Origin: Planomonospora sp. ID67723
Lineage (GTDB): Bacteria > Actinomycetota > Actinomycetes > Streptosporangiales > Streptosporangiaceae
DNA length: 64,000 nt
Direction of reading: 5' to 3'
NCBI RefSeq assembly: GCF_015711605.1
Contig: NZ_JABTEZ010000001.1
Coordinates: forward strand, 524,001 to 588,000
Under the pieces are notes generated by a model. It saw nothing but the letters and a program-made list of their open reading frames with translations. It had not been told where the DNA came from and ran no database searches. Position 1 is the stretch's first letter, and each line of letters starts with the position of its first letter. Made by a program: the position numbers and the translations under genes. Below are positions 1 to 64,000 of this stretch, piece after piece.

Positions 1-458
1 GCTTGCGCGCGGCGATCACGGCCCGCTCGCAACTGCCTGGGGCCCCCATGCTGGTGCTCAGTCAGTATGTGGAGGCGTCCTACGCCGGTGATCTGCTCAT
101 GGACGGCGCCGGTGCGGTCGGCTACCTGCTGAAGAACCGGGTCGCCAGGGTCGAGGAGTTCCTGGATGCCCTGGATCGGGTCGCCCGGGGCGCGACGGTG
201 CTCGACCCGCAGGTCGTTGCGCAGTTGCTGGCCGGCCAGCGCCGGGACAACGCCCTGGATGCGCTGACCACGCGTGAACGGCAGCTCCTGGCGCTGATGG
301 CCGAGGGTCATTCCAACACGGCCATCGCCGAGCGCCTGGTGGTCTCCGCCAGCACGGTGGAAAAGCACATCGGCAATGTCTTCGCCAAGCTCGGCCTGCC
401 GCCCGACGACGCCCGGCACCGTCGGGTGCTCGCTGTCCTGACCTACCTCAGGGGCTGA
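1..458 (+). CDS. NarL/FixJ-type response regulator, 3' part (partial)
   Basis: This is the carboxy-terminal part of a two-component response regulator; the frame is open to the window edge, so the phosphoacceptor half lies upstream. What remains is the end of the receiver domain (VGYLLKNRV, the usual K-containing final strand and helix region) and a complete LuxR-type DNA-binding domain (LTTRERQLLALMAEG, followed by IAERLVVSASTVEKH). It should bind DNA as a dimer after phosphorylation by a kinase that is not visible here. Start and partner kinase are unknown; the family assignment is firm. Confidence 0.9.
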   Translation, partial: LRAAITARSQLPGAPMLVLSQYVEASYAGDLLMDGAGAVGYLLKNRVARVEEFLDALDRVARGATVLDPQVVAQLLAGQRRDNALDALTTRERQLLALMAEGHSNTAIAERLVVSASTVEKHIGNVFAKLGLPPDDARHRRVLAVLTYLRG

Positions 459-474
459 CCACGGCCCGTCCGCA

Positions 475-489
475 CCCGCCCTCGGCGGG
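475..489. terminator. Possible hairpin after response regulator
   Basis: CCCGCC and GGCGGG pair around a three-base loop 17 nt after the stop codon. There is no T-tract, so this is only a weak terminator candidate. Confidence 0.3.
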
Positions 490-638
490 ACCCTCCTGTG
501 CGCCTGCCGGAAATCACGTCCATGCGGCCCAAGCGGCATGGGAGTGCTCGCGGAGGACTCTCCTCAGCGTATGTACGGGGCGGCGGAGGCGTGTGAAGTA
601 TGAACTTCGGTGGGATGTGTGACCGTGACGGGCTGCAC

Positions 639-644
639 TAGATT
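639..644 (+). promoter_or_regulatory. -10 box of lgt (leaderless start)
   Basis: TAGATT lies seven bases before the ATG of lgt and no Shine-Dalgarno sequence is present, so transcription probably starts at the A of the start codon. Confidence 0.5.
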
Positions 645-651
645 TCCTGCC

Positions 652-1512
652 ATGTCACTTGCCAGCATTCCCAGTCCCTCCGAAGGGGTCTGGTATTTGG
701 GGCCGTTGCCCATCCGCGGCTACACGGTCTGCATCATGCTCGGTGTCGTGGTGGCCGTCGTCATCGCCGAGCGCCGCTGGCGGAATCGCGGCGGGGCGCC
801 GGGAACCATGCTGGACCTGGTGACGTGGGGGCTCCCGTTCGGCATCGTGGGTGCGCGGCTGTACCACGTCATCACCGACTGGCAGCTGTACTTCGGGCCT
901 GACGCCCCCCACCGGCCGATCGACGCGGTCCTGATCTGGAGCGACTCCGGACCGGGCTGGCGCGGTCTGGGCGTCTGGGGTGCCATCGCCCTGGGCGGGG
1001 TGGGCGTGTGGATCGCCTGCCGCCGCCGGGGCATCTCCTTGAGCGCGGTCGCCGACACCGTGGCCCCGGCCGTCGCCATCGGTCAGGCCATCGGCCGGTG
1101 GTGCAACTATTTCAACCAGGAGCTGTTCGGCGGTCCGACCGACCTGCCCTGGGGCCTGGTCATCGATGCGGGCCGCCCGGGGACCGTGCCGGGCGTCACC
1201 ACCTATCACCCCACGTTCCTCTACGAGTCGCTGTGGAACCTGGGCCTGGCGCTGGCACTGATCTGGATCGGCAGTCGTTTCGCGCTGCGGCACGGCCGGC
1301 TCTTCGCCCTGTATGTGGCGGGCTACACCGCGGGCCGGTTCTGGATCGAGGGCCTGCGCGTCGACCCGGCCAACGAGATCCTCGGGATGCGGCTGAACCA
1401 GTGGACGTCGATCGTTCTGTTCCTGGGCGCGGTGGCCTACGTCCACCTGACCCGGAACAAGAGGTCGGAGGAGTCTCTGGGCGATGAACGGGTCCCCGCC
1501 GAGGTGAGGTGA
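652..1512 (+). CDS. lgt: Prolipoprotein diacylglyceryl transferase
   Basis: Lgt is an inner-membrane enzyme that moves a diacylglyceryl group from phosphatidylglycerol to the lipobox cysteine of prolipoproteins, the first step in lipoprotein maturation. The 286-residue protein has the expected multiple membrane segments, the family block GRWCNYFNQELFGGP near residue 147, the YHPTFLYES block, and the HGRLFALY...GRFWIEGLR carboxy-terminal signature. In the family signature the residue between W and N is normally Gly; here it is Cys. I chose the ATG at 652 rather than an upstream GTG at 610 because protein homology starts there and a -10 box sits seven bases upstream. Lipoprotein substrates in the window include the GH16 protein and ModA. 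Confidence 0.93.
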   Translation: MSLASIPSPSEGVWYLGPLPIRGYTVCIMLGVVVAVVIAERRWRNRGGAPGTMLDLVTWGLPFGIVGARLYHVITDWQLYFGPDAPHRPIDAVLIWSDSGPGWRGLGVWGAIALGGVGVWIACRRRGISLSAVADTVAPAVAIGQAIGRWCNYFNQELFGGPTDLPWGLVIDAGRPGTVPGVTTYHPTFLYESLWNLGLALALIWIGSRFALRHGRLFALYVAGYTAGRFWIEGLRVDPANEILGMRLNQWTSIVLFLGAVAYVHLTRNKRSEESLGDERVPAEVR

Positions 1513-1532
1513 CCCCGCGCGGCGGATCCTCC

Positions 1533-2567
1533 TCAGCCGTCGAGCAGCCGCCATGCGGTGAGGGCGAGCCTGGCCCGTGTCAGTCCGGTGGGCTCGGTGA
1601 GATCGATGCCCAGGGTCCTTCCGAGCTGTTCGATGCGGCGGGCGACGCTGCTGTGGTGCAGGTGGAGGAGGTCGGCGGCGCGGCGTAGGGAGCCGGTGAC
1701 GCAGTAGGCGTCCAGGGTCTCCAGGTCTTCCGGGTTGCCGGCCATCCGGGTGATCGCGGCCACGTCGGTGTTGTCGCGTGCGGCGTCCTGGGGGATCTGT
1801 GCGAGCAGCGCTATCGCGCCCAGGCTGTCGTAGTGGACGACCGGCTGGCGTGGGGTGGTGAAGCGGAGGGCGGTGCGGGCTTCCCGCCACGACCGGTCGG
1901 GGCTGTCGGCGGCGCCGATGCCCGCGCGTACGCCTGCCGGAAACCGGGCCGGGTCCACGGTGGTGGCCAGGATGACGCCCGCGTCGGCGATCGGTGCCGC
2001 CTTCACCAGGCGAGCCGGGCAGACCAGGCCGCCGATCTGGTCGAGTGGAAGCCGCGACCGCACGGCGACGACGCGGACCGGCAGGTCGGCGGCGAAGCCC
2101 AGAAGCTGTAGCGCCCGGGCTCTGGCCGCCTCGTCGCTGTCGGAGCTGATCACCAGTTCGATCAGGGCGGGATCGGCCATGGTGGTGCGGGCCGGGCCGT
2201 ACCGTTCGACGACCGCCCCGGCGGCGATGGCGAGCCGGTCCAGCAGCACTTCGTCGAGCGGGCTCGGCGGGCCGGGGCGTTCCAGCCACACCGTGCCGAT
2301 CTCCTCCTCGTCGAGCGTGATCGGCGCCGTGCTGGACGCGGGGGACGGCGGGGCGGACGTCTGCCTGCCGTCGGGTGAGAAGCGGATCGACCGCCCCGTG
2401 CCGTGGAGCCGGATCCCTGCCACGCACTCGGCCAGGCCCGCCGAGGCTCGGGCGAGCGCCGGAAGATCCACCCGCCGGCGCATCAGCGTGTCGTAGAACA
2501 TGACGACCCGGATCACGCCCCCGGCTTGTGAGTCCAGGTGCGACAGCCGTTCGGCCAGTGCCTCCAT
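1533..2567 (-). CDS. PucR/CdaR-like transcriptional regulator
   Basis: A 344-residue regulator whose carboxy terminus carries the PucR-type helix-turn-helix: one long helix-rich segment with LDAYCVTGSLRRAADLLHLHHSSVARRIEQLGR, in which the recognition helix follows AADLLHLH. The upstream 250 residues resemble the ligand-sensing and GGDEF-like middle domain of the family but show no motif I can assign to a ligand. It is divergent from the esterase-like gene at 2685, its most likely target. The ATG has no Shine-Dalgarno sequence; a TATCCT -10 box lies six bases upstream, suggesting a leaderless mRNA. Confidence 0.75.
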   Translation of the reverse strand: MEALAERLSHLDSQAGGVIRVVMFYDTLMRRRVDLPALARASAGLAECVAGIRLHGTGRSIRFSPDGRQTSAPPSPASSTAPITLDEEEIGTVWLERPGPPSPLDEVLLDRLAIAAGAVVERYGPARTTMADPALIELVISSDSDEAARARALQLLGFAADLPVRVVAVRSRLPLDQIGGLVCPARLVKAAPIADAGVILATTVDPARFPAGVRAGIGAADSPDRSWREARTALRFTTPRQPVVHYDSLGAIALLAQIPQDAARDNTDVAAITRMAGNPEDLETLDAYCVTGSLRRAADLLHLHHSSVARRIEQLGRTLGIDLTEPTGLTRARLALTAWRLLDG

Positions 2568-2684
2568 GGCAGGAGGATAGGTCCTCTCCGGCAGGAGGAT
2601 GAGCGCCGATCGATGCGTGATCGGGGCCGGATGCCCGACGGATGGCGGATGATCTCAGGGGTGACGACCTTGAGGATGGTCGGC

Positions 2685-3581
2685 ATGGATCCCGAACTGG
2701 AAGCATTCATCCCGTTGTTCCCCCGGGCCGATCTGACCGACCCGGTCACCGCGCGCAAGAACCTCGCCGAGTTGGCCGCCGCGGTGTCGGCACCGGACAC
2801 CTCGGGAATGGAGATCGAGGACCGCACGGTGCCCGCCGATCCGGATGTGGCGGTGCGGATCTACCGCCCGCACCTCGCACAAGGCACCGTCATCTGGCTG
2901 CACGGCGGCGGATTCGTCATGGGCGACCTGGACACCGAGCATCCGTGGGCCGCACGGCTGGCGGACGGCTCCGGTGCGGTGGTGATCTCGGTGGGCTACC
3001 GCCTGGCCCCCGAGCATCCGTTCCCGGCCGCCCTGGACGACGTCTACGCCGTGCTGGCCTGGACGGCTCAGCACGCGGCCGAGCTCGACATCGACCCGGG
3101 GCGGATCGCGATCGGAGGCCACAGTGCCGGCGCGAACCTCGCGGCCGCGGTGGCGTTGCGGGCGCGCGACCAGCAGGGGCCGCCGATCCGTTTCCAGCTT
3201 CTCAACCAGCCCGGCCTCGACGACCGGCAGGAGACGTGGTCGGCGCGGCACTTCACCGATACGCCCTGGATGAATCGCGACAAGGCAGCCCAACTGTGGA
3301 GGCACTACCTGGGTTCCGCGCCTGCAACGCCGTACGCCGCCCCGGCTCGGGCGGCCGATCTGTCCAACCTGCCACCCGCCTACATCGCCACCGCGGAGTT
3401 CTGTCCGAACCGCGACGAAGGCATCGGCTACGCGCTGCGCCTGCTGCAGGCGGGCGTGTCGGTCGAGCTGCACCAGTGGCCCGGCACCTTCCACGGCTCG
3501 CAGGCGATCCTGTCCGCCGAGGTGTCGCAGCGGCAGATCGCCGAGCTCGGCGCCACCCTGCGCCGTGCCCTGGCCGGGTGA
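2685..3581 (+). CDS. Alpha/beta hydrolase, HSL-type esterase family
   Basis: A 298-residue hydrolase of the hormone-sensitive-lipase-like family, expected to cleave small carboxylic esters in the cytoplasm. It has the oxyanion-hole motif HGGGF (residues 73-77), the nucleophile elbow GHSAG (Ser147) and the histidine in GTFHGS (His270). In this family the catalytic acid sits in D-P-L-R-D-E; here the matching block reads CPNRDEG, so the first Asp is Cys240 and the acid may be missing or displaced. The ATG at 2685 follows a GAGG site at 2672-2675. It is divergent from the PucR-like regulator and 77 nt upstream of the cupin gene, so the two may be cotranscribed. Confidence 0.85.
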   Translation: MDPELEAFIPLFPRADLTDPVTARKNLAELAAAVSAPDTSGMEIEDRTVPADPDVAVRIYRPHLAQGTVIWLHGGGFVMGDLDTEHPWAARLADGSGAVVISVGYRLAPEHPFPAALDDVYAVLAWTAQHAAELDIDPGRIAIGGHSAGANLAAAVALRARDQQGPPIRFQLLNQPGLDDRQETWSARHFTDTPWMNRDKAAQLWRHYLGSAPATPYAAPARAADLSNLPPAYIATAEFCPNRDEGIGYALRLLQAGVSVELHQWPGTFHGSQAILSAEVSQRQIAELGATLRRALAG

Positions 3582-3658
3582 GGTCGTCGCGGCAGGCCAG
3601 GCCGGCCCGATGCCACGACCCGTCAGATGAACAACCACCGCAGGAAGGACGTCTCGGC

Positions 3659-4048
3659 ATGACGGTCACCCCGCTCGATCTCTTCGCGTCCTCTATCCAC
3701 CTTCACCGAGGCGGCAGGATCCACGCGGGGAGAAGACCGGTGGACGCCGACCGGGACGGCTGGCAGCTGAGGGCCTTCCATGCGAAGACCGACGCCGACG
3801 TGCACGCCGACCACTGGGAGGTCCATCCCGAAGCCGAGGAGGTCGTGTCCTGCCTCATCGGGAAGATGCGCCTCTACCTCCGTCCGGAGCGGCCGGGGCA
3901 AGAGGAGGAAGAGATCCGGCTGACGGCCGGAACCGCTGCCATCGTCCCGCGCGGGCGATGGCACCGCATCGAGCTGGACATACCCAGCACCATCATGGCC
4001 GTCACCCTGCCGCGCGGCAGCCGGCTGGAGAAACGGGCCGAAGCCTAG
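3659..4048 (+). CDS. Small cupin-domain protein
   Basis: A 129-residue single-domain cupin. The first cupin motif is visible around HADHWEVHPEAEEV followed by G-K-M-R, and the second around VPRGRWHRIEL, giving a typical metal-binding set of His and Glu residues. No amino acids outside the barrel suggest a particular substrate. A GGAAGGA ribosome binding site precedes the ATG. It lies between the esterase-like gene and the ABC exporter pair, all in the same direction, so it may act on or sense a small molecule handled by this group. The fold is clear, the reaction unknown. Confidence 0.75.
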   Translation: MTVTPLDLFASSIHLHRGGRIHAGRRPVDADRDGWQLRAFHAKTDADVHADHWEVHPEAEEVVSCLIGKMRLYLRPERPGQEEEEIRLTAGTAAIVPRGRWHRIELDIPSTIMAVTLPRGSRLEKRAEA

Positions 4049-4134
4049 GCCGGAGCCCTCGGCCCCTGTCCTCGACCGCCATGGGGCTCGGTCACGTGCC
4101 TGGTCGCGACGAAGCTGACGAAGACGGGAGAGCG

Positions 4135-5970
4135 ATGAACGCCACCGACCTTGCCGAGGCGAGGGAGAAGTCCACACCACCGGATGCCGGCTCCGCGGCG
4201 GGGCAGAGCCTGGCAGGATTGCTGCGCCCCTACGGATGGAGTTTCGCCGCCGTTGTTCTCCTGCAGGTCATCGGCGCCGTCGCGGGTCTGGCGCCGCTGC
4301 TGGCGGTCGTCGAACTGGGTCGCGCCCTGTTGGCGCCCGGCCCGATCGATCACGGTCATGTCTGGACCGTCGTGATCGCGGGTGCGGTCGGCTTGTTCGT
4401 CCGGCTGCTGTTCACGGCCGCGTCGTCCGGGCTCGGCCATGTTCTCGACGGCCAGGTGCAACTGACGTTCCGCCGGCAGCTGGCCGCGCGGCTGGGGCGC
4501 GTCCCGGTCGGCTGGTTCTCCCGGCGCCGAACCGGCGAGCTGGCGAAGGTGGTGGGAGAGGACGTCAGCGCCGTGCACCCGTTCGTCGCCCACACCCCCG
4601 GCGAACTCGTCTCCGCATTCGCGGTGCCGCTGGTGTCGCTGATCTACTTGTTCACCATCGACTGGCGGCTCACGCTGATCACGCTGATACCGGTGGTGCT
4701 GGCGGTGTCGCTGGTCCCCCTGCTGATGCTCCCCGCCCGGTTGCGCGAGCAGGAGGAGTTCGATGCGGCCATGGGACGGATCGCGAGTTCCGTCGTCGAG
4801 TTCGTGCAGGGCATCGCGGTGGTCAAGGCGTTCGGCGGATCCGAGCGCGCCCACCGCACCTTCCTCACAGCCGCGGACGATTTCGTCAGCGTCTTCTCCC
4901 GGTGGGTGCGCGGTATGTCCGTGGTCGCCGCCGGGATGCAGCTGGCGCTGTCGCCGCCGTTCGTGCTGCTGGTCGTGCTGATCGGCGGTGCGGCTCTGAT
5001 CACGTCCGGTGGCATGGCCCCGGCCGACCTGCTGCCTTTCCTGCTGCTCGGGCTGGGCCTGACCGCTCCGGTGGCGGCCCTCGGCCACGGCTTCGACGAC
5101 ATGCAGGCCGCCCGGCGCGCGGTCGGCCGGATCAAGGAAGTGCTCGAGGTGCGGTCGCTACCGGAACCCGAGCAGCCGGTCGCGCCACGGGGACACCGGG
5201 TGGAACTGCGCGACGTTCGATTCGGTTACGACGACGACCACGAGGTGCTGCGCGGGATCGACCTGGTGCTCGAGCCGGGGACGGTCACCGCGATCGTGGG
5301 ACCGTCGGGAAGCGGAAAGTCCACGCTGGTTCAGCTGTTGCCGCGGTTCTTCGACCCGACCCACGGTTCGGTCGTCCTGGGTGGTGCCGACCTGCGCGAG
5401 ATCGACAGCCGGGAGCTCTACCGGATGGTCTCCTTCGTCTTCCAGGACGTTCGCCTGCTGCGCGCGTCGGTCGCGGACAACATCGCGCTGGCGATACCGG
5501 ATGCCGACCGCGATGAGGTGATTCGCGCCGCCCGTCTGGCGAACATTCACGATCGGATCGTTGAGCTGCCGCGCGGATACGAAACGGTGATCGGTGAAGA
5601 CGTCCGCCTGTCGGGCGGCGAGGCGCAGCGGATCTCGATCGCACGCGCGCTGCTCGCCGACGCGCCCGTTCTGGTGCTCGACGAGGCGACCGCCTTCGCC
5701 GACCCGCAGACCGAGCAGGCGGTGCGCCGGGCCCTGGCGACGCCGGGTGGCGATCGGAGCATTCTGGTCATCGCCCATCGGCTGGAGACGGTCGCCGACG
5801 CCGACACCGTCGTGGTGCTGGAGAACGGGAAGATCGTCGAGCGTGGCAGACCCGCCGAGCTGCTGGCACAGAACGGAGAGTTCGCCGCGTTCTGGCGATC
5901 CCACCGATCGGCGGCCGCCGACGAGACCGAGACCCGCGCAGGCGTCCTGCAAGGAGACGAACCCCGATGA
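4135..5970 (+). CDS. Half-size ABC exporter 1 (permease-ATPase)
   Basis: A 611-residue type IV ABC half-transporter: a six-helix membrane domain (about residues 25-330) fused to an ATPase domain with Walker A GPSGSGKST (near residue 388), Q-loop FVFQDVRLL, signature LSGGEAQR and Walker B VLVLDEATAF. It should pair with the next gene product as a heterodimer. Such adjacent pairs are typical of IrtAB/YbtPQ-like siderophore transporters and of drug or lipid exporters, but no siderophore gene is seen nearby, so the cargo is unknown. The ATG at 4135 follows a GGGAGAG site. Its stop overlaps the start of the next gene by four bases. Confidence 0.88.
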   Translation: MNATDLAEAREKSTPPDAGSAAGQSLAGLLRPYGWSFAAVVLLQVIGAVAGLAPLLAVVELGRALLAPGPIDHGHVWTVVIAGAVGLFVRLLFTAASSGLGHVLDGQVQLTFRRQLAARLGRVPVGWFSRRRTGELAKVVGEDVSAVHPFVAHTPGELVSAFAVPLVSLIYLFTIDWRLTLITLIPVVLAVSLVPLLMLPARLREQEEFDAAMGRIASSVVEFVQGIAVVKAFGGSERAHRTFLTAADDFVSVFSRWVRGMSVVAAGMQLALSPPFVLLVVLIGGAALITSGGMAPADLLPFLLLGLGLTAPVAALGHGFDDMQAARRAVGRIKEVLEVRSLPEPEQPVAPRGHRVELRDVRFGYDDDHEVLRGIDLVLEPGTVTAIVGPSGSGKSTLVQLLPRFFDPTHGSVVLGGADLREIDSRELYRMVSFVFQDVRLLRASVADNIALAIPDADRDEVIRAARLANIHDRIVELPRGYETVIGEDVRLSGGEAQRISIARALLADAPVLVLDEATAFADPQTEQAVRRALATPGGDRSILVIAHRLETVADADTVVVLENGKIVERGRPAELLAQNGEFAAFWRSHRSAAADETETRAGVLQGDEPR

Positions 5971-7682
5971 TCCGAATGCTGCTGCGCGTGCTGGGCCACC
6001 AGTACGCCCAGGCGATGCGTCGCACCGTGATCCTCATGACGGTAACCGCGATAGCCGAGGGTCTGTCCTACGCCCTGCTGGTTCCGGTGCTGCGGGCACT
6101 GCTCGGGGGCGCGCCCGCAGACGCCGGGCCGTGGCTGATCGCGTTCGGGGCCGCGGTCGCGGTCTACGCCGCGCTGCGCTACACCAGCGATCTGTCCGGT
6201 ATGCGCGTCGGGACCACGCTGTTACGTGGCATGTATCACCGGCTCGGCGAGCATCTGGCCCGATTGCCCATCGGCTGGTACAGCGCCGACCGGGTCGGCG
6301 AGGTGTCCGTCATGGCCAGCCGCGGCCTCCTGCAGACGATGGGGGTGGCGGCGCATCTGCTGGCGCCGTTCGTCTCCGCCCTTGTGACTCCCCTGACGAT
6401 CGTCGCCGTGATACTCGCCTTCAACTGGCGGCTGGGGCTGGCCGCGTTGGCCGCCGCGCCCGTCGTGGCGGTGATCCAGCGCTGGACGGCACGCTCGATG
6501 GCCGCCACCGATGCGGAGCGCCACGAACGCGACAAGGAGGCGACCGGGCGAGTCATCGAATTTCTCCAGGCCCAGCCGGTGCTGCGAGCCGGCGGCCGGA
6601 CCGGCGAACGCTTCACGCTGCTCGACGACTCGCTGCAGGAGCTCCAGCGCGCCTCCCGCCGTACCGTGCTGTCGGCGCTGCCCGGCGCCGTGGGCCTGAC
6701 GCTCACGGTGCAGGCGATCTTCACCGCGGTGCTGGTGTTGGGCGCCTACCTCGCGCTCGGCGGGAACATCGGCGCGGCAGAAGTTCTGACAATCCTGGTC
6801 CTCGCCGCCCGCTGCGCCGATCCGCTGCTGTCGCTGTCGGACATCGGCGGCAAACTCCGCGGTGCACGCTCCGAGCTGGCCAGGCTCGACGAGGTATTGC
6901 GCACCGGACCGTTGCCGGAGCCTCGCGAACCGATCCAGCCGGAACGCCATGACCTGGAGTTCGCCTCCGTCACCTTCCGGCATGGCGACCGCACGGTGAT
7001 CGACGACCTCTCGTTGTCCGTGCCGCAGGGACAGCGGCTCGCCGTCGTCGGACCGTCGGGCGCGGGCAAGAGCACATTGCTGCAGTTGCTCGCGCGGTTC
7101 TACGACGTGGACTCGGGTGGGGTGCGTGTGGGGGGCGTGGACGTGCGCGCCATCACCACGGAGACGTTGATGGCGCAGATCGCCATCGTCTTCCAGGATG
7201 TCTATCTCTTCGACGGCACGATCGAGGAGAACGTGCGCCTCGGCCGTTCCGACGCCGGCGAAGCCGAGGTGCGGGCGGCCGCGGCCGCGGCGCGGTTGGA
7301 CGAGGTGATCGAGCGGCTGCCCGGCGGATGGGCGGCGAACGTCGGCGAGGGCGGTGCCCTGCTGTCGGGTGGTGAGCGCCAGCGTGTCTCGATCGCGCGA
7401 GCGCTGCTGAAGAATGCGCCCGTCGTGCTGCTGGACGAGGTGACCTCCGCCCTGGACCCGGTGAACGAGGCGGCCGTCCACGAGGGCATCGAGCGCCTGA
7501 TGGCGGGCCGGACGGTGGTGATGGTGGCGCATCGGATGCGGACCGTCCGACGCGCCGACCGCGTCGTCTTCCTGGACGGCGGCCGGATCGTGGAGGAGGG
7601 CCGCCACGACGAGCTGCTGCGCCGCGGCGGCCGCTACTCCGACTTCTGGGGAATCTCCATGACACCGGTAGCGGGTGAATGA
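5967..7682 (+). CDS. Half-size ABC exporter 2 (permease-ATPase)
   Basis: The 571-residue partner of the preceding half-transporter, with an amino-terminal six-helix membrane domain and an ATPase domain: Walker A GPSGAGKST near residue 362, Q-loop IVFQDVYLF, signature LSGGERQR and Walker B VVLLDEVTSALD. The ATGA overlap with the upstream stop implies translational coupling and equimolar production, as expected for a heterodimer. Both ATPase domains keep the Walker and signature motifs, so neither appears degenerate at that level. Substrate and direction of transport cannot be read from sequence alone. Confidence 0.88.
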   Translation: MIRMLLRVLGHQYAQAMRRTVILMTVTAIAEGLSYALLVPVLRALLGGAPADAGPWLIAFGAAVAVYAALRYTSDLSGMRVGTTLLRGMYHRLGEHLARLPIGWYSADRVGEVSVMASRGLLQTMGVAAHLLAPFVSALVTPLTIVAVILAFNWRLGLAALAAAPVVAVIQRWTARSMAATDAERHERDKEATGRVIEFLQAQPVLRAGGRTGERFTLLDDSLQELQRASRRTVLSALPGAVGLTLTVQAIFTAVLVLGAYLALGGNIGAAEVLTILVLAARCADPLLSLSDIGGKLRGARSELARLDEVLRTGPLPEPREPIQPERHDLEFASVTFRHGDRTVIDDLSLSVPQGQRLAVVGPSGAGKSTLLQLLARFYDVDSGGVRVGGVDVRAITTETLMAQIAIVFQDVYLFDGTIEENVRLGRSDAGEAEVRAAAAAARLDEVIERLPGGWAANVGEGGALLSGGERQRVSIARALLKNAPVVLLDEVTSALDPVNEAAVHEGIERLMAGRTVVMVAHRMRTVRRADRVVFLDGGRIVEEGRHDELLRRGGRYSDFWGISMTPVAGE

Positions 7683-7853
7683 GCCCGTAGGCCCTGGGTC
7701 CGGGTCCAGGCGCCCTACCACTCCCGACCAGCGATCCAGGCCCTACCGGCCCTGCACAGGCCGAGCACCGCCCCGCGATCGGGTCGAAGAAGTGGTACGG
7801 CGTGCGTCCGCCCGAGGAGACGGCGCGAGGAAGCAGCGGCCTCCCTCAACACC
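7683..7853. other. Gene-free stretch before the heptad-repeat promoter
   Basis: No convincing coding sequence, hairpin or repeat was seen between the ABC exporter stop and the heptad repeats that precede the DUF1801 gene. Confidence 0.4.
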
Positions 7854-7882
7854 ATCGCATCGTCATCGCATAGCGAACGTAT
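7854..7882 (+). promoter_or_regulatory. SARP-type heptad repeats (box A)
   Basis: Three heptads at exact 11-bp spacing: ATCGCAT (7854-7860), ATCGCAT (7865-7871) and AACGTAT (7876-7882), each separated by four bases. This is the geometry of SARP operators. The block and flanks closely match box B at 25976-26004. A CACTCT at 7896-7901 is a possible -10 element for the DUF1801 gene. Confidence 0.65.
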
Positions 7883-7934
7883 CAATCCGAACTGCCACTC
7901 TTGTCTCACACCGAAAACGACGGAGGAGAGCACG

Positions 7935-8387
7935 ATGAGCGGCACCGAAAGCAACACGTACGAGGGGTTCACGGCCGAGGAGCGGGCCGCGATGAAGGAG
8001 CACGCCCAGGAGCAGAAGAAGGCGGCGCGCCGCGGCTCGCGGGCGGACAAGGCGGCGGAGGCGGAGCGGGACGTGCTCGCGAAGATCGCCGAGATGCAGG
8101 GCCCCGACCGGATCCTGGCCGAGCGCGTCCACGCCATCGTCACGGCCAACGCCCCGGTCCTCGCACCGAAGCTCTGGTACGGGATGCCCGCCTACGCGCT
8201 GGACGGCAAGGTCGTCTGCTTCTTCCAGAGCGCGGAGAAGTTCAAGGCGCGCTACGCGACACTCGGGTTCAACGACCTGGCGAAGCTGGACGAGGGCACG
8301 ATGTGGCCGACCGCTTTCGCCCTGACCGAGGTGACGGCCGAGGCGGAGGAGCGGATCACCGCGCTGGTGAAGCAGGCGGTGAGCTGA
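7935..8387 (+). CDS. DUF1801 family protein
   Basis: A 150-residue soluble protein of the DUF1801 (YdhG-like, structurally frataxin-related) family, recognised by [19 protein letters not shown] followed by [11 protein letters not shown] and the closing MWPTAFAL block. The first 55 residues are a charged Lys/Glu/Ala-rich helix that extends the domain. Members are sometimes annotated as iron chaperones, but the biochemical role is not established. A GGAGGAG site precedes the ATG. It stands alone behind a copy of the SARP box found 18 kb away, so I infer it belongs to that regulator's regulon. Confidence 0.8.
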
Positions 8388-8457
8388 GGCGCCGTCCGGC
8401 GTGGGTTGTCCCGCACCCGGGGGAGCACCTTGCAGCGCTCTTCCTCCGGCACGGTGG

Positions 8458-9369
8458 TCAGGCGGCGGGCCGCGTGGCGACGGAGACGTAGTCGACCAGC
8501 ATCGGGCGCCCGGAGACGGTGGCCGGGGTGGGGCCCCCGCCGAAGGCCCCGGGCAGGCCGCCGCCCACGGCGACGTTGAGGATCAGGAAGAACCCGTGGC
8601 CGGTGGCCTTCTTCCAGGTGACGGGGTCCATGCGGGTGGCCTCGACGGTGAACACCGGCGTGTCGTCGAGGTACCAGCGGACGGCGGTCTCGGTGATCTC
8701 GACGGTGTAGCGGTGGAAGGAGCCGTGGCAGTCCGGGCAGGGGCGCTCGCCGGACGACAGGCCGGACGGTTCGGCGCAGGGCCCGCCCGGCATGACGCCG
8801 CAGTGCATGGCGGCCAGCACCGAGGGGCGCCCGTTGACGGCCTCCATGATGTCGATCTCGCCCACGCCGGGCCAGCCGGTGTAGCCGTCGCGCAGCGGGG
8901 CGCCCAGCATCCAGAACGCCGGCCAGTAACCGGCGCCGTCGTCCGGGCCCACGTCGGGCAGCATGATCCGTGCCTCGACCCGGAGCGTGCCGCCGGGCGG
9001 CGGCCGGAAGTCGGCGCGGCGGGTCTCGACCCGGCCGGACGTCCAGGAGCCGTCGCGCAGCAGCGGGGTGATGGCCAGGCTGCCCCGGCCGTCGAGGGCG
9101 ACGTTGTCGGTGGAGGCGGTCATCGTCTCGATCTCGCCGGTGCCCCACTGGGGGGCGGGGCAGCCGGGATAGCAGGTGCCGACGTCGTGCAGCCAGGTTC
9201 CGGGCAGCGGCGTCCCGGCCGGGCCGGTGAAGTCGTCGCGGAACACCTCGCTCCACCCGTCCCGGCCCGCTCCGGCCGTCTCCCCCTCCCGGCCCGGCCC
9301 CGAGCACCCGGCCAGGAGGAGGAGCGACGCCAGCGCCACCGCGAGCACGCGTCTCACGGCGCCGTTCAC
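8458..9369 (-). CDS. GH16 glycoside hydrolase lipoprotein
   Basis: A 303-residue lipoprotein carrying a family 16 glycoside hydrolase domain, which acts on beta-1,3/1,4-glucans, galactans or related chains. The GTG start gives a signal peptide ending in the lipobox LAGC (Cys22). The active-site block EIDIME is at residues 171-176, with Glu171 as the expected nucleophile and Glu176 as acid/base. The start overlaps the stop of the acyltransferase gene (GTGA), so the two are translationally coupled. Linked to a polymer synthase and an acyltransferase, it probably trims or remodels the polymer made by this cassette outside the membrane; substrate is inferred, not shown. Confidence 0.87.
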   Translation of the reverse strand: MNGAVRRVLAVALASLLLLAGCSGPGREGETAGAGRDGWSEVFRDDFTGPAGTPLPGTWLHDVGTCYPGCPAPQWGTGEIETMTASTDNVALDGRGSLAITPLLRDGSWTSGRVETRRADFRPPPGGTLRVEARIMLPDVGPDDGAGYWPAFWMLGAPLRDGYTGWPGVGEIDIMEAVNGRPSVLAAMHCGVMPGGPCAEPSGLSSGERPCPDCHGSFHRYTVEITETAVRWYLDDTPVFTVEATRMDPVTWKKATGHGFFLILNVAVGGGLPGAFGGGPTPATVSGRPMLVDYVSVATRPAA

Positions 9370-11336
9370 AGGACCGTGGGGATCACGTCGAGATCCTCCA
9401 GGTCGCGTTCGATCCGGGGGGCGAGCCGCCGGGCCAGCGTGTCGGTGATGTGCGAGTCGTCGCGGTACAGCACGATCCCGTCCAGCGCCGCCGGGCAGGT
9501 CCTCCCGGTGCCGGGGCACAGCAAGGGCGACATGTCCAGCACCCTCATGCCGGGCCGTTCACCGGCGGCGACCTGCTCCGCGAGCGGGTCGGGGCGCAGG
9601 CCCGCCGCCCGGGGGAAGGCGCACTCCGGGACGGGGGAGCCGGACAGGCACGCGGGTACGTCCGTGCCGGGCAGCGGGGTGTCGCGCAGGTAGACCAGCG
9701 ACGCGCCGAGCCGCTCCAGCCGGGCGAGGGTGGTGTCCCAGGCACGGGTCAGCACCGCCCGGTCGCGGGTGTAGGCGTTGAGCGAGGCCAGCAGCACCAG
9801 CCGGGGCGGGGAACTCGCGTCGAGCCGGTCGAGCGCGTACTCGCGCCAGGCGTCGCACTCCCGGTACTCCCGGTCCAGGCGCGGATCGACGACCGTGAGC
9901 CGGGGAAGCGGGCAGCCCGGTTTGACCAGCACCTCCAGTGCCCAGCCGCGCCGCAGCGCGATGCGCTCGGCCGCGGCGAACCACTGGCCCGCGTGGGAGT
10001 CACCGATCAGCACCACCCGGTTCTTGCTCGCGGTGTTCCCGAACAGGCACGGCGGGCTGGTGACGGCGGTCAACCCGATCTCGCAGCCCGCCGACGCCGG
10101 GTAGTCGACGCGGGCCTGCGCGGGCGGCGGCTGGAGCGCGCCACCCGGTGGGGTTTCGGCGACGGTGACCCGGGGGGTGACGGTCGCGCCGTGCACGGCG
10201 CCGCCGTTCAGCAGGAGAGCGGCGGCGACCGGGACGACGACGGCGCTGGTGCCCAGGGCCAGGCCGCGCCGGGGCAGGGCGGCGACCACCCGTGAGGTCC
10301 GCAGCGGGTTCTCCACCAGCTTCATGGTCAGCCCCGCGGGGATCGCGGAGCCGAGGACCAGCGCCAGTTTCACCGACCACGGCTGCGGCCCGGCGGCGGC
10401 CTCGGTCAGTACCAGGACCGGCCAGTGCCACAGGTACCAGGAGAACGACAGCCGCCCGACCGCACGCACCGGGGCCAGGGACAGCAGCGCCGAGAACGGG
10501 GAGCGGAACGCGATGACCGCGACCGCGCCGAGCGTCGGCACCAGCGCCGCCGTCCCCGGGTACGGCGTGGCCGCGTCGTACACCAGGACCGGCCAGAGCA
10601 CGGCCACCGCGCCCGCCAGGCCGAGTACCGCCGAGGACGCCGACCGCGGCCGCTGCCCGTACGGCAGCAGCACCGCGGCCAGCGCCCCGGCGCCGAACTG
10701 CCAGGCACGCGACGGGGAGGCCAGGTAGGCCAGGGGTTCACTGATCTCGGTCCACCACAGGGACAGGGCGAGCGAGCCGCCGGTCAGGACGACCACGGCC
10801 GCCGTGACCGCGGGCACCGGGTCGCGGCGCAGGCGGCGCGCGGCCAGGGCGAGCACCAGCAGCAGCGGCGCCCACAGCAGGTAGAACTGCTCCTCGACGG
10901 CAAGCGACCAGTAGTGCAGCAGCGGGCTGGGATCCCGTTCGGCGGCCAGGTAGTCGGTCTGCCCGGCGGCGAAACGCCAGTTGGCGATGGACAGCGCGGC
11001 GGCGACCACGTCACCGGCGACGTCGGTGCCGCGCAGCGGGGGCAGCAGCAGCCACGCCCCGGCGGCGGTGGCCAGCAGCACGAGCCCGGCGGCGGGCAGG
11101 ATGCGCCGGGCCCGCCGGGCGTAGAACTCCGGCAGGGAGAAGCTTCCGGAGGCGGAGATGTCGCGGAGCAGCAGACCGGTGATCAGGAAGCCGGAGACGA
11201 CGAAGAACACGTCCACTCCGATGAACCCTCCGGCCAGGCCGGGAACGCCCGCGTGGAAGGCGAGCACGGCCAGCACGGCGACCGCGCGCAGACCTTCGAT
11301 GTCGGGCCGGAAGCCGAGGCGGTACCTGGCGGTCAC
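9366..11336 (-). CDS. OafA/YrhL-type acyltransferase with SGNH domain
   Basis: A 656-residue membrane O-acyltransferase. Residues 1 to about 360 form the acyltransferase-3 domain with about ten membrane helices, beginning with the conserved FRPDIEGLRAVAVL and the catalytic-type His in LAFHAG. The carboxy-terminal third is an extracytoplasmic SGNH hydrolase-like domain with VVLIGDSHAG near residue 444 and the DDSHITD block near residue 627, which holds the Asp and His of the triad. Such fusions acetylate polysaccharides or cell-wall polymers at the outer face. It sits between a 35-residue membrane peptide gene and a coupled GH16 gene, downstream of the GT2 synthase, so the polymer is the likely acceptor. 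Confidence 0.9.
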   Translation of the reverse strand: MTARYRLGFRPDIEGLRAVAVLAVLAFHAGVPGLAGGFIGVDVFFVVSGFLITGLLLRDISASGSFSLPEFYARRARRILPAAGLVLLATAAGAWLLLPPLRGTDVAGDVVAAALSIANWRFAAGQTDYLAAERDPSPLLHYWSLAVEEQFYLLWAPLLLVLALAARRLRRDPVPAVTAAVVVLTGGSLALSLWWTEISEPLAYLASPSRAWQFGAGALAAVLLPYGQRPRSASSAVLGLAGAVAVLWPVLVYDAATPYPGTAALVPTLGAVAVIAFRSPFSALLSLAPVRAVGRLSFSWYLWHWPVLVLTEAAAGPQPWSVKLALVLGSAIPAGLTMKLVENPLRTSRVVAALPRRGLALGTSAVVVPVAAALLLNGGAVHGATVTPRVTVAETPPGGALQPPPAQARVDYPASAGCEIGLTAVTSPPCLFGNTASKNRVVLIGDSHAGQWFAAAERIALRRGWALEVLVKPGCPLPRLTVVDPRLDREYRECDAWREYALDRLDASSPPRLVLLASLNAYTRDRAVLTRAWDTTLARLERLGASLVYLRDTPLPGTDVPACLSGSPVPECAFPRAAGLRPDPLAEQVAAGERPGMRVLDMSPLLCPGTGRTCPAALDGIVLYRDDSHITDTLARRLAPRIERDLEDLDVIPTVL

Positions 11337-11373
11337 GGCGGGGACTCCTTAGGCGATGGGGTGGAAGGCCGCT

Positions 11374-11481
11374 TCAGGGCAACAGCGGCGGGAAGGCGGT
11401 CAGACCGGAGGCGAGCAGGGCCCCCAGCAGCAGCAGGGCGGTGATGGCCAGGGCCTCCGGCCAGCTCAGGCGGTGGTTCAT
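11374..11481 (-). CDS. 35-residue single-pass membrane peptide
   Basis: A very short gene between the synthase and acyltransferase genes. The ATG at 11481 follows a GAGGAGA site, and the frame runs 35 codons to a TGA. The product is one hydrophobic helix (residues 10-29, LAITALLLLGALLASGLTAF) between MNHRLSWPE and a Pro/Leu tail. It fits neatly in the 175-nt space between its neighbours with the same orientation. I do not recognise a family. By analogy with other small subunits of envelope polymer synthases it could be an accessory subunit of the GT2 enzyme, but that is inference. Confidence 0.6.
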   Translation of the reverse strand: MNHRLSWPEALAITALLLLGALLASGLTAFPPLLP

Positions 11482-11511
11482 CGGGTCTCCTCGAAGGTGG
11501 TGGAGGGGCGG

Positions 11512-13056
11512 TCATCGCAGGGTCCGCCACAGGTCGCGGATCAGGGGGAGCGAGACGTAGGTGCTGGCGGCGGCGAACAGGGTCAGCGCCCAGTAGCGGT
11601 CCCAGCCGTACTCCGGGGCGCGCAACGCGATGCCGGCCCAGGTGGCGGCCGTGGTGACGGTCAGCCACACCAGCGCCATCCGGCCGATCGACGAGACCAG
11701 CGTCGTCTTGCCCGCCGCGGCACCGCTGGGCACCCAGGCCGCCGCCTGGTTTCGTACGGCGTGCACGATGGCGACCAGGTGGCAGTACGCGTAGAGCGTC
11801 TGCGCCCGGACCACCTCGAAGCGGTAGCGGCTCACCGAGACGGCCGGGAGCAGCACCAGCGCCACCCACAGTGGCCCGATGAACGGGATCATGTGCCAGG
11901 CCCGGACGTCCTCCGGGTAGAAGGCGATCATGACGAGCCCGGGCAGCGGCACGGCCGCGATGTTGATCGCTGAGACGAAGTAGCTGAGGAACCCGCTGTA
12001 GTAGGACAGCCGGACCCGCCACGGCATCGGCGTGCGGTGGAACGCGCCGTCGAACAGCAGGCTCATGCAGCCCATCGCCCACCGGTACTGCTGGGCGACG
12101 TAGGAGGCCACGTTGTCCGGGGAGGTGCCCTTGGCCAGCAGCACCGGGACGTACTTGGTGCGGTAACCGTGCTTCATCAGCTCGACGCTGGTGTAGATGT
12201 CCTCACTGTGGTCGATCTTCGGGAAGCCGCCGATCTCCTCCAGCGTGGACCGGCGGTAGACGACGTTGGTGCCGACGCAGATCGCGCCTCCGTCGGCGTC
12301 CCTGGACGGCTGGAGCCACCGGTAGAACAGCTCCTGGGCGGCCCCGGCGGCGCGCTGCAGCCAGGGCATGTCCGGGAAGGTGTCGAAGTACTGCGGGGAC
12401 TGCGCGACGGCGATCCCCGGGTCCTCCAGATAGGGCACCAGGTGGGCCAGGAAGTCCGGGCGCGGGCAGAAGTCGGCGTCGAACACGGCGACGACCTCGC
12501 CGTCGCTGATCGACAGGCCGTGGTTGAGGTTCCCGGCCTTCTTCAGGTGTCCGAGGTCGGGGCGGGAGCTGTAGCGGAAGCCGTACCGCCCGGCCAGGGT
12601 GGCGACCTCGGCGCGGGCGGCGTCGTCGAGCACCCACACGCTCACCGGAGCGTTCCATTCCAGGGCGGCGACGTGCCGGAAGGTGTTGCCCAGGATGTCC
12701 AGCGGCTCGCCGCGGGTGGGGACGAACACGTCGACCGAGGGCACCCGTACCGGCCGCCAGGAGCGGACCAGCAGTTCGTGCGACTCCCAGGTGGTCAGGC
12801 GCTGCCGCTGCCCGTCGACGAAGGACATCGCCCACCCGGCGAGGTTCAGCGTCAGCGCGGCGAAAAACGGCCACAGCGCCGGATGGCGCAGCGAGAAAAG
12901 GAAGAGAGTCCCCGCCGTGAATGACAGGGAAAGCGGCACGCTGAGTAATACCCAGCGTCTTTGTGGACCGAAATAAAGCTTCAGTTCGTCGTCGCCCGGA
13001 GGCTGCGGGAGATACTTCCCGGCCTCATGGGAGGGCGCGTCGATCAAGGCGAGCAT
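11512..13056 (-). CDS. Processive family 2 glycosyltransferase (BcsA/CslA-like)
   Basis: A 514-residue membrane glycosyltransferase of the cellulose-synthase type, which polymerises a sugar from a nucleotide donor and passes the chain through its own membrane channel. The D,D,D,QxxRW set is complete: VLDD (144-145), DAD (193-195), SED (284-286) and QQYRW (322-326). Two helices precede and about five follow the catalytic core. There is no PilZ domain, so direct c-di-GMP control as in BcsA is not evident. I prefer the ATG at 13056; a TTG at 13101 extends the frame but lacks a ribosome binding site. The product could be cellulose-like, hyaluronan-like or another beta-glycan. Confidence 0.85.
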   Translation of the reverse strand: MLALIDAPSHEAGKYLPQPPGDDELKLYFGPQRRWVLLSVPLSLSFTAGTLFLFSLRHPALWPFFAALTLNLAGWAMSFVDGQRQRLTTWESHELLVRSWRPVRVPSVDVFVPTRGEPLDILGNTFRHVAALEWNAPVSVWVLDDAARAEVATLAGRYGFRYSSRPDLGHLKKAGNLNHGLSISDGEVVAVFDADFCPRPDFLAHLVPYLEDPGIAVAQSPQYFDTFPDMPWLQRAAGAAQELFYRWLQPSRDADGGAICVGTNVVYRRSTLEEIGGFPKIDHSEDIYTSVELMKHGYRTKYVPVLLAKGTSPDNVASYVAQQYRWAMGCMSLLFDGAFHRTPMPWRVRLSYYSGFLSYFVSAINIAAVPLPGLVMIAFYPEDVRAWHMIPFIGPLWVALVLLPAVSVSRYRFEVVRAQTLYAYCHLVAIVHAVRNQAAAWVPSGAAAGKTTLVSSIGRMALVWLTVTTAATWAGIALRAPEYGWDRYWALTLFAAASTYVSLPLIRDLWRTLR

Positions 13057-13100
13057 GTGGAGGACCCCGATTTCCAGATGCGCTGAACGATTCGCTTCCA

Positions 13101-13130
13101 ACTGTAAACAAACTTATCAGTACCGCGCAA
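13101..13130 (-). promoter_or_regulatory. Promoter of the GT2 cassette
   Basis: On the minus strand TTGCGC (13130-13125) and TACAGT (13106-13101) are separated by 18 bases, giving a leader of about 38 nt before the ATG at 13056. This is the only good promoter match ahead of the cassette. Confidence 0.45.
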
Positions 13131-13460
13131 AAGGCCAACGGAGAGAAGGGAAACACTGCGTTAACTGAACGAGATTCGGGGTTGTGAAATATCCATCGAA
13201 GGCCCGCCGAATGACATTATGTCCAAATCGTCGGATGTTCGGATGTGTCATAGATCACACATGTGGATCATGGTTCACCGAGCAGGTTCCGCCGAAAGCC
13301 TCCTCCTTCTTGGGCAAGGAATGCCCGCAGACGTCACCGGCTGAGCGGTCGCCGTCCTCCTGCGGCGGAACACGCCCTGATCGCACCCGGCGGCGACCGC
13401 AGCGCGGCGAAGGTCTTCGTGACAGCGAGATGGGCCGGGCGACGGCGCTCGCTTCGCGCT
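13107..13460. other. Intergenic region upstream of the GT2 cassette
   Basis: About 355 bases without a credible gene. They hold the GT2 promoter, a direct repeat TCGGATGT-TCGGATGT near 13231-13246, and the CRP/GlxR-type palindrome. The AT content is higher than that of the flanking genes, as expected for a regulatory region. Confidence 0.5.
13244..13259. promoter_or_regulatory. CRP/GlxR-type palindrome upstream of GT2
   Basis: TGTGTCATAGATCACA differs from the TGTGA-N6-TCACA consensus at one base and has the central TA favoured by GlxR-type regulators. It lies about 115 bp upstream of the GT2 promoter and in the same gap as the end of the oxidoreductase gene. Confidence 0.5.
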
Positions 13461-14672
13461 CTATGCCGATCCCTTGACGGCCGATCCCTTGACGGCCGAT
13501 CCCACCGCGGCCCGCTCCCGCGTGACGCGGCGGCGCCGGGTCGGCAGCCCGAGTGTCGGGTTGGCGACGCCCCAGGCCGCGCCCTTGCAGATCAGTTCCT
13601 TGTAGACGGCGGCGAGCCGTCCGGTCAAGACCGCCCGCACGGCGCGGTCGTCGGCGGTGACGTACTGGATCAAGCCCTCCGTGCGGCCCAGTGAGATGCA
13701 CTGGTTGAAGTAGCGGATCGACGCGTTCGGGAGCTTCGCGCCGGTCAGACGTGCCGCGATCGCGTCGGCGGCCTGCCACGCGGCAGGAGTTCCCGAGGCG
13801 CACGACATCCGCAGCGGCTTGTTCCCGGGGCCCATCACCATGGCCGCGTCGCCGACGGCGTACACGTCCGGGTGCGAGACCGAGCGCATGGTCCCGTCGA
13901 CCACGATCTGGCCGGCGTCGGTGACCTCCAGGGCGGTCGCCTTCGCGATCGGGTGGACCGCGAAGCCGGTCGTCCACACCGTGACCGCGGCCGGGATGGC
14001 CTCGCCGTCGGCGGTGGTGACGCGGTCGGCTTCGACGCCGGTGACGACGGCGTGCTCGTGCACGGTGATCCCGAGCTTTCCGAAGACCTTCCGCAGGTGC
14101 CCGCGGCCCCTGGGCGAGAGCCAGTCGCCGAGGCCGCCGCGGGCGGCGAGGGCGACGTCGAGGTCCGGGCGGGCCTCGGCGATCTCGGTCGCGGCCTCCA
14201 GGCCGGTGAGGCCGCCGCCGACGACGACCACGGCCTGCCCGGCGTCGAGGCGGGCCAGGCGCTCGCGCAGCCGGAGTGCTCCGGGGCGGCCGGCGATCTC
14301 ATAGGCGTGCTCGGCGGTCCCGGGGACGCCTTGGGCGTCCCAGCCGCTGCCGAGGGCGTAGACGAGCGTGTCGTAGACGAGCTCGTCGGCGCCGTTCGCG
14401 TCGACGACGGCGACGGTGTTGCGGTCGACGTCGACGCCGGTGACCTTCGCGAGCCTCAGTTCGACGCCGGTGCCCGCGAACATCTCACTGAACGGCCGGG
14501 TCTTGAGGTCCTGACCGGCCGCCAGCTGGTGCATGCGGACGCGTTCGACGAAGTCGGGCTCGGCGTTGACGAGGGTGATGGCGACGTCCTCGCGGTGGAG
14601 CCGCCTGGCGAGGCGACCGGCGGCGACGGCTCCGGTGTATCCGGCTCCGAGGACGAGGATGCGGTGCTGCAT
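13461..14672 (-). CDS. FAD-dependent NAD(P)H oxidoreductase (NDH-2-like)
   Basis: A 403-residue flavoprotein of the pyridine-nucleotide disulfide oxidoreductase / NDH-2-like group. It has the FAD-binding GAGYTG near residue 9, the NAD-binding VVGGGLTGLEAA near residue 160 and the second FAD motif YAVGDAA near residue 285; no CxxC redox-active disulfide is seen. It lies 93 nt downstream of the ECF41 sigma gene, the standard position of an ECF41 partner oxidoreductase, so it is probably a sigma target. The last 13 residues (GSAVKGSAVKGSA) are encoded by a short tandem DNA repeat, suggesting a recent slippage extension of the carboxy terminus. Confidence 0.82.
   Translation of the reverse strand: MQHRILVLGAGYTGAVAAGRLARRLHREDVAITLVNAEPDFVERVRMHQLAAGQDLKTRPFSEMFAGTGVELRLAKVTGVDVDRNTVAVVDANGADELVYDTLVYALGSGWDAQGVPGTAEHAYEIAGRPGALRLRERLARLDAGQAVVVVGGGLTGLEAATEIAEARPDLDVALAARGGLGDWLSPRGRGHLRKVFGKLGITVHEHAVVTGVEADRVTTADGEAIPAAVTVWTTGFAVHPIAKATALEVTDAGQIVVDGTMRSVSHPDVYAVGDAAMVMGPGNKPLRMSCASGTPAAWQAADAIAARLTGAKLPNASIRYFNQCISLGRTEGLIQYVTADDRAVRAVLTGRLAAVYKELICKGAAWGVANPTLGLPTRRRRVTRERAAVGSAVKGSAVKGSA
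13468..13503. repeat. 15-bp tandem repeat at the 3' end of the oxidoreductase gene
   Basis: GATCCCTTGACGGCC occurs twice in direct succession, followed by GATCCC. It encodes the repeated GSAVK at the end of the oxidoreductase. Confidence 0.85.
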
Positions 14673-14742
14673 TTCCTTGCTCCTGTCTTCGCGGGTTTGC
14701 CCCTTGAACCGGGAGGCCCGCCGTTTCCTGACAGGAACGCGA

Positions 14743-14758
14743 TGTGAAGCACCTCACA
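14743..14758. promoter_or_regulatory. Perfect CRP-type palindrome
   Basis: TGTGAAGCACCTCACA matches TGTGA-N6-TCACA exactly, and the symmetry extends to GATGTGA/TCACATC. It lies between the sigma gene stop and the oxidoreductase start, about 70 bp upstream of the latter. It could also form a hairpin, but no T-tract follows. Confidence 0.55.
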
Positions 14759-14765
14759 TCCGCGG

Positions 14766-15710
14766 TCAGAAGGCGTTGAACAAGGGCTCCCCGTGGTCGG
14801 CGGCCGCCCAGTGCGCGGTCGCGCGTTCGAGCTTGTCGGGGTTGACCTGGCTGCGGAACGCGGCGATGCCCCCGGCGGTGACCTCCAGGCACATGACACC
14901 GACGACCCGGCCGTCCACGACGGCCACGACGGCGGGGTCGCCGTTGGCGGTCCAGGCGTAGACCCCGGGCGCGCCGCCGACCATGGCGCGCTTGGCCTCG
15001 CCGGGTTTGAACAGTCCCCGCAGGAACGTCGCGACCGCGACGGCGCCCTCGAACGCCTTGGCCCGGGCCGGGAGCTTCCCGCCGCCGTCGCCGATCGAGA
15101 CGGCGTCCTTGGTGAGCAGGCGCACGAGCGGTTCGATCTGGCCGCTGGTGGCGGCCGCCAAGAACTCCTCGACGATCCGCCGGGCGGCGGCCTCGTCGAT
15201 CTCGGTGCGGGCCTTGCCGTCCGCGACGTGCTTCTTGGCCCGGTGGAAGATCTGCTGGCTGGCGGCCTCGGTGATGTCGAGGATCTCGGCGATCTCCCGG
15301 TGCGGGTAGGCGAAGGCCTCCCGCAGCACGTAAACCGCCCGCTCGTTGGGGGAAAGGCGCTCCATGAGGGTGAGGACCGCGTAGGAGACCGATTCGCGCT
15401 GCTCGGCGGTGTCGGCCGGGCCGAGCATCGGGTCCCCGGCGAGCAGCGGCTCGGGGAGCCACTGGCCCACATAGGTCTCGCGGCGCGCCCGCGCGGAGGT
15501 GAGCTGGTTGAGGCACAGGTTGGTGAGAACCTTCGTCAGCCAGGCCTCGGGGACCTCGATGCGGTCGACGCCGGCGGCCTGCCAGCGCAGGAACGTCTCC
15601 TGTACGGCGTCCTCGGCATCCCCGGCGGAGCCGAGGAGGCGGTAGGCGATGGCCTCCAGGCGCGGCCTGGAGGCCTCGAACCGGTCGACGTCGTCCGCGG
15701 TCAGGGGCAT
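14766..15710 (-). CDS. sigJ: ECF41-group sigma factor with SnoaL-like domain
   Basis: A 314-residue extracytoplasmic-function sigma factor. Residues 1-80 hold sigma region 2 and about 105-165 region 4. The rest is a SnoaL/NTF2-like extension that regulates sigma activity in cis, so no anti-sigma factor is expected. All ECF41 landmarks are present: WLPEP (84-88) in the linker, DGGGK (208-212) and NPDKL (290-294). ECF41 genes are linked to a carboxymuconolactone decarboxylase, oxidoreductase or epimerase gene; here the oxidoreductase is directly downstream. A TAGGAT box six bases before the ATG and absence of a Shine-Dalgarno site suggest a leaderless mRNA. The signal sensed by this group is unknown. 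Confidence 0.9.
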   Translation of the reverse strand: MPLTADDVDRFEASRPRLEAIAYRLLGSAGDAEDAVQETFLRWQAAGVDRIEVPEAWLTKVLTNLCLNQLTSARARRETYVGQWLPEPLLAGDPMLGPADTAEQRESVSYAVLTLMERLSPNERAVYVLREAFAYPHREIAEILDITEAASQQIFHRAKKHVADGKARTEIDEAAARRIVEEFLAAATSGQIEPLVRLLTKDAVSIGDGGGKLPARAKAFEGAVAVATFLRGLFKPGEAKRAMVGGAPGVYAWTANGDPAVVAVVDGRVVGVMCLEVTAGGIAAFRSQVNPDKLERATAHWAAADHGEPLFNAF

Positions 15711-16198
15711 GGCCCGATCCTAGATCGCGCGGCGCGAATCGGCCGCCGCCGCGATGGGGCCCTTCACCGTTCGACGCGCCACCCGGCCTCGCGGACGCAG
15801 CAGACCGCTGTGATCGAGCCGGTTCCGGGGTCCCGTTCGCACCCGGCGGCCATGGCGGTGTCGGTCCGGCCGCCGGGTTCCGCGTGCCTGACCTCGACAG
15901 CAGCGGGTCATGCCGTGCGCAGGCGGCGATACGTCGCCCGGAGGGTTCCCGGCGGTTGCCGAATCTCGGACAACGGGCCCGCCGCGGATGCCGGGAGACC
16001 CGCCGGCATGCCGGGCGCCCGGCCCTTCCCGCGACCGCTTCCCCGTGAGGCGAATAATGAAAACTCAAGGATTTTGCCCGTATTGAGAGTTTTGTTGGGG
16101 CGTGCTTTTTTACCTGTCGCCCCGCAGGCGGCCGCCCATACCGGGTACATCCCTGCCACCGGGCGGCCGCGTGGCGGATCGGGTGGAGCAGGGGTGTG
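15711..16198. other. Gene-free region with an AT-rich inverted repeat
   Basis: No supported gene is seen in these 488 bases. The notable element is an AT-rich islet with AAAACTC (16060-16066) and GAGTTTT (16087-16093) as perfect inverted arms 20 bases apart, followed by a run of six T at about 16105-16110. It could be an operator for the histidine kinase gene at 16199 or the terminator of a short transcript. Confidence 0.4.
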
Positions 16199-17419
16199 AT
16201 GACGCAGCGACCAGTGCCGCCCGATGAGGCCGGGCGGATGCGGGAGATCGAGACGCTGGGCGCGCTGGAACGGGTGGACGAGCCCCGGTTCTCGGCGATC
16301 GCCGAGCTGGCCGCGTTGATCTGCCAGGCGCCGATGGCGCTGGTCAGCATCATCGGCGCCGAGCGGCAGCACTTCAAAGGCCGCGTCGGCGTCACCGAGA
16401 CCGGCATGGACCGGTGGCTGGGGTTCTGCTCCCACGTCATCATCGGCCGCCGACTGCTGGAGGTGCCCGACACGCTGGCCGATCCGCGCTTTCGCGACGA
16501 CCCGGCGGTGACAGGGGAACCGTACGTGCGCTTCTACGCCGGCGCCCCGGTCACCAGCACCCGCGGGTACGTGCTGGGCACGGTGTGCGTGATGGACCGC
16601 ACGCCACGCCGCCTGAACACCGAGCAGCACCAGGCGCTGGACTCCCTGGCCACGTGCGCGGCCGATCTGCTGCAGCTGCACCACTACGCCCGCCAGTCGC
16701 AACAGGTCATCACCCGCCTGGCCGAGATCGAAGAGCTCAAGCACGGCTTCCTGCGCACCGTCAGCCACGAGCTGCGCACCCCCCTGACCTCGATCGGCAG
16801 TTACCTGCAGCTCATCCAGGAAGGCGGCCTGGACGCCGACACCGAGCACCAGTTCCTGGACGTGATCGAACGCAACAGCGACCGCATCCGGGGCCTGATC
16901 GACGAACTGCTGCTGCTGGCCAGCCTCAGCGCCCGCACCGCCAGCTACAGCCCAGCCCTCATCGACCTGACCGACCTGGCCCGCCGCGCCTGCACCCAGG
17001 CCGCCGCCAAAGCCTGGGCCAACAGCCTGACCCTTGCCTTCCGCCCCGACGCCCAGGTGACGGCCTGGGGCGACACCGGCCGGCTGTGCCATGCGCTGGA
17101 CCAAGCACTGGACAACGCCATCAAGTTCACCCCGTCCGGCGGCAGCGTCACCGTCACCGCCGACCCCGGCCCGGTGGTGGAGGTGTGCGACACGGGCATC
17201 GGCATCAGCGCCGAGGACCTGCCCCATGTCTTCGACGACTTCTACCGCGCGGCCGAGGCCGAGGACCGGGCGATCGGCGGCACCGGGCTGGGCCTGCCCA
17301 TCATGGAGAAGATCGCCCATCTGCACGGCGGCGAGGTGCACATCGCCAGCACTCCGGGCGAAGGCACCTGTGTGCGCCTCACGCTGCCGGCTCCGCCGGC
17401 GGCCCCTGGGAAGCCGTAG
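16199..17419 (+). CDS. GAF-domain sensor histidine kinase
   Basis: A 406-residue soluble histidine kinase. Residues 25-160 form a GAF sensor domain (ALVSIIGAERQHFKGRVG...FCSHVI...FYAGAPV), followed by a HisKA dimerisation domain with the phosphoacceptor His190 in SHELRTPL and an ATPase domain with N-box DNAIKF, G1 DTGIG and G2 GTGLGL. No membrane segment is present, so it senses a cytoplasmic cue. It is collinear, residue for residue up to the H-box, with the kinase at 37653-38873, which also has 406 residues. No response regulator is adjacent. An upstream GGAG site and the ATG at 16199 set the start. Confidence 0.9.
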   Translation: MTQRPVPPDEAGRMREIETLGALERVDEPRFSAIAELAALICQAPMALVSIIGAERQHFKGRVGVTETGMDRWLGFCSHVIIGRRLLEVPDTLADPRFRDDPAVTGEPYVRFYAGAPVTSTRGYVLGTVCVMDRTPRRLNTEQHQALDSLATCAADLLQLHHYARQSQQVITRLAEIEELKHGFLRTVSHELRTPLTSIGSYLQLIQEGGLDADTEHQFLDVIERNSDRIRGLIDELLLLASLSARTASYSPALIDLTDLARRACTQAAAKAWANSLTLAFRPDAQVTAWGDTGRLCHALDQALDNAIKFTPSGGSVTVTADPGPVVEVCDTGIGISAEDLPHVFDDFYRAAEAEDRAIGGTGLGLPIMEKIAHLHGGEVHIASTPGEGTCVRLTLPAPPAAPGKP

Positions 17420-17486
17420 GCCCGCCGACCGCCTCCGGACCGGCTCGACGCGGCAGGAGCGCGAGCCACGGACCGGACGCCGGGCT

Positions 17487-17500
17487 CGTGATCGATCACG
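17487..17500. promoter_or_regulatory. 14-bp perfect palindrome
   Basis: CGTGATCGATCACG lies between the kinase stop and the zf-UBP gene, about 110 bp before the latter. It may be an operator for the zf-UBP/desaturase pair; no regulator can be assigned. Confidence 0.3.
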
Positions 17501-17610
17501 ATCGATGATGAGGCTTGCTCGGATTGCATGTTTCCACCGGACCGCCCGCCGCGTTGACTCGAGAGGAAGCCAGTCGACGCACCCCGCGCCGCCGGTATCA
17601 AGGGAGTCCG

Positions 17611-17922
17611 ATGGCCTTGAACATTCAAGGTGCCAACATCACAGCACGCGGAAGCCCGAACGGTCAGGCCCCGGCCTGCGACCATCTGGACCTGGTTCCG
17701 GCCGCCGCGCACGGACCGGCGGAATGCGCGCAGTGCCTGGCCCTGGGCTTGGCCTGGACGAGTCTGCGGGCCTGCCTGACCTGCGGCTGGGTGGCCTGTT
17801 CCGACGAGTCACCGGGTGGCCATGCGAGAAGGCACTACGAGGAGACCGACCACCCGGTGGTCACCTCACTGGAACCGGATATGACCCGGCGCTGGTGTTA
17901 CGTACACGGGCCGATCGCATGA
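17611..17922 (+). CDS. zf-UBP zinc-finger protein
   Basis: A 103-residue protein consisting of one UBP-type zinc finger: CDHL near residue 25, then CAQC, CLTCGWVAC and the histidine set GGHARRHYEETDHPV. In eukaryotes this finger binds the ubiquitin tail, but bacterial stand-alone copies have no established ligand; the Cys/His set predicts two or three bound zinc ions. The AGGGAGT site at 17601 fixes the ATG at 17611. It ends 19 nt before the desaturase gene, so the two are almost certainly cotranscribed, suggesting a role in membrane lipid adaptation or redox supply to the desaturase (inference). Confidence 0.85.
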   Translation: MALNIQGANITARGSPNGQAPACDHLDLVPAAAHGPAECAQCLALGLAWTSLRACLTCGWVACSDESPGGHARRHYEETDHPVVTSLEPDMTRRWCYVHGPIA

Positions 17923-17941
17923 CCGAGACGGAAAGAGACTC

Positions 17942-18943
17942 ATGACCCTCTCTACAGGAGCGGTGAGACGTCGCGATGACTACGACGGCGAATCCTCCTT
18001 CCCCGGGGCCGCGCAGCATTTCACGGCGAGCACGTCCCAGATGGGGCTGACAGCGGCCATCGTCGTCATACCGCTGGCCGCACTGGGGGCAGGCGTCTGG
18101 CTCGCCTGGGGCAACGGGCTCGCGCTCCGCGATCTGCTGCTGGCCGGAGTCTTCTACGTGGTCACCGGCCTGGGAGTGACCGTCGGGTTCCACCGGCTGC
18201 TCACCCATGGTTCCTTCACCGCCCGGCCGTGGCTGCGGGTGGCGCTGGCGGTCGCCGGATCGATGAGCTTCCAGGGCAACGTCATCGACTGGGTGGCGAC
18301 CCACCGCCGTCATCACGCCTTCACCGATCGCCCAGGTGATCCGCATTCCCCTTACCGGTACGGCACCAGCCTGCGCGGGCAGCTTCGGGGGCTTGCCCAC
18401 GCACATCTCGGCTGGATGTTCACCGGTGATCCGACTCCGGCCACCCGTTACGCTCCCGACCTGCTCGCCGATCCGGCCATGGTCAAGGTGGCGCGCGCCT
18501 TTCCCGCCTTGTCCGCCGTGTCGCTGGCCCTGCCGTTCCTGGCCGGCTGGGTGATCGGCGGAAGCCTGTACGGCGGGCTGACCGCGTTCCTGTGGGCCGG
18601 GCTGGTCCGCGTCGCCCTGCTGCAGCACGTCACCTGGAGCGTCAATTCTCTGTGCCACGTCATGGGCAGCCGGCCGTTCAGAACCCGCCGCCACGACCGG
18701 GCGACGAACCTGTGGCCGCTGGCCCTGCTGTCGTTCGGGGAGAGCTGGCACAACGGCCACCACAGCGAGCCCACATGCGCCCGCCACGGCATGGAGCGCC
18801 GTCAGATCGACCCCTCCGCCGGGTTCATCCGCCTCCTCGAACGACTCGGCTGGGTCGCGGACGTGCGCTGGCCCGATCCCGGCCGACTGGAAAGCCGCCG
18901 TGCCGGCAGCTCCGAACGCCCCCGCGCGCCGGCGGAAGACTGA
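17942..18943 (+). CDS. Acyl-CoA/fatty-acid delta-9 desaturase
   Basis: A 333-residue integral membrane di-iron desaturase that introduces a double bond into saturated acyl chains. The three histidine boxes are intact: HRLLTH (84-89), HRRHH (121-125) and HNGHH in the carboxy-terminal third, with four membrane helices between them. It needs electrons from a ferredoxin or reductase, none of which is adjacent. It follows the zf-UBP gene by 19 nt and is probably its operon partner. The family assignment is firm; acyl-CoA versus acyl-lipid substrate cannot be decided from sequence. Confidence 0.9.
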   Translation: MTLSTGAVRRRDDYDGESSFPGAAQHFTASTSQMGLTAAIVVIPLAALGAGVWLAWGNGLALRDLLLAGVFYVVTGLGVTVGFHRLLTHGSFTARPWLRVALAVAGSMSFQGNVIDWVATHRRHHAFTDRPGDPHSPYRYGTSLRGQLRGLAHAHLGWMFTGDPTPATRYAPDLLADPAMVKVARAFPALSAVSLALPFLAGWVIGGSLYGGLTAFLWAGLVRVALLQHVTWSVNSLCHVMGSRPFRTRRHDRATNLWPLALLSFGESWHNGHHSEPTCARHGMERRQIDPSAGFIRLLERLGWVADVRWPDPGRLESRRAGSSERPRAPAED

Positions 18944-19139
18944 TCACCCAGGCCGTGCGGACCTCCTCCCGGAGGTGTCGCGGAACCTGCTGCCGCCGCC
19001 CGCTCACCAGGGTCGTCACCGTCCGGCGACGACCCTTTCAGGCCGGTTCGCTCGCCGTATCGCTGCGGCCGACGCGAGGACCTATGGTGAGACAAGACGG
19101 TCCGCGTGAACACCACCCGGTTGGGAAGGGGCGGCGGAC
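18944..19139. other. Short intergenic gap
   Basis: These 196 bases between the desaturase stop and the LysR gene hold no recognised gene or strong hairpin. Confidence 0.4.
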
Positions 19140-20111
19140 ATGGAACTGCGCCAACTCCGCTACTTCGTGACCCTGGCCGAGGAGTTGCACTTCGGCCGGG
19201 CGGCGGCCCGCGAACACATCGTGCAGTCCGCACTGAGCCAGCAGATACAGCGACTTGAGCGCGACCTCGGAGTGCGGCTGCTGAATCGCAGCACCCACCA
19301 TGTCGAGCTCACCCCGGCCGGCACCGCCTTCCTCGTCGAGGCGCGTCAGATCCTCGACCACGTGGGCCGGGCGGCGCAGGCCGCGCGCAATGCCGTCGCC
19401 GCCCCGCGCACGCTCCGGGTCGGCATCATCGACGCCAGCTACGACTCCATGCCGCAGATCCTGCGTGACGTCCAGCAGCGCCTTCCGGGGCTGACGATCC
19501 ACCAGGTCGAGGCCAGCACCCCCGACCAGTACCGGCAACTGGCCGACGGACGCCTGGACATCGGGATCGGGCGGGCCTCCCAGACACCCTCCGACGTGGC
19601 CTCCGAGCTGATCCGGCTCGACCCGCTCGGCGTACTGATCCCCGACGATCACCGTTTCGCCGCCCAGGACGGCGTGCCCGTCGCCGCCCTGTCCGACGAA
19701 CCGCTTCTTTTCGGTGAGGACACCCGGTCGCCGGAGTTCAACCAGTTCGTCATCGAGCTGTGCCGCGCGGCCGGATTCGCGCCCACCGTCTACGAGGGGA
19801 CCGTCGAGAGCACCCGCGCCGCCGCCGACCTCGTGCTCCAGCGCCGCTGCGTGCTCTGCGTCCCCTCCTCCTCGCGTACTTCCGGCCAGCCGGGCACCGT
19901 GTGGCGGCCCTTGGTCGAACCCACGGCGCACTACCCCTGGTCACTCCTGTGGCGTTCCGGCGACCGGTCCGCCCACGTCGCCGCCGTCATCGACAGCGCC
20001 AGGCGGCTCGCCCACCGGTTCGGCTGGTTGCAGACCGCTTTCCCGTCCGCCGGCCTGAGACCCGGCCGGAGCGTGCCGTCGGTCATCAGCGACGGTGATG
20101 AGCCTGCCTGA
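19140..20111 (+). CDS. LysR-family transcriptional regulator
   Basis: A 323-residue LysR-type regulator: winged helix-turn-helix at residues 1-60 (MELRQLRYFVTLAEELHFGR, then SALSQQIQRLERDLGVRLLNR) and a two-lobe periplasmic-binding-fold effector domain from about residue 90. The co-inducer cannot be deduced. An AAGGGG site precedes the ATG. LysR regulators usually act on a divergent neighbour, but here the upstream gene runs in the same direction, so the target is unclear; the desaturase or a distant gene are options. The tail after residue 300 is Arg/Gly/Pro-rich and probably unstructured. Confidence 0.88.
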   Translation: MELRQLRYFVTLAEELHFGRAAAREHIVQSALSQQIQRLERDLGVRLLNRSTHHVELTPAGTAFLVEARQILDHVGRAAQAARNAVAAPRTLRVGIIDASYDSMPQILRDVQQRLPGLTIHQVEASTPDQYRQLADGRLDIGIGRASQTPSDVASELIRLDPLGVLIPDDHRFAAQDGVPVAALSDEPLLFGEDTRSPEFNQFVIELCRAAGFAPTVYEGTVESTRAAADLVLQRRCVLCVPSSSRTSGQPGTVWRPLVEPTAHYPWSLLWRSGDRSAHVAAVIDSARRLAHRFGWLQTAFPSAGLRPGRSVPSVISDGDEPA

Positions 20112-20261
20112 CATCGGCCGTTTCCCCGGAGCCGAACCACGGCTTCACTGAGATCGGTGCCGTGGCGGGAGCGACCGTCTTTCGGGAGGCCTCCGTTCGC
20201 GGATCCCATGGCCGGCAGGCACCTGCGGACGGCCGACCGCGTTCATCGAGAGGGAGTCCGC

Positions 20262-20612
20262 ATGGACCTGTCGACCCACACCCACCCTCCGTGGACCGTC
20301 TGCCGCGTCACCGGGGAGGTCGACGTCTTCACCGCGCCCGCGCTTCGCGCGCATCTGCTGGCTGCCCTGGGCAAACCGGGGCGGGGAGTTCTCCTCGACC
20401 TGTCCGCCGTCACATTCATGGACGCCAGCGGGCTGGGGGTTCTCGTCTTCGTCAAACGCATGCTCGAAGCGCAGGAGGGGACACTCCGCCTGCTCGCCCC
20501 CTCTGCCGCAGTCCGCCGGCTGCTGAAGGCCGGCGGCCTGGCCGGTCAGTTCCCCGTGAGCCTCGACATGGCGGCCGCGGAGCAGGCCGAGCCGGTGGCC
20601 GGGACGGCCTGA
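20262..20612 (+). CDS. STAS anti-sigma factor antagonist
   Basis: A 116-residue stand-alone STAS protein of the RsbV/BldG type. Such proteins release a sigma factor by binding its anti-sigma kinase when dephosphorylated. The phosphorylation loop reads FMDASGLGV with Ser56 in the expected place, so it should be a genuine phosphorylation-controlled antagonist. An AGGGAGT site fixes the ATG. No anti-sigma kinase gene is adjacent; candidates in the window are the MEDS-HATPase at 35182 and SpoIIE phosphatase at 36299. Its 3' end overlaps the convergent DUF5994 gene by 67 bases. Confidence 0.88.
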   Translation: MDLSTHTHPPWTVCRVTGEVDVFTAPALRAHLLAALGKPGRGVLLDLSAVTFMDASGLGVLVFVKRMLEAQEGTLRLLAPSAAVRRLLKAGGLAGQFPVSLDMAAAEQAEPVAGTA

Positions 20613-21220
20613 TCCGCTCCGGGCCCGGCCGTCACGGCCGGTCCGCCCTCGCGGATGTCTCCCGTCCCGCCCTCGTTCTCCCAGTCGGCCTGCCCCGCGT
20701 CGCCTTCCCGGCGGGGGCGAGACGTCCCGGATCGATCCTGGGTGGTGCTCCGACCGGCGACGGGAAGACCTGCGGAGATTTCCCCGTCCGCATCCACGGC
20801 ATCCGGCGCGAACACGGCTTTCGCCGATGCTTCCGTGGCCTGCGGGGGGATCAGCTGAAGGGTGATGCCCGGCCTTCCCCTGAGGCTCAGGGTGACCAGC
20901 CGGGTGTCCATGGATCGGAACCATCCGACCCTGACCGCCCGGCCGGGGGCCGGAATCCGGTGCGGGATGTTGTCCCAGGCCTCCACGTGCAGTCCCACCC
21001 GGAGGGTCATCTCCCCGAGGCGCTGGTCGACGGCCGCGATGAGGCCCGGAAGTTCCGCCGCCGCGTCGGTTGACCGGGGCCACCATGCCCCGTCCACCGG
21101 CCCTCGTCGATCACGGACGGGCGCGAGGCTCAGCCGTACGGCGGATGCCTCCACCGGAGACGCGGGCGGGACGTGAGCGGCAGGAATCGCCGGAGGGAAG
21201 GTGGCGTGCGTTGTCGTCAT
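20546..21220 (-). CDS. DUF5994 family protein
   Basis: A 224-residue protein whose middle part (residues 25-120) matches the actinobacterial DUF5994 pattern: RLSLAPV, DGAWWPRSTDAAAELPGL, WDNIPHRIPAPGRAVRVGWF and the strand pair ending in ITLQLIPPQAT. The carboxy-terminal 90 residues are low-complexity. Function is unknown; these proteins often sit near STAS-domain genes, as here on both sides. A perfect TATAAT at 21325-21320 gives a leader of about 90 nt before the ATG. The 3' end overlaps the convergent STAS gene. Confidence 0.6.
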   Translation of the reverse strand: MTTTHATFPPAIPAAHVPPASPVEASAVRLSLAPVRDRRGPVDGAWWPRSTDAAAELPGLIAAVDQRLGEMTLRVGLHVEAWDNIPHRIPAPGRAVRVGWFRSMDTRLVTLSLRGRPGITLQLIPPQATEASAKAVFAPDAVDADGEISAGLPVAGRSTTQDRSGTSRPRREGDAGQADWENEGGTGDIREGGPAVTAGPGADQAVPATGSACSAAAMSRLTGN

Positions 21221-21319
21221 GATCGACCGACTGCCCCGGCCCAGCTGGGCCGTACTGGTGGAACGCCTCGGACGGCATCGGCATGATTGCCGGCGTACGG
21301 AACATTCTCGACAATTACC

Positions 21320-21325
21320 ATTATA
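21320..21325 (-). promoter_or_regulatory. TATAAT -10 box overlapping a stop codon
   Basis: A consensus TATAAT on the minus strand inside an AT-rich patch unusual for this genome. It overlaps the TAA stop of the upstream STAS gene (21323-21321) and would drive the DUF5994 gene. No good -35 hexamer is seen at 17 bp. Confidence 0.5.
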
Positions 21326-21800
21326 TATCTTTTGGTAGATCAACAGAGTTATGCGTATCACCGCAGCCCTTCAGCGACTGCCGGAGATCCGCGACCGGCC
21401 GGGGCATGTCGTCGGTGGAGCCCCGGGGAGTCGTGGCGTCCAGGCGGAGCCCGGGTGCCTCGCGCCAGCCGGTGAGGTCGAGCAGGCGGCGCACCCGCGG
21501 CGGGGCCGACCGCAACGCCAGCACGTGGCCGTCTCGGAACTGAGCCGCGGTGACGACCAGGGCGCGCAGGCCACCGACATCGATGAACCTCAGACCGGCC
21601 AGATTGACGTATGCGTCGCTGTCGCCCGGGATCGAGTCCAGCGACCGGACCAGGGCGGGCAGCGAGAGGCGGTCGAGATCTCCCTCGACCTGCAGTCCCG
21701 GCGGGCTGGGAAAACAGGTGACGCGCAGCCGGCGATCGTGGTCTACGACCGGTTCGAGGGCGAAGGCGTGTGGAACATCGGCATTTTCCATGCTGCTCAT
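21321..21800 (-). CDS. STAS-domain protein lacking the phosphoserine
   Basis: A 159-residue protein with one STAS domain (residues 30-125). The usual D-S-x-G loop reads RFIDVGGLRAL, so the phosphorylatable Ser is Gly76. It may act as a constitutive antagonist or as a non-phosphorylated scaffold. A GGAGGA site fixes the ATG at 21800. The last 15 residues are encoded by an AT-rich stretch and may be a recent extension that reaches into the promoter of the next gene (DUF5994), which lies 100 nt downstream in the same direction. Confidence 0.8.
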   Translation of the reverse strand: MSSMENADVPHAFALEPVVDHDRRLRVTCFPSPPGLQVEGDLDRLSLPALVRSLDSIPGDSDAYVNLAGLRFIDVGGLRALVVTAAQFRDGHVLALRSAPPRVRRLLDLTGWREAPGLRLDATTPRGSTDDMPRPVADLRQSLKGCGDTHNSVDLPKDI

Positions 21801-22024
21801 GCCTATTCCTCCAAGGGCGCGTCGACACGATGACCGTGAAGTCCGGCAGGCGTTGCGGCGGTGCCTGGCTGATTGCAGCGGTGATCCGAGCATTCGGCGG
21901 CATCTCAGGAATGGAAACGAGCAATCGCAGATGAACTCATCACGGATCGCGGCCGGTGGTGGAGCCCGGCCCCTGGTTCGCCGGGAACCGCCCGCCACCG
22001 GGTGGAGAACGAAGCCGGGTGCGC
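21801..22024. other. Intergenic region
   Basis: These 224 bases between the permease stop and the STAS gene hold no recognised gene. They should contain the STAS promoter, but no clear hexamers stand out. Confidence 0.35.
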
Positions 22025-23137
22025 CTATGCCGGCGTTGAACCGCCATCGGGTTCGCCCGTCGCCGGCTCCCGGCTCGGTTCACCGAGCTGCTCGCGCAGA
22101 TAGTTCCAGAGCACGGCGACCAGCGCAGCCGCCGGCACCGCGAGCAGGCTGCCGACGATGCCCGCCAGGCTGCCGCCGAGCGTGACCGCGAGCAGGACCA
22201 CCGCCGCGTGAAGGCCCAGGCCACGGCTCTGCAGCATGGGCTGGAAGACGTTGCCTTCGAGCTGCTGGACCACGACGATGAGGGCCAGCACGATGAGCGC
22301 GTCGGTCAGGCCGTTGGACACCAGGGCGATGAGCACGGCCACGAAGCCTGCGAAAAGGGCGCCGACGATCGGCACGAACGCCGACACGAACGTCAGCACG
22401 GCCAGGGGAAGCACCAGCGGTACGCCGATGATCCACAGGCCCAGCCCGATGAAGACGGCGTCCAGCAGGCCGACGAAGGCCTGGGAGCGAACGAACGCCC
22501 CCAAGGTGTCCCAGCTGCGCGCGGCGATGGCCGGGAGGTCGACCGCGAGCCGGCCGGGCAGCTGGCGAGTCAGCCAGGGCAGGAACCGAGGACCGTCTTT
22601 CAGGAAGAAGAACATCAGGAAGAGGGCCAGGACGGTGGTGACGATGCCGCTGACCACCGTGCCCACACCGGTGACGGTGGCGTTGACGATGCTGCCGACG
22701 CTCTCCTTGATACGGACCACCGCTGCGTCGAGCGCCTGGGCGAACTGGTCGTCGCCGATGTTCAACGGCGGACCGGCGGCCCATTCCCGCATCTTCTCGA
22801 TGCCGTCGACCACGCCGTTGGCGAGTTCGCCCGATTGGGAGGCGACCGGCACGGCGATCAGCACGATGGTGCCCGCCGCCACTATGAGGAACAACGCGGT
22901 CACCACCGACGCGGCCAGGGCCGGGTGCCATCCGCGCCGACGCAGGAAGCGCGTGGGCGGCCATGTCAGCGTGGTCAGCAGCAGCGCGACGATCACCGGC
23001 CACGTGACCGACCACATCCGGCCCAGCATCCACAGCGCCACGGCGCTCATCAGCAGGACCAGGAGCAGTTCCAGGGAGATGCGGGCCGAGGCACGCAACG
23101 CCGCCCGGGTCTTCGTGGAGCTCAGCGTGGCAGGCAT
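22025..23137 (-). CDS. AI-2E/PerM-family membrane transporter
   Basis: A 370-residue integral membrane protein of the AI-2E transporter (PerM, DUF20) family, with about eight helices arranged as two amino-terminal helices, a helix pair, a soluble loop around residues 105-155 and a conserved carboxy-terminal block (ILVALIVVVQQLEGNVFQP-like, here LIVVVQQLEGNVFQPMLQS). Members include TqsA and YdiK of E. coli and several Na+/H+ antiporters, so the name does not establish autoinducer transport. It lies 57 nt downstream of the SARP gene in the same direction. Confidence 0.87.
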   Translation of the reverse strand: MPATLSSTKTRAALRASARISLELLLVLLMSAVALWMLGRMWSVTWPVIVALLLTTLTWPPTRFLRRRGWHPALAASVVTALFLIVAAGTIVLIAVPVASQSGELANGVVDGIEKMREWAAGPPLNIGDDQFAQALDAAVVRIKESVGSIVNATVTGVGTVVSGIVTTVLALFLMFFFLKDGPRFLPWLTRQLPGRLAVDLPAIAARSWDTLGAFVRSQAFVGLLDAVFIGLGLWIIGVPLVLPLAVLTFVSAFVPIVGALFAGFVAVLIALVSNGLTDALIVLALIVVVQQLEGNVFQPMLQSRGLGLHAAVVLLAVTLGGSLAGIVGSLLAVPAAALVAVLWNYLREQLGEPSREPATGEPDGGSTPA

Positions 23138-23194
23138 GAGATCACCTTAAGACGCGCGATGAGCGGAATCGCTCGTCATCGACGCGGTGCGCCC

Positions 23195-25960
23195 CTAACC
23201 GGCGTGTTCGAGGAAGGCCCGGACCTCGTCGGCCTCGGGCACGCCGAGCTCCCCGTAGAGGCCCAGGGCCGTCCGCCCGTGCTCACGGGCCCGGCCGGAG
23301 TGCCCGAGGGCGAGATGCGCGCGGGCCAGACCGTCGTGGGCGCGGGCCTGTTCGGGCCGGTTGCGGGACGCGTCGGCGAGCGCGAGCGCGGCGGTGTGCT
23401 CCTCGACCGCCCGGCCGGGGTCGTCCGCCGCCTCGGCGAGCCCGTTGAGTGCGGTCGCCTCGTCGGCGGTGTTGCCGAGCTTGCGGTAGAGGGCCGCGGC
23501 CTGCTCGTGGCGGGTGCGCGCCTGAGCGAGGAGGCCCTGGCGGCGGAGGACGACGCCGAGGTGGTTGAGGACCACCGCCTCTCCAGCGGGGTTGCCGGTC
23601 TTGCGGTGGAGCGCCAGCGCCAGATCGAGATGGCGCCTGGCCTCCTCCGGCCGGCCGGCCCGGTCGAGGACCAGGGCGAGGATGCCGAGCACGTGGGCCT
23701 CGCCCCAGGCGTCGGCGCCGATCCGGGTGAGGTCGAGTGCCTGCTTGAGGTACTGCTCCGCCTGAGTGTCCCGCCGCCGGCGCAGGGCCACGTTGCCCAG
23801 CGTGAGCAGCGCCCGAGCCCGTTCGTAGGCCTCCTCGCACACGTCGAGGGCCTGGTGGGCGTGTTCCTCTGCTCGTTCGTACTCGCCGAGCCGCCAGTAG
23901 GTCCACGCCAGGTCGGTGAGCGCTCGCGCCTCGAACTCGCGGCGGTCGAGCTTGCGGCTGCGCTGGAGCGACAGGGTGTGGAGGGTGATCGCGTCGTCGT
24001 GGTGCGCCTGCCGGTCGAGGTAGGGGCGCATCGCCAGGGCCAGCATGCCCAGGCAGATGTCGGGTCCGTGGACGGCGGTCGCGATGATGTTGGAGCGCTC
24101 GGCGTCGAGCCAGGCGATCGCCTCCGCGGCGTCGCGGATGGGCGCGATCGGGGCGGATGGCTGGGGGATGCCCTCCCGCTGGCTGAGACTGTCCGGGAAG
24201 AGCCGGTCCACCGCCGCGCGGGAGCGGTGCAGGTAGTAGGTGAGCAGCCGCAGGACCGCGCCGTCGTCCTCGGCGATCGAGCGGGCGTGCTCGCGGAGCA
24301 GGTCGTGGAAGGTGTATCTGCCCGGTTCGTACTGCAGGAGCATGTGGGCGTCCAGGAGGCCTTCCAGGAGGTCCTCGGCCTCGTCTTCCGGGATCCCGGC
24401 CAGCGCGGCCGCGCCGCGGGCGTCGATGTCGCGGCCGGGCGCCAGCCCGAGCAGGCGGAACATGCGCTGCTCCTCGGCGCTGAGCTGCTCGTAGGAGACG
24501 GTGAACGCGGCCGACACCCCGTCCAGGAGCCGGCGATGGTCCCGCAGCCGACCGGCCAGGTAGGACACCGTCCAGCGCGGGCGGTGCTGGAGGCGGGCGG
24601 CCGAGATCCGGATGGCGAGCGGGAGGTGCCCGCACAACTGCAGCACCTCGCGCACGGCGTCGGGTTCGTCGTGAGCGCGTTCGCCCACGATCCGGCCGAA
24701 CAACTCGACGCCGTCCTCCTCTGCCAGGACGTCGACCGAGAGGGCGCGGGCACCGGCCAGGTCGACCAGCCGCCGCCTGCTGGTGATCAGGACGAGGGTG
24801 TCGGACGCGCCCGGCAGCAGGGGGCGCACGTGGTCGGCGTCGAGGGCGTTGTCCAGCACGGCGAGCACGCGGCGGCCGGACAGCTCGGCCCGCCAGAGGG
24901 CGCTGCGCTCGACCAGGGTGACCGGGATGCGGTCGGCGGGCACCCCGAGCTGGCGGAGGAGGGCCTCCAGCGCGGCGGAGGAGTCGACCGGCTCCCGGCC
25001 TGCGGTGTGGGCCTGCAGGTCGACGAAGAGCCGGCCGTCCGGATGGCGCGCGGCCAGCCGGTGGGCCACGTGGACGGCGAGCGCGGTCTTGCCGATCCCG
25101 GCCATGCCGTCGATCGTGACGACCGTCGGCCCGTGGTACTCGCCCACGAGTCGCTCCAGCTCGGCGGTCCGTCCGGAGAAATCGGGAATGTCGTAGGGCA
25201 GGTAAGTGGAGCGACGCGGCGGGCCGGCAACGACCGGTGCCGCGTCGGCCAGGCGCAGGGCAGGATCATCCGCCAGGACCGCCCGCTCCAGCTCGGTGAA
25301 GGCGTGCCCGGGGTCCAGGCCCTGTTCGTCCGCGAGAGCCGTACGGTAGGAACGCGCCGCGGCCAGGGCGTCGGCCTGCCGCCCCGCCCGGTGCAGGGCC
25401 AGGACGAGGTGGCCGTTGATCTTCTCGCGGAGCGGGTTGGCGGTCGCCTGGGCGGCGAGCTCGTCGAGCAGATCGCCGTGCCGCCCGGCGGCGAGCTCGC
25501 CCTCCACCAGGCGCTCGTATGCCGACAGCCGCCGGTCGTTCCAGAGCTCCCGGACGCCGCCGACGTAATGCGCGTGCACGTCCTCCAGCGCCTCGCCGCT
25601 CCACAGGTCCAGGGCTCCGCGCAGCTCGCCTGCGGCCACCAGCTCGGTGAACTCCTGCGCGTCGACCTGTCCGGGCTCGGGCTGCGCGACGTAACCGCCG
25701 GCACGCGTCTCGAGCAGCCGTACGGCTCCCGCACCGCGCAGCACCTTGCGGATCGCGGTGATCGAGGCGTGGATCTGCGATCGGGCGGTGTCGGGCCGGT
25801 CGTATCCCCACATCGCGTCGATCAGCCGCTCGATGCTGATCACCCGGCCGGCATTGAGCAGGAGGTAGGCCAGCACAGCCCGGTGACGTGGGGCGATGCC
25901 CGTCAGGGGCGCGCCGTCGACGATCATCTGGACGGGGCCGAGAAGGGTGAAGCGCAGCAT
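23195..25960 (-). CDS. AfsR/SARP-family regulator (SARP-NB-ARC-TPR)
   Basis: A 921-residue STAND-type regulator. Residues 1-95 form an OmpR-like winged helix (LTGIAPRHRAVLAYLLLNAGRV...LRGAG), about 96-240 the bacterial transcriptional activation domain, about 260-500 an NB-ARC ATPase with Walker A GMAGIGKTALA near residue 285 and LLITSRRR-like sensor (LVLITSRRRL), and 600-921 tetratricopeptide repeats. ATP-driven oligomerisation should activate transcription from direct heptad repeats. A GGAGGG site precedes the ATG. Such a repeat block lies immediately upstream, between this gene and the divergent ahpD-like operon, and a second copy precedes the DUF1801 gene, so autoregulation and a small regulon are likely. 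Confidence 0.9.
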   Translation of the reverse strand: MLRFTLLGPVQMIVDGAPLTGIAPRHRAVLAYLLLNAGRVISIERLIDAMWGYDRPDTARSQIHASITAIRKVLRGAGAVRLLETRAGGYVAQPEPGQVDAQEFTELVAAGELRGALDLWSGEALEDVHAHYVGGVRELWNDRRLSAYERLVEGELAAGRHGDLLDELAAQATANPLREKINGHLVLALHRAGRQADALAAARSYRTALADEQGLDPGHAFTELERAVLADDPALRLADAAPVVAGPPRRSTYLPYDIPDFSGRTAELERLVGEYHGPTVVTIDGMAGIGKTALAVHVAHRLAARHPDGRLFVDLQAHTAGREPVDSSAALEALLRQLGVPADRIPVTLVERSALWRAELSGRRVLAVLDNALDADHVRPLLPGASDTLVLITSRRRLVDLAGARALSVDVLAEEDGVELFGRIVGERAHDEPDAVREVLQLCGHLPLAIRISAARLQHRPRWTVSYLAGRLRDHRRLLDGVSAAFTVSYEQLSAEEQRMFRLLGLAPGRDIDARGAAALAGIPEDEAEDLLEGLLDAHMLLQYEPGRYTFHDLLREHARSIAEDDGAVLRLLTYYLHRSRAAVDRLFPDSLSQREGIPQPSAPIAPIRDAAEAIAWLDAERSNIIATAVHGPDICLGMLALAMRPYLDRQAHHDDAITLHTLSLQRSRKLDRREFEARALTDLAWTYWRLGEYERAEEHAHQALDVCEEAYERARALLTLGNVALRRRRDTQAEQYLKQALDLTRIGADAWGEAHVLGILALVLDRAGRPEEARRHLDLALALHRKTGNPAGEAVVLNHLGVVLRRQGLLAQARTRHEQAAALYRKLGNTADEATALNGLAEAADDPGRAVEEHTAALALADASRNRPEQARAHDGLARAHLALGHSGRAREHGRTALGLYGELGVPEADEVRAFLEHAG

Positions 25961-25975
25961 CGTCCCTCCATCACC

Positions 25976-26004
25976 ATCGCATCGTGCGCGCATAGCGAAT
26001 GTAT
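25976..26004 (+). promoter_or_regulatory. SARP-type heptad repeats (box B)
   Basis: Heptads ATCGCAT (25976-25982), CGCGCAT (25987-25993) and AATGTAT (25998-26004) repeat every 11 bp with four-base spacers, between the SARP gene and the divergent ahpD-like gene. The block and about 35 bases downstream are strongly conserved with box A at 7854-7882. CAATCT near 26018-26023 is a possible -10. Confidence 0.65.
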
Positions 26005-26055
26005 CAACCCGGGCAGCCAATCTGATCTCACACGAACCGAGACAGAGGAGACACC

Positions 26056-26508
26056 ATGGAAGCCCGGATGAAGAACCCCGCCACGATCATCCCCGCCGCG
26101 ATGAAGCCGATCATGGCGTTGATGCAGGCCGCCCAGTCGCAGGGTCTCCCCCAGGAGCTCATGGAGATGATCCACCTGCGGGTCAGCCAGATCAACGGCT
26201 GCAGCTTCTGCGTCGACACCGGCCTGAAGAACCTGCGCAAGCTCGGCGAGAGCGACGAGCGCATCGGCCTGGTCACCGCATGGCGGGAGGCTCCGTACTA
26301 CACCGACGCCGAGCGGGCCGCGCTGGAACTGGCGGAGGCCTCGACCCGGCTGGCCGACCGCGCCGACGCCGTCTCCGACGAGGTCTGGAACAACGCCGCC
26401 GACCACTTCGACGAGCAGCAGCTGGCCTCGATCCTGCTGATGACCGCCGTCACCAACCTCTTCAACCGCCTGAACGCCCCGATCCGGCAGATCGCCGGCA
26501 GCTGGTAG
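26056..26508 (+). CDS. AhpD-like carboxymuconolactone-decarboxylase-family protein
   Basis: A 150-residue all-alpha protein of the AhpD/CMD superfamily. The redox-type motif is NGCSFC with Cys49 and Cys52, as in peroxidase-reducing AhpD proteins. The family normally has a His four residues after the second Cys (C-x-x-x-H); here the block reads CVDTGLKN, so that proton-relay His is Gly and activity may be altered. A GGAG site precedes the ATG. First gene of a putative operon with the small monooxygenase-like protein and the UvrA-like ATPase, driven from SARP box B. Confidence 0.85.
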   Translation: MEARMKNPATIIPAAMKPIMALMQAAQSQGLPQELMEMIHLRVSQINGCSFCVDTGLKNLRKLGESDERIGLVTAWREAPYYTDAERAALELAEASTRLADRADAVSDEVWNNAADHFDEQQLASILLMTAVTNLFNRLNAPIRQIAGSW

Positions 26509-26539
26509 ACCCCGACCCCCACGCACAGGAGACACCGAC

Positions 26540-26830
26540 ATGTCCGTCGCCCGCTCGCACCGCTACTCCGTCGCCGACTCCGACCTGGAGGAGTTCCTGG
26601 CCCGCCGGAGCTCGCTGATCGCGACCGTCCGGGAGGGGCACCCCGGGCTCACCCACGCCGTGCTGATCCGGCTCGAGGACGGCACCTACACCGACACCTG
26701 GCACTGGGAGACCGCCGAGCAGCTGGGCGCCGCTCTCGCCGCTCTCCCCACCTTCCCGGAGGCGCCGCTGACCATGGCCCTGACCAAGGACGGCACCGCC
26801 CTGAACGGCCAAGTCGTCGACGAGCGCTGA
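26540..26830 (+). CDS. Small ABM/dimeric alpha-beta barrel-like protein
   Basis: A 96-residue protein resembling antibiotic-biosynthesis-monooxygenase and other dimeric alpha-beta barrel proteins: alternating strands and helices with LARRSSLIATVREGHPGLTHAVLIRLEDGTYTDTWHWE, which reads like the conserved core where a helix is followed by a strand ending in D-x-W-x-W. No catalytic set can be proved. It lies 31 nt after the AhpD-like gene with its own GGAG site, in the same operon. A scavenging or small quinone-modifying role is possible. Confidence 0.5.
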   Translation: MSVARSHRYSVADSDLEEFLARRSSLIATVREGHPGLTHAVLIRLEDGTYTDTWHWETAEQLGAALAALPTFPEAPLTMALTKDGTALNGQVVDER

Positions 26831-26834
26831 GCCG

Positions 26835-26975
26835 GCGTGTCGGAGCCGAGGTGACGAGATTCCCGATCACTCCGGCGGAGAAGGACCAGACGTACCACTC
26901 GAAGCCAGTCAGATCGAGCCAGGCGACACCGGCGGAGACCGCGAAGGCGGCTCCGCCCGGCAGATCCGCCCGACA
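26835..26975 (-). pseudogene. Remnant of a membrane-protein gene
   Basis: The space ahead of the UvrA-like gene, read on the minus strand, gives about 45 residues with a convincing membrane-helix pattern ([18 protein letters not shown] followed by VWSFSAGVIGNLV). There is no start codon with a ribosome binding site and the frame then runs into antisense sequence. It looks like a leftover piece of a membrane-protein gene; its parent family is not recognised. Confidence 0.35.
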
Positions 26976-26987
26976 GATGGAGACACG

Positions 26988-29453
<2,466 letters not shown>

Positions 29454-29590
29454 CCGAGGCCCTCGCGCTCCCCGGGAGACGGGTCCCCCACCTGTTTCGA
29501 CTCGTCTCACGGGGACTTTGGTGCTTTTTCGTACCGAGATAGATCGATTTCGCTACTGTCGCATCCACCCCGCACGAGAGGAACCCCTGG

Positions 29591-30319
29591 ATGCGACGCC
29601 TGCCCTCCGTTCTCGCAGCCGCGCTCGCCGCGAGTTCACTCCTCCCGTCCCATGCCCTGGCGCAGTCCGCCCGGAGCGGGGAGGGCGCCGCGGTCGTCCG
29701 CGTGCCGGTGAAGGCGGCCGGAGAGAAAGCGATCAGGGGGAAGGCGACTTTCTACGAACTGCGGTCCGGGGGCGGCAACTGCTCGTATCCGTCGCCCCCG
29801 GCCGACAACCTCTACGTCGCGCTCTCCCCCGCCGAGTACGCCGCCGCGGCCGCCTGCGGCGGCTACCTGAACGTCACCGGGCCCAAGGGCAGCGTCCGGG
29901 TCAAGGTCGTCGACCAGTGCCCGGAGTGCCCGGCAGGGCACATCGACCTGAGCCGAACGGCCTTCGCCCGTGTCGCGGACCCGGGCAAGGGCATGGTGGG
30001 GGTCTCCTACCGTGCGGTCCGCCACCCGCGAATCGGCAGACCGCTCTCCTTCCGGGTCAAGGAGGGCTCGTCGCGGTGGTGGCTGGCCCTGCTGGTCATC
30101 GACCACGGCAACCCGCTCGCCTCGATCGAGGTGAAGGCCGCCGGCGGCGCGTGGCGCAGGCTGGCCCGGGCCGACTACAACTACTGGATCGCCGATTCCG
30201 GCATGGGCCGGGGTCCCTTCGCCGTGCGGGTCACCGACACCCGCGGCCACCGGGTCACGGCCGGGCGCGTCCGCCTGGCTCCCGCCGTCATCCAGCGCAC
30301 CACCACGAAGATGTACTGA
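29591..30319 (+). CDS. Secreted expansin-like protein (EXLX-type)
   Basis: A 242-residue secreted protein with the architecture of bacterial expansins: a signal peptide (about residues 1-24, ending ALA-QS), a double-psi beta-barrel domain (KATFYEL...GGNCSYP...CGGYLNV...VKVVDQCPECPAGHIDLS, including the conserved Asp residues) and a CBM63-like domain with surface aromatics (SSRWW, YNYWIADSG, DTRGH). Expansins loosen cellulose or peptidoglycan networks without hydrolysis. The start follows a GAGAGG site. In a soil actinomycete it may aid plant polymer attack or hyphal wall remodelling; it lies 17-20 kb from the GT2 cassette. Confidence 0.88.
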   Translation: MRRLPSVLAAALAASSLLPSHALAQSARSGEGAAVVRVPVKAAGEKAIRGKATFYELRSGGGNCSYPSPPADNLYVALSPAEYAAAAACGGYLNVTGPKGSVRVKVVDQCPECPAGHIDLSRTAFARVADPGKGMVGVSYRAVRHPRIGRPLSFRVKEGSSRWWLALLVIDHGNPLASIEVKAAGGAWRRLARADYNYWIADSGMGRGPFAVRVTDTRGHRVTAGRVRLAPAVIQRTTTKMY

Positions 30320-30406
30320 CATCCAGCCGGCGGGCGAAGGACGCCTGCACCGCTTCAGCACTCGTCGCACGTGGTCCGGCCCGGTGCTTGGCCGGTCGGG
30401 TCACCC

Positions 30407-30429
30407 CCGCCGCCGACGGCCGGCGGCGG
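30407..30429. terminator. Bidirectional terminator hairpin
   Basis: CCGCCGCCG and CGGCGGCGG form a perfect nine-base stem with a five-base loop between the convergent expansin and PPDK-like genes. Confidence 0.6.
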
Positions 30430-32076
30430 TCAGGGGCCCTGCCGGGTGCCCGGCTGCTTCACAAGGACCGCGTGGGCTGCCGCGAGGCGTTCCGCGTCGT
30501 CGCGGTTCGAGCCGCCGCCCGAGATCTCGTCGGCCCAGCCGAGCAGGCGGTGCAGGAGGGAGTCGGCCGGCGCCGTAGTGATGCGGGGGCTGCCGACGAC
30601 GACCTCTCCGCCGGTCCCGTCGATGGTGATGAATGTGCCTTCCGGGAAGACGCGTCCGGCGGCTCGCACGGAGGCGGCGTCGACGGTGAGGTCCGCGGCT
30701 CCCACGACGGCGGGTTTCCCCATCGCTCTGGCGACGACGGCGGCGTGGCTGGCCGGCCCGCCGCGGGCGGTGACGACTCCCGCGGCGGCGGCCAGGCCGT
30801 GCATGTCGAGCGGGGAGGTCTGCGGACGCACCAGGATGACCGGGCCGCCGGCTGCCATTCGCACCGCCCTGTCGGCGGTGGTCGCCACCCTGCCGGTCGC
30901 GACCCCCGGGCAGGCGCCCAGCCCTCGGGTGAGGATGTCGAGCGTGCCGGCGGCCTCTATCCGGGACGTGCCGGCGTATCGGAGGTGCCGGGGGGAGACC
31001 CGGAGCAGTGCCTCGCGACGGCTGATGACGCCCTCGTCGGCCAGGTCGACCGCGACGCGGACGGCGGCGCGTCCGACGAGGCCGCCGGGCCGCGTCTGCA
31101 GGAGCCACAGCCGGCCCGCTTCGAAGGTGAACTCCACGTAGCAGGCGTCGCGGTGGTGTTCCTCGATCCGGCCCATGGCGTCCAGGAGGCCGGCCCACAC
31201 CGCCGGCTCCCGTTCGGCCAGTTCGGCCAGCGGCCGGGTCGTCGACCTGCCGGAGACGACGTCTTCGCCCTGGCGGCCGAACAGGACGTCGCCGAACGGG
31301 ATCCTCTCACCGGTGTCAGGATTGCGGCTGAACGCGACCCCGGCGCCGCTGTGCTCGTCGCGATTCCCGAACACCATGGCCTGCACGGTGACGGCCGTGC
31401 CGAGGTCGTGCGGGATGGCGTGCAACGCGCGGTAGGTCGTGGCGCGCGGCGTGTTCCATGACGAGAACACGGCCCTGACGGCCAGTTCCAGCTGCCGCAT
31501 CGCGTCGTCCGGGACCGGTCCGCCGGTCCGTTCGCGGATGAGGGCCTCGACGCCCCGGATCGCACCGGCGAGATGTGCCTCCTCGCCGCCGGAGCCGCGT
31601 TCGGCCGTCTCGCCCGCGACGGCCTCCAGGCTTTCCGGGGCCAGCCCGATGACCGCGGAGGCGAAGCTGGACAAGAACCGCAGGCGCGAGTCGAGCGCGA
31701 ACCGCACGTCACCCGTCTCGGCCGCCAGTTCCGCCGTGGCCTCGGCGGTCAGACCGAGATCGAGGACGGTGTTCATCATCCCGGGCATCGACACGCTGCC
31801 GCCCGAGCGGACGGACAGCGCCAGCGGCCGCCCGGGTCCGCCGAAGCGCCGTCGTGTGGCGGTTTCCAGATCGGAGACGGCAGCCGCCAGCTCGGCGTCG
31901 AGGCCGTCGGGAAAGCGCCCGTCGCGCAGGAAGGCGCGGCATGCCCCGGTGCTGATGACGAACCCCGGGGGAACGGGCAGTCCGAGGCGCCGCAGTACGA
32001 CGAGGCCGTACCCCTTGCCGCCCAGAACGCTCGGGGTCTCCTCGGTCTCCGCCGAGAGCGGGTGAATCCAGGTCAT
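30430..32076 (-). CDS. Truncated PPDK-type phosphotransferase (ATP-grasp + His domain)
   Basis: A 548-residue protein corresponding to the first two of the three PPDK domains: the PPDK/PEP-synthase nucleotide-binding domain (GGKGYGL at residue 19, SVRSGGSVSMPGMMNTVLDLG, then LLQTRPG closing it) and the phosphohistidine swivel domain with GGPASHAAVVAR, whose His accepts phosphate. The PEP/pyruvate-binding TIM barrel is absent and the frame ends with a stop rather than a frameshift. Mycobacteria have a similarly short PpdK next to a small conserved gene. The product could phosphorylate a partner protein or small molecule. It starts 10 nt after the 32087-32713 gene. Confidence 0.82.
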   Translation of the reverse strand: MTWIHPLSAETEETPSVLGGKGYGLVVLRRLGLPVPPGFVISTGACRAFLRDGRFPDGLDAELAAAVSDLETATRRRFGGPGRPLALSVRSGGSVSMPGMMNTVLDLGLTAEATAELAAETGDVRFALDSRLRFLSSFASAVIGLAPESLEAVAGETAERGSGGEEAHLAGAIRGVEALIRERTGGPVPDDAMRQLELAVRAVFSSWNTPRATTYRALHAIPHDLGTAVTVQAMVFGNRDEHSGAGVAFSRNPDTGERIPFGDVLFGRQGEDVVSGRSTTRPLAELAEREPAVWAGLLDAMGRIEEHHRDACYVEFTFEAGRLWLLQTRPGGLVGRAAVRVAVDLADEGVISRREALLRVSPRHLRYAGTSRIEAAGTLDILTRGLGACPGVATGRVATTADRAVRMAAGGPVILVRPQTSPLDMHGLAAAAGVVTARGGPASHAAVVARAMGKPAVVGAADLTVDAASVRAAGRVFPEGTFITIDGTGGEVVVGSPRITTAPADSLLHRLLGWADEISGGGSNRDDAERLAAAHAVLVKQPGTRQGP

Positions 32077-32086
32077 CGGCAGCGGC

Positions 32087-32713
32087 TCAGTCTCGCGGGA
32101 TGCCGAGGGTGGCCAGCAGGTCTTCGTGAAGCTGGAACCACACGATGTGGTAGGAATCCAGGTTGTCCGTCACGTACTCCACCGCACCGGACCTGGCACG
32201 GGCGAGCGCGGTGGCGAACCGGACCCGGTACCGCTGGAACCGCAGCATCGCCGCGGACAGGTCTGCGCAGACGGCGTCGGCACGCCGGTGGAAATCCGTG
32301 AAAAGGTCCAGGACCCGGGCGTCGTAGGCGGGATCGGTGTGGTCGTTGGGCACCGCGGCACCGTCGGCGGATCGCATCTGCCATGCCGTGCAGAGATCGA
32401 GCAGCTCCGGGTTGAGCACGAGAAAGTCGTCGTACGCCCCGGCCACCGCGGTTCGGGTGCCGGCCGCCTCCAGTTCGCCGCGGATCCACTCGGCGTCCGC
32501 GGCGCGGCCGGCCTCGGTGAGACCCCACCCGCCGAAGTCACCCGGGACGCAGGTGACGAGGCCGGCCACCGCCAGATCGATCAGCTCGGACTCGGCGTCG
32601 GACTCGGGCAGTCCCGTCGCCTCGGCCACGCGGGCGAGGCCGGCGAACCCGATACAGCGAAGGGCGTGGAGCACCAGCACGTCGGTGCTGGTCGGATAAG
32701 GCGATTCCGGCAT
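32087..32713 (-). CDS. Conserved partner protein of short PPDK
   Basis: A 208-residue soluble protein. Residues 10-70 look like a winged-helix unit (VLVLHALRCIGFAGLARVAEATGLPESDAESELIDLAVAGLVTCV...GWGLTEAG), suggesting a DNA- or partner-binding module; the rest is helical with a conserved-looking acidic and aromatic tail (DSYHIVWFQLHEDLLATLG). I recognise no name. A GAGGAAGG site precedes the ATG and the PPDK-like gene follows after 10 nt without its own strong site, so the two are translationally coupled and probably act together. Confidence 0.6.
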   Translation of the reverse strand: MPESPYPTSTDVLVLHALRCIGFAGLARVAEATGLPESDAESELIDLAVAGLVTCVPGDFGGWGLTEAGRAADAEWIRGELEAAGTRTAVAGAYDDFLVLNPELLDLCTAWQMRSADGAAVPNDHTDPAYDARVLDLFTDFHRRADAVCADLSAAMLRFQRYRVRFATALARARSGAVEYVTDNLDSYHIVWFQLHEDLLATLGIPRD

Positions 32714-32772
32714 GTCCGCAGGCCTTCCTCAGGTGTCGTCTCTCCGTCGGGGGCGTCGGGCGGCGCGGGTCG

Positions 32773-33864
32773 TCAACCGGCTCCGCCCGACCGCGTGGTG
32801 GTCGAGCCGCCCGAAGCCGCCACGGCGTGGGCGGCGCCCCGTCCGCAGGCTCGGGAGAAGATCCTGCCCCCCTGGATGCGCACCGCGGCCTCGGTGGCGT
32901 CGTCCGGGTCCGGGATTCCGACGGCCGACGCCACGGCGGCGCGGTCGTCGAGGACGAGGCGGAGGTCAGGCCAGGCCTCCGGTGCGAACACGCCTCGCAG
33001 GCATCCGGCGAGGTCTCCGATCCTCAGCCGCACAAGACGTCCGACCTCGTCCGGATCGCCCGTCACCACGGCCACGGTGACCTGGTCGCCCGGGCGGGCG
33101 GCACGGACGGCTTCCTCGGCCGCCTCCAGCCGGCCGGTCCCCAGGACCGCGATCACCCCGTCGGCGTCGAACCCGACCCGGCGGCCGGTGATCTGGTCCG
33201 TCAGCTCCGCAAGCGGCTCCCAGTCGTCCCGGACACGGCGTGCGGGAGTGACGTAGGGCAGGTGCGGCGGATCCCACGTGTCGGCGAGGTCGAGACCGGC
33301 CAGATGCCGGCAGGCGCGTACCACGTCGAAGGGATCGCCGAAACCGGGCGCCGTGTCAGCCAGGTGGACGGCCCCGTTCAGCAGCGTGAGGGCCAGCTCC
33401 GCCAGCCGCACCAGCCGCGTGCGGTGCGGTGCACATGATTCCAGCGCCAGAGCCAGCAACAGCGCCTCCAGCCTGGTGACCTGCGCCAGCGCGGTGCGGC
33501 CGGGTTCGTCGTCGAACAACCCGGCCGGCGAGCGCAACTGCAGCCTCCCCCCGGCGGGCGTGTCACCGGTCAGCGGCAGCCGTTCCAGCCAGATGCGGGC
33601 GAACGCGCCCGTCGCCTCGGCCAGGTCCGGCGGCGACGCCTCCGCCATACCTGCGTGCTCGATCGAGTCGACCAGGACCGCCAGGTAGAGCGCTCGCTTG
33701 CCCGGGAAGTTGGAGTACACCGCCCCGCGGGTCAGCTCGGCCCGCTCCGCGATCCGGTCGATCTTGGCGTCGGTGTATCCGCGCTCGGCGAACTCCTCCC
33801 TCGCCGCGGCCAGCACGGCCGCCCGGGTGCGTTCCTGCTGCTGTGCGCGGGTCAGCCTCACCAT
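32773..33864 (-). CDS. TetR-family regulator with thioredoxin-fold-like domain
   Basis: A 363-residue regulator, far longer than the usual 200. Residues 1-60 are a TetR helix-turn-helix (FAERGYTDAKIDRIAERAELTRGAVYSNFPGKRAL), 70-200 the helical ligand domain. The last 150 residues are mostly beta/alpha and end in LRLVLDDRAAVASAVGI...EAAVRIQGGRIFSRACG, resembling the second half of a thioredoxin/AhpC-like fold without a CxxC. I infer a TetR-thioredoxin-fold fusion. A GGAGGGG site favours the ATG at 33864; an alternative at 33909 would lie within the operator. A perfect palindrome just upstream suggests autorepression. The divergent target is not obvious. Confidence 0.8.
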   Translation of the reverse strand: MVRLTRAQQQERTRAAVLAAAREEFAERGYTDAKIDRIAERAELTRGAVYSNFPGKRALYLAVLVDSIEHAGMAEASPPDLAEATGAFARIWLERLPLTGDTPAGGRLQLRSPAGLFDDEPGRTALAQVTRLEALLLALALESCAPHRTRLVRLAELALTLLNGAVHLADTAPGFGDPFDVVRACRHLAGLDLADTWDPPHLPYVTPARRVRDDWEPLAELTDQITGRRVGFDADGVIAVLGTGRLEAAEEAVRAARPGDQVTVAVVTGDPDEVGRLVRLRIGDLAGCLRGVFAPEAWPDLRLVLDDRAAVASAVGIPDPDDATEAAVRIQGGRIFSRACGRGAAHAVAASGGSTTTRSGGAG

Positions 33865-33893
33865 CCCCGCCCCTCCGTCGCCCTCATGGATGA

Positions 33894-33899
33894 AGAATA
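33894..33899 (-). promoter_or_regulatory. -10 box of the TetR gene
   Basis: TATTCT on the minus strand 30 bases upstream of the ATG; the adjacent operator palindrome would block it when occupied. Confidence 0.4.
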
Positions 33900-33902
33900 C
33901 TC

Positions 33903-33920
33903 CCAACATCCCGATGTTGG
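33903..33920. promoter_or_regulatory. TetR operator palindrome
   Basis: CCAACATCCCGATGTTGG is a perfect 8-bp inverted repeat with a two-base centre, next to the -10 box of the TetR gene and within 40-60 bases of its start. This is the usual form of a TetR dimer operator. Confidence 0.6.
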
Positions 33921-34306
33921 CATCATCTGAGTGATTCCGCGTCTCTGCGGCATCGGCCCGGTCGCCCGCAGGGCTCCGTGGCGGCCCCGGGTCCGGTGCG
34001 GCCGGAAACCGGCCGCGCTCACGCCGTCCGCCCCGCGCCCGGGACCCGGGCCGGCGACCCGGCTGGAGATCACGCGGACAGGACGCAACAGCGCGAGCGG
34101 GCCGATTCCCGTCACTGCGGCGACCGGCGGGGCAGGGCGTCGTCGCAGCTCACTCCCATGAGTGGAACGGCGGCGCCCTCCGGCGTCCCGGGCGGAGCAA
34201 CCTTTGATCACGTGCGGGTCGAATGGATGGAGGTAGTCTGGAGGCCGGCGGATGTGAGGTCGGCGAGACATCCCGAACGTTTTCCGGCGAGCTGGTATTG
34301 GGTGAA
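33921..34306. other. Gene-free divergent region
   Basis: Nearly 390 bases between the TetR operator and the MEDS-STAS gene. No gene, repeat or strong promoter was recognised; the half nearest the MEDS-STAS gene is AT-richer (around 34195-34310). Confidence 0.4.
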
Positions 34307-35185
34307 ATGGTGCGCCAAGTCAAGGACGTCCAGCTAGGTGATCATCTGTGCCTGGCGTTCACGCATGAGGCCGAACAACGCGAGGTGGCCTCCGCCTTCG
34401 TCGCTGCCGGGCTGACTCGCGGCGAGCGGGTTCTGTACTTCGCCGACGACCCCTCAGGTGACCGGGTGCACCGCTGGCTGCGGCAGGCCGGCGTCGACGT
34501 CACGGCGGCGACGGCGTCCGGGCAACTGGACGTGCGGCCGGCGGAGGAAGGCTACCTGGCCGCGGGCCGGTTCGACCCCGACGTGATGATCGCCGCGTTG
34601 CGCGGCGAGGTCGGCGACAGCCTGGCGGCGGGGTTCACCGGGTTCCGGATCAGCGGGGAGATGAGCTGGGCCCTTCGGGGGACGACCGGCGTCGAGCGCC
34701 TGGAAGAGTACGAACGGCGCGTCACCGCGCTGTTCGCCGAGGGCATGTCGGCGGCGATCTGCCAGTACGACTCGCGCTTGTTCCCCGCCGAGCGGCTGGG
34801 TGCGCTGACCGGCTGCCATCCGGAACGGGTCCAGATGAACGCGCTGCTCCAGAACGGTTCGCTGCGCGTCATGCCGGGTTTCGACGCCGCCGGAAACCAG
34901 GTGCTGCGCGTCACCGGCGCGATCGACTCCACCACGGCCCCGGCCTGGAGCGCCATACTGCAGAACGCGACCGGCGGAGACGGAGACGTCCAGGTGGACA
35001 TGGCGGGGCTGGAGTTCATCGACGTGGCGGGTTTGCGGGAGCTGGTACGCGTGGCCGCCGCCCTGCCGGACGGGCGCCGCCTGCACGTGCTGAACCTGGC
35101 CCCGGCCCTGGACAAGGTCATTCGCCTCGTGGGATGGGACCGGACAGCCGGCCTGATCGTCGGTACGGAGGTCGTCCCCGCATGA
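34307..35185 (+). CDS. MEDS-STAS anti-sigma antagonist
   Basis: A 292-residue protein with an amino-terminal MEDS (DcmR-type) sensory domain (LGDHLCLAFTHEAEQREVASAFV...YFADD...CQYD, residues 1-180) and a carboxy-terminal STAS domain (200-290). In the STAS loop the serine is replaced by Ala (FIDVAGLREL), so it cannot be phosphorylated at the usual place. MEDS domains are thought to bind hydrocarbon-derived or other small ligands, so ligand binding rather than phosphorylation may control this antagonist. The ATG at 34307 follows GGGTGA. It overlaps the next gene by ATGA. Confidence 0.8.
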   Translation: MVRQVKDVQLGDHLCLAFTHEAEQREVASAFVAAGLTRGERVLYFADDPSGDRVHRWLRQAGVDVTAATASGQLDVRPAEEGYLAAGRFDPDVMIAALRGEVGDSLAAGFTGFRISGEMSWALRGTTGVERLEEYERRVTALFAEGMSAAICQYDSRLFPAERLGALTGCHPERVQMNALLQNGSLRVMPGFDAAGNQVLRVTGAIDSTTAPAWSAILQNATGGDGDVQVDMAGLEFIDVAGLRELVRVAAALPDGRRLHVLNLAPALDKVIRLVGWDRTAGLIVGTEVVPA

Positions 35186-36141
35186 GCGCCATCACTGCCC
35201 AGGACGCCGGTGCGGCACCGAAACTGGTCCACCACGCGCTGATCTACGGCAGCGACGAGTCCTTCCTGGCGGCCACCACCGGTTTCTGCCTGGACGGGCT
35301 GACCGCAGGCGACAAGGTGCTGGCCGTGACCACCCCGGTCAACACCGGCCTGCTCAGAGATAGCCTCGGCCGGGACTCCGGCGCCGTGGAGTTCGTCACC
35401 GCCGAGGACTGGTACGACGCCCCGGGCCGGACCCTGGCCGCCTACAACCGGTATGTCGATGAGCACAAGGTGCGCCACCGGCGTATCCGCATCATCGGCG
35501 AGCCGGTCTGGCACGGCCGCACCCCGGCGGAAGAAGCCGAGTGGACACGATACGAATCGGTGATCAACGCCGCTTTCGCCGACAGCCCGGCCTGGATCGT
35601 GTGCCCCTACGACACCCGGGTCCTGCCCGAGCGCGTCGTGGCCGACGCCCGCCGCACCCACCCGAACCTGTTGGCCGGCTCCGCCGCGCAGATCAGCCAC
35701 GTCTACGCCGACCCGGCCGCTTTCACTCACGCCGCCGACCGTCTGCCGCTGCCGCCCCCGCCCGCCGGGGCCGACGCGGAGATCCGCTTCGACGCCGACC
35801 TCGGCCGGATGCGGCAGCAGGTGAGCGCCCGGGCGACCGCGCTCGGCCTGTCCGCCGAGCTGACCGGCCGGCTGCTGCTGGCCGTCAACGAGGTCGCCGC
35901 CAACGCCGTACAGCACGGCGGCGGGTCCGGCCGGATCCGGATCTGGGCCGACCACGCCGCCGTCGGCTGCGACGTCGTCGACCCCGGCCGGATGGACACG
36001 CCGTTCCCCGGCTACCTGCCGCCGGACCCGCGCGCCGAGCACGGCCACGGCCTGTGGGTGGTGCGCCAGCTCTGCGACCTGCTGGAGATCCGCACCGGTC
36101 AGGACGGCACCCAGGTCCGCCTGCACCTGGGGCGCATCTGA
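35182..36141 (+). CDS. MEDS-HATPase anti-sigma kinase
   Basis: A 319-residue protein with an amino-terminal MEDS domain (residues 15-175) and an RsbW-like GHKL ATPase domain: N-box NEVAANAVQHGGG, G1 block DVVDPG and G2 block GHGLWVVRQL. RsbW-type proteins bind and inhibit a sigma factor and phosphorylate STAS antagonists. The four-base overlap with the MEDS-STAS gene makes them a matched pair, each with the same sensor. No sigma factor gene is adjacent. Confidence 0.85.
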   Translation: MSAITAQDAGAAPKLVHHALIYGSDESFLAATTGFCLDGLTAGDKVLAVTTPVNTGLLRDSLGRDSGAVEFVTAEDWYDAPGRTLAAYNRYVDEHKVRHRRIRIIGEPVWHGRTPAEEAEWTRYESVINAAFADSPAWIVCPYDTRVLPERVVADARRTHPNLLAGSAAQISHVYADPAAFTHAADRLPLPPPPAGADAEIRFDADLGRMRQQVSARATALGLSAELTGRLLLAVNEVAANAVQHGGGSGRIRIWADHAAVGCDVVDPGRMDTPFPGYLPPDPRAEHGHGLWVVRQLCDLLEIRTGQDGTQVRLHLGRI

Positions 36142-36185
36142 CGGTCGGCGCCGCGAAGCCCGGCTCTTCCAGTCCCGCGTCGATC

Positions 36186-36212
36186 CGTCTCCGTGGCGGG
36201 ATCACGGAGACG
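36186..36212. terminator. Bidirectional terminator hairpin
   Basis: CGTCTCCGTG and CACGGAGACG form a perfect ten-base stem with a seven-base loop between the convergent MEDS-HATPase and SpoIIE-type genes. Confidence 0.65.
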
Positions 36213-36298
36213 CCGGGTCACCCTGGGCAAGGGGCGGCATGCGGTCGGGCTCCTTGCTCTCGCGCCGTTCGATGGACGACTCCACCGGCGGTCCGGCC

Positions 36299-37546
36299 TC
36301 ACAGCAGGAACTGATGCTGCCGTTGGCTGTGCCATTCGACCAGCAGTACGGTGGCGTCGTCGTCGAGGTGGTCTTGCTGGTGCTCCAGCAGGGTCTGGAT
36401 CAGCCGGCGCAGCGTTTCGGGGGCCGACGCGCCGTCGGCCTCGCGGCGGATGACGAAGTCGGCGAAGCGCTCCAGGCCGAACTCCTCGCCGTCGGGGTTC
36501 TTGGCCTCGATGACCCCGTCGGTGTAGAACAGCAGCCGGTCACCCGGCTCCAGCTGGTAGCGGGAGGGCGAGGTGAAGGCGCCCATGCCGAGCCCCATCG
36601 GCGGATCGGGTTCCGCCTCCAGCGTGGCCACGACGTGCCCGCCGCGGATCACCAGCGGCGGGTGGTGGCCCCGGTTGATCCAGCTCAGCAGGCCGGTGCG
36701 GGTGTCGAGGCTGGCCAGGATCCCGGTGGCGAAGCGCACTGCGCCGAACTGTTCGGCGATGGCCGCGTCGATGGCCTCGCTGGTGGCCAGGAGATCGGCG
36801 CCCTGGCGGCGGTTGTTGCGGCAGGCGCCCATCGCGATGGTGGCCGTCAGCCCGGCGGCGGTGTCGTGCCCCATGGCGTCGAAGATCGACAGGTGCAGGG
36901 TGTCGCCCGCCAGGGCATAGTCGAAGGCGTCCCCGCCCACGACGTAGGCCGGCTCCAGAGCGGCGCTGACCACCACCCGCTCGGTGGCGAAGGTCCGCAC
37001 CGGCAGCAGCGTCCAGAGCACCTCGGCCGACAGCTGCATCGGCTGCGCGCGCACCAGGCGGGCGTAGGTGTCGCTGGTGGAGCGTTTGCTGGAGACCAGC
37101 AACGCCGTCAGAGAGGCCAGCTGGGCGGCCTGCCATCGGACGGCCCCGTCGTCGCCGGGCGCGGTCAGGCCCAGCACGCCGATGTGTTCGGTGCCGTCCA
37201 GCATCGGCAGCCACAACCGCCGCGGGCCCTGATCGGTGAGGATCGGGGCGGGTTCGGCCTCTGAGGAGTCGTCGGCGAGCCGTGCCTGGACGATCTCCAG
37301 ATTGCGGAAGGCCCTCCCCGCCATGGTGGCGTCGATGCGGAGGCGCTTGAGCGCTTTGCCGTCGGCGTCGTGCTGGCCGGGCAGCGGCACCAGGAACTGG
37401 TGCTGCAGATCGGCCACGTACAGCACCGGCTGGTAGAAACCGACCAGGCTGGCGTATCCGGTGACCAGAGCCGGCAGGTCCTCCATGGCCGCCAGGTGGT
37501 GGGCGGCGATCAGACCGCCCAGCATCTGCTCGTGCTCATCGTCCAC
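36299..37546 (-). CDS. GAF-PP2C/SpoIIE-type serine phosphatase
   Basis: A 415-residue soluble protein: a GAF-like sensor domain at residues 10-155 (SLVGFYQPVLYVADLQHQFLVPL...LGLTAPGDD) and a SpoIIE/RsbU-type PP2C phosphatase domain with metal-binding Asp residues in VGGDAFDY, FDAMGHD, YTDGVIEAKN and the closing DDDATVLLVEW. Such phosphatases dephosphorylate STAS antagonists and thereby free a sigma factor. It converges on the MEDS pair and follows the GAF kinase gene after about 100 nt in the same direction. The antagonist with an intact Ser in this window is at 20262, so that or an unseen protein is its likely substrate. Confidence 0.88.
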   Translation of the reverse strand: MDDEHEQMLGGLIAAHHLAAMEDLPALVTGYASLVGFYQPVLYVADLQHQFLVPLPGQHDADGKALKRLRIDATMAGRAFRNLEIVQARLADDSSEAEPAPILTDQGPRRLWLPMLDGTEHIGVLGLTAPGDDGAVRWQAAQLASLTALLVSSKRSTSDTYARLVRAQPMQLSAEVLWTLLPVRTFATERVVVSAALEPAYVVGGDAFDYALAGDTLHLSIFDAMGHDTAAGLTATIAMGACRNNRRQGADLLATSEAIDAAIAEQFGAVRFATGILASLDTRTGLLSWINRGHHPPLVIRGGHVVATLEAEPDPPMGLGMGAFTSPSRYQLEPGDRLLFYTDGVIEAKNPDGEEFGLERFADFVIRREADGASAPETLRRLIQTLLEHQQDHLDDDATVLLVEWHSQRQHQFLL

Positions 37547-37652
37547 CGGCCCGCTCCCTCATCCTCTTGCCGTCCTTCTTACCGGTGCGCCGACGGTTAG
37601 GCGTCGATGATCGCCCTCTGTCTCCATGCGGCCCGTCAGGCCGGTGCAGGGG

Positions 37653-38873
37653 TCAGGAGTGCTGCGCCGACGGGCTGGGCAGCACCAGGCGCACACACGT
37701 GCCGGCGCCCGGTTCACTGGTGATGTGCATGCCGCCGTCGTGCATCCGCATGACCTTCCGCACGATGGCCAGGCCCACCCCGCTGCCGCCGATCGCCCGC
37801 TGCTCGGCCTCGCGGGCGCGGTAGAAGTCCTCGACGACATACGGCAGGTCCTCTTCGGGGATGCCCATGCCGGTGTCGCGGACCTCCACCGTCGGCACCG
37901 GATCCCCTGAGACGCTCACCTCGACCTGCCCGCCGGCCGCGGTGAACTTGACGGCGTTGTCCAGCACCTGGCCCAGCGCCTGGCGCAGCTTCCGGGCGTC
38001 GGCCCAGACCGGCACCTCGGTCCGGGCGTGCGCGGTGAGCGTCACGTCGTTGATCCAGGCCTTGCCGACGGTCTCGACGACCGTCTCGCGCACCACCGCG
38101 GCCAGATCGACGCGCTCGGGCTGGAAGGGGACGGTGCGGGCGGTGAGGCTGGCCAGCAGCAGGAGTTCGTCGATCAGCTCCAGCAGGCGGTCGCTGTTGC
38201 GCTCGATCACGCCCAGGAACCCACGCTCCGCATCGGCGTCCAGATCACTGTCGTGGATCAGCTCGAGGTAGCTGCTGATCGCGGTCAGCGGGGTGCGCAG
38301 CTCGTGGTTGACGGTGCGCAGGAACTGATGCTTGAGCTCCTCGGCCTCGTGCAGTTGCCGGATGACCTGGCCGAAGCGGCGGCTGTAGTAACGCAGCCGC
38401 AGCAGATCGGCGACGTAGCCGGCCAGCGTGACCAGGCTCTGGTGATGTGCGGCCGTCAGACGGCGGGGCCGGACGTCCAGCACGCACAGCGTGCCCAGAG
38501 CGTGACCGCGGCTGCTGATCACCGGTGCGCCGGCGTAGAAGCGCAGCCCCGCCTTCCCCGTGACGACGGGATCGTCGCAGAACCGCGGGTCCGTCGGCGC
38601 GTCGGGCACTTCCAGCACCTCGCGGCCCATGATGACGTGCGGGCAGAACGGGATCGGCGCGTCGATGCCGATCCCGCCGTGGTCGGCACGGCCTTTGACG
38701 TACTGCCCGTCGGCGCCCACGAGGTTGACCAGCGCGACCGGGGTCTGACACAGCTGGGCGGCCAGCTCGGCGATGGCGTCGAAGCGCGGCTCGGCGGTGG
38801 GCTCCAACGCCTCCAGCTCGTCGAGTTCGTACAGCCGTTCAACTTCGTCGCGCGGCAGCGGCCTGTGCGTCAT
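37653..38873 (-). CDS. GAF-domain sensor histidine kinase (paralogue)
   Basis: A 406-residue soluble kinase with the same layout and length as the kinase at 16199: GAF domain (residues 25-160), HisKA with His190 in NHELRTPL, ATPase with DNAVKF, DTGMGIP and GSGVGLAI. The two are collinear up to the H-box. A GGGGAG site fixes the ATG at 38873. It lies upstream of the SpoIIE-type gene in the same direction and divergent from the sulfur locus. No response regulator is adjacent. Confidence 0.9.
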   Translation of the reverse strand: MTHRPLPRDEVERLYELDELEALEPTAEPRFDAIAELAAQLCQTPVALVNLVGADGQYVKGRADHGGIGIDAPIPFCPHVIMGREVLEVPDAPTDPRFCDDPVVTGKAGLRFYAGAPVISSRGHALGTLCVLDVRPRRLTAAHHQSLVTLAGYVADLLRLRYYSRRFGQVIRQLHEAEELKHQFLRTVNHELRTPLTAISSYLELIHDSDLDADAERGFLGVIERNSDRLLELIDELLLLASLTARTVPFQPERVDLAAVVRETVVETVGKAWINDVTLTAHARTEVPVWADARKLRQALGQVLDNAVKFTAAGGQVEVSVSGDPVPTVEVRDTGMGIPEEDLPYVVEDFYRAREAEQRAIGGSGVGLAIVRKVMRMHDGGMHITSEPGAGTCVRLVLPSPSAQHS

Positions 38874-39103
38874 CGCTCCCCACTCCCGCTGTGATCCGCA
38901 TCGATAGTGAACGTCGACTCTCTCCACACTAGGGTCCGGAAGACGGCGGGTGGCGAGTTCGGCGGGTAAAGAACCGGCCATGACGGCGGCGGGGCGCCGT
39001 CATGGAGCCGGCGGGAGGCGGGACGGGCCCGGTCCGCGCTGCGGCCGGCTCGGCCGCACCCGGCGCCGCCGCCCAGAAAAACCCTAATTTCCTACCAATT
39101 CAG

Positions 39104-39132
39104 TTGACTTCTCTCCGTGCCGGATCTACGGT
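39104..39132 (+). promoter_or_regulatory. Promoter of the sulfur leader peptide
   Basis: TTGACT (39104-39109), a 17-base spacer and TACGGT (39127-39132), followed by seven bases and the ATG at 39140. This is a near-ideal promoter for a leaderless transcript. AT-rich TTTCCTACCAATTCAG just upstream may be an operator. Confidence 0.7.
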
Positions 39133-39139
39133 TGGCGGC

Positions 39140-39226
39140 ATGACGACCCCCGTTCCGCTGACCACCCGCGGCCACGTGGACTTCTGCCGCGTGGCCAGCG
39201 CGCTCTGTCGTTCCTTCCAGCCATAG
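39140..39226 (+). CDS. Leader peptide of the sulfur locus (28 residues)
   Basis: A leaderless 28-codon frame 31 nt upstream of the dioxygenase gene. The sequence ends with HVDFCRVASALCRSFQP. The HVD-x-x-RV-x-S-x-x-CR pattern is shared by short leader peptides found ahead of sulfur-assimilation genes in many actinobacteria, which are thought to act as cysteine-responsive attenuators: ribosome pausing at scarce Cys codons changes mRNA folding and downstream expression. Two Cys codons (positions 16 and 23) fit that role. The strong promoter directly upstream supports expression. Confidence 0.75.
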   Translation: MTTPVPLTTRGHVDFCRVASALCRSFQP

Positions 39227-39257
39227 CCCATCCCTTTCCTGGAAGGACCTCACACCC

Positions 39258-40160
39258 ATGTCCACCCTGTCCGTCACCCCCGTCGCCGGCCGGATCGGCG
39301 CCGAGGTCACCGGCGTGCGACTCGCCGGCGACCTGCCCGCCGACGTGGTCGCCGAGATCCGCCTGGCCCTGCTCACCCACAAGGTGATCTTCTTCCGCGG
39401 CCAGGAGCACCTCGACGAGCGCGGCCAGACGGCCTTCGCCCGGCTGCTCGGCGAGCTGACCACCGCCCACCCGACCGTGCCCGCCTTCGGCGGCAACGCG
39501 CACATCCTCGACCTCGACTACAGCGGCGGCCAGAAGGTCGACCGGTGGCACACCGACGTCACCTTCGTCGACCGCCCGCCCGCGGCTTCCGTGCTGCGCG
39601 CGGTGACCGTGCCCGCGGCGGGCGGCGACACGCTGTGGGCCAACGCCGTCACCGCCTACGAGTACCTGCCCGCCGAGCTGCGCGAGCTGGTGGAGCGGCT
39701 GCGCGCCGTGCACACCAACCAGTTCGACTACGCGCGGATAGCCGCCTCGGAGGACCCCGAACGGGCCCGGGCGTACGCGGAGGTCTTCGCCTCCACGGTC
39801 TTCGAGACCGAGCATCCGGTCGTGCGGGTGCATCCCGAGACCGGGGAGCGGTCGATCCTGCTGGGCGACTTCGCCAGGCGGCTGTCCGGGCTGTCGGCCT
39901 CGGCCTCGGCCTCGGTCATCCGGCTGATCCAGGACCAGGTCACGGCGGTGGAGAACACCGTGCGCTGGCGGTGGGCCCCGGGCGACGTCGCCGTCTGGGA
40001 CAACCGGGCCACCCAGCACCGGGTCGTGCACGACTTCGGCGACCGGCCGCGCCGCCTGCACCGCGTCACCATCGCCGGGGACGTCCCCGTCGGCGTGGAC
40101 GGCCGGCCCAGCACCGTGCTGACCGGCGACGCCGCCGCCTACTCACCCGTCGCCGCCTGA
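39258..40160 (+). CDS. TauD/AtsK-like alpha-ketoglutarate dioxygenase
   Basis: A 300-residue Fe(II)/2-oxoglutarate dioxygenase of the TauD/TfdA family. The iron ligands are the HTD triad start (WHTDVTF, near residue 97) and the distal His in QHRVVHDFG, with the 2-oxoglutarate Arg in PRRLHRV. The family releases sulfite from taurine or sulfate from alkyl sulfates; AtsK-type alkylsulfatases are the closest known role given the sulfatase next door. A GGAAGGA site precedes the ATG. The upstream leader peptide suggests control by sulfur supply. The substrate is not settled by sequence. Confidence 0.87.
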   Translation: MSTLSVTPVAGRIGAEVTGVRLAGDLPADVVAEIRLALLTHKVIFFRGQEHLDERGQTAFARLLGELTTAHPTVPAFGGNAHILDLDYSGGQKVDRWHTDVTFVDRPPAASVLRAVTVPAAGGDTLWANAVTAYEYLPAELRELVERLRAVHTNQFDYARIAASEDPERARAYAEVFASTVFETEHPVVRVHPETGERSILLGDFARRLSGLSASASASVIRLIQDQVTAVENTVRWRWAPGDVAVWDNRATQHRVVHDFGDRPRRLHRVTIAGDVPVGVDGRPSTVLTGDAAAYSPVAA

Positions 40161-40184
40161 CCCGCTCCGCTCCACCCCGCCCCG

Positions 40185-40209
40185 CCCCGGCCGCCTGAGG
40201 CGGCCGGGG
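40185..40209 (+). terminator. Strong hairpin between dioxygenase and sulfatase genes
   Basis: CCCCGGCCGCC and GGCGGCCGGGG form a perfect eleven-base stem with a TGA loop, followed by CTTTCCCC. It may end the dioxygenase transcript or reduce read-through into the sulfatase gene. Confidence 0.6.
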
Positions 40210-40235
40210 CTTTCCCCTGCAAGAGGGACGCCGTC

Positions 40236-42522
40236 ATGAGTTTCCCCGAACGCGTCGGCCGTACGGTGGCCGACTCCACCTCGCACTGGCCCGAGCCGGT
40301 CCGCGCCCCCGAGGGCGCGCCGAACATCGTCGTGGTCCTCCTCGACGACATGGGCTTCGCCGACATCGGGCCGTTCGGCGCGGAGATCGAGACTCCGACG
40401 CTGGACCGGCTGGCCGCCGGCGGTCTGCGATTCACCAACTACCACACCACCCCGCTGTGCTCGCCCTCCCGCGCCTCGCTGCTGACCGGGCTCAACCACC
40501 ACCGGGCGGGGTACGCGTTCGTCGCCAACGCCGACCCGGGCTTCCCGGGCTACACCTTCGAGATCGCCGACGACGTGCCGACGCTCCCGGAGATCCTGCG
40601 CGGGGCCGGCTACGCCACCTTCGCGGTCGGCAAGTGGCACCTCACCAAGGACGCCACCATGAACGACGGCGCGCCCCGCTCGTCGTGGCCGACGCAGAAG
40701 GGCTTCGACCGCTTCTACGGCATCCTGGAGGGGCTGACCTCCCTGCACCACCCGCACCGGCTGGTCCGCGACAACTCCCCCGTCGAGGTCGACGCCTACC
40801 CCGAGGGCTACTACCTCACCGACGACCTGACCGACCAGGCCATCGGGATGATCAAATCGCTGCGGGCGCACGACGCGCGCAAGCCGTACTTCCTCTACCT
40901 CGCCCATCCGGCGGTGCACGGCCCGCTCCAGGCGAAGCCCGCCGACATCGTCAAATATCGCGGAAAATATGCCAAGGGATGGGACATGCTCCGCGAGGAG
41001 CGCTTCGCCCGCCAGCTCGCGAGCGGTCTCTTCCCCGAGGGCGCGGTGCTGCCGCCGCGCGCCTCCGAGCAGTTCCACGACGTACCCGCCTGGGGCTCCC
41101 TGCCGGAGGAGGAGCGCGAACTGTTCGCCCGCTACCAGGAGGTCTACGCCGCGATGGTCGACAACGTCGACCAGAACCTCGGCCGCCTGCTGACGGTGAT
41201 CGAGCAGTACGGCGAGCTCGACGACACCGTAGTGATCTTCACCTCCGACAACGGCGGCACCGGCGAGGGCGGGGTGCGCGGCACCCGCTCCTACTTCAAG
41301 CAGTTCGTCCAGCGGGCGGCCCTGCCCGCCGACTGGACTCCCGACGTGCCCCGCGATCCGGGGCTGATCGGCGGACCGCGGACGATGGTCCACTACCCGC
41401 GGCTGGGGCATGGCCTCCAACACGCCGTTCCGGCTCTACAAGGGCACCACCCACGCGGGCGGCGTGCGCGTGCCGTTCGTGCTGTCCTGGCCCGCGGGCC
41501 CGATCGAGGGCCGCGGGGGCACGCGTACCCGCTACCAGTACGTCACCGACGTCCTGCCCACCCTCCTGGACCTGGCCGGGATCTCCCGGCCGGACCGGCA
41601 CCGTGGCGAGCCCGTCGCCTCACTCGACGGCCGCACGTTCGCCGACGCGCTCGGCGACCCGGCCGCGCCGAGCACCCACCCCGAGCAGTACGCCGAGATG
41701 ACCGGCAACCGCGCCTTCTACCGCGACGGCTGGAAGCTGGTCACCCTGCACCGGCCCGGACGCCCCCACGACGAGGATCCCTGGGAGCTGTACGACCTGC
41801 GCGCAGACCCGACCGAGACCCGCGACCTCGCCGCCGAACGGCCCGACCTGGTGGAGGAGCTGGCCGCGGCCTGGGAACGGGCGGCCGGGGAGAACCAGGT
41901 GTTCCCCCTCGACGACGGCACCGGCTACCTGTGGACCGCCCGCCCGCCGTCAGAGGCGGCTTTCGCCGAACCGGTCGTCCTGCTGCCCGGCACGCCCACC
42001 CTGGAGCGCTACCGCGCCGCCCAGCTCGTCGCGTTCCGTGACTTCCGGGTGGACATCCGGCTCACGCACGGCCCCGGCGACCAGGGCGTGCTGGTGGCTC
42101 ACGGCGACCAGGGCGGCGGTTACTGCCTCTACATCGAGGACGGCCGGGTCCGCCTGGCCTACAACGAGTACGGCGTGCTGTGGGAGGTGGCGGGCGAGTT
42201 CGTACGGCCCGGCGCCCGCGTCGTCTCGCTCACGGCGCAGGCCCTGCCCGGCTACCGGTGGGACCTCGCGATCGAGCAGGACGGCGTGCGGACCGCCCGG
42301 CTGGACAGCGTGCAGATGCTGATCGGCCTGGCCCCGATGGAGGGGATCGACGTCGGGATCGACCGCCGTTCCCCCGTCTCCTGGTCCGTCTACGAGCGCC
42401 ACGGCGCCTTCCCCTACGGCGGCGACCTGATCTCGGTCACCTACCTGCCGGGTGAGCCCGCCGGCTACGACCCGAAGGAGGTGCTGACCGCCCTGCGCGC
42501 GGCGGCCGAGGCGTACGACTGA
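40236..42522 (+). pseudogene. Arylsulfatase, frameshifted
   Basis: A type I sulfatase coding region of about 760 codons interrupted near 41400. The first frame (40236 to about 41403) has the metal-binding LLDDMGFADIG, the formylglycine signature CSPSR in PLCSPSRASLLTG, GKWHL and the TSDNGGTG block. After HYPRL the conserved sequence (MASNTPFRLYKGTTHAGGVRVP) continues in another frame to 42522. The join reads as a loss of two bases (one G pair) in CGCGGCTGGGG. It is either a recent pseudogene or a sequencing error. The intact enzyme would hydrolyse sulfate esters and feed the sulfur pool together with the upstream dioxygenase. Confidence 0.85.
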
Positions 42523-42585
42523 GGGCGGCCGGCCGGTCGGGACGGGCGGCCGGCCGGTCGGGACGGGCGGCCGGCCGGTCGGGAC
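42523..42585. repeat. 21-bp tandem repeat, three copies
   Basis: GGGCGGCCGGCCGGTCGGGAC is repeated exactly three times, immediately after the sulfatase stop, with a short fourth partial copy. Each unit holds the palindrome GGCCGGCC. It may act as a terminator or be a slippage hotspot. Confidence 0.9.
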
Positions 42586-42639
42586 GGGCGGCGGTTCCGG
42601 CCGCCGGGGCGGTCCTCGGAGACGAACGGGACGGAGGCG

Positions 42640-42800
42640 GCGCGGGGGGACGGCGCGCCTGCCGGTGACGGCGCTGACCGCGCGGATGAAACCGGCCCCG
42701 CGGCGCTCTGCCTCCAGGAAGCGGGAGTCACCGGTGAGGCCGTACAGGCGGGCCGGCACGATGCCGCCGTCGCCCCGCGGGGCTCCGCACCCGCGACGAT
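42640..42800 (-). pseudogene. Possible gene fragment
   Basis: The minus strand reads GDGGIVPARLYGLTGDSRFL followed by EAERRGAGFIRAV, a protein-like helical segment resembling six-hairpin (alpha/alpha toroid) enzymes, with no start or stop in context and a likely frame change upstream. It may be a remnant; parent family uncertain. Confidence 0.25.
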
Positions 42801-42813
42801 CGACCGGCCGAGG

Positions 42814-43209
42814 TCAGGACCGGCCGCAGGCCGAGTCGTGACCGGTGCGCCGGCGCCACACCGCGAGCCACGCGGCCTCCGCCGCCGCGTCGAGCAGGTA
42901 GGTGGCCCTGATCCGTCCCCGGGGCACGTAGATCATGTCGATGGCGAGCAGGGTCGCCGCGGTGGCGACCCCGATCCGCCGGGCGTGCCCGACGCCCTCG
43001 GGGGTGGCCGCGGCGCGCAGCTGGGCCCAGCCCACCCCGACCAGCAACCCGGCCACCGTACGGACCAGCCAGTCGTCCTCCTTGGGACCGAAGACCTTCT
43101 CGAAGCTGGGCAGGTGCACCAGCGGCCACAGGCCCGACAGCACGTTGAACACCCCGTGCGCCCGCGCCCGCCAGATCCCCGGCGGCTCTTCACGCCCGAC
43201 GTCTTCCAT
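42814..43209 (-). CDS. Small hypothetical membrane protein
   Basis: A 131-residue protein of unknown function with probable membrane segments around residues 17-32 (VFNVLSGLWPLVHLP), 48-62 and 80-95, and an Arg-rich tail. The conserved-looking block EKVFGPKEDDWLVRTVAGLLVGVG suggests a real actinobacterial family, but I cannot name it. The start codon has only a weak ribosome binding site. It is divergent from the DUF6766 gene at 43485. Confidence 0.5.
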   Translation of the reverse strand: MEDVGREEPPGIWRARAHGVFNVLSGLWPLVHLPSFEKVFGPKEDDWLVRTVAGLLVGVGWAQLRAAATPEGVGHARRIGVATAATLLAIDMIYVPRGRIRATYLLDAAAEAAWLAVWRRRTGHDSACGRS

Positions 43210-43484
43210 ACCGCGGACGCTGCCCCGTCCCCGGTCAGGCAAACCCGCGCCGACCGGCGAGGAAGGAACCGCCGTGGCCCGCCCGGCGAGCGGCTTCGTC
43301 ATGGCCGCCGTACGGCCCGCCGTCACGCAGGGACCCGCGTCCTCGCCTCGCGGCTGAACAGCCGTTCGCCGCTCCGCCCGGCACTCGAACGCTCACCACC
43401 GGAGAGGCCGGGAGGCCGTCCCCGCCGTTTCGAATGGGAGCCGCCGGGAAGCTGGTGCCCGTTGTGCCCGTGGGAAGGAGAGCC

Positions 43485-43877
43485 ATGCTGCAGGAAGCAC
43501 GACGGGAGAAGAACCGGCCCGGCCCGCCATTTCACAAACCGCGCTTCGCGCGAGCCTATTCGTTCGCCCTGGTGACGGGGGCGTTCTTCGCGTTCTCCTG
43601 GATTGGGCAATTCGTCTTCCAGTTGATCTCGTTCCAGAACGAGCAGTCCGAGCACGGCCGGCCCTTCGCCTGGTCGGAATACCTTCCCCAGTTCCTCGCC
43701 TCCAGCTTCGAAAACTGGCAGTCGGAGTTCCTGCAGCTGATCTGGCAGGCGGCCGGACTCGCCATGCTGTATTACTGGGGATCGTCCCAGTCGAAGGAGA
43801 GCGACGAGCGCATCGAGGCGAAACTCGACGCCCTGCTCAAAGACCGCGGCATCGGACCCGACGACGTGAGCCGCTGA
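43485..43877 (+). CDS. DUF6766-like membrane protein
   Basis: A 130-residue protein with two membrane helices (residues 24-45, YSFALVTGAFFAFSWIGQFV, and 85-103, LQLIWQAAGLAMLYYWG) separated by a loop with EHGRPFAWSEYLPQF and ending in a charged tail (SKESDERIEAKLDALL). This pattern matches the DUF6766 family, whose function is unknown. A GGAAGGAG site fixes the ATG at 43485. The gene converges on selA. Confidence 0.65.
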   Translation: MLQEARREKNRPGPPFHKPRFARAYSFALVTGAFFAFSWIGQFVFQLISFQNEQSEHGRPFAWSEYLPQFLASSFENWQSEFLQLIWQAAGLAMLYYWGSSQSKESDERIEAKLDALLKDRGIGPDDVSR

Positions 43878-43911
43878 CGCGGCGGAGACGGTCCGCCGAC
43901 CGGGGCGCGAC

Positions 43912-45255
43912 TCACCCGCCGGTCGGGGCGCTCCGCGGCCGTTCCCCCGCGGACTCCGCCACTCCGATGACGGCCTCCAGCAACCTCTCGTCGTCGGCTT
44001 CCGGGACGGCCCGCAGGTCGAGCAGGCAACGGCCGCGCTCGACCCGGCCGAGGACCGGAGGTTCCCCCCGGCGGAGGGGCGCGGCCAAGCCCTCGTCGAG
44101 GGCGACGGCGGCGCTCCGCAGGGAGACCTCCGGCGCTCCCCCGCCGCCGACCACGCCCAGGCTGTCGACCGCCGTGGCGTCGATCCCCCTGTCGCACAGC
44201 CGTGCCGCCAGCTTCTCGGCCCGCCCGCGCAATGCCGCCGGGTCGGCGTGCAGCGCCTCCCGGGTGGGCGTGTCGGGTCCGCCGACCGTGGCCTCCAGCG
44301 CGGCCAGGGTGGTCTTGTCCACACGCAGCGCCCGCGCCAGCGGGTGGCGGCGCAACCGCTCGACGAGATCCGCGCGGCCGAAGAGCAGCCCGCTCTGCGG
44401 GCCGCCGAGCAGCTTGTCCCCGCTGGTGGTGACCAGGTCGGCGCCCTGTCGCAGCCATGTGGTCACGTCGGGCTCCTCGGGCAGCAGCGGCTCGGGACGC
44501 AACAGCCCGGATCCGGCGTCGGCCACGAGAGGGACGCCGCGCTCCCGGCACAACACCGCCAGCTCGGTGACCGGAACGGCCGAGGTGAATCCCCGGACCT
44601 GGTAGTTGGACGGGTGGACCTTCAGCACCATCCCGGTCTCGGGACCGATCGCCGCCGCGTAGTCGCGGGTGACGCTGCGGTTGGTCGTGCCGACCTCCCG
44701 CAGCCGCGCCCCGGTGGAGACCAGCAGCTCGGGGAGCCGGAAGCCGTCACCGATTTCGATGAGCTCGCCCCGGCTGATGACGACCTCCCGCCCCGAGGCG
44801 AGTGCCGTGGCCGCCAGGATGAGGGCCGCGGCGTTGTTGTTCACCACGTGCACGCCCTCGGCCTCGGGTACGGCGGCGGCCAGCGCGGCGAGAGCCGTAC
44901 GCCCCCGCCTGCCGCGGGAACCCGTGGCGAGGTCGAACTCGATGTCGGTGACCCCGGCGGCCAGCTCCATCGCCTGGCGGGCCGCGGCCGACAGCGGGGC
45001 CCGCCCCAGGTTGGTGTGGAGCAGCACGCCCGTGGCATTGATCACCGGCCGCAGCCCGGCGGCGCTCGCCGGCAACGCGGCCAGCACGGCCGTCATGATC
45101 TCCCCAGGGGTGATCTCCCCCTCCCTGGCGCGCCGCTGCGCGGCGATGATCATGCCCTTGACCCGTTCCGTCCCCAGCCGCAGCCGCGCCTCGCCCAGCC
45201 GTGGATCGGCGAGCAGGACGTCCGTGCGCGGGATCGAACGGCGATGATCCGTCAT
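43912..45255 (-). CDS. selA: L-seryl-tRNA(Sec) selenium transferase
   Basis: A 447-residue PLP-dependent enzyme that converts seryl-tRNA(Sec) to selenocysteinyl-tRNA(Sec) using selenophosphate. Family blocks are present: VINATGVLLHTNLGRAPLS, VVNNNAAALIL, LKVHPSNYQVRGF and the PLP-lysine site TTSGDKLLGGPQSG. It implies that the organism decodes UGA as selenocysteine. selB, selD and the tRNA gene selC are often close to selA, but none is visible in the window; the 393-nt divergent region shows no tRNA-like sequence. Confidence 0.92.
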   Translation of the reverse strand: MTDHRRSIPRTDVLLADPRLGEARLRLGTERVKGMIIAAQRRAREGEITPGEIMTAVLAALPASAAGLRPVINATGVLLHTNLGRAPLSAAARQAMELAAGVTDIEFDLATGSRGRRGRTALAALAAAVPEAEGVHVVNNNAAALILAATALASGREVVISRGELIEIGDGFRLPELLVSTGARLREVGTTNRSVTRDYAAAIGPETGMVLKVHPSNYQVRGFTSAVPVTELAVLCRERGVPLVADAGSGLLRPEPLLPEEPDVTTWLRQGADLVTTSGDKLLGGPQSGLLFGRADLVERLRRHPLARALRVDKTTLAALEATVGGPDTPTREALHADPAALRGRAEKLAARLCDRGIDATAVDSLGVVGGGGAPEVSLRSAAVALDEGLAAPLRRGEPPVLGRVERGRCLLDLRAVPEADDERLLEAVIGVAESAGERPRSAPTGG

Positions 45256-45648
45256 GCCCTGGAACCTACCCGTCCCCCGCCACGGCGCCTCACACGGGGA
45301 CCGTCACCGGCCGGACGCGCCTTCGCAAATCAACGGGCGGCCGGCGGAAGCAGTCCCGGCGAAAACAGCAAATGAGCGGCGCCGAACCAACCCTTGATCG
45401 AACATGGGCTCTCGTGTAGGTTCTCCGGCGGACCCGAACATTCCCGTTTTTCCACACCCCACGACTCTCGTTTTCATTCGATAATCAGCCGGATCGCGAT
45501 TCTCTTTATGGAGGGGTTGACGCGTTGCCGATTTCACCGCGCGCGTCCGCGGGATGAGCCCCCGGCGTCCCCGTCATCGGCGAGCCGATCCCCGCGGCCC
45601 CCGTCCCATCGTCGCCGGGAGCCGGCCCCCGGCCCGTCCTGGAGTGTC
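45256..45648. other. Divergent intergenic region between selA and rhodanese
   Basis: 393 bases without a recognised gene. A patch around 45440-45510 is AT-rich and contains GATAAT (45479-45484), a possible -10. No tRNA(Sec) features were found. Confidence 0.4.
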
Positions 45649-46074
45649 ATGAGCGGAATCGACGACTTCCTCGACAGGGCGCGCGGCAGGCTGAAGCGGT
45701 TGTCCCCGCAGGAGGCCTGGTGGGCGGCCCGGGACCGCGGGCTGATCGTGGACATCCGGCCGGCGTACCAGCGGGCGGCCGACGGGGAGATCACCGGTGC
45801 GATCGTCATCGAACGCAACCATCTCGAATGGCGGCTCGACCCGGCCTGCCCGGCCCGCATCGCCGAGGCGGTCTCGGCCGACCTGCGATGGATCATCATC
45901 TGCGACGAGGGCTACTCCTCGTCGCTGGCGGCCGCGGCGCTCCACGACATCGGGCTCACCGCCGCCACCGACGTCATCGGCGGCTTCCAGCAGTGGCGCG
46001 AAGCGGGGCTGCCCGTGGCCAGGCCGGGGTCCCCCGCCCGGCCGCGCCTGGCACTCGCCGACCGCAGGATCTGA
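45649..46074 (+). CDS. Single-domain rhodanese
   Basis: A 141-residue rhodanese (sulfurtransferase) domain. It shows the domain start IVDIRP, the arginine-rich start of the substrate face, the active-site loop CDEGYSSSLAA with Cys85 and the closing VIGGFQQWREAGLPV. It may carry persulfide or, given the divergent selA, selenium; this link is only positional. The ATG at 45649 has a GGAG site. The gene converges on the DUF1622 gene with a hairpin between. Confidence 0.82.
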   Translation: MSGIDDFLDRARGRLKRLSPQEAWWAARDRGLIVDIRPAYQRAADGEITGAIVIERNHLEWRLDPACPARIAEAVSADLRWIIICDEGYSSSLAAAALHDIGLTAATDVIGGFQQWREAGLPVARPGSPARPRLALADRRI

Positions 46075-46088
46075 TCCGGGAACGGCAG

Positions 46089-46109
46089 GGCGGGATCCGC
46101 GATCCCGCC
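46089..46109. terminator. Bidirectional terminator hairpin
   Basis: GGCGGGATC and GATCCCGCC form a perfect nine-base stem with a CGC loop between convergent rhodanese and DUF1622 genes. A second hairpin (CCTCGGG/CCCGAGG) follows at about 46112-46138. Confidence 0.6.
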
Positions 46110-46142
46110 GTCCTCGGGCGCCTGCCCGCGCACCCGAGGATC

Positions 46143-46535
46143 TCAGCCGTCCGCGGCGTCGGGCGTGCGACGGCGACGGGCCTGCTCCACCGAGCGGCCC
46201 TCCTGTTCGATCTCCCGGCTCAGGAAGAAGTTCAGCGCGGTCCGGATCGCCGCGATCGCCGCCAGTTGCCCGATCTGCGTGAAGCTCGGCGCGATGGCCG
46301 TGCGGAGTACGTCCCCGGCTAGCTGGAACTCCAGGCCCAGTGCCAGGAAGCGCCCCAGGAACAGGCGGACGGAGATGAACCCGTCGTCGGCGGAGCGCCT
46401 CACCGCGGCCACGACGAACCGGACGAAGGCCACCGCCGCACCGGCGAAGATGATGATCACCCCAGCCGCTTCGACCAGGCGGACCAGCAGGTCCACGGCG
46501 TGGCGCAGCGCCTCCTCGGGCAGGATGTCCGGCAT
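46143..46535 (-). CDS. DUF1622 membrane protein
   Basis: A 130-residue integral membrane protein of the DUF1622 family: helix 1 at residues 18-42 (VEAAGVIIIFAGAAVAFVRFV), the conserved RLFLGRFLALGLEFQLAGDVL block and helix 2-3 (IGQLAAIAAIRTALNFFLSREIEQE). Function unknown; the family is widespread as single genes. It converges on the rhodanese gene. Confidence 0.82.
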   Translation of the reverse strand: MPDILPEEALRHAVDLLVRLVEAAGVIIIFAGAAVAFVRFVVAAVRRSADDGFISVRLFLGRFLALGLEFQLAGDVLRTAIAPSFTQIGQLAAIAAIRTALNFFLSREIEQEGRSVEQARRRRTPDAADG

Positions 46536-46640
46536 GCGGTGCTGTTACCCGCACATCCGGCGTCTAACGTCACACCGCCGATCGCCGGAGATCCAGCGGT
46601 CGATCCCGGATAAGGCGGACGCGCGGCAGTCCGCTCGGGA

Positions 46641-46978
46641 GCGTGCTCCGAATCCTCGCTCACCCTGGTCGTCGGCATCGCCCTGCTGGGCCTCGCCGCC
46701 GCGGACGTGGCGGGCGAGGCGGTCGCGACGGCCGGGCGCACCAATGCGCTGATGGCCGAGCTGGGCGACTCCTCTGCCGAGATCGGCAGCGTGGTGAAGG
46801 CGATCACTTCGATCGCCGAGCAGACCAACCTCCTGGCACTGAACGCCACCATCGAGGCGGCGCGTGCCGGGGAGGCGGGCAAGGGCTTCGCAGTGGTGGC
46901 CGGCGAGGTCAAGGACCTGGCGCAGGAGACGGCCAAGGCGACTGAGGACATCGCCCGGCGACGGCCTCGAGAGAACGA
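46641..46978 (+). pseudogene. Chemoreceptor (MCP) signalling-domain remnant
   Basis: About 90 residues of the methyl-accepting chemotaxis protein hairpin tip are intact ([20 protein letters not shown], then [25 protein letters not shown]). The upstream part is a short hydrophobic stretch ([20 protein letters not shown]) with no start signal, and the frame ends inside the convergent WYL gene. Sensor, HAMP and most of the signalling helices are missing. It is a relic of a receptor gene. Confidence 0.75.
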
Positions 46979-47938
46979 TCACCTCGCCCGTACGGCGTGC
47001 AGACAGCGGGCGGCCTGGGCGCGGAGGGCGTCCGCGAGCTCCGGCGGGCCGCTGGTGAGGGTGAAGCCGACGTCCACCGAGGTGATCATCCAGACCAGGG
47101 CGGACGGGGTTTCGGCGCCGACGTGCAGCAGGCACCTGTGGTCGTCGACGGCCTCGACGACGCCCATGCCGGGCCAGACCCGGTCGGCGACGGCCTCGGC
47201 GGACTCGTGCAGGGTGACGGTCGCCTGGAAGGGCCAGGTCCGCGAGGACAGCCGGCGTGCCAGGTAGGCCGCGACGTCGCCGTCGGGCGGTTGCCTGGGG
47301 GCGAACCGCGGGCCGGTGGGGGCGCGGGGAGTCAGCCGGTCCACCCGGAAGGTGCGCCAGTCCTCGCGGTCGGTGTCCCAGGCCACGAGATACCAGTGCC
47401 GGCCGAAGCTGACCAGGCTGTGCGGTTCGACCGACCGGATCGTGGCCGCGTCCCGTGGGCCGGCGTAGTCGAAACGCAGCCGCTCGTGGCGGCGGCAGGC
47501 GTCCGCGATCGCCATCAGCGTGTCCGGGCTCACCGTGGGGCCGACGCCGCCGACCCGGACGGTCGCGGCGTGCAGGGTGCCGACCCGGTGACGCAGCCGG
47601 GACGGCAGCACCTGCTCGAGTTTCGTGAGCGCCCGAAGCGAGGTCTCCTCGATCCCGGAGACCGAGCCACCCGCCGCAGTGCGCAGCCCGACCGCCACCG
47701 CGACCGCCTCGTCGTCGTCGAGCAGCAGCGGCGGCAACGACGCACCGGCGCCCAGCCGGTAGCCGGCGGAGCCCCGGGTGGCGTTCACGGGGTAACCGAG
47801 CCCGCGCAGCCGTTCCACGTCGCGGCGGACCGTACGCGAGGTGACGCCCAGCCGCTCGGCGAGTTCGGCGCCCGACCAGTCGCGGTGCGTCTGCAGGAGC
47901 GACAGCAGTTTCAGCAGCCGTGCGGAGGTGTCCACCAT
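46979..47938 (-). CDS. WYL-domain transcriptional regulator (YafY/DeoR-type HTH)
   Basis: A 319-residue regulator with an HTH_11 domain (residues 1-60: [20 protein letters not shown], then [16 protein letters not shown]) and a WYL domain (about 140-210) that binds nucleotides or other ligands, followed by the WYL C-terminal extension. It is divergent from the epoxide hydrolase gene, with a perfect inverted repeat in the 63-nt gap, so it probably represses or activates both genes. CAATCT seven bases before the ATG and no Shine-Dalgarno site point to leaderless translation. Confidence 0.88.
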
Positions 47939-47959
47939 GCCGTCAAGATTGCCCGATCC

Positions 47960-47980
47960 TTAGGACCGCAACTGTCCTAA
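47960..47980. promoter_or_regulatory. Inverted repeat operator between WYL regulator and epoxide hydrolase
   Basis: TTAGGAC and GTCCTAA are perfect inverted arms with a seven-base spacer (CGCAACT) in the middle of the 63-bp divergent gap, overlapping both promoters. Likely binding site for the WYL regulator. Confidence 0.65.
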
Positions 47981-47988
47981 CCGGTCCA

Positions 47989-47994
47989 TAGCGT
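47989..47994 (+). promoter_or_regulatory. -10 box of epoxide hydrolase gene
   Basis: TAGCGT seven bases before the ATG at 48002 with no ribosome binding site suggests leaderless transcription. Confidence 0.45.
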
Positions 47995-48001
47995 TGCCGA
48001 C

Positions 48002-49252
48002 ATGACGAACCCGCAGCAGGGCGTGGAGATCCGCCCGTTCCGCATCGACATCCCCCAGGCCCAGCTCGACGACCTGAGCGCTCGGCTGGCGAACACCCGC
48101 TGGCCGGACGAGCTTCCGGGGGTCGGCTGGAGCCGGGGTGTGCCGGTGGGATACCTGAAGGAGCTCGCCGAATACTGGCGCACCGGCTACGACTGGCGGA
48201 CCCACGAGGCGGCGATCAACGAGCATCCGCAGTACGTCGCCGCCGTCGACGGGCAGGACATCCACTTCCTGCACGTGCGCTCACCCGAGCCCGACGCCGT
48301 CGCGCTGCTGCTGTTGCACGGCTGGCCGGGCGGGGTCGTGGACTTCCTCGACGTCATCGGGCCGCTGTCGGATCCCCGCGCGCACGGCGGGGACCCGGCC
48401 ACCGCCTTCCACCTGGTGATCCCGTCGTTGCCGGGATTCGGGTTCTCCACCCCGCTGGCCGGGCCGGGCATGGGCCCCGCCCGCATGGCCGGGCTGTTCG
48501 CACGGCTGATGGCCCGGCTCGGCTACGGCAGGTACGGCGTGCAGGGCTATGACACCGGCTCATGGGTCGCCCCCGAAATCGGCAGGCAGGCCCCCGACCA
48601 TGTCATCGGCGTCCACATGAACGGCATGATCACCTTCCCTGTCGGCGCGGAAGGCGAGATGGACGGCCTCACCGAGACCGAGCAGCGGCGCTGGCAGGCG
48701 ATGCAGAACTTCAACGACGGCTACCTGCAGTGCAACTCCAAACGCCCGCAGACGGTGGCGTACGGCCTGCACGACTCCCCGGTCGGCCAGCTCGCCTGGA
48801 TCGTCGAGAAGTTCAAGGAGCTCACCGACCCCGAAGACGGTCTCCCCGAGGACAGCGTCGACCGCGACCGCATCCTCACCGACGTCTCGATCTACTGGCT
48901 CACCGGCACGGCCGGATCGGCGGCGCAGGTGTACTACGAGGAGATCTCCGCCAGCGCCTGGAGCGGGACCGCCGACCAGTGGAGCGACGGCTCCGGTGAC
49001 GGCGCCGGCTGGGGCGGGGGCACAGACGGCGGCGCGGGCGACTGGACGGGCGACTGGGCGGTGGCTCAGCGCGGGACGGTGCCGACCGGTGCGCTGGTCT
49101 CCGCCCACGACGTGACCATCCGCCGATGGGCCGAGCGCGACCACAACATCGTGCACTGGACCGAACTCGGCGAGGGCGGGCACTTCCTCTCGATGGAGGC
49201 GCCGGACCTGCTGGTCGGCGACGTTCGCGAGTTCTTCGGCAAGCTGCGCTGA
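48002..49252 (+). CDS. Epoxide hydrolase (EHN + alpha/beta hydrolase)
   Basis: A 416-residue alpha/beta hydrolase with an amino-terminal epoxide-hydrolase (EHN) domain (residues 8-115: [28 protein letters not shown]). The catalytic Asp is in QGYDTGSW, the oxyanion block is HGWPG, and the His is in GGHFLSME; this set gives water addition to epoxides. Between about residues 320 and 355 lies a Gly/Asp/Trp-rich low-complexity insertion ([20 protein letters not shown]) not usual in the family. Divergent from the WYL regulator, which probably controls it. Confidence 0.88.
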
Positions 49253-49334
49253 GACGGGGCCCGCGGACCGGCGCGCCGGCCCCCGGAGCCGCCGGCGTCC
49301 TCGACCCTGAAGCAGAGCGGTGTCCCGGTCCCGG

Positions 49335-51320
49335 TCAGAGCAGCAGGTCTTCGGGACGGGCGAGCTCGCGGGGCGAGGATGCGATCTCCAGCCGTTCGAG
49401 CGGGTCGGCCTCGATGTGCGGATCGAGGCGCAGGCCGGTGAGGTTGGCGATGCTCCGTACGGGGACCTGGAACGTCCGGTAGGCGCCGTAGGAGAACGAC
49501 TCCTCGGTGGGCAGTTCGTCGATCAGGGCGGCCTGGCTGAGGAGGTAGCCGGTCACGGACAGGGCGCCGGACTCCTTGACCATCGCGATGATCTTCCAGA
49601 ACTGGCGCGGCAGCTGGACACCGCGATAGGTGTCGTCGTCGTCGGCCAGAACCGGCCCGGTGAACACGCTGACGGCCAGGTCGTGGGTGTCGGCGTTGTT
49701 CAGCACGTAGTCCTCCAGCCCGAGCCACAAGGTCTGGCCCGCGTTGAAGGCGTGGTGCTGGGGCGTGGAGTTGGTGAAGTGGAAGGTGTCGTCGTTGGCC
49801 GCCCTGGCCTGGACGTCGGTCGTGCCCCAGGCGGGGTCGAGGCGGCGCACCAGGTGCCCGCGGTCCAGGTCGTTGTCGCGGTAGACGGCCTCGCCGGTCT
49901 GCTCCTCGGCCGGTATCCGCGGGTCGAAGATCCAGCGGTCGCTCTCCCGCCTCGGGCGCTGGGAGAGCTTCCCGTCGATGTTGCAGGCGGTGAACAGCGC
50001 GAGCCGCCGCTGACGGTGCATGACGACGCTGAAGTGGTGGTAGCGCAGTTCGGCGGAGGCGACCGCGGCCAGTTCGGGTGACGGGACGGGCAACGGAAGC
50101 GGATGGGCCAGGAACGCCGGGTCGTAGCCTCCGCGCCCGGCGTAGTCGGGGTCGATCGCGGCCGCCTCGGTCGTCACCGGGGCCGGGCTTTCGAGCCGGA
50201 CCGTGACCTCCAGCGGGACCGAGATCGTGATCTCGCCGTCCCGCGCGGGCCGGGAGCCCGTCACGGCGAAGGCCGCCGGCGCCGCGCCGTCCGGGGACGG
50301 GGGCGCCACCGGGGACACCAGCGGGGACGTCACCGGGGACACCGACGGGGGCAGGGCGGGGGTCACGAGCTCGGTCCGCCCGGAGACGAAGAGCTGGTCG
50401 GCGAGCGCGCGCTGCGCCGGCGGCAGGGACGCCCCGCGCACGAACAGGCAGATCCGGCTGATCCGGATCCCCTCGTTGACGAACTTCCCGAAGCCGTCGT
50501 CGGCCACCGGCACGGCCGCGTGATGGAGCGCGACGATCTCCCACTGGTCGTTGAACACCGGCGAGCCGGACGATCCCGGTTCGGTGTCGGCCACGTAGTG
50601 CAGGAACCGGTCGAGGATGTCGACGACCCGGTTCTCGCGGAGAGCCACCTGCTTCTTCTCCCCGCGCGGGTGCTGCACGATCGTGACGAACTCGCCGACG
50701 ATCGCCTTGCCCTCGGACTCGATCAGCCGGTTGAACCCGAGCACCGCCAGCTCGGCGACCGGTGCGCGGACGGCGACCAGGGCGAAGTCGAGCTCGTCGT
50801 CGGCCAGGAAGAACCGGTCCGGATCGAGCGGGTGCACCATGGTGCTCAGCGGCCTGCCGTCGATCCCGTCCTGGTAGTTGAACTCGATCAGGCTGTTGCG
50901 GGCCGTGTCGGCGTCGGGCAGCACGTGGTGGTTGGTCAGCAGCAGCACCGGGGACACCAGCGACCCGGTGCCGAAGCCCGCCAGCCGTCCATGGCCGTCG
51001 CGGATGTTCACCCGCCCCACGGCACGTGCCGCGGCCACTCCGGCATCGAGGTAGCGCACACCCACGAAGTCCGCGGTGTTGATGATCTTCTCGAGCTGCG
51101 CGTCCGCTCCGGGCGCGTCGCGTTCGATCAGGTCGCTGTCGCCGTAGAACCGGCTGAGCCGGTCGATGCGTTTGCCGATCCGCTCCTGGGTGTCCGCGGC
51201 GGCCAGACCACCCGGCAACGCGAGCATCGACTCGTGCTCGTGCCGTTTCGCGGCACGCTCCGCCACCCGCCGCGCAGCCGTCTCGGTCTGCCGCTCCTCC
51301 AACAGCTCGATGGACTTCAT
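49335..51320 (-). CDS. Trypsin-like serine protease fused to NUC1 endonuclease
   Basis: A 661-residue two-enzyme protein without signal peptide. Residues 1-60 are a charged helix. Residues 85-310 are a trypsin-like protease with a full triad: His132 (TNHHVL), Asp178 (LDFALV) and Ser251 (GSSGSP). A linker rich in Pro/Val/Ser (320-360) leads to a DNA/RNA non-specific endonuclease domain (about 425-640) with the DRGH motif (486-489, His489 catalytic), the metal-binding asparagine region TNSTPQHHAFN (516-526) and Glu536. Both sites look intact. A GAGGGG site fixes the ATG at 51320. Fused proteases and nucleases of this type are associated with bacterial conflict systems, but its trigger and targets are unknown. 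Confidence 0.88.
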   Translation of the reverse strand: MKSIELLEERQTETAARRVAERAAKRHEHESMLALPGGLAAADTQERIGKRIDRLSRFYGDSDLIERDAPGADAQLEKIINTADFVGVRYLDAGVAAARAVGRVNIRDGHGRLAGFGTGSLVSPVLLLTNHHVLPDADTARNSLIEFNYQDGIDGRPLSTMVHPLDPDRFFLADDELDFALVAVRAPVAELAVLGFNRLIESEGKAIVGEFVTIVQHPRGEKKQVALRENRVVDILDRFLHYVADTEPGSSGSPVFNDQWEIVALHHAAVPVADDGFGKFVNEGIRISRICLFVRGASLPPAQRALADQLFVSGRTELVTPALPPSVSPVTSPLVSPVAPPSPDGAAPAAFAVTGSRPARDGEITISVPLEVTVRLESPAPVTTEAAAIDPDYAGRGGYDPAFLAHPLPLPVPSPELAAVASAELRYHHFSVVMHRQRRLALFTACNIDGKLSQRPRRESDRWIFDPRIPAEEQTGEAVYRDNDLDRGHLVRRLDPAWGTTDVQARAANDDTFHFTNSTPQHHAFNAGQTLWLGLEDYVLNNADTHDLAVSVFTGPVLADDDDTYRGVQLPRQFWKIIAMVKESGALSVTGYLLSQAALIDELPTEESFSYGAYRTFQVPVRSIANLTGLRLDPHIEADPLERLEIASSPRELARPEDLLL

Positions 51321-51674
51321 CGCGCCGCCCCCCTCTTCTCGTCCCCGCACGCCGCCGACGGCCCCGTCCGGGGCATCACGCCTCCTGCGCACGGCTGCCG
51401 AGGAATCGTGGATCTCATGCCGGCGGCGCCCACCCGCGAGATCTCCCGTGGCGTCTGCACCGACGGCGCGGGGTCGATGGGCCGCGTCCGGAAGCTTGCC
51501 GAGCTCCTCGGACACGACGGGCTGTTCACTCCAATGCCCGAACGACACCTATATCGCTCATACCAGCACTGGATTCACAAAAATCCCTTAATCCTGCAAT
51601 AGCTTCCTTATCAGCACAAAAGCTAATGGAATGGCGAAACAGGACCGGAGGGTCGGCGCCGTACGCCGGTCTCC
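51321..51674. other. Upstream region of the protease-nuclease gene, AT-rich half
   Basis: 354 bases without a supported gene. The part at 51540-51640 is markedly AT-rich compared with the window and probably holds the promoter of the protease-nuclease gene; no clear hexamer pair could be fixed. A 60-codon plus-strand frame here was judged non-coding. Confidence 0.4.
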
Positions 51675-52451
51675 TCAGTCGGTGAACAGCTCGCGCCTGC
51701 GGAACGGGGCGAGGGCGAAGCGGACCGCGGCTCCGGCCGGGGTGAGCCGGCGCACGTGGGCGCCGTTGCGGGCGCGGGTGATCGCCCGCTCGGCCAGCCA
51801 GGGGGCGACGGTCTCGACCCGGTCGGCCAGGATGTTGAAGACCTTCTTGGCCTTCTCCAGCTCCTCGGGGCTGTAGCCGCGGGTGAGCAGGTCGGTGACC
51901 ACCATGCCGGGGCTGAGCAGCCCGACCGAGACCCCGGGCGGCACCTCCTCGGCCAGGGAGCGGGTCAGGTGGGTGAGCGCCCGCTTGCTCGCGCCGTACA
52001 CGCTGAGCCCCGGCACCGTACGGCCGTCGCTGCCGAGCCCTTCCATGTTCCACAGGTGGCCGCTCCCCTGGGCGACCATGCCCGCCAGGGCGACCGCGGA
52101 GCCGTTGAGAGCGCCGAGGAGGTTCACCTCCACGACCGACCGGGCCTGTCCGGCGGGGAGCCGCCACAGCGGGGCGCGGCTGTGGGAGACGCCGGCGTTG
52201 TTGATCCAGATGTCGACCCGGCCGTAGCGCTCGACGGCGGCGTCCCACAACGACTGGACCTGGGCGCGGTCGGTGACGTCGGCGACCATCGCCAGGACGT
52301 CGAGTTCGGCGGCCGCCTCACGCACCGAGCCGGCCCGGCTGCCGCACAGCGCCACCCGGTGGCCGCGTGCCAGGAAGGACCGGACCAGCCCGAGGCCGAT
52401 GCCCCGGGAGCCGCCGGTCACCACGATCGTCTTCACAGGGACCGTCTTCAC
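51675..52451 (-). CDS. Short-chain dehydrogenase/reductase
   Basis: A 258-residue SDR oxidoreductase with the NAD(P) site TGGSRGIGLG near residue 13, the NNAG motif, and the catalytic YGASK (Tyr-x-x-x-Lys) motif. The usual Ser preceding the Tyr by 12-14 residues is not clear: the segment reads LWNMEGLGSDG. Substrate unknown. The GTG start follows GGAGG at ten bases; the first codons are duplicated (15-bp unit) so a second GTG lies 15 nt further in. It follows the MarR gene after about 65 nt in the same direction, so the two may be cotranscribed. Confidence 0.85.
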   Translation of the reverse strand: MKTVPVKTIVVTGGSRGIGLGLVRSFLARGHRVALCGSRAGSVREAAAELDVLAMVADVTDRAQVQSLWDAAVERYGRVDIWINNAGVSHSRAPLWRLPAGQARSVVEVNLLGALNGSAVALAGMVAQGSGHLWNMEGLGSDGRTVPGLSVYGASKRALTHLTRSLAEEVPPGVSVGLLSPGMVVTDLLTRGYSPEELEKAKKVFNILADRVETVAPWLAERAITRARNGAHVRRLTPAGAAVRFALAPFRRRELFTD

Positions 52452-52455
52452 AGGG
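52431..52455. repeat. 15-bp duplication at the SDR start
   Basis: CTTCACAGGGACCGT is followed by CTTCACAGGG; the unit duplicates the first five codons (V-K-T-V-P) including the GTG start. Confidence 0.8.
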
Positions 52456-52516
52456 TCCGCACCTCCGCAATCCGAAGAGTCCGACGGAAGGAGCCGGACG
52501 CCCGCCGCGCGGCGGC

Positions 52517-52975
52517 TCAGATCGCGCTGATCAGCCTGATCAGCTGCTCACGGAAGACGGCGTAGTCTTCCAGCTCGCCGAACAGGCCGTCGGAGTCGCG
52601 TTCCTGCCGGCGCGCCTCCGCCAGCACCCGCAGCCCGGCGGCGGTGACCTCGATGAGGGTCCGGCGCCGGTCGCGCGCGTCCGTCTCCTTGACCACGTAG
52701 CCGGACCGCCGCAGGTGCTCGACCGTCCGGCTCATCGTCTGGTCGGTCACCCGGCACAACGCGGCGAGCTCGCGCTGGGGCAGCCGCCCCTCGGCCGCGT
52801 GGTGCAGGGCGATCAGGCCCGCGTGGGTGAGACCGCGGGCCGCCAGGAACTCGTGGAAGCGCCCTTCCACCACGCGGGCGGCCACCGAGAGCAGGCGGCC
52901 GGTGGGCCAGGAGCGGATGTCGGCGCGCACCGCGTCCGGGTGCCGCGCGACATACCGCTCGTCTCCTGCTGCCAC
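52517..52975 (-). CDS. MarR-family transcriptional regulator
   Basis: A 152-residue winged-helix regulator of the MarR family: HTH at residues 55-100 (LPQRELAALCRVTDQTMSRTVEHLRRSGYVVKE) with the wing DARDRRRTLIEVTAAG. I chose the GTG at 52975; a GTG at 53005 would extend it by ten residues. Divergent from the membrane protein gene at 53042 and upstream of the SDR gene; dyad-rich DNA in the 66-bp gap is a likely operator. Confidence 0.87.
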   Translation of the reverse strand: MAAGDERYVARHPDAVRADIRSWPTGRLLSVAARVVEGRFHEFLAARGLTHAGLIALHHAAEGRLPQRELAALCRVTDQTMSRTVEHLRRSGYVVKETDARDRRRTLIEVTAAGLRVLAEARRQERDSDGLFGELEDYAVFREQLIRLISAI

Positions 52976-53013
52976 CGGATCATTGTCCCAGAACCGTCCC
53001 CTCACCTCCCCCG

Positions 53014-53043
53014 ATTGTTCAGCAAGCTGATTGATTGCACAAT
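53014..53043. promoter_or_regulatory. MarR operator candidate
   Basis: The gap contains TCAGCAAGCTGA (53019-53030), flanked by ATTGT (53014-53018) and ACAAT (53039-53043), and two TTG-N5/6-CAA dyads, typical of MarR sites. It overlaps the membrane-protein start codon. Confidence 0.45.
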
Positions 53044-54082
53044 GGTCAGCGTGCTGAACGATTCGAGGCGAAGAGACGCCCACCGCGTCCTGGTCATCGG
53101 GATAGCGGCCAGCGCCGTACTCACCGGCCTGGTGTGGCTGCTCGGTCAGCGCCTGCACGGCATCCGCCTCCTGCCGGATCAGGGCGCGTCCTGGTACTAC
53201 TGGAAGCTGCCCGAACCGACCGCCTGGACCCGCGCCTCGGCCTGGCTCGGCTACGCCGCCCACCAGGCGTCGATCTGGGGGCTGATCTACTACGCCCAGA
53301 CCCGGGTCCGCCGCCCCGCCTCCGGCCTGCACGCCGTCAACGTCGTGGCGCTGGCCGTGAACTTCGGCTTCGTCCTCCTGCACACCGTGCAGACCCACCT
53401 GTTCTACGACGGCCTCGCCCAGGACGTGTCGATCTTCAGCTCGCAGGGCTCGGTCGTCCTGCTGCTGGTCGTGGTCCTGCTGATGGAGAACCGGCGCCGG
53501 GGCCTGTTCCTGGGCAGGCCGGCGCCCATCCGCGACGAGGTGACGGGGTTCGCCCGCACGTACCACGGCTACCTGTTCAGCTGGGCCGCCGTCTACACCT
53601 TCTGGTACCACCCCATGGAGGCCACCAGCGGGCACCTGATCGGCTTCTTCTACATGTTCCTGCTCCTGCTGCAGGGCAGCCTCTTCCTGACCCGGGCGCA
53701 CACCGACCGCCGGTGGACCTTCACCCTGGAGATCACGGTGGCGGTGCACGGCACCCTCGTGGCCGTCATGACCGGCGGTCCCGGCGGCGCCTGGCCGATG
53801 TTCCTGTTCGGCTTCCTCGGCATCTTCCTGATCACGCAGATGCACGGCCTCGGGCTGTCCACGGCCACCAGATGGCTGTTCGCCGCCTGTTACGCCGGTG
53901 CCGTCCTGGTGGTGTACGGCGCCCGCGGTCTCGGCTCGGTCCACGAGGTCGTCCGCATCCCCGTGGTCGAGTATCTCCTGGTCGGCGTGACGGCCGCACT
54001 GATCTGGCTCGGGCTGAGGGCCTTCCGGCTCCTGACCCGGCGGAGGAGGGCCTCCGCCGGGCGGCGGGCCCGGACACCGTGA
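53042..54082 (+). CDS. Polytopic membrane protein of unknown function
   Basis: A 346-residue integral membrane protein with about eight or nine helices (for example ASAVLTGLVWLLGQRL, ASIWGLIYYAQ, VNVVALAVNFGFVLLH, VVLLLVVVLLMEN, MFLFGFLGIFLITQM) and a short Arg-rich tail. Several His residues near membrane ends (TFWYHPME, QTHLF) could bind metal or heme. I cannot name a family. Divergent from the MarR regulator, which is its likely controller. Confidence 0.55.
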   Translation: MVSVLNDSRRRDAHRVLVIGIAASAVLTGLVWLLGQRLHGIRLLPDQGASWYYWKLPEPTAWTRASAWLGYAAHQASIWGLIYYAQTRVRRPASGLHAVNVVALAVNFGFVLLHTVQTHLFYDGLAQDVSIFSSQGSVVLLLVVVLLMENRRRGLFLGRPAPIRDEVTGFARTYHGYLFSWAAVYTFWYHPMEATSGHLIGFFYMFLLLLQGSLFLTRAHTDRRWTFTLEITVAVHGTLVAVMTGGPGGAWPMFLFGFLGIFLITQMHGLGLSTATRWLFAACYAGAVLVVYGARGLGSVHEVVRIPVVEYLLVGVTAALIWLGLRAFRLLTRRRRASAGRRARTP

Positions 54083-54086
54083 CCGC

Positions 54087-55118
<1,032 letters not shown>

Positions 55119-55200
55119 CGGTGCTCCTTGGGCGTGGAACGGACGTCTCCTCGGTGCCGCTGCGGCGGGCGTCGAGCCATTCGCAGGCGGCGTCCTCTGC

Positions 55201-56046
55201 TCACCCGCCCACCCTGTTCACCCACCGCTCCCGCAGGCCGGCCAGGATGAGCACGGAGACGGCCAGCAGCACGAGGCTGAGCACGACGGCCGCCTCGGGG
55301 TCGGTCTCCAGGGCGAGGTAGACCGCCAGCGGCATGGTCTGGGTGCTGCCGGGGAAGTTGCCGGCGAAGGTGATGGTCGCGCCGAACTCGCCCAGCGCGC
55401 GGGCCCAGCACAGCACCGCTCCGGCCAGCACCCCGGGGGCGATCAGCGGCAGGGTGACCCGGCGGAAGACCGTCCAGCGGGAGGCGCCCAGGGTGGCGGC
55501 GGCCTCCTCGAAGCGCGGGTCGGCGGCGCGCAGCGCGCCCTCGACGCTGATCACCAGGAACGGCATCGCCACGAACGCCTCGGCGACGACGACCCCGGCG
55601 GTGGTGAAGGGCAGCGAGATCCCGAAGGCGGACTCCAGCCACTGGCCGACCAGGCCGCGCCGGCCCAGCACGAGCAGCAGCGCGACACCGCCCACCACCG
55701 GGGGCAGCACCAGCGGAACGGTGATCAGCGCGCGCAGCAGGCGGCGACCCGGGAAGTCGGTGCGGGCCAGCAGCCAGGCCAGCGGCACCCCGAGCAGCAG
55801 GCAGACCCCGGTGGCGACGGTCGCGGTCACCAGCGACAACCGCAGCGCCTGCAGGACCTGCGGCTCGGCCAGCCGCTGCGGCAGCGTGGACCAGGGGGCG
55901 CGGACCAGCAGTCCGGCCAGCGGCAGCACCAGGAAGGCGATGCCCGCCAGCGCGGGCACCAGCAGCGGCCACGGCGGGCGTCCGGGGACGCCGGCCGGTT
56001 CGGGGCCGCGGGCGCGGCCCCGGACGGGCGTGGGGGAGGTCGTCAC
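55201..56046 (-). CDS. modB: Molybdate ABC transporter permease
   Basis: A 281-residue permease with six helices and the EAA loop (EEAAATLGASRWTVFRRVTLPLIAPG), the coupling site for ModC. The GTG start lies three bases after the modA stop, indicating translational coupling. Confidence 0.92.
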   Translation of the reverse strand: MTTSPTPVRGRARGPEPAGVPGRPPWPLLVPALAGIAFLVLPLAGLLVRAPWSTLPQRLAEPQVLQALRLSLVTATVATGVCLLLGVPLAWLLARTDFPGRRLLRALITVPLVLPPVVGGVALLLVLGRRGLVGQWLESAFGISLPFTTAGVVVAEAFVAMPFLVISVEGALRAADPRFEEAAATLGASRWTVFRRVTLPLIAPGVLAGAVLCWARALGEFGATITFAGNFPGSTQTMPLAVYLALETDPEAAVVLSLVLLAVSVLILAGLRERWVNRVGG

Positions 56047-56049
56047 GGC

Positions 56050-56856
56050 TCAGGGCGCCTCGAAGCCGGCCCTGGTCAGCACGTCCCCGCCCCGCTGCGA
56101 CAGCACCAGGTCGACGAACCGCCGGGCCAGGTCGCCGGCCGGGGCCCCGGACAGCGCGGCGACGGGATAGTCGTTGATCGCCTCGTCGGCCTCGGGGAAG
56201 GCGATGCCCCGGACCTTGCCGCCGGAGGCCAGCACGTCGGTGGCGTAGACCAGGGCGGCGTCGACCTCGCCGAGCGCGGCCTTGGTGAGGGTGGCCTTGA
56301 CGTCCTGTTCCAGCGTGACGGGGGTGACCGTCAGCCCGGCCGCGTCGAGGGCCTTGACGGCCGCGGCGCCGCAGGGCACCTGCGCGGCGCACAGCGCGAC
56401 CTTGACCCGGGCGTCGGCCAGGTCCTTCAGCTCGTCGATCCCGGCCGGGTTGCCGGCCGGGACGGCGATCTGCAACTTGTTGCGCGCGAAGACGGCCGGC
56501 TCGCCCGCCAGGGAGGCGTCGGTGACGGTCTTCATGGTGGCCGGGCTGGCCGCGGCGAACACGTCGGCCGGGGCGCCCTGGACGATCTGCTGGGCCAGGG
56601 TGGCGCTGGAGCCGAAGTTGAAGCGCACCGTGGTGCCCGGGTGCGCCGCTTCGAACGTCCTGCCCAGCTCGGTGAAGGCGCCGGTGAGCGAGGCCGCGGC
56701 GAACACCGTCAGCGTCCTGGCGCCGGCCGCGGGAGGAGCGGAGCCGGAACCCGGGCCCGCGGGGGTGGGAGCGGCACCACAGGCCGCCGCACCCACCGCC
56801 AGGGCCAAGGCGAGGGGAACGGCCGCAGTCCAGCGGGACAGGCGTTTCGGCCTCAC
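56050..56856 (-). CDS. modA: Molybdate-binding lipoprotein
   Basis: A 268-residue substrate-binding lipoprotein of the ModA family. The GTG start follows an AGGAG site that overlaps the stop codon of the upstream regulator; the lipobox is AAAC after LAVG. Blocks LTVFAAASLTGAFTELG, FGSSATLAQQI, GAPADVFAAAS and the carboxy-terminal GDLARRFVDLVLS are characteristic. It captures molybdate or tungstate outside the membrane. Residue choices at the anion site were not resolved. Confidence 0.92.
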   Translation of the reverse strand: MRPKRLSRWTAAVPLALALAVGAAACGAAPTPAGPGSGSAPPAAGARTLTVFAAASLTGAFTELGRTFEAAHPGTTVRFNFGSSATLAQQIVQGAPADVFAAASPATMKTVTDASLAGEPAVFARNKLQIAVPAGNPAGIDELKDLADARVKVALCAAQVPCGAAAVKALDAAGLTVTPVTLEQDVKATLTKAALGEVDAALVYATDVLASGGKVRGIAFPEADEAINDYPVAALSGAPAGDLARRFVDLVLSQRGGDVLTRAGFEAP

Positions 56857-56863
56857 GGCACTC

Positions 56864-57274
56864 CTAATGACTCGCGGCGCGCGCATGGTCGGGGATCTCC
56901 ACGACGACGTTGGTGGACTTGATCACGGCGACCGCCACCACCCCCGGCTCCAGGCCCAGCTCGTCGGCGGCCTGGCGGCTCATCAGCGACACCACCCGGA
57001 ACGGCCCGGCGGCGATCTCGACCTGCGCCATCACCGCGTCCCGGACCACCTCGGTCACGATCCCGCGCAGCCGGTTGCGCGCCGAGGAACGCTCCCTGCC
57101 GTCCTCGGCCTCGATCTGGGCGCGGGCGAAGGCGGCCAGGTCCGCGCCGTCGATCCGGCGGTGGCTCTGGCCGTCGCGCCGCGCCGGGAGCCGGCCGGTG
57201 TCCACCCAGCGCCGGACGGTGTCGGCGCTGACGCCGAGCAGCGTGGCGGCCTCGCTGATCCGGAATGTCGTCAC
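56864..57274 (-). CDS. Molybdate-responsive HTH-TOBE regulator
   Basis: A 136-residue protein with an excisionase/MerR-type helix-turn-helix (FRISEAATLLGVSADTVRRW) and a carboxy-terminal mop/TOBE molybdate-binding domain (SSARNRLRGIVTEVVRDAVMA...AVIKSTNVVVE). It probably senses molybdate and controls modABC, whose first gene overlaps its stop region. I chose the GTG at 57274 because TAGAGT lies seven bases upstream; a GTG nine bases further up gives a 139-residue form. Confidence 0.85.
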   Translation of the reverse strand: MTTFRISEAATLLGVSADTVRRWVDTGRLPARRDGQSHRRIDGADLAAFARAQIEAEDGRERSSARNRLRGIVTEVVRDAVMAQVEIAAGPFRVVSLMSRQAADELGLEPGVVAVAVIKSTNVVVEIPDHARAASH

Positions 57275-57281
57275 GACCCGC

Positions 57282-57287
57282 ACTCTA
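57282..57287 (-). promoter_or_regulatory. -10 box of the molybdate regulator gene
   Basis: TAGAGT seven bases ahead of the GTG at 57274, no Shine-Dalgarno site, so probably leaderless. Confidence 0.45.
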
Positions 57288-57521
57288 CCTCAGCAGATCC
57301 TGGGGGCAGATACAGTTTTTATGGGCATCAGCGAGCTGAATTACCGGCAAATCATCGTACATGCGAGTTTCCCTGCTCCGACGGCGACGTCCACGCCTCC
57401 GGCACCGGATCCGCCATCGGCGGCGAGGCGGCGGACCTCCCACGCGCGTCGGGAAACGTCTATGAAAAGTGATCTCCGCAGTCCATCGTGAGCTCAGCAG
57501 GGGAGAGCGGAGGCCCGGGGG

Positions 57522-59459
57522 ATGGACGAACAGGCCGTACGGCTGGCGCAGCGCGTGGCCGTGGTCGTCAGCGCCGGCTTCGCCTTCGGCGGGGTCATCG
57601 GCATCGTCTACGCCGAGGACGGTCCCGCGCGCGAGGTCCTGGCCTTCGCCATGCTGGCGGCCCTGTTCGGCCTGCACCTGCGTAACTGCGTGCGGCGGGC
57701 CGACGGCCGCAGGCCGCGCGGCTGGCCGTGGACGCTCGCGGCCCAGGTGGTGCTCACCGCCGCGGGACTGGCCTGGTTCGCGGGCACCTGGTACGGCAAC
57801 ACCGGTTTCCTGGCGGCCGCCGTCCTGCTGCTGATCCGGCGGCCGTGGGCGCGGTGGGGCGGGTTCGCGCTGGTTCTGGCCGCGCAGTTCCTGTCCGCGC
57901 TCACCGTGCGGCCGACGGTGGGCGAGGCGCTCTACCTCGTCGTCGGCCAGGCCGCGTTCGTCGGCGTCGCCCTGTACGGCGTGGTGCGGCTGGCCGACCT
58001 GATCACCGACCTGCGCGGCACGCAGGCCGCTCTGGCCGCCGCCGCCGTGGCCGGGGAGCGGCTGGCCTTCGCCGAGCAGCTCAACCAGCGGATCGGCGCC
58101 GGCCTGGAGCGGGTCGTGCGGCACGGCGAGGCCGTACTGGAGGCTCCCGGCTCCGGCAGGGCGCGGCAGGAGCTTGAGGAGGGCCTGGCCACGGCGCGTA
58201 CGGCGCTGTCCGAGGTCAGATGGGTCTCGCATGCCCACCGCGAGAGCGCGGTGACGGCCTCGGCCGCGCGGGCGGTGGCGGGTGACCTCACCACGCGGAC
58301 GGTGGCGGTGCTCGTGACCGCGACCGCGGTGCTCATGATCGTGCCGCGCGAGGTGCGCCACGTCCTGCGCCTGCAGCTCCCCGCCGGACAGGTCGCGCTG
58401 TTCGCGTCGGCGCTGACCGCGTTCGTCCTGCTGCTCCTGTACGCCTGCCTGGGCGGCGGCAGGGGCCGGCTCCGGACGCTGGCCGCGCTGGCGGCCCTCA
58501 CCTACGTACCGGCGGCGGTGCTCGGCCCGGAGCTGTGGTACGTCGCCACCTTCCTGGCCGGCGCCGTCATCGTGCTCCTGCGCGGCCCGCTCCGGTGGAT
58601 CGCGGCGGCGGGGGTGACGTCCGGGGACGCGGCCTTCCACCTGTTGGTCAGCGGGCACGCGGGCAACCTGCTGGACGTGGTCTACGGCGTGGTGTACACC
58701 GCCGAGCGGGCGATCATCGTCTACGCGCTGTGGCGGATGGCCGGGCTGACCGCCGAACTGCGCGCGGCCCGCGCGGAGCTGGCCCGGGCCGGGGTGGCGC
58801 GCGAACGGCTGCGGTTCGCACGCGACCTGCATGACCTGCTGGGCTACGGCCTGTCCGTGGTGGTGCTCAAGGCGGAATTGGCCTTCCGCCTGCTGGGCAG
58901 GGACGCGGAGGCCGCCGGGCGCGAGCTGTCCGAGGGGCTCGACGCGGCCCGCCGGGTGCTGGCCGACATCGGCTCCGTCGCCTCCGGCTACAGCGAGATC
59001 TCCCTCGCCACCGAGACGGCCTCCGCCCGTGCCGTGCTGAGGGCCGCCGGCGTCGAGGTCACCGGGACGGTCACGGACGCCGCGCTGCCCGGCCCGGTGG
59101 ACACCGCGCTCGCGGCGGTGCTGCGCGAGGGGGTGACCAACATGCTGCGGCACAGCGACGCGCGCCGCTGCACGCTGGAGGTGACGGCGGACGACCGGGG
59201 GGTACGGCTCCGCCTCGCCAATGACGGGGCGACGGCCGCACCGTCGCGGGCCGCCGGGGACGGTGCGCCCGGTCACCGGTCCGGGGCGGGGATCGGCAAC
59301 CTCACGGACCGGCTCGGCGAACTGGGCGGGCGGCTGCGGATCGAGGCGACGGGGGACGACTACGCCCTGGTGGCCGAGGCGCCCCTACAGCCAGCCCTCG
59401 TCGGTGGCGATGCGGATCGCGTCGACCCGGTTCCTGGCGTCGAGCTTCGTGACCGCTGA
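57522..59459 (+). CDS. Internally duplicated sensor histidine kinase (HisKA_3 type)
   Basis: A 645-residue membrane kinase built of two like modules. Module 1 (residues 10-255): four or five membrane helices, then a coiled-coil and a HisKA_3-like helix FAEQLNQRIGAGLE in which Asn188 replaces the phosphoacceptor His, with no ATPase domain. Module 2 (260-645): more helices, an intact H-box FARDLHDLLGYGLS (His439) and a GHKL ATPase domain (EGVTNMLRHS, LRLANDG, GAGIGNLTDRLGELGGRL). The first module looks like a degenerate copy now serving as sensor or scaffold. The gene overlaps the convergent response regulator gene by 75 bases. Confidence 0.85.
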   Translation: MDEQAVRLAQRVAVVVSAGFAFGGVIGIVYAEDGPAREVLAFAMLAALFGLHLRNCVRRADGRRPRGWPWTLAAQVVLTAAGLAWFAGTWYGNTGFLAAAVLLLIRRPWARWGGFALVLAAQFLSALTVRPTVGEALYLVVGQAAFVGVALYGVVRLADLITDLRGTQAALAAAAVAGERLAFAEQLNQRIGAGLERVVRHGEAVLEAPGSGRARQELEEGLATARTALSEVRWVSHAHRESAVTASAARAVAGDLTTRTVAVLVTATAVLMIVPREVRHVLRLQLPAGQVALFASALTAFVLLLLYACLGGGRGRLRTLAALAALTYVPAAVLGPELWYVATFLAGAVIVLLRGPLRWIAAAGVTSGDAAFHLLVSGHAGNLLDVVYGVVYTAERAIIVYALWRMAGLTAELRAARAELARAGVARERLRFARDLHDLLGYGLSVVVLKAELAFRLLGRDAEAAGRELSEGLDAARRVLADIGSVASGYSEISLATETASARAVLRAAGVEVTGTVTDAALPGPVDTALAAVLREGVTNMLRHSDARRCTLEVTADDRGVRLRLANDGATAAPSRAAGDGAPGHRSGAGIGNLTDRLGELGGRLRIEATGDDYALVAEAPLQPALVGGDADRVDPVPGVELRDR

Positions 59460-59990
59460 CGACAGGTAGTTGCGCACCGTTCCCCTGCTGAGCGAGAGCC
59501 GTACCGCGATCTCGTCGGGCTCCGCGCCCGTGGCCGCCATCCTCAGCACGTCGGCCTCACGGGCGGCCAGCGGGCTGTCCGCCGTGCGCAGCGCGGCGAC
59601 GGCGAACTGCTGGTCCACCACCTGCTCGCCCGCCGCCACCTTCCTGATGGCCTCGATCAGCTCGCCGGGCGGCGAGTGCTTGAGCAGGAATCCGCTGACG
59701 CCCGCGAGCAGCGCGCGGCGCAGGTAGCCCGGTTTGGCCAGGCCGGTGAGAACCAGCGTGCGACAGCCCGGCACGTCCGCGCGGAGCCGGGTGGCCACGC
59801 TCAGGCCGTCCAGGCCCGGCAGCTCGATGTCGAGCACGGCCACGTCGGGTTCGCACTCCAGCGCGGCGGGAACGACCTGGTCACCGCGTTCCACGGCGGC
59901 GACGACGACCAGGTCGTCCTCGAGTCCCAGAACGGCGGCCAGCGTCTCACGCAGGATGCGGACGTCCTCCGCGATCAAGACTCTGATCAC
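59385..59990 (-). CDS. NarL/DesR-type response regulator
   Basis: A 201-residue response regulator: receiver domain with acidic pocket AEDV, phosphoacceptor Asp in AVLDIELPG, conserved Lys in FLLKHSPP, and a LuxR-type HTH (PLAAREADVLRMAATGAEPDEI, SLSRGTVRNYLS). The GTG start at 59990 follows an AAGGA site that lies inside an inverted repeat. Convergent with and overlapping the kinase gene at 57522; HisKA_3 kinases pair with NarL-type regulators, so the two are probably cognate. Confidence 0.9.
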   Translation of the reverse strand: MIRVLIAEDVRILRETLAAVLGLEDDLVVVAAVERGDQVVPAALECEPDVAVLDIELPGLDGLSVATRLRADVPGCRTLVLTGLAKPGYLRRALLAGVSGFLLKHSPPGELIEAIRKVAAGEQVVDQQFAVAALRTADSPLAAREADVLRMAATGAEPDEIAVRLSLSRGTVRNYLSSAVTKLDARNRVDAIRIATDEGWL

Positions 59991-60005
59991 TGTGAATCCT
60001 TCACA
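59991..60005. promoter_or_regulatory. Inverted repeat embracing the RR ribosome binding site
   Basis: TGTGAATCCTTCACA has perfect six-base arms and a three-base loop and directly precedes the GTG of the response regulator; the Shine-Dalgarno AAGGA sits within it. It could be a regulatory hairpin or a self-binding operator. Confidence 0.45.
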
Positions 60006-60096
60006 ACCAACTGATGAGCGTGGCACTGCCTCCGGCTCCGGCCGACTGCGAATCTAGAACACATCAGCCCGGAGTACACGAAATAGGGAGAAGATC

Positions 60097-60567
60097 ATGC
60101 AGAAGATCACGACTTACCTCTGGTTCGACAACCAGGCAGAGGAAGCGGCCGAACACTACGTCTCCGTCTTCGCCGGCTCCCGCATCGTGAACGTCCAGCG
60201 GCACGGAGAGGCGGGGCCCGGTCCGGCCGGCACGGCCATGCTCGTGGAGTTCGAGCTCAGCGGGCAGCGCTTCCTCGCGCTGAACGGCGGCCCGCAGTTC
60301 ACGTTCACCGAGGCGGTCTCGCTGCTCGTCGACTGCGAGACGCAGGAGGAGGTCGACGACTACTGGGCGAAGCTCTCCGAGGGCGGACAGGAGGGCCCCT
60401 GCGGCTGGCTCAAGGACAGGTACGGCCTGTCCTGGCAGGTCGTCCCGCGCAAGCTGCCCGAGCTGCTCGCCGACCCCGACCCGGCCAGGGCCGACCGGGC
60501 GATGAAGGCCATGCTCGGCATGAAGAAGATCGACGTCCAGGGGCTGGTGGACGCCGCCGACGGGTGA
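60097..60567 (+). CDS. VOC-superfamily PhnB-like protein
   Basis: A 156-residue single-domain vicinal-oxygen-chelate protein, PhnB-like (QKITTYLWFDNQAEEAAEHYVSVF...FLALNGGPQFTFTEAVSLLVDCETQEEVDDYWAKLSEGG...WQVVPRKLPELL). These were once annotated as 3-demethylubiquinone methyltransferase; enzymatic function is unproved. A GGGAGAAG site precedes the ATG. Confidence 0.87.
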   Translation: MQKITTYLWFDNQAEEAAEHYVSVFAGSRIVNVQRHGEAGPGPAGTAMLVEFELSGQRFLALNGGPQFTFTEAVSLLVDCETQEEVDDYWAKLSEGGQEGPCGWLKDRYGLSWQVVPRKLPELLADPDPARADRAMKAMLGMKKIDVQGLVDAADG

Positions 60568-60583
60568 CGGGCCCGCCGGAGCG

Positions 60584-60612
60584 TTGACCGGGGAGCGGAT
60601 CGCTGTTGCACT
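60584..60612 (+). promoter_or_regulatory. Promoter of the secreted lectin-like gene (leaderless)
   Basis: TTGACC (60584-60589), 17-base spacer, TGCACT (60607-60612), seven bases, then ATG at 60620. Confidence 0.55.
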
Positions 60613-60619
60613 GAACGTC

Positions 60620-61387
60620 ATGGCGAGAATCCTCTCCGTCGCCACGGGGCTGGCGATGACGATGGCCGCCGGCCCGGCCACGGCCGTTCCGCGCCGGATC
60701 GACGAGGTGCGCTACGACGGCTCCATGATCTCGCCCGCGTTGGTCGCCGACCGTACGTCCCACGCCCGGCACGGCGCCGTCCTGACCGCCAACGGCGGCC
60801 GGGTGCTCTCCCTGCCGGGCGGGACCGGCGACCTCTTCCTGCGTTTTCCCGCCGGGAGCTGCCCGGCGGCGCCCTGCCCCCAGGCGGTCGTCCGGCCGAG
60901 CTCCTCCCAGGCGCTGATGCCGCGGGACGGCACGGGACGCTTCAGCTTCGGCGCCGACCTGCGGTTGACCGCCGAGCCCCCGCCGACCGCCGGGATGAAC
61001 GTGTGGCAGTTCGGCCTGGCCGGCGCCGGGCACAGCCAGTGGAAGCTCCAGGTCGACCAGGGCCGCCCCTCGTGCCGGTGGTCGGACGGCACCGGCACGG
61101 TGCTGCTGCCCGCGCACGGCTACCGGCTCGCCGTCGGGCGCTGGCACCGGCTGCGGTGCGCGCGGCTGTCGCCGGTGCTGTTCGAGATCCGGGTGCTCGA
61201 CCCGGTGACCGGCGCCGCGATCGTCCCGCCCACCCGCGCGATCACCCGGCTGGGCCCGATACTGCCGAAGGGATCGGCGCTGGTCGGCGGCAAGCGGGTG
61301 GACGCCGGCCACCACGACGAGCAGACCGACCAGTTCCACGGCGATCTGGACGAGGTGTACTTCGCCTGGTCGTGGGCCGCCTACTGA
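60620..61387 (+). CDS. Secreted concanavalin/LamG-like protein
   Basis: A 255-residue exported protein: signal peptide about 1-26 (LSVATGLAMTMAAGPATA), then a beta-rich body that resembles LamG/concanavalin-like lectins (YDGSMISPALVADRTSHARH, SFGADLRLT, HSQWKLQVDQGRPSCRWSDG, GRWHRLRCARL, DQFHGDLDEVYFAW). Four Cys residues probably pair. Ligand unknown. Start chosen by the promoter geometry; an in-frame TTG at 60584 is less likely. Confidence 0.65.
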   Translation: MARILSVATGLAMTMAAGPATAVPRRIDEVRYDGSMISPALVADRTSHARHGAVLTANGGRVLSLPGGTGDLFLRFPAGSCPAAPCPQAVVRPSSSQALMPRDGTGRFSFGADLRLTAEPPPTAGMNVWQFGLAGAGHSQWKLQVDQGRPSCRWSDGTGTVLLPAHGYRLAVGRWHRLRCARLSPVLFEIRVLDPVTGAAIVPPTRAITRLGPILPKGSALVGGKRVDAGHHDEQTDQFHGDLDEVYFAWSWAAY

Positions 61388-61424
61388 GCGGCGGCACCGC
61401 CTCCTCCCTGCCCTCCTCCCCGTC

Positions 61425-62261
61425 CTACTCCCTGCCCGGCTCCCCGTCCGGCCCCTCGAACGGGTCCGCGCCACCCGGCTCCGTCATCCCCCGGGTCATC
61501 CGCGCCTGGGCGGTCTCGGGCATGAGCTTGCCGGCGACGCTCTGCAGAACGTTCTTCTTCGACCCGGCCACGACGTGGTCGTCCCCCGACATCAGCGCCT
61601 CGAAGCCCTGACGCGCCACCTCGGCGGGGTCGTCCTTCTTCCCGGCGCCCACCTTGGTGTCCTCCATGCCCGCGCGGCGGAAGAAGTCGGTGTCGGTGGG
61701 ACCGGGCAGCAGGGCGGTGACGGTGACCCCGGTGTCCTTGAGCTCCTCGCGGACCGCCTCGGCGAAGGAGTAGAGGAATGCCTTGGAGGCGGCGTACACC
61801 GCGTGGAACGGCCCCGGCATCGTGCCGGCGATCGAGGAGGTGAACAGCACCCGGCCCCGTCCGCGGCCGACCATGTCCGGCAGCACCCGCTTGGCCAGGT
61901 GGACCGAGGAGACGACGTTCAGCTTGATGAGCTTCAGCTCGTCGTCCAGGTCGGTCTCGCGGGCGAAGTCCCCGCTGACCCCGACACCGGCGTTGATCGC
62001 CACCGCGTCCACGGGGCGGCCGGACGCGGTGGCCCGGGTGTACAGCTCCTCGACGCCGTCCCGGTGAGCCAGGTCGACGCGCACGGTGGAGATCGCCGCG
62101 CCGAGCTCCTCCAGCGACCGGGCGGCCTCGACGATGCCCTCGTCCTCCGCCGCGACGACGAGATCGAACCCGTGCTCGGCGAACTGCCTGGCGAGCTCGT
62201 AGCCGATGCCGCTGGAGGCGCCGGTCACGACGGCCAGCGGCCGGGTCTCGGAGTTTTCCAT
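61425..62261 (-). CDS. Short-chain dehydrogenase/reductase
   Basis: A 278-residue SDR with the coenzyme site TGASSGIGYE near residue 14, INAG motif, catalytic Ser in LFTSSIAG and YAASK, and a Pro-Gly block LLPGPTDTDFF. The carboxy-terminal tail is Gly/Pro/Glu-rich. A GAGGAAGGAA site fixes the ATG. Substrate unknown. It converges on the secreted lectin-like gene. Confidence 0.88.
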   Translation of the reverse strand: MENSETRPLAVVTGASSGIGYELARQFAEHGFDLVVAAEDEGIVEAARSLEELGAAISTVRVDLAHRDGVEELYTRATASGRPVDAVAINAGVGVSGDFARETDLDDELKLIKLNVVSSVHLAKRVLPDMVGRGRGRVLFTSSIAGTMPGPFHAVYAASKAFLYSFAEAVREELKDTGVTVTALLPGPTDTDFFRRAGMEDTKVGAGKKDDPAEVARQGFEALMSGDDHVVAGSKKNVLQSVAGKLMPETAQARMTRGMTEPGGADPFEGPDGEPGRE

Positions 62262-62551
62262 GGCGTTCCTTCCTCACTGTCACGTTCGGGCCCCGGCCGG
62301 ATGGTCCGCATGCCGCGGACGGCAGCGGGCCCCGTCTCCCGCGTCTCCTTCCCGGTCCTTTTCGTCCTATCCGGACGGGGCATGGAGGGACCTGCTCCCG
62401 AGGACGTCCTCAGGGAGTCCCCGCCGGGCTCTGGACGGCGCCGGGCGGGAGCCGGGAAACCTCTCAGCCGGGGGCAGGCCGTGCCGATGGGACCCCGACG
62501 TGTTGGACCAGTCCCGTGACGGTCCCTGGACGGCGAAAGGACTGCGGACAC

Positions 62552-64000
62552 GTGGGGATGCAATCTCTGGCCCTGCTCTTCGCGCTGTCGGCGCTCGTGG
62601 CCACCGTGGTGGCGGTCACCGCCTGGCGCCGCCGCCGCGTGACCTCCGCCGTCGGCACGCTGGCGGCCGTCTCGGCGGCCATCGCGGTGTGGTCCCTGGC
62701 GAGCGGGCTCCTGATCCCGTTCGGGGACGGCGCGCTCTCCCGCGCCCTGGTGATCCTCCTGTTCCTCGGCATAACCGCCGTCCCGCCGGGTTTCCTCTGC
62801 CTGTCCCGGGCCCTGACCGACCGGGGGTGGCGGCTGCCGCGCCGTACCGCCCTGCTCCTGGCCGTCGAACCGCTGCTCGTCACCGCCCTGGTCGCCACCG
62901 ACCCCTGGCACCGCTCGTTCTTCCCCCCGGCCGGAGGGGTCCTCGACCCGTCCGGCTACACCCCGCTCGCGTGGGCGCACATCGCCTACAGCTACGTCCT
63001 GCTGACGATCGCCACGGCACGGGTGTTCCGCGCGTGGGTGCGGGGCCCGCGCGGCCAGCGGGTGCTGTACGGCCTCACCCTGCTCGCCGCCGTCCCCCCG
63101 ACCGTCGGCAACATCCTCAACGTGACCGGAACCGTGCAGGGGGTGGACCTGAGCCCCGTCGGGTTCTGCGTCACGATGGTCGTGTCCTACTGGCTCTTCG
63201 TCCGCCGGTCCCTGCACGAGCTGGTGCCCGTGGCCCGGCAGAACGTCGTCGACATGATCGACGACATGATCGTGACCCTGGACCGGTCGTCCCGGATCCT
63301 CGACCTCAATCCTGCGGCGGACCGCATGGTGCGCCGGCTGATGCCGGACCTGCCCGCCCGGCTGGCCGGGCGGGCGATGAGCGAGGTGCTCTGCGACGTC
63401 ACCCTCACCGAGGGGACCGACACCGACCGGATCTACGCGGACTACCGGGGCAGCGGGCTGGACCTGAACGTGCGCGTCAGCCCGCTGCGCGACGACCGGG
63501 GCGACCGTGTCGGCTGGGCCGTGGTCGCCCGCGACATCACCGCGCTCAACCGCCACCGGCGCGCGCTGGAGCAGGCCAACGCCCGGCTGTCCGAGCAACT
63601 GCGCACCATCGAGGCGCTCCGCGCCGACCTGGCCGAGCAGGCCGTCCGGGACACCCTGACCGGGCTGCACAACCGCCGCCATCTGATGGACGCCCTGTGC
63701 AAGGGAGTGCAGCGGGCCGAGGAGGAGTGCTCGCCGCTCAGCGTCGCCGTCCTCGACATCGACCACTTCAAGCAGGTCAACGACCGTCACGGCCACCGCG
63801 CCGGAGACCGGGTCCTGGTCCGCTTCGCCGAGCTCCTCACCGCCGAGGCCCGCTCCGGCGAGGTCGTGGCGCGTTACGGCGGCGAGGAGTTCGTCGTCCT
63901 GCTTCCCGGCGTGACGGGCGAGCACGCGTCCGCACGGCTGGAGGAGCTGCGCCGGAAGGTGGCGGCCGACTGCATCCGGGCCGACGGCCACCTGCTGTCG
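62552..64000 (+). CDS. 7TM-PAS-GGDEF diguanylate cyclase (partial)
   Basis: The 483 codons read to the window edge, so the 3' end is missing. Residues 3-220 form seven membrane helices of the histidine-kinase N-terminal 7TM type, about 235-350 a PAS domain (MIVTLDRSSRILDLNPAADRMV...RDITALN) and from 385 a GGDEF domain (DTLTGLHNRRHLMDALC, VAVLDIDHFKQVNDRHGH, active site YGGEEFVVLLPG). The active site is canonical, so it should make c-di-GMP. The RxxD inhibition site five residues before GGEEF reads RSGE. A GTG at 62552 fits AAGGA at 62537; an in-frame ATG at 62558 is the alternative. Confidence 0.88.
   Translation, partial: MGMQSLALLFALSALVATVVAVTAWRRRRVTSAVGTLAAVSAAIAVWSLASGLLIPFGDGALSRALVILLFLGITAVPPGFLCLSRALTDRGWRLPRRTALLLAVEPLLVTALVATDPWHRSFFPPAGGVLDPSGYTPLAWAHIAYSYVLLTIATARVFRAWVRGPRGQRVLYGLTLLAAVPPTVGNILNVTGTVQGVDLSPVGFCVTMVVSYWLFVRRSLHELVPVARQNVVDMIDDMIVTLDRSSRILDLNPAADRMVRRLMPDLPARLAGRAMSEVLCDVTLTEGTDTDRIYADYRGSGLDLNVRVSPLRDDRGDRVGWAVVARDITALNRHRRALEQANARLSEQLRTIEALRADLAEQAVRDTLTGLHNRRHLMDALCKGVQRAEEECSPLSVAVLDIDHFKQVNDRHGHRAGDRVLVRFAELLTAEARSGEVVARYGGEEFVVLLPGVTGEHASARLEELRRKVAADCIRADGHLLS

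Follow-up and report, generated by a model that had tools for sequence, protein, structure and literature searches.

A single-chain fusion of a V8-like protease and a NUC1 nuclease from Planomonospora as a candidate cell-death effector

The window, i.e. the complete stretch of 64,000 nucleotides of Planomonospora sp. ID67723 DNA that was analyzed, harbors a gene encoding a trypsin-like protease fused to an endonuclease of the Endonuclease_NS (NUC1) type (Table 1). The frame of 661 residues reported in a first-pass annotation of this DNA proved exact in its coordinates and lies on the minus strand (51320–49335); the plus-strand translation of the same span contains a stop. An in-frame 5' extension to a GTG at 51548 (737 aa) is possible, and the ATG at 51320 matches the called ATG starts of the relatives in Planomonospora venezuelensis (L002) and Planobispora rosea (L003). 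The host genome contains a single copy. Both enzymatic parts are recognized by Pfam (Trypsin_2, 1.7e-24; Endonuclease_NS, 7.5e-49), which returned no match for EAD1, TM or STAND parts in the window protein (for EAD1, as far as the Pfam set includes a model of it). NCBIfam yielded a weak HtrA match alone (0.07) and PADLOC solely weak protease matches (RT-Protease XI, 2e-4; PDC-S45, 0.006; LmuA, 0.008).

Table 1. Features of the fusion gene and its upstream region (positions refer to the window)
Feature	Position	Strand	Basis
Fusion gene, trypsin-like protease / Endonuclease_NS (NUC1)	49335..51320	minus	661 aa; translation, Pfam, AF2
N-terminal helical region, residues 1-84	51069..51320	minus	AF2 helices 2-21, 23-33, 45-59, 72-81
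V8-like trypsin domain, residues 85-300	50421..51068	minus	Pfam Trypsin_2; solved-structure and fold matches
His132 codon, catalytic	50925..50927	minus	77/77 rows
Asp178 codon, catalytic	50787..50789	minus	77/77 rows
Ser251 codon, catalytic	50568..50570	minus	77/77 rows
Disordered Pro/Ala-rich linker, residues 316-389	50154..50375	minus	pLDDT <50 at 316-361 and 367-386
Glu385 codon, proposed self-cleavage site (P1)	50166..50168	minus	conserved Glu at nuclease border
Endonuclease_NS/NUC1 domain, residues 393-661	49338..50144	minus	Pfam; fold matches EndoG/CPS-6, Serratia nuclease
DRGH motif, residues 486-489, catalytic His489	49854..49865	minus	His489 77/77
Local A+T-rich stretch upstream	51521..51640	.	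~120 bases, 40-53% G+C in 40-base blocks

An AF2 model (mean pLDDT 79.6, pTM 0.52) depicts the protein as a protease fold and a nuclease fold connected by a disordered linker and preceded at the N-terminus by a helical region. The N-terminus (MKSIELLEERQTETAARR) is a charged helix in this model. Within the helical region, a candidate for dimerization or regulation, Glu77 is invariant in an alignment of 50 rows. Several features claimed by the first-pass annotation were borne out: the triad His132/Asp178/Ser251 and the DRGH histidine were correctly placed and are invariant in the 77-row alignment described below, the Pro-rich linker is real and predicted to be disordered, and a signal peptide is not evident by eye.

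The surroundings of the gene look like ordinary metabolism. A convergent epoxide hydrolase gene (48002–49252) lies downstream, and a short-chain dehydrogenase/reductase (SDR) gene (51675–52451) is found upstream on the same strand after a gap of 354 bases, both assigned by Pfam. Farther upstream, a MarR-like gene and a mod operon can be read from the ORF translations. The fusion gene is probably monocistronic; neither a consensus promoter (including sigma-70-like ones) nor a terminator was found for it. An A+T-rich upstream region had been pointed out as departing from the genome average. The dip exists, but it spans only about 120 bases and the gene itself has a normal G+C content (70.5%, compared with 71.7% for the window), so that it is uninformative on the origin of the gene and probably represents ordinary intergenic DNA; upstream of the fusion in three relatives, only single 40-base A+T dips occur. 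The order of mod block and fusion gene is retained in the congener P. venezuelensis and in Planobispora rosea, which argues against a recent insertion, and the gene has probably been kept vertically. At Planobispora longispora (L051), the mod block was not seen within the 10 kb examined.

Relatives of the fusion were identified with six peptide patterns, none of which includes a catalytic residue. A scan of genome contigs confirmed 156 stretches, the best 80 of which represent 79 loci. These best-scoring loci derive mostly from Actinomycetota, but also from Cyanobacteriota, Planctomycetota, Acidobacteriota, Bacillota and Bacteroidota. The 77-row alignment combines the window protein with 76 of these 79 loci and omits L066, L068 and L079, whose translated stretches had fewer than 560 residues. 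The distribution of the family is patchy. In searches that score the best few candidates per genome, full-length fusions were detected in 12 of 200 genomes of an order sample (any match at 1e-40: 26 of 200) and matches at 1e-80 in 2 of 296 genomes of a phylum sample. In addition, 93 plasmid records match at 1e-20, with a single place covering 80% or more of the query in 17 of them; Rhizobium, Sinorhizobium, Bradyrhizobium, Mesorhizobium and Agrobacterium account for 47 of these records. A plasmid protein of R. leguminosarum, for example, aligns with residues 52-648 of the window protein (35% identity, 1e-99), and a CHAT gene is located two genes on.

The closest solved sequences to the protease part are the staphylococcal glutamyl endopeptidase V8 and the Spl proteases (PDB 1wcz, 2vid), and with respect to fold, FAM111A, HtrA/DegS and V8 match it best, the order among S1 proteases being within ties. 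Thr246 and His266 are invariant in all 77 rows and align with the pocket Thr and His of V8 and the Spl proteases. We take the equivalent residues to be the Glu/Gln specificity pocket of V8. Based on the triad and these two residues, the domain is classified as V8-like with a predicted Glu/Gln pocket. This pocket does not fix the specificity, since SplB carries both of its residues as well, yet prefers to cleave after Gln. V8 and the Spl proteases are secreted enzymes, whereas the window protease lacks an evident signal peptide.

For the nuclease part, the closest solved sequence is EndoG. Besides the DRGH histidine, Asn526 and Glu536 are invariant in all rows of the 50-row alignment; by analogy to Serratia nuclease, they presumably act as the metal-binding Asn and the Glu, respectively. 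The residues that define NUC1 enzymes are thus present in the window protein. The likeness to EndoG/CPS-6, Serratia nuclease and the FAM111A protease domain is one of fold only.

Between the two enzymes, the region 300-388 is hypervariable (21-169 aa among the aligned rows) and carries a partly conserved 'xxPLExTV' strand at 363-375. A plausible candidate for a cleavage site is Glu385, which is situated in the disordered segment 367–386 of the AF2 model and marks the onset of conservation. Of the 77 rows, 63 have Glu at the corresponding position (−8 from the conserved Tyr393), as do 16 of 18 representatives picked at 60% identity, compared with an overall Glu share of 7.0% in the linker. Farther back, at −9 to −20, no residue is common to more than 4 of the 18 representatives, and fewer than half of them share a Glu at any position 5–59 residues past Gly284 of the protease. 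Self-cleavage would call for just such a combination of a V8-type pocket in all rows and a single conserved Glu bordering the nuclease, and on these sequence grounds Glu385 is proposed as the site of the cut. The residues following Glu385 are conserved as well, however, and the conservation of Glu385 may hence merely reflect the N-terminal edge of the nuclease fold. Glu is absent from this position in 14 of 77 rows, among them the representatives from Bacteroidota (L069) and Bacillota (L072), as well as from the R. leguminosarum plasmid protein.

Two loci with separate frames point in opposite directions as regards self-cleavage. The annotation of Mesorhizobium L110 splits the unit into overlapping protease and nuclease frames that border at the place of Glu385, the protease frame ending shortly past the 'xxPLxxT' strand. 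The Glu is present nonetheless, so that separation of the halves does not always entail loss of the site. Aldersonia kunmingensis L079 features a nuclease frame without a protease part near an S8 peptidase gene, and here the site has no Glu. Possibly a truncated fusion, this frame would start 14 residues before Tyr393 from its first ATG, but a start 26 codons farther upstream is also available.

Recurring neighbors of the relatives were determined by clustering script-called genes and by tblastn with representatives within 6 kb of the fusion at the 79 loci, some of which have short flanks. M43 metallopeptidases and a small protein were found at 15 loci each, S8 peptidases at 11, M28 peptidases and LCAT-like proteins at 6 each, CHAT proteins and ATPase-S8 parts at 5 each, Tle1-like phospholipases at 3, and an MBL protein and hydrolase kin at 1 each. 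At least one of the partners sought occurs at 29 of the 79 loci and none at 50, again with some short flanks; a second peptidase (M43, S8, M28 or CHAT) accompanies 27 of the 79 relatives. The partner match lies no more than 150 bp from the fusion match at 14 loci. Because the partner seeds were drawn from the loci that were then counted, these numbers are descriptive and do not test the linkage independently. Gene orders include LCAT–CHAT-ATPase–fusion–M43 in Rhodococcus koreensis (with the small domain fused to M43), M43–small–fusion in Actinocorallia and an uninterrupted run of fusion–M43–small–M28–S8 in Aldersonia L024, while at four Arthrobacter/Pseudarthrobacter loci 93–95 bp separate the end of the S8 match from the fusion match that comes after it. 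By eye, no signal peptide is evident in the one M43, S8, M28 and LCAT protein each that was inspected. The window copy has no such company, as tblastn at 1e-4 revealed no M43, S8, M28, CHAT or LCAT kin in the 64-kb window. On another contig (C2, at about 293 kb; L084), the host genome does contain an operon of M43, the small (lipocalin-like) protein and M28, but no fusion is found there.

In a quick tree of the 77 rows, which came with long-branch warnings, M43 linkage is confined to a clade of 30 rows that includes the window gene. Accounting for it takes 7 changes over 63 rows (the window plus 62 rows flanked by 5 kb on either side), and accounting for S8 linkage takes 6. In the order sample, 14 of 200 genomes encode the M43 type, 5 of them together with the fusion (chance 0.0005, uncorrected for kinship). 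In 3 of these 5, both genes are no more than 6 kb apart, for which random placement gives a chance of about 3e-8, or of 1e-5 if one of two congeners is dropped. Judged by their coordinates, these three are the previously seen loci L003, L006 and L051, and therefore provide no independent confirmation. The S8 type was detected in 1 of 296 phylum-sample genomes at 1e-60. The fusion of Mycobacterium L018 is surrounded by S8, Tle1-like phospholipase and MBL genes, and the MBL protein matches LmuA (1.8e-42), RTasMBL (2e-26) and Avs1a (4e-25). These names are tied to the gated pro-nucleases of Tuck et al.

The nuclease is not the sole C-terminal partner of such proteases. At seven loci (L088–L093, L099), a similar protease half is followed by a hydrolase-like domain, which was assigned to the alpha/beta hydrolases by a [GSA]HSLG motif in the six that were read and by a Pfam match below the cut-off in one (L092) of four scanned; the L091 fusion is known by tblastn alone. 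An M43 and a small gene accompany the hydrolase fusion of L088, and S8 is adjacent to that of L099. Two fusion genes also have kin of the hydrolase domain as neighbors, namely a 294-aa frame (L104) and a 298-residue match (L050). L094–L097 encode nucleases of this type for which Pfam reports no trypsin part. By reading, the nuclease is preceded in these sequences by a trypsin-like domain of another sort, marked by a GDSGS-type motif; the L095 frame begins inside that domain.

Taken together, these features could be explained by a latent intracellular two-enzyme effector of cell death that is gated by its own protease through a cut at Glu385, a reading for which the chances appear evenly balanced. 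The fusion protein would rest as a zymogen until its protease is activated, either via dimerization through the N-terminal helices or via cleavage by a partner peptidase (M43, S8, CHAT). The active protease would then cut its own linker after Glu385, and perhaps other targets too. The liberated NUC1 domain may subsequently degrade DNA and RNA, leading to cell death or growth arrest and thereby limiting phage spread or, alternatively, serving developmental lysis. Published support for this reading comes from the cascade predicted by Kaur et al. 2020 (PMC7159879), from gated MBL nucleases (PMC12799240) and from the toxicity of lypABC overproduction (PMC13236601). Against it stand the missing partner beside the window copy, the 50 of 79 relatives with none, and the dispensable nuclease residues of LypC.

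A defense-related effector role had already been suggested by the first-pass annotation, with a look at the neighbors of homologues as a check. This suggestion is supported in part. In favor of the role are the two intact enzymes, the proposal of the family as a conflict effector, the linker and the candidate site Glu385; the metabolic neighbors and the lack of an evident sensor gene near the window copy do not fit. The check itself had a mixed outcome, with some homologues located beside peptidases, lipases and, once, a Lamassu/Avs1-type nuclease, and the majority beside none of these.

More tentatively, the cell-death reading may be extended to the whole family. Most representatives from Actinomycetota, Cyanobacteriota, Acidobacteriota and Planctomycetota would then possess a self-gated single-chain pro-nuclease composed of a V8-type Glu protease, a disposable linker, the scissile Glu385 and NUC1. 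It might form the core of a modular death program, in which M43 with a lipocalin-like barrel (a possible M43 inhibitor), M28, S8, CHAT-ATPase and lipases serve as exchangeable activators or co-effectors, and in which the nuclease could be swapped for a lipase. The protease-activated nucleases demonstrated of late in bacterial immunity belong to multi-protein systems; with a one-chain version and its single predicted cut, a single gene and a point mutation in it would suffice to test the cascade idea of Kaur et al. directly. If true, bacterial death programs would be tied to enzymes with the shapes of EndoG and FAM111A, and judging from the linked M43, M28, S8 and CHAT genes, the cascade may extend beyond what has been reported.

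The main warning comes from LypC, by analogy to which the protease may be the decisive part. In Caulobacter crescentus (PMC13236601), Ser296 of LypC is required for GTA lysis, whereas His471 and Asn505 are dispensable and removal of the nuclease part renders the protein unstable. Conceivably, although this is rather unlikely, the window protease is likewise the working part that cuts other proteins in a lysis or death cascade, with the nuclease as an accessory for nucleic-acid clean-up or stability. The joining of similar protease halves to another effector-like domain would agree with such signaling. However, His489 is invariant in 77 of 77 rows, including those from Bacteroidota, as are Asn526 and Glu536 in 50 of 50, which suggests selection on nuclease activity.

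It is improbable that the fusion is instead delivered or secreted, be it as cargo of a contractile injection system or by export, for use against competitors or as a digestive enzyme. Such a role is brought to mind by one genome (G054, L102), in which a hydrolase-like gene (Pfam matches below the cut-off) comes after the fusion and precedes contractile tail sheath and tube genes (the latter assigned by reading), and by two Cupriavidus plasmids, where a type II secretion operon holds the gene between its gspF and gspG. Yet sheath and tube kin were encountered at only one of the loci examined, neither the window protein nor the Cupriavidus protein (L112) has an evident signal peptide, and no delivery genes were recognized near the window copy upon reading of the ORFs. 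Least probable of all is a housekeeping or developmental function in nucleic-acid and protein turnover with no role in conflict, which would match the metabolic neighbors, the normal G+C content and the place near the mod operon kept in L002 and L003 (if not seen at L051), but conflicts with the patchy occurrence in both genome samples, the matching plasmid records and the peptidase linkage.

The architecture as such is already known from three sources. A survey from 2008 (PMC2605481) lists a Tryp-Endonuclease_NS combination for one Fusobacterium protein, and the others are Kaur et al. 2020 and the work on LypC. What is added here are the invariant V8 pocket with the conserved Glu, the linkages to M43/lipocalin-like/M28, S8 and CHAT-LCAT in Actinomycetota, and the hydrolase-swapped fusions. 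With the exception of the S8 coupling, which Kaur et al. report, none of these was found in the portions of the open literature that were searched.

System 3 of Kaur et al. (PMC7159879) is a predicted conflict system of a trypsin-like peptidase and Endonuclease_NS, either fused or side by side, with coupled S8 peptidases and a proteolytic cascade proposed to deploy the nuclease. Most of the reported cases are alphaproteobacterial, and some include TM, EAD1 or STAND parts. The window protein resembles this system in uniting both enzymes and is homologous to alphaproteobacterial members via the R. leguminosarum protein, which may be one of the cases of Kaur et al. In contrast to System 3, where extra peptidases are found though not in every case, the window copy has none nearby, as opposed to the 27 of 79 relatives mentioned above. 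Moreover, the window gene is actinobacterial, and its relatives have M43, lipocalin-like, M28, LCAT and CHAT-ATPase neighbors.

LypC from Caulobacter crescentus comprises an N-terminal trypsin-like domain, a flexible linker and a C-terminal NucA-type nuclease (aa 354-662). Likened by this description, the two proteins share domain order, a size of about 660 aa and a location away from known immunity genes. Unlike LypC, which is partnered by a CARD-protease and an NLR-like ATPase, the window copy has no evident counterpart of either, as judged by Pfam for the two flanking genes and by ORF translations for the rest.

Finally, Tuck et al. (PMC12799240) describe trypsin-like or caspase-like proteases that release latent MBL nucleases by cutting disordered gates in Hachiman, Avs, Lamassu, DRT and Canu. 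Cleavage takes place after Ile (a conserved Gly is proposed in Canu), and activation depended on oligomerization in the case tested. The fusion does not belong to the MBL pro-nuclease/protease pairs, as its nuclease is an Endonuclease_NS. Compared with these gated systems of separate proteins, the window gene encodes a single chain with a NUC1 fold and a predicted cut after Glu.

Besides the nuclease, proteases of the same trypsin-like kind can be joined to another partner: at seven loci, the protease and a hydrolase-like domain share one protein, and the six translations read carry a [GSA]HSLG motif in this domain.

Protease-hydrolase-like fusions (coordinates count within each locus)
Locus	Position	Remark
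L088	6715-9090	M43 peptidase adjoining
L089	6577-8820	
L090	7077-9131	
L092	5847-7889	
L093	6745-9045	
L099	6469-8760	S8 peptidase adjoining
L091	about 7900-8700	tblastn match only

L094, L095, L096 and L097 appear to carry protease-NUC1 fusions of another type: the linker is short and the trypsin-like domain is of a different sort, with a GDSGS-type motif recognized by eye.

The window also holds a SelA-like gene (43912-45255, identified from its translation), and a SelB-like gene adjoins the M43 operon elsewhere in the same genome (L084 6175-7914). No link of SelA-like or SelB-like genes with the fusion or the M43 operon was seen in the other loci examined.

At L102 (2076-8206; genome G054), a hydrolase-like gene comes next after the fusion, and beyond it lie contractile tail sheath and tube genes; the sheath and tube genes may together represent an injection system. 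On two Cupriavidus plasmids, the fusion lies inside a type II secretion operon, with gspF on one side and gspG on the other (L112 6755-8860, L113 5755-7881), yet a signal peptide is not evident in the L112 protein.

In some relatives, further peptidases, lipases or nucleases lie near the fusion. Metalloproteases annotated as M57 and matrixin-family occur close to it on cyanobacterial plasmids (L111 930-1838, L116 9403-10182). A Rhizobium leguminosarum plasmid (L108 4179-12504) encodes, per annotation, a phospholipase D-like protein, an S1/P1 nuclease, the fusion, a hypothetical protein and a CHAT protein, in this order. In Rhodococcus (L011 6903-9860), CHAT, ATPase and S8-like domains are combined upstream of the fusion in one 985-aa protein, which could act as the sensor or switch. 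In a Mycobacterium (L018 12356-15881), the neighbours of the fusion are an S8 peptidase, an LmuA/Avs1a-type MBL protein and a phospholipase resembling Tle1.
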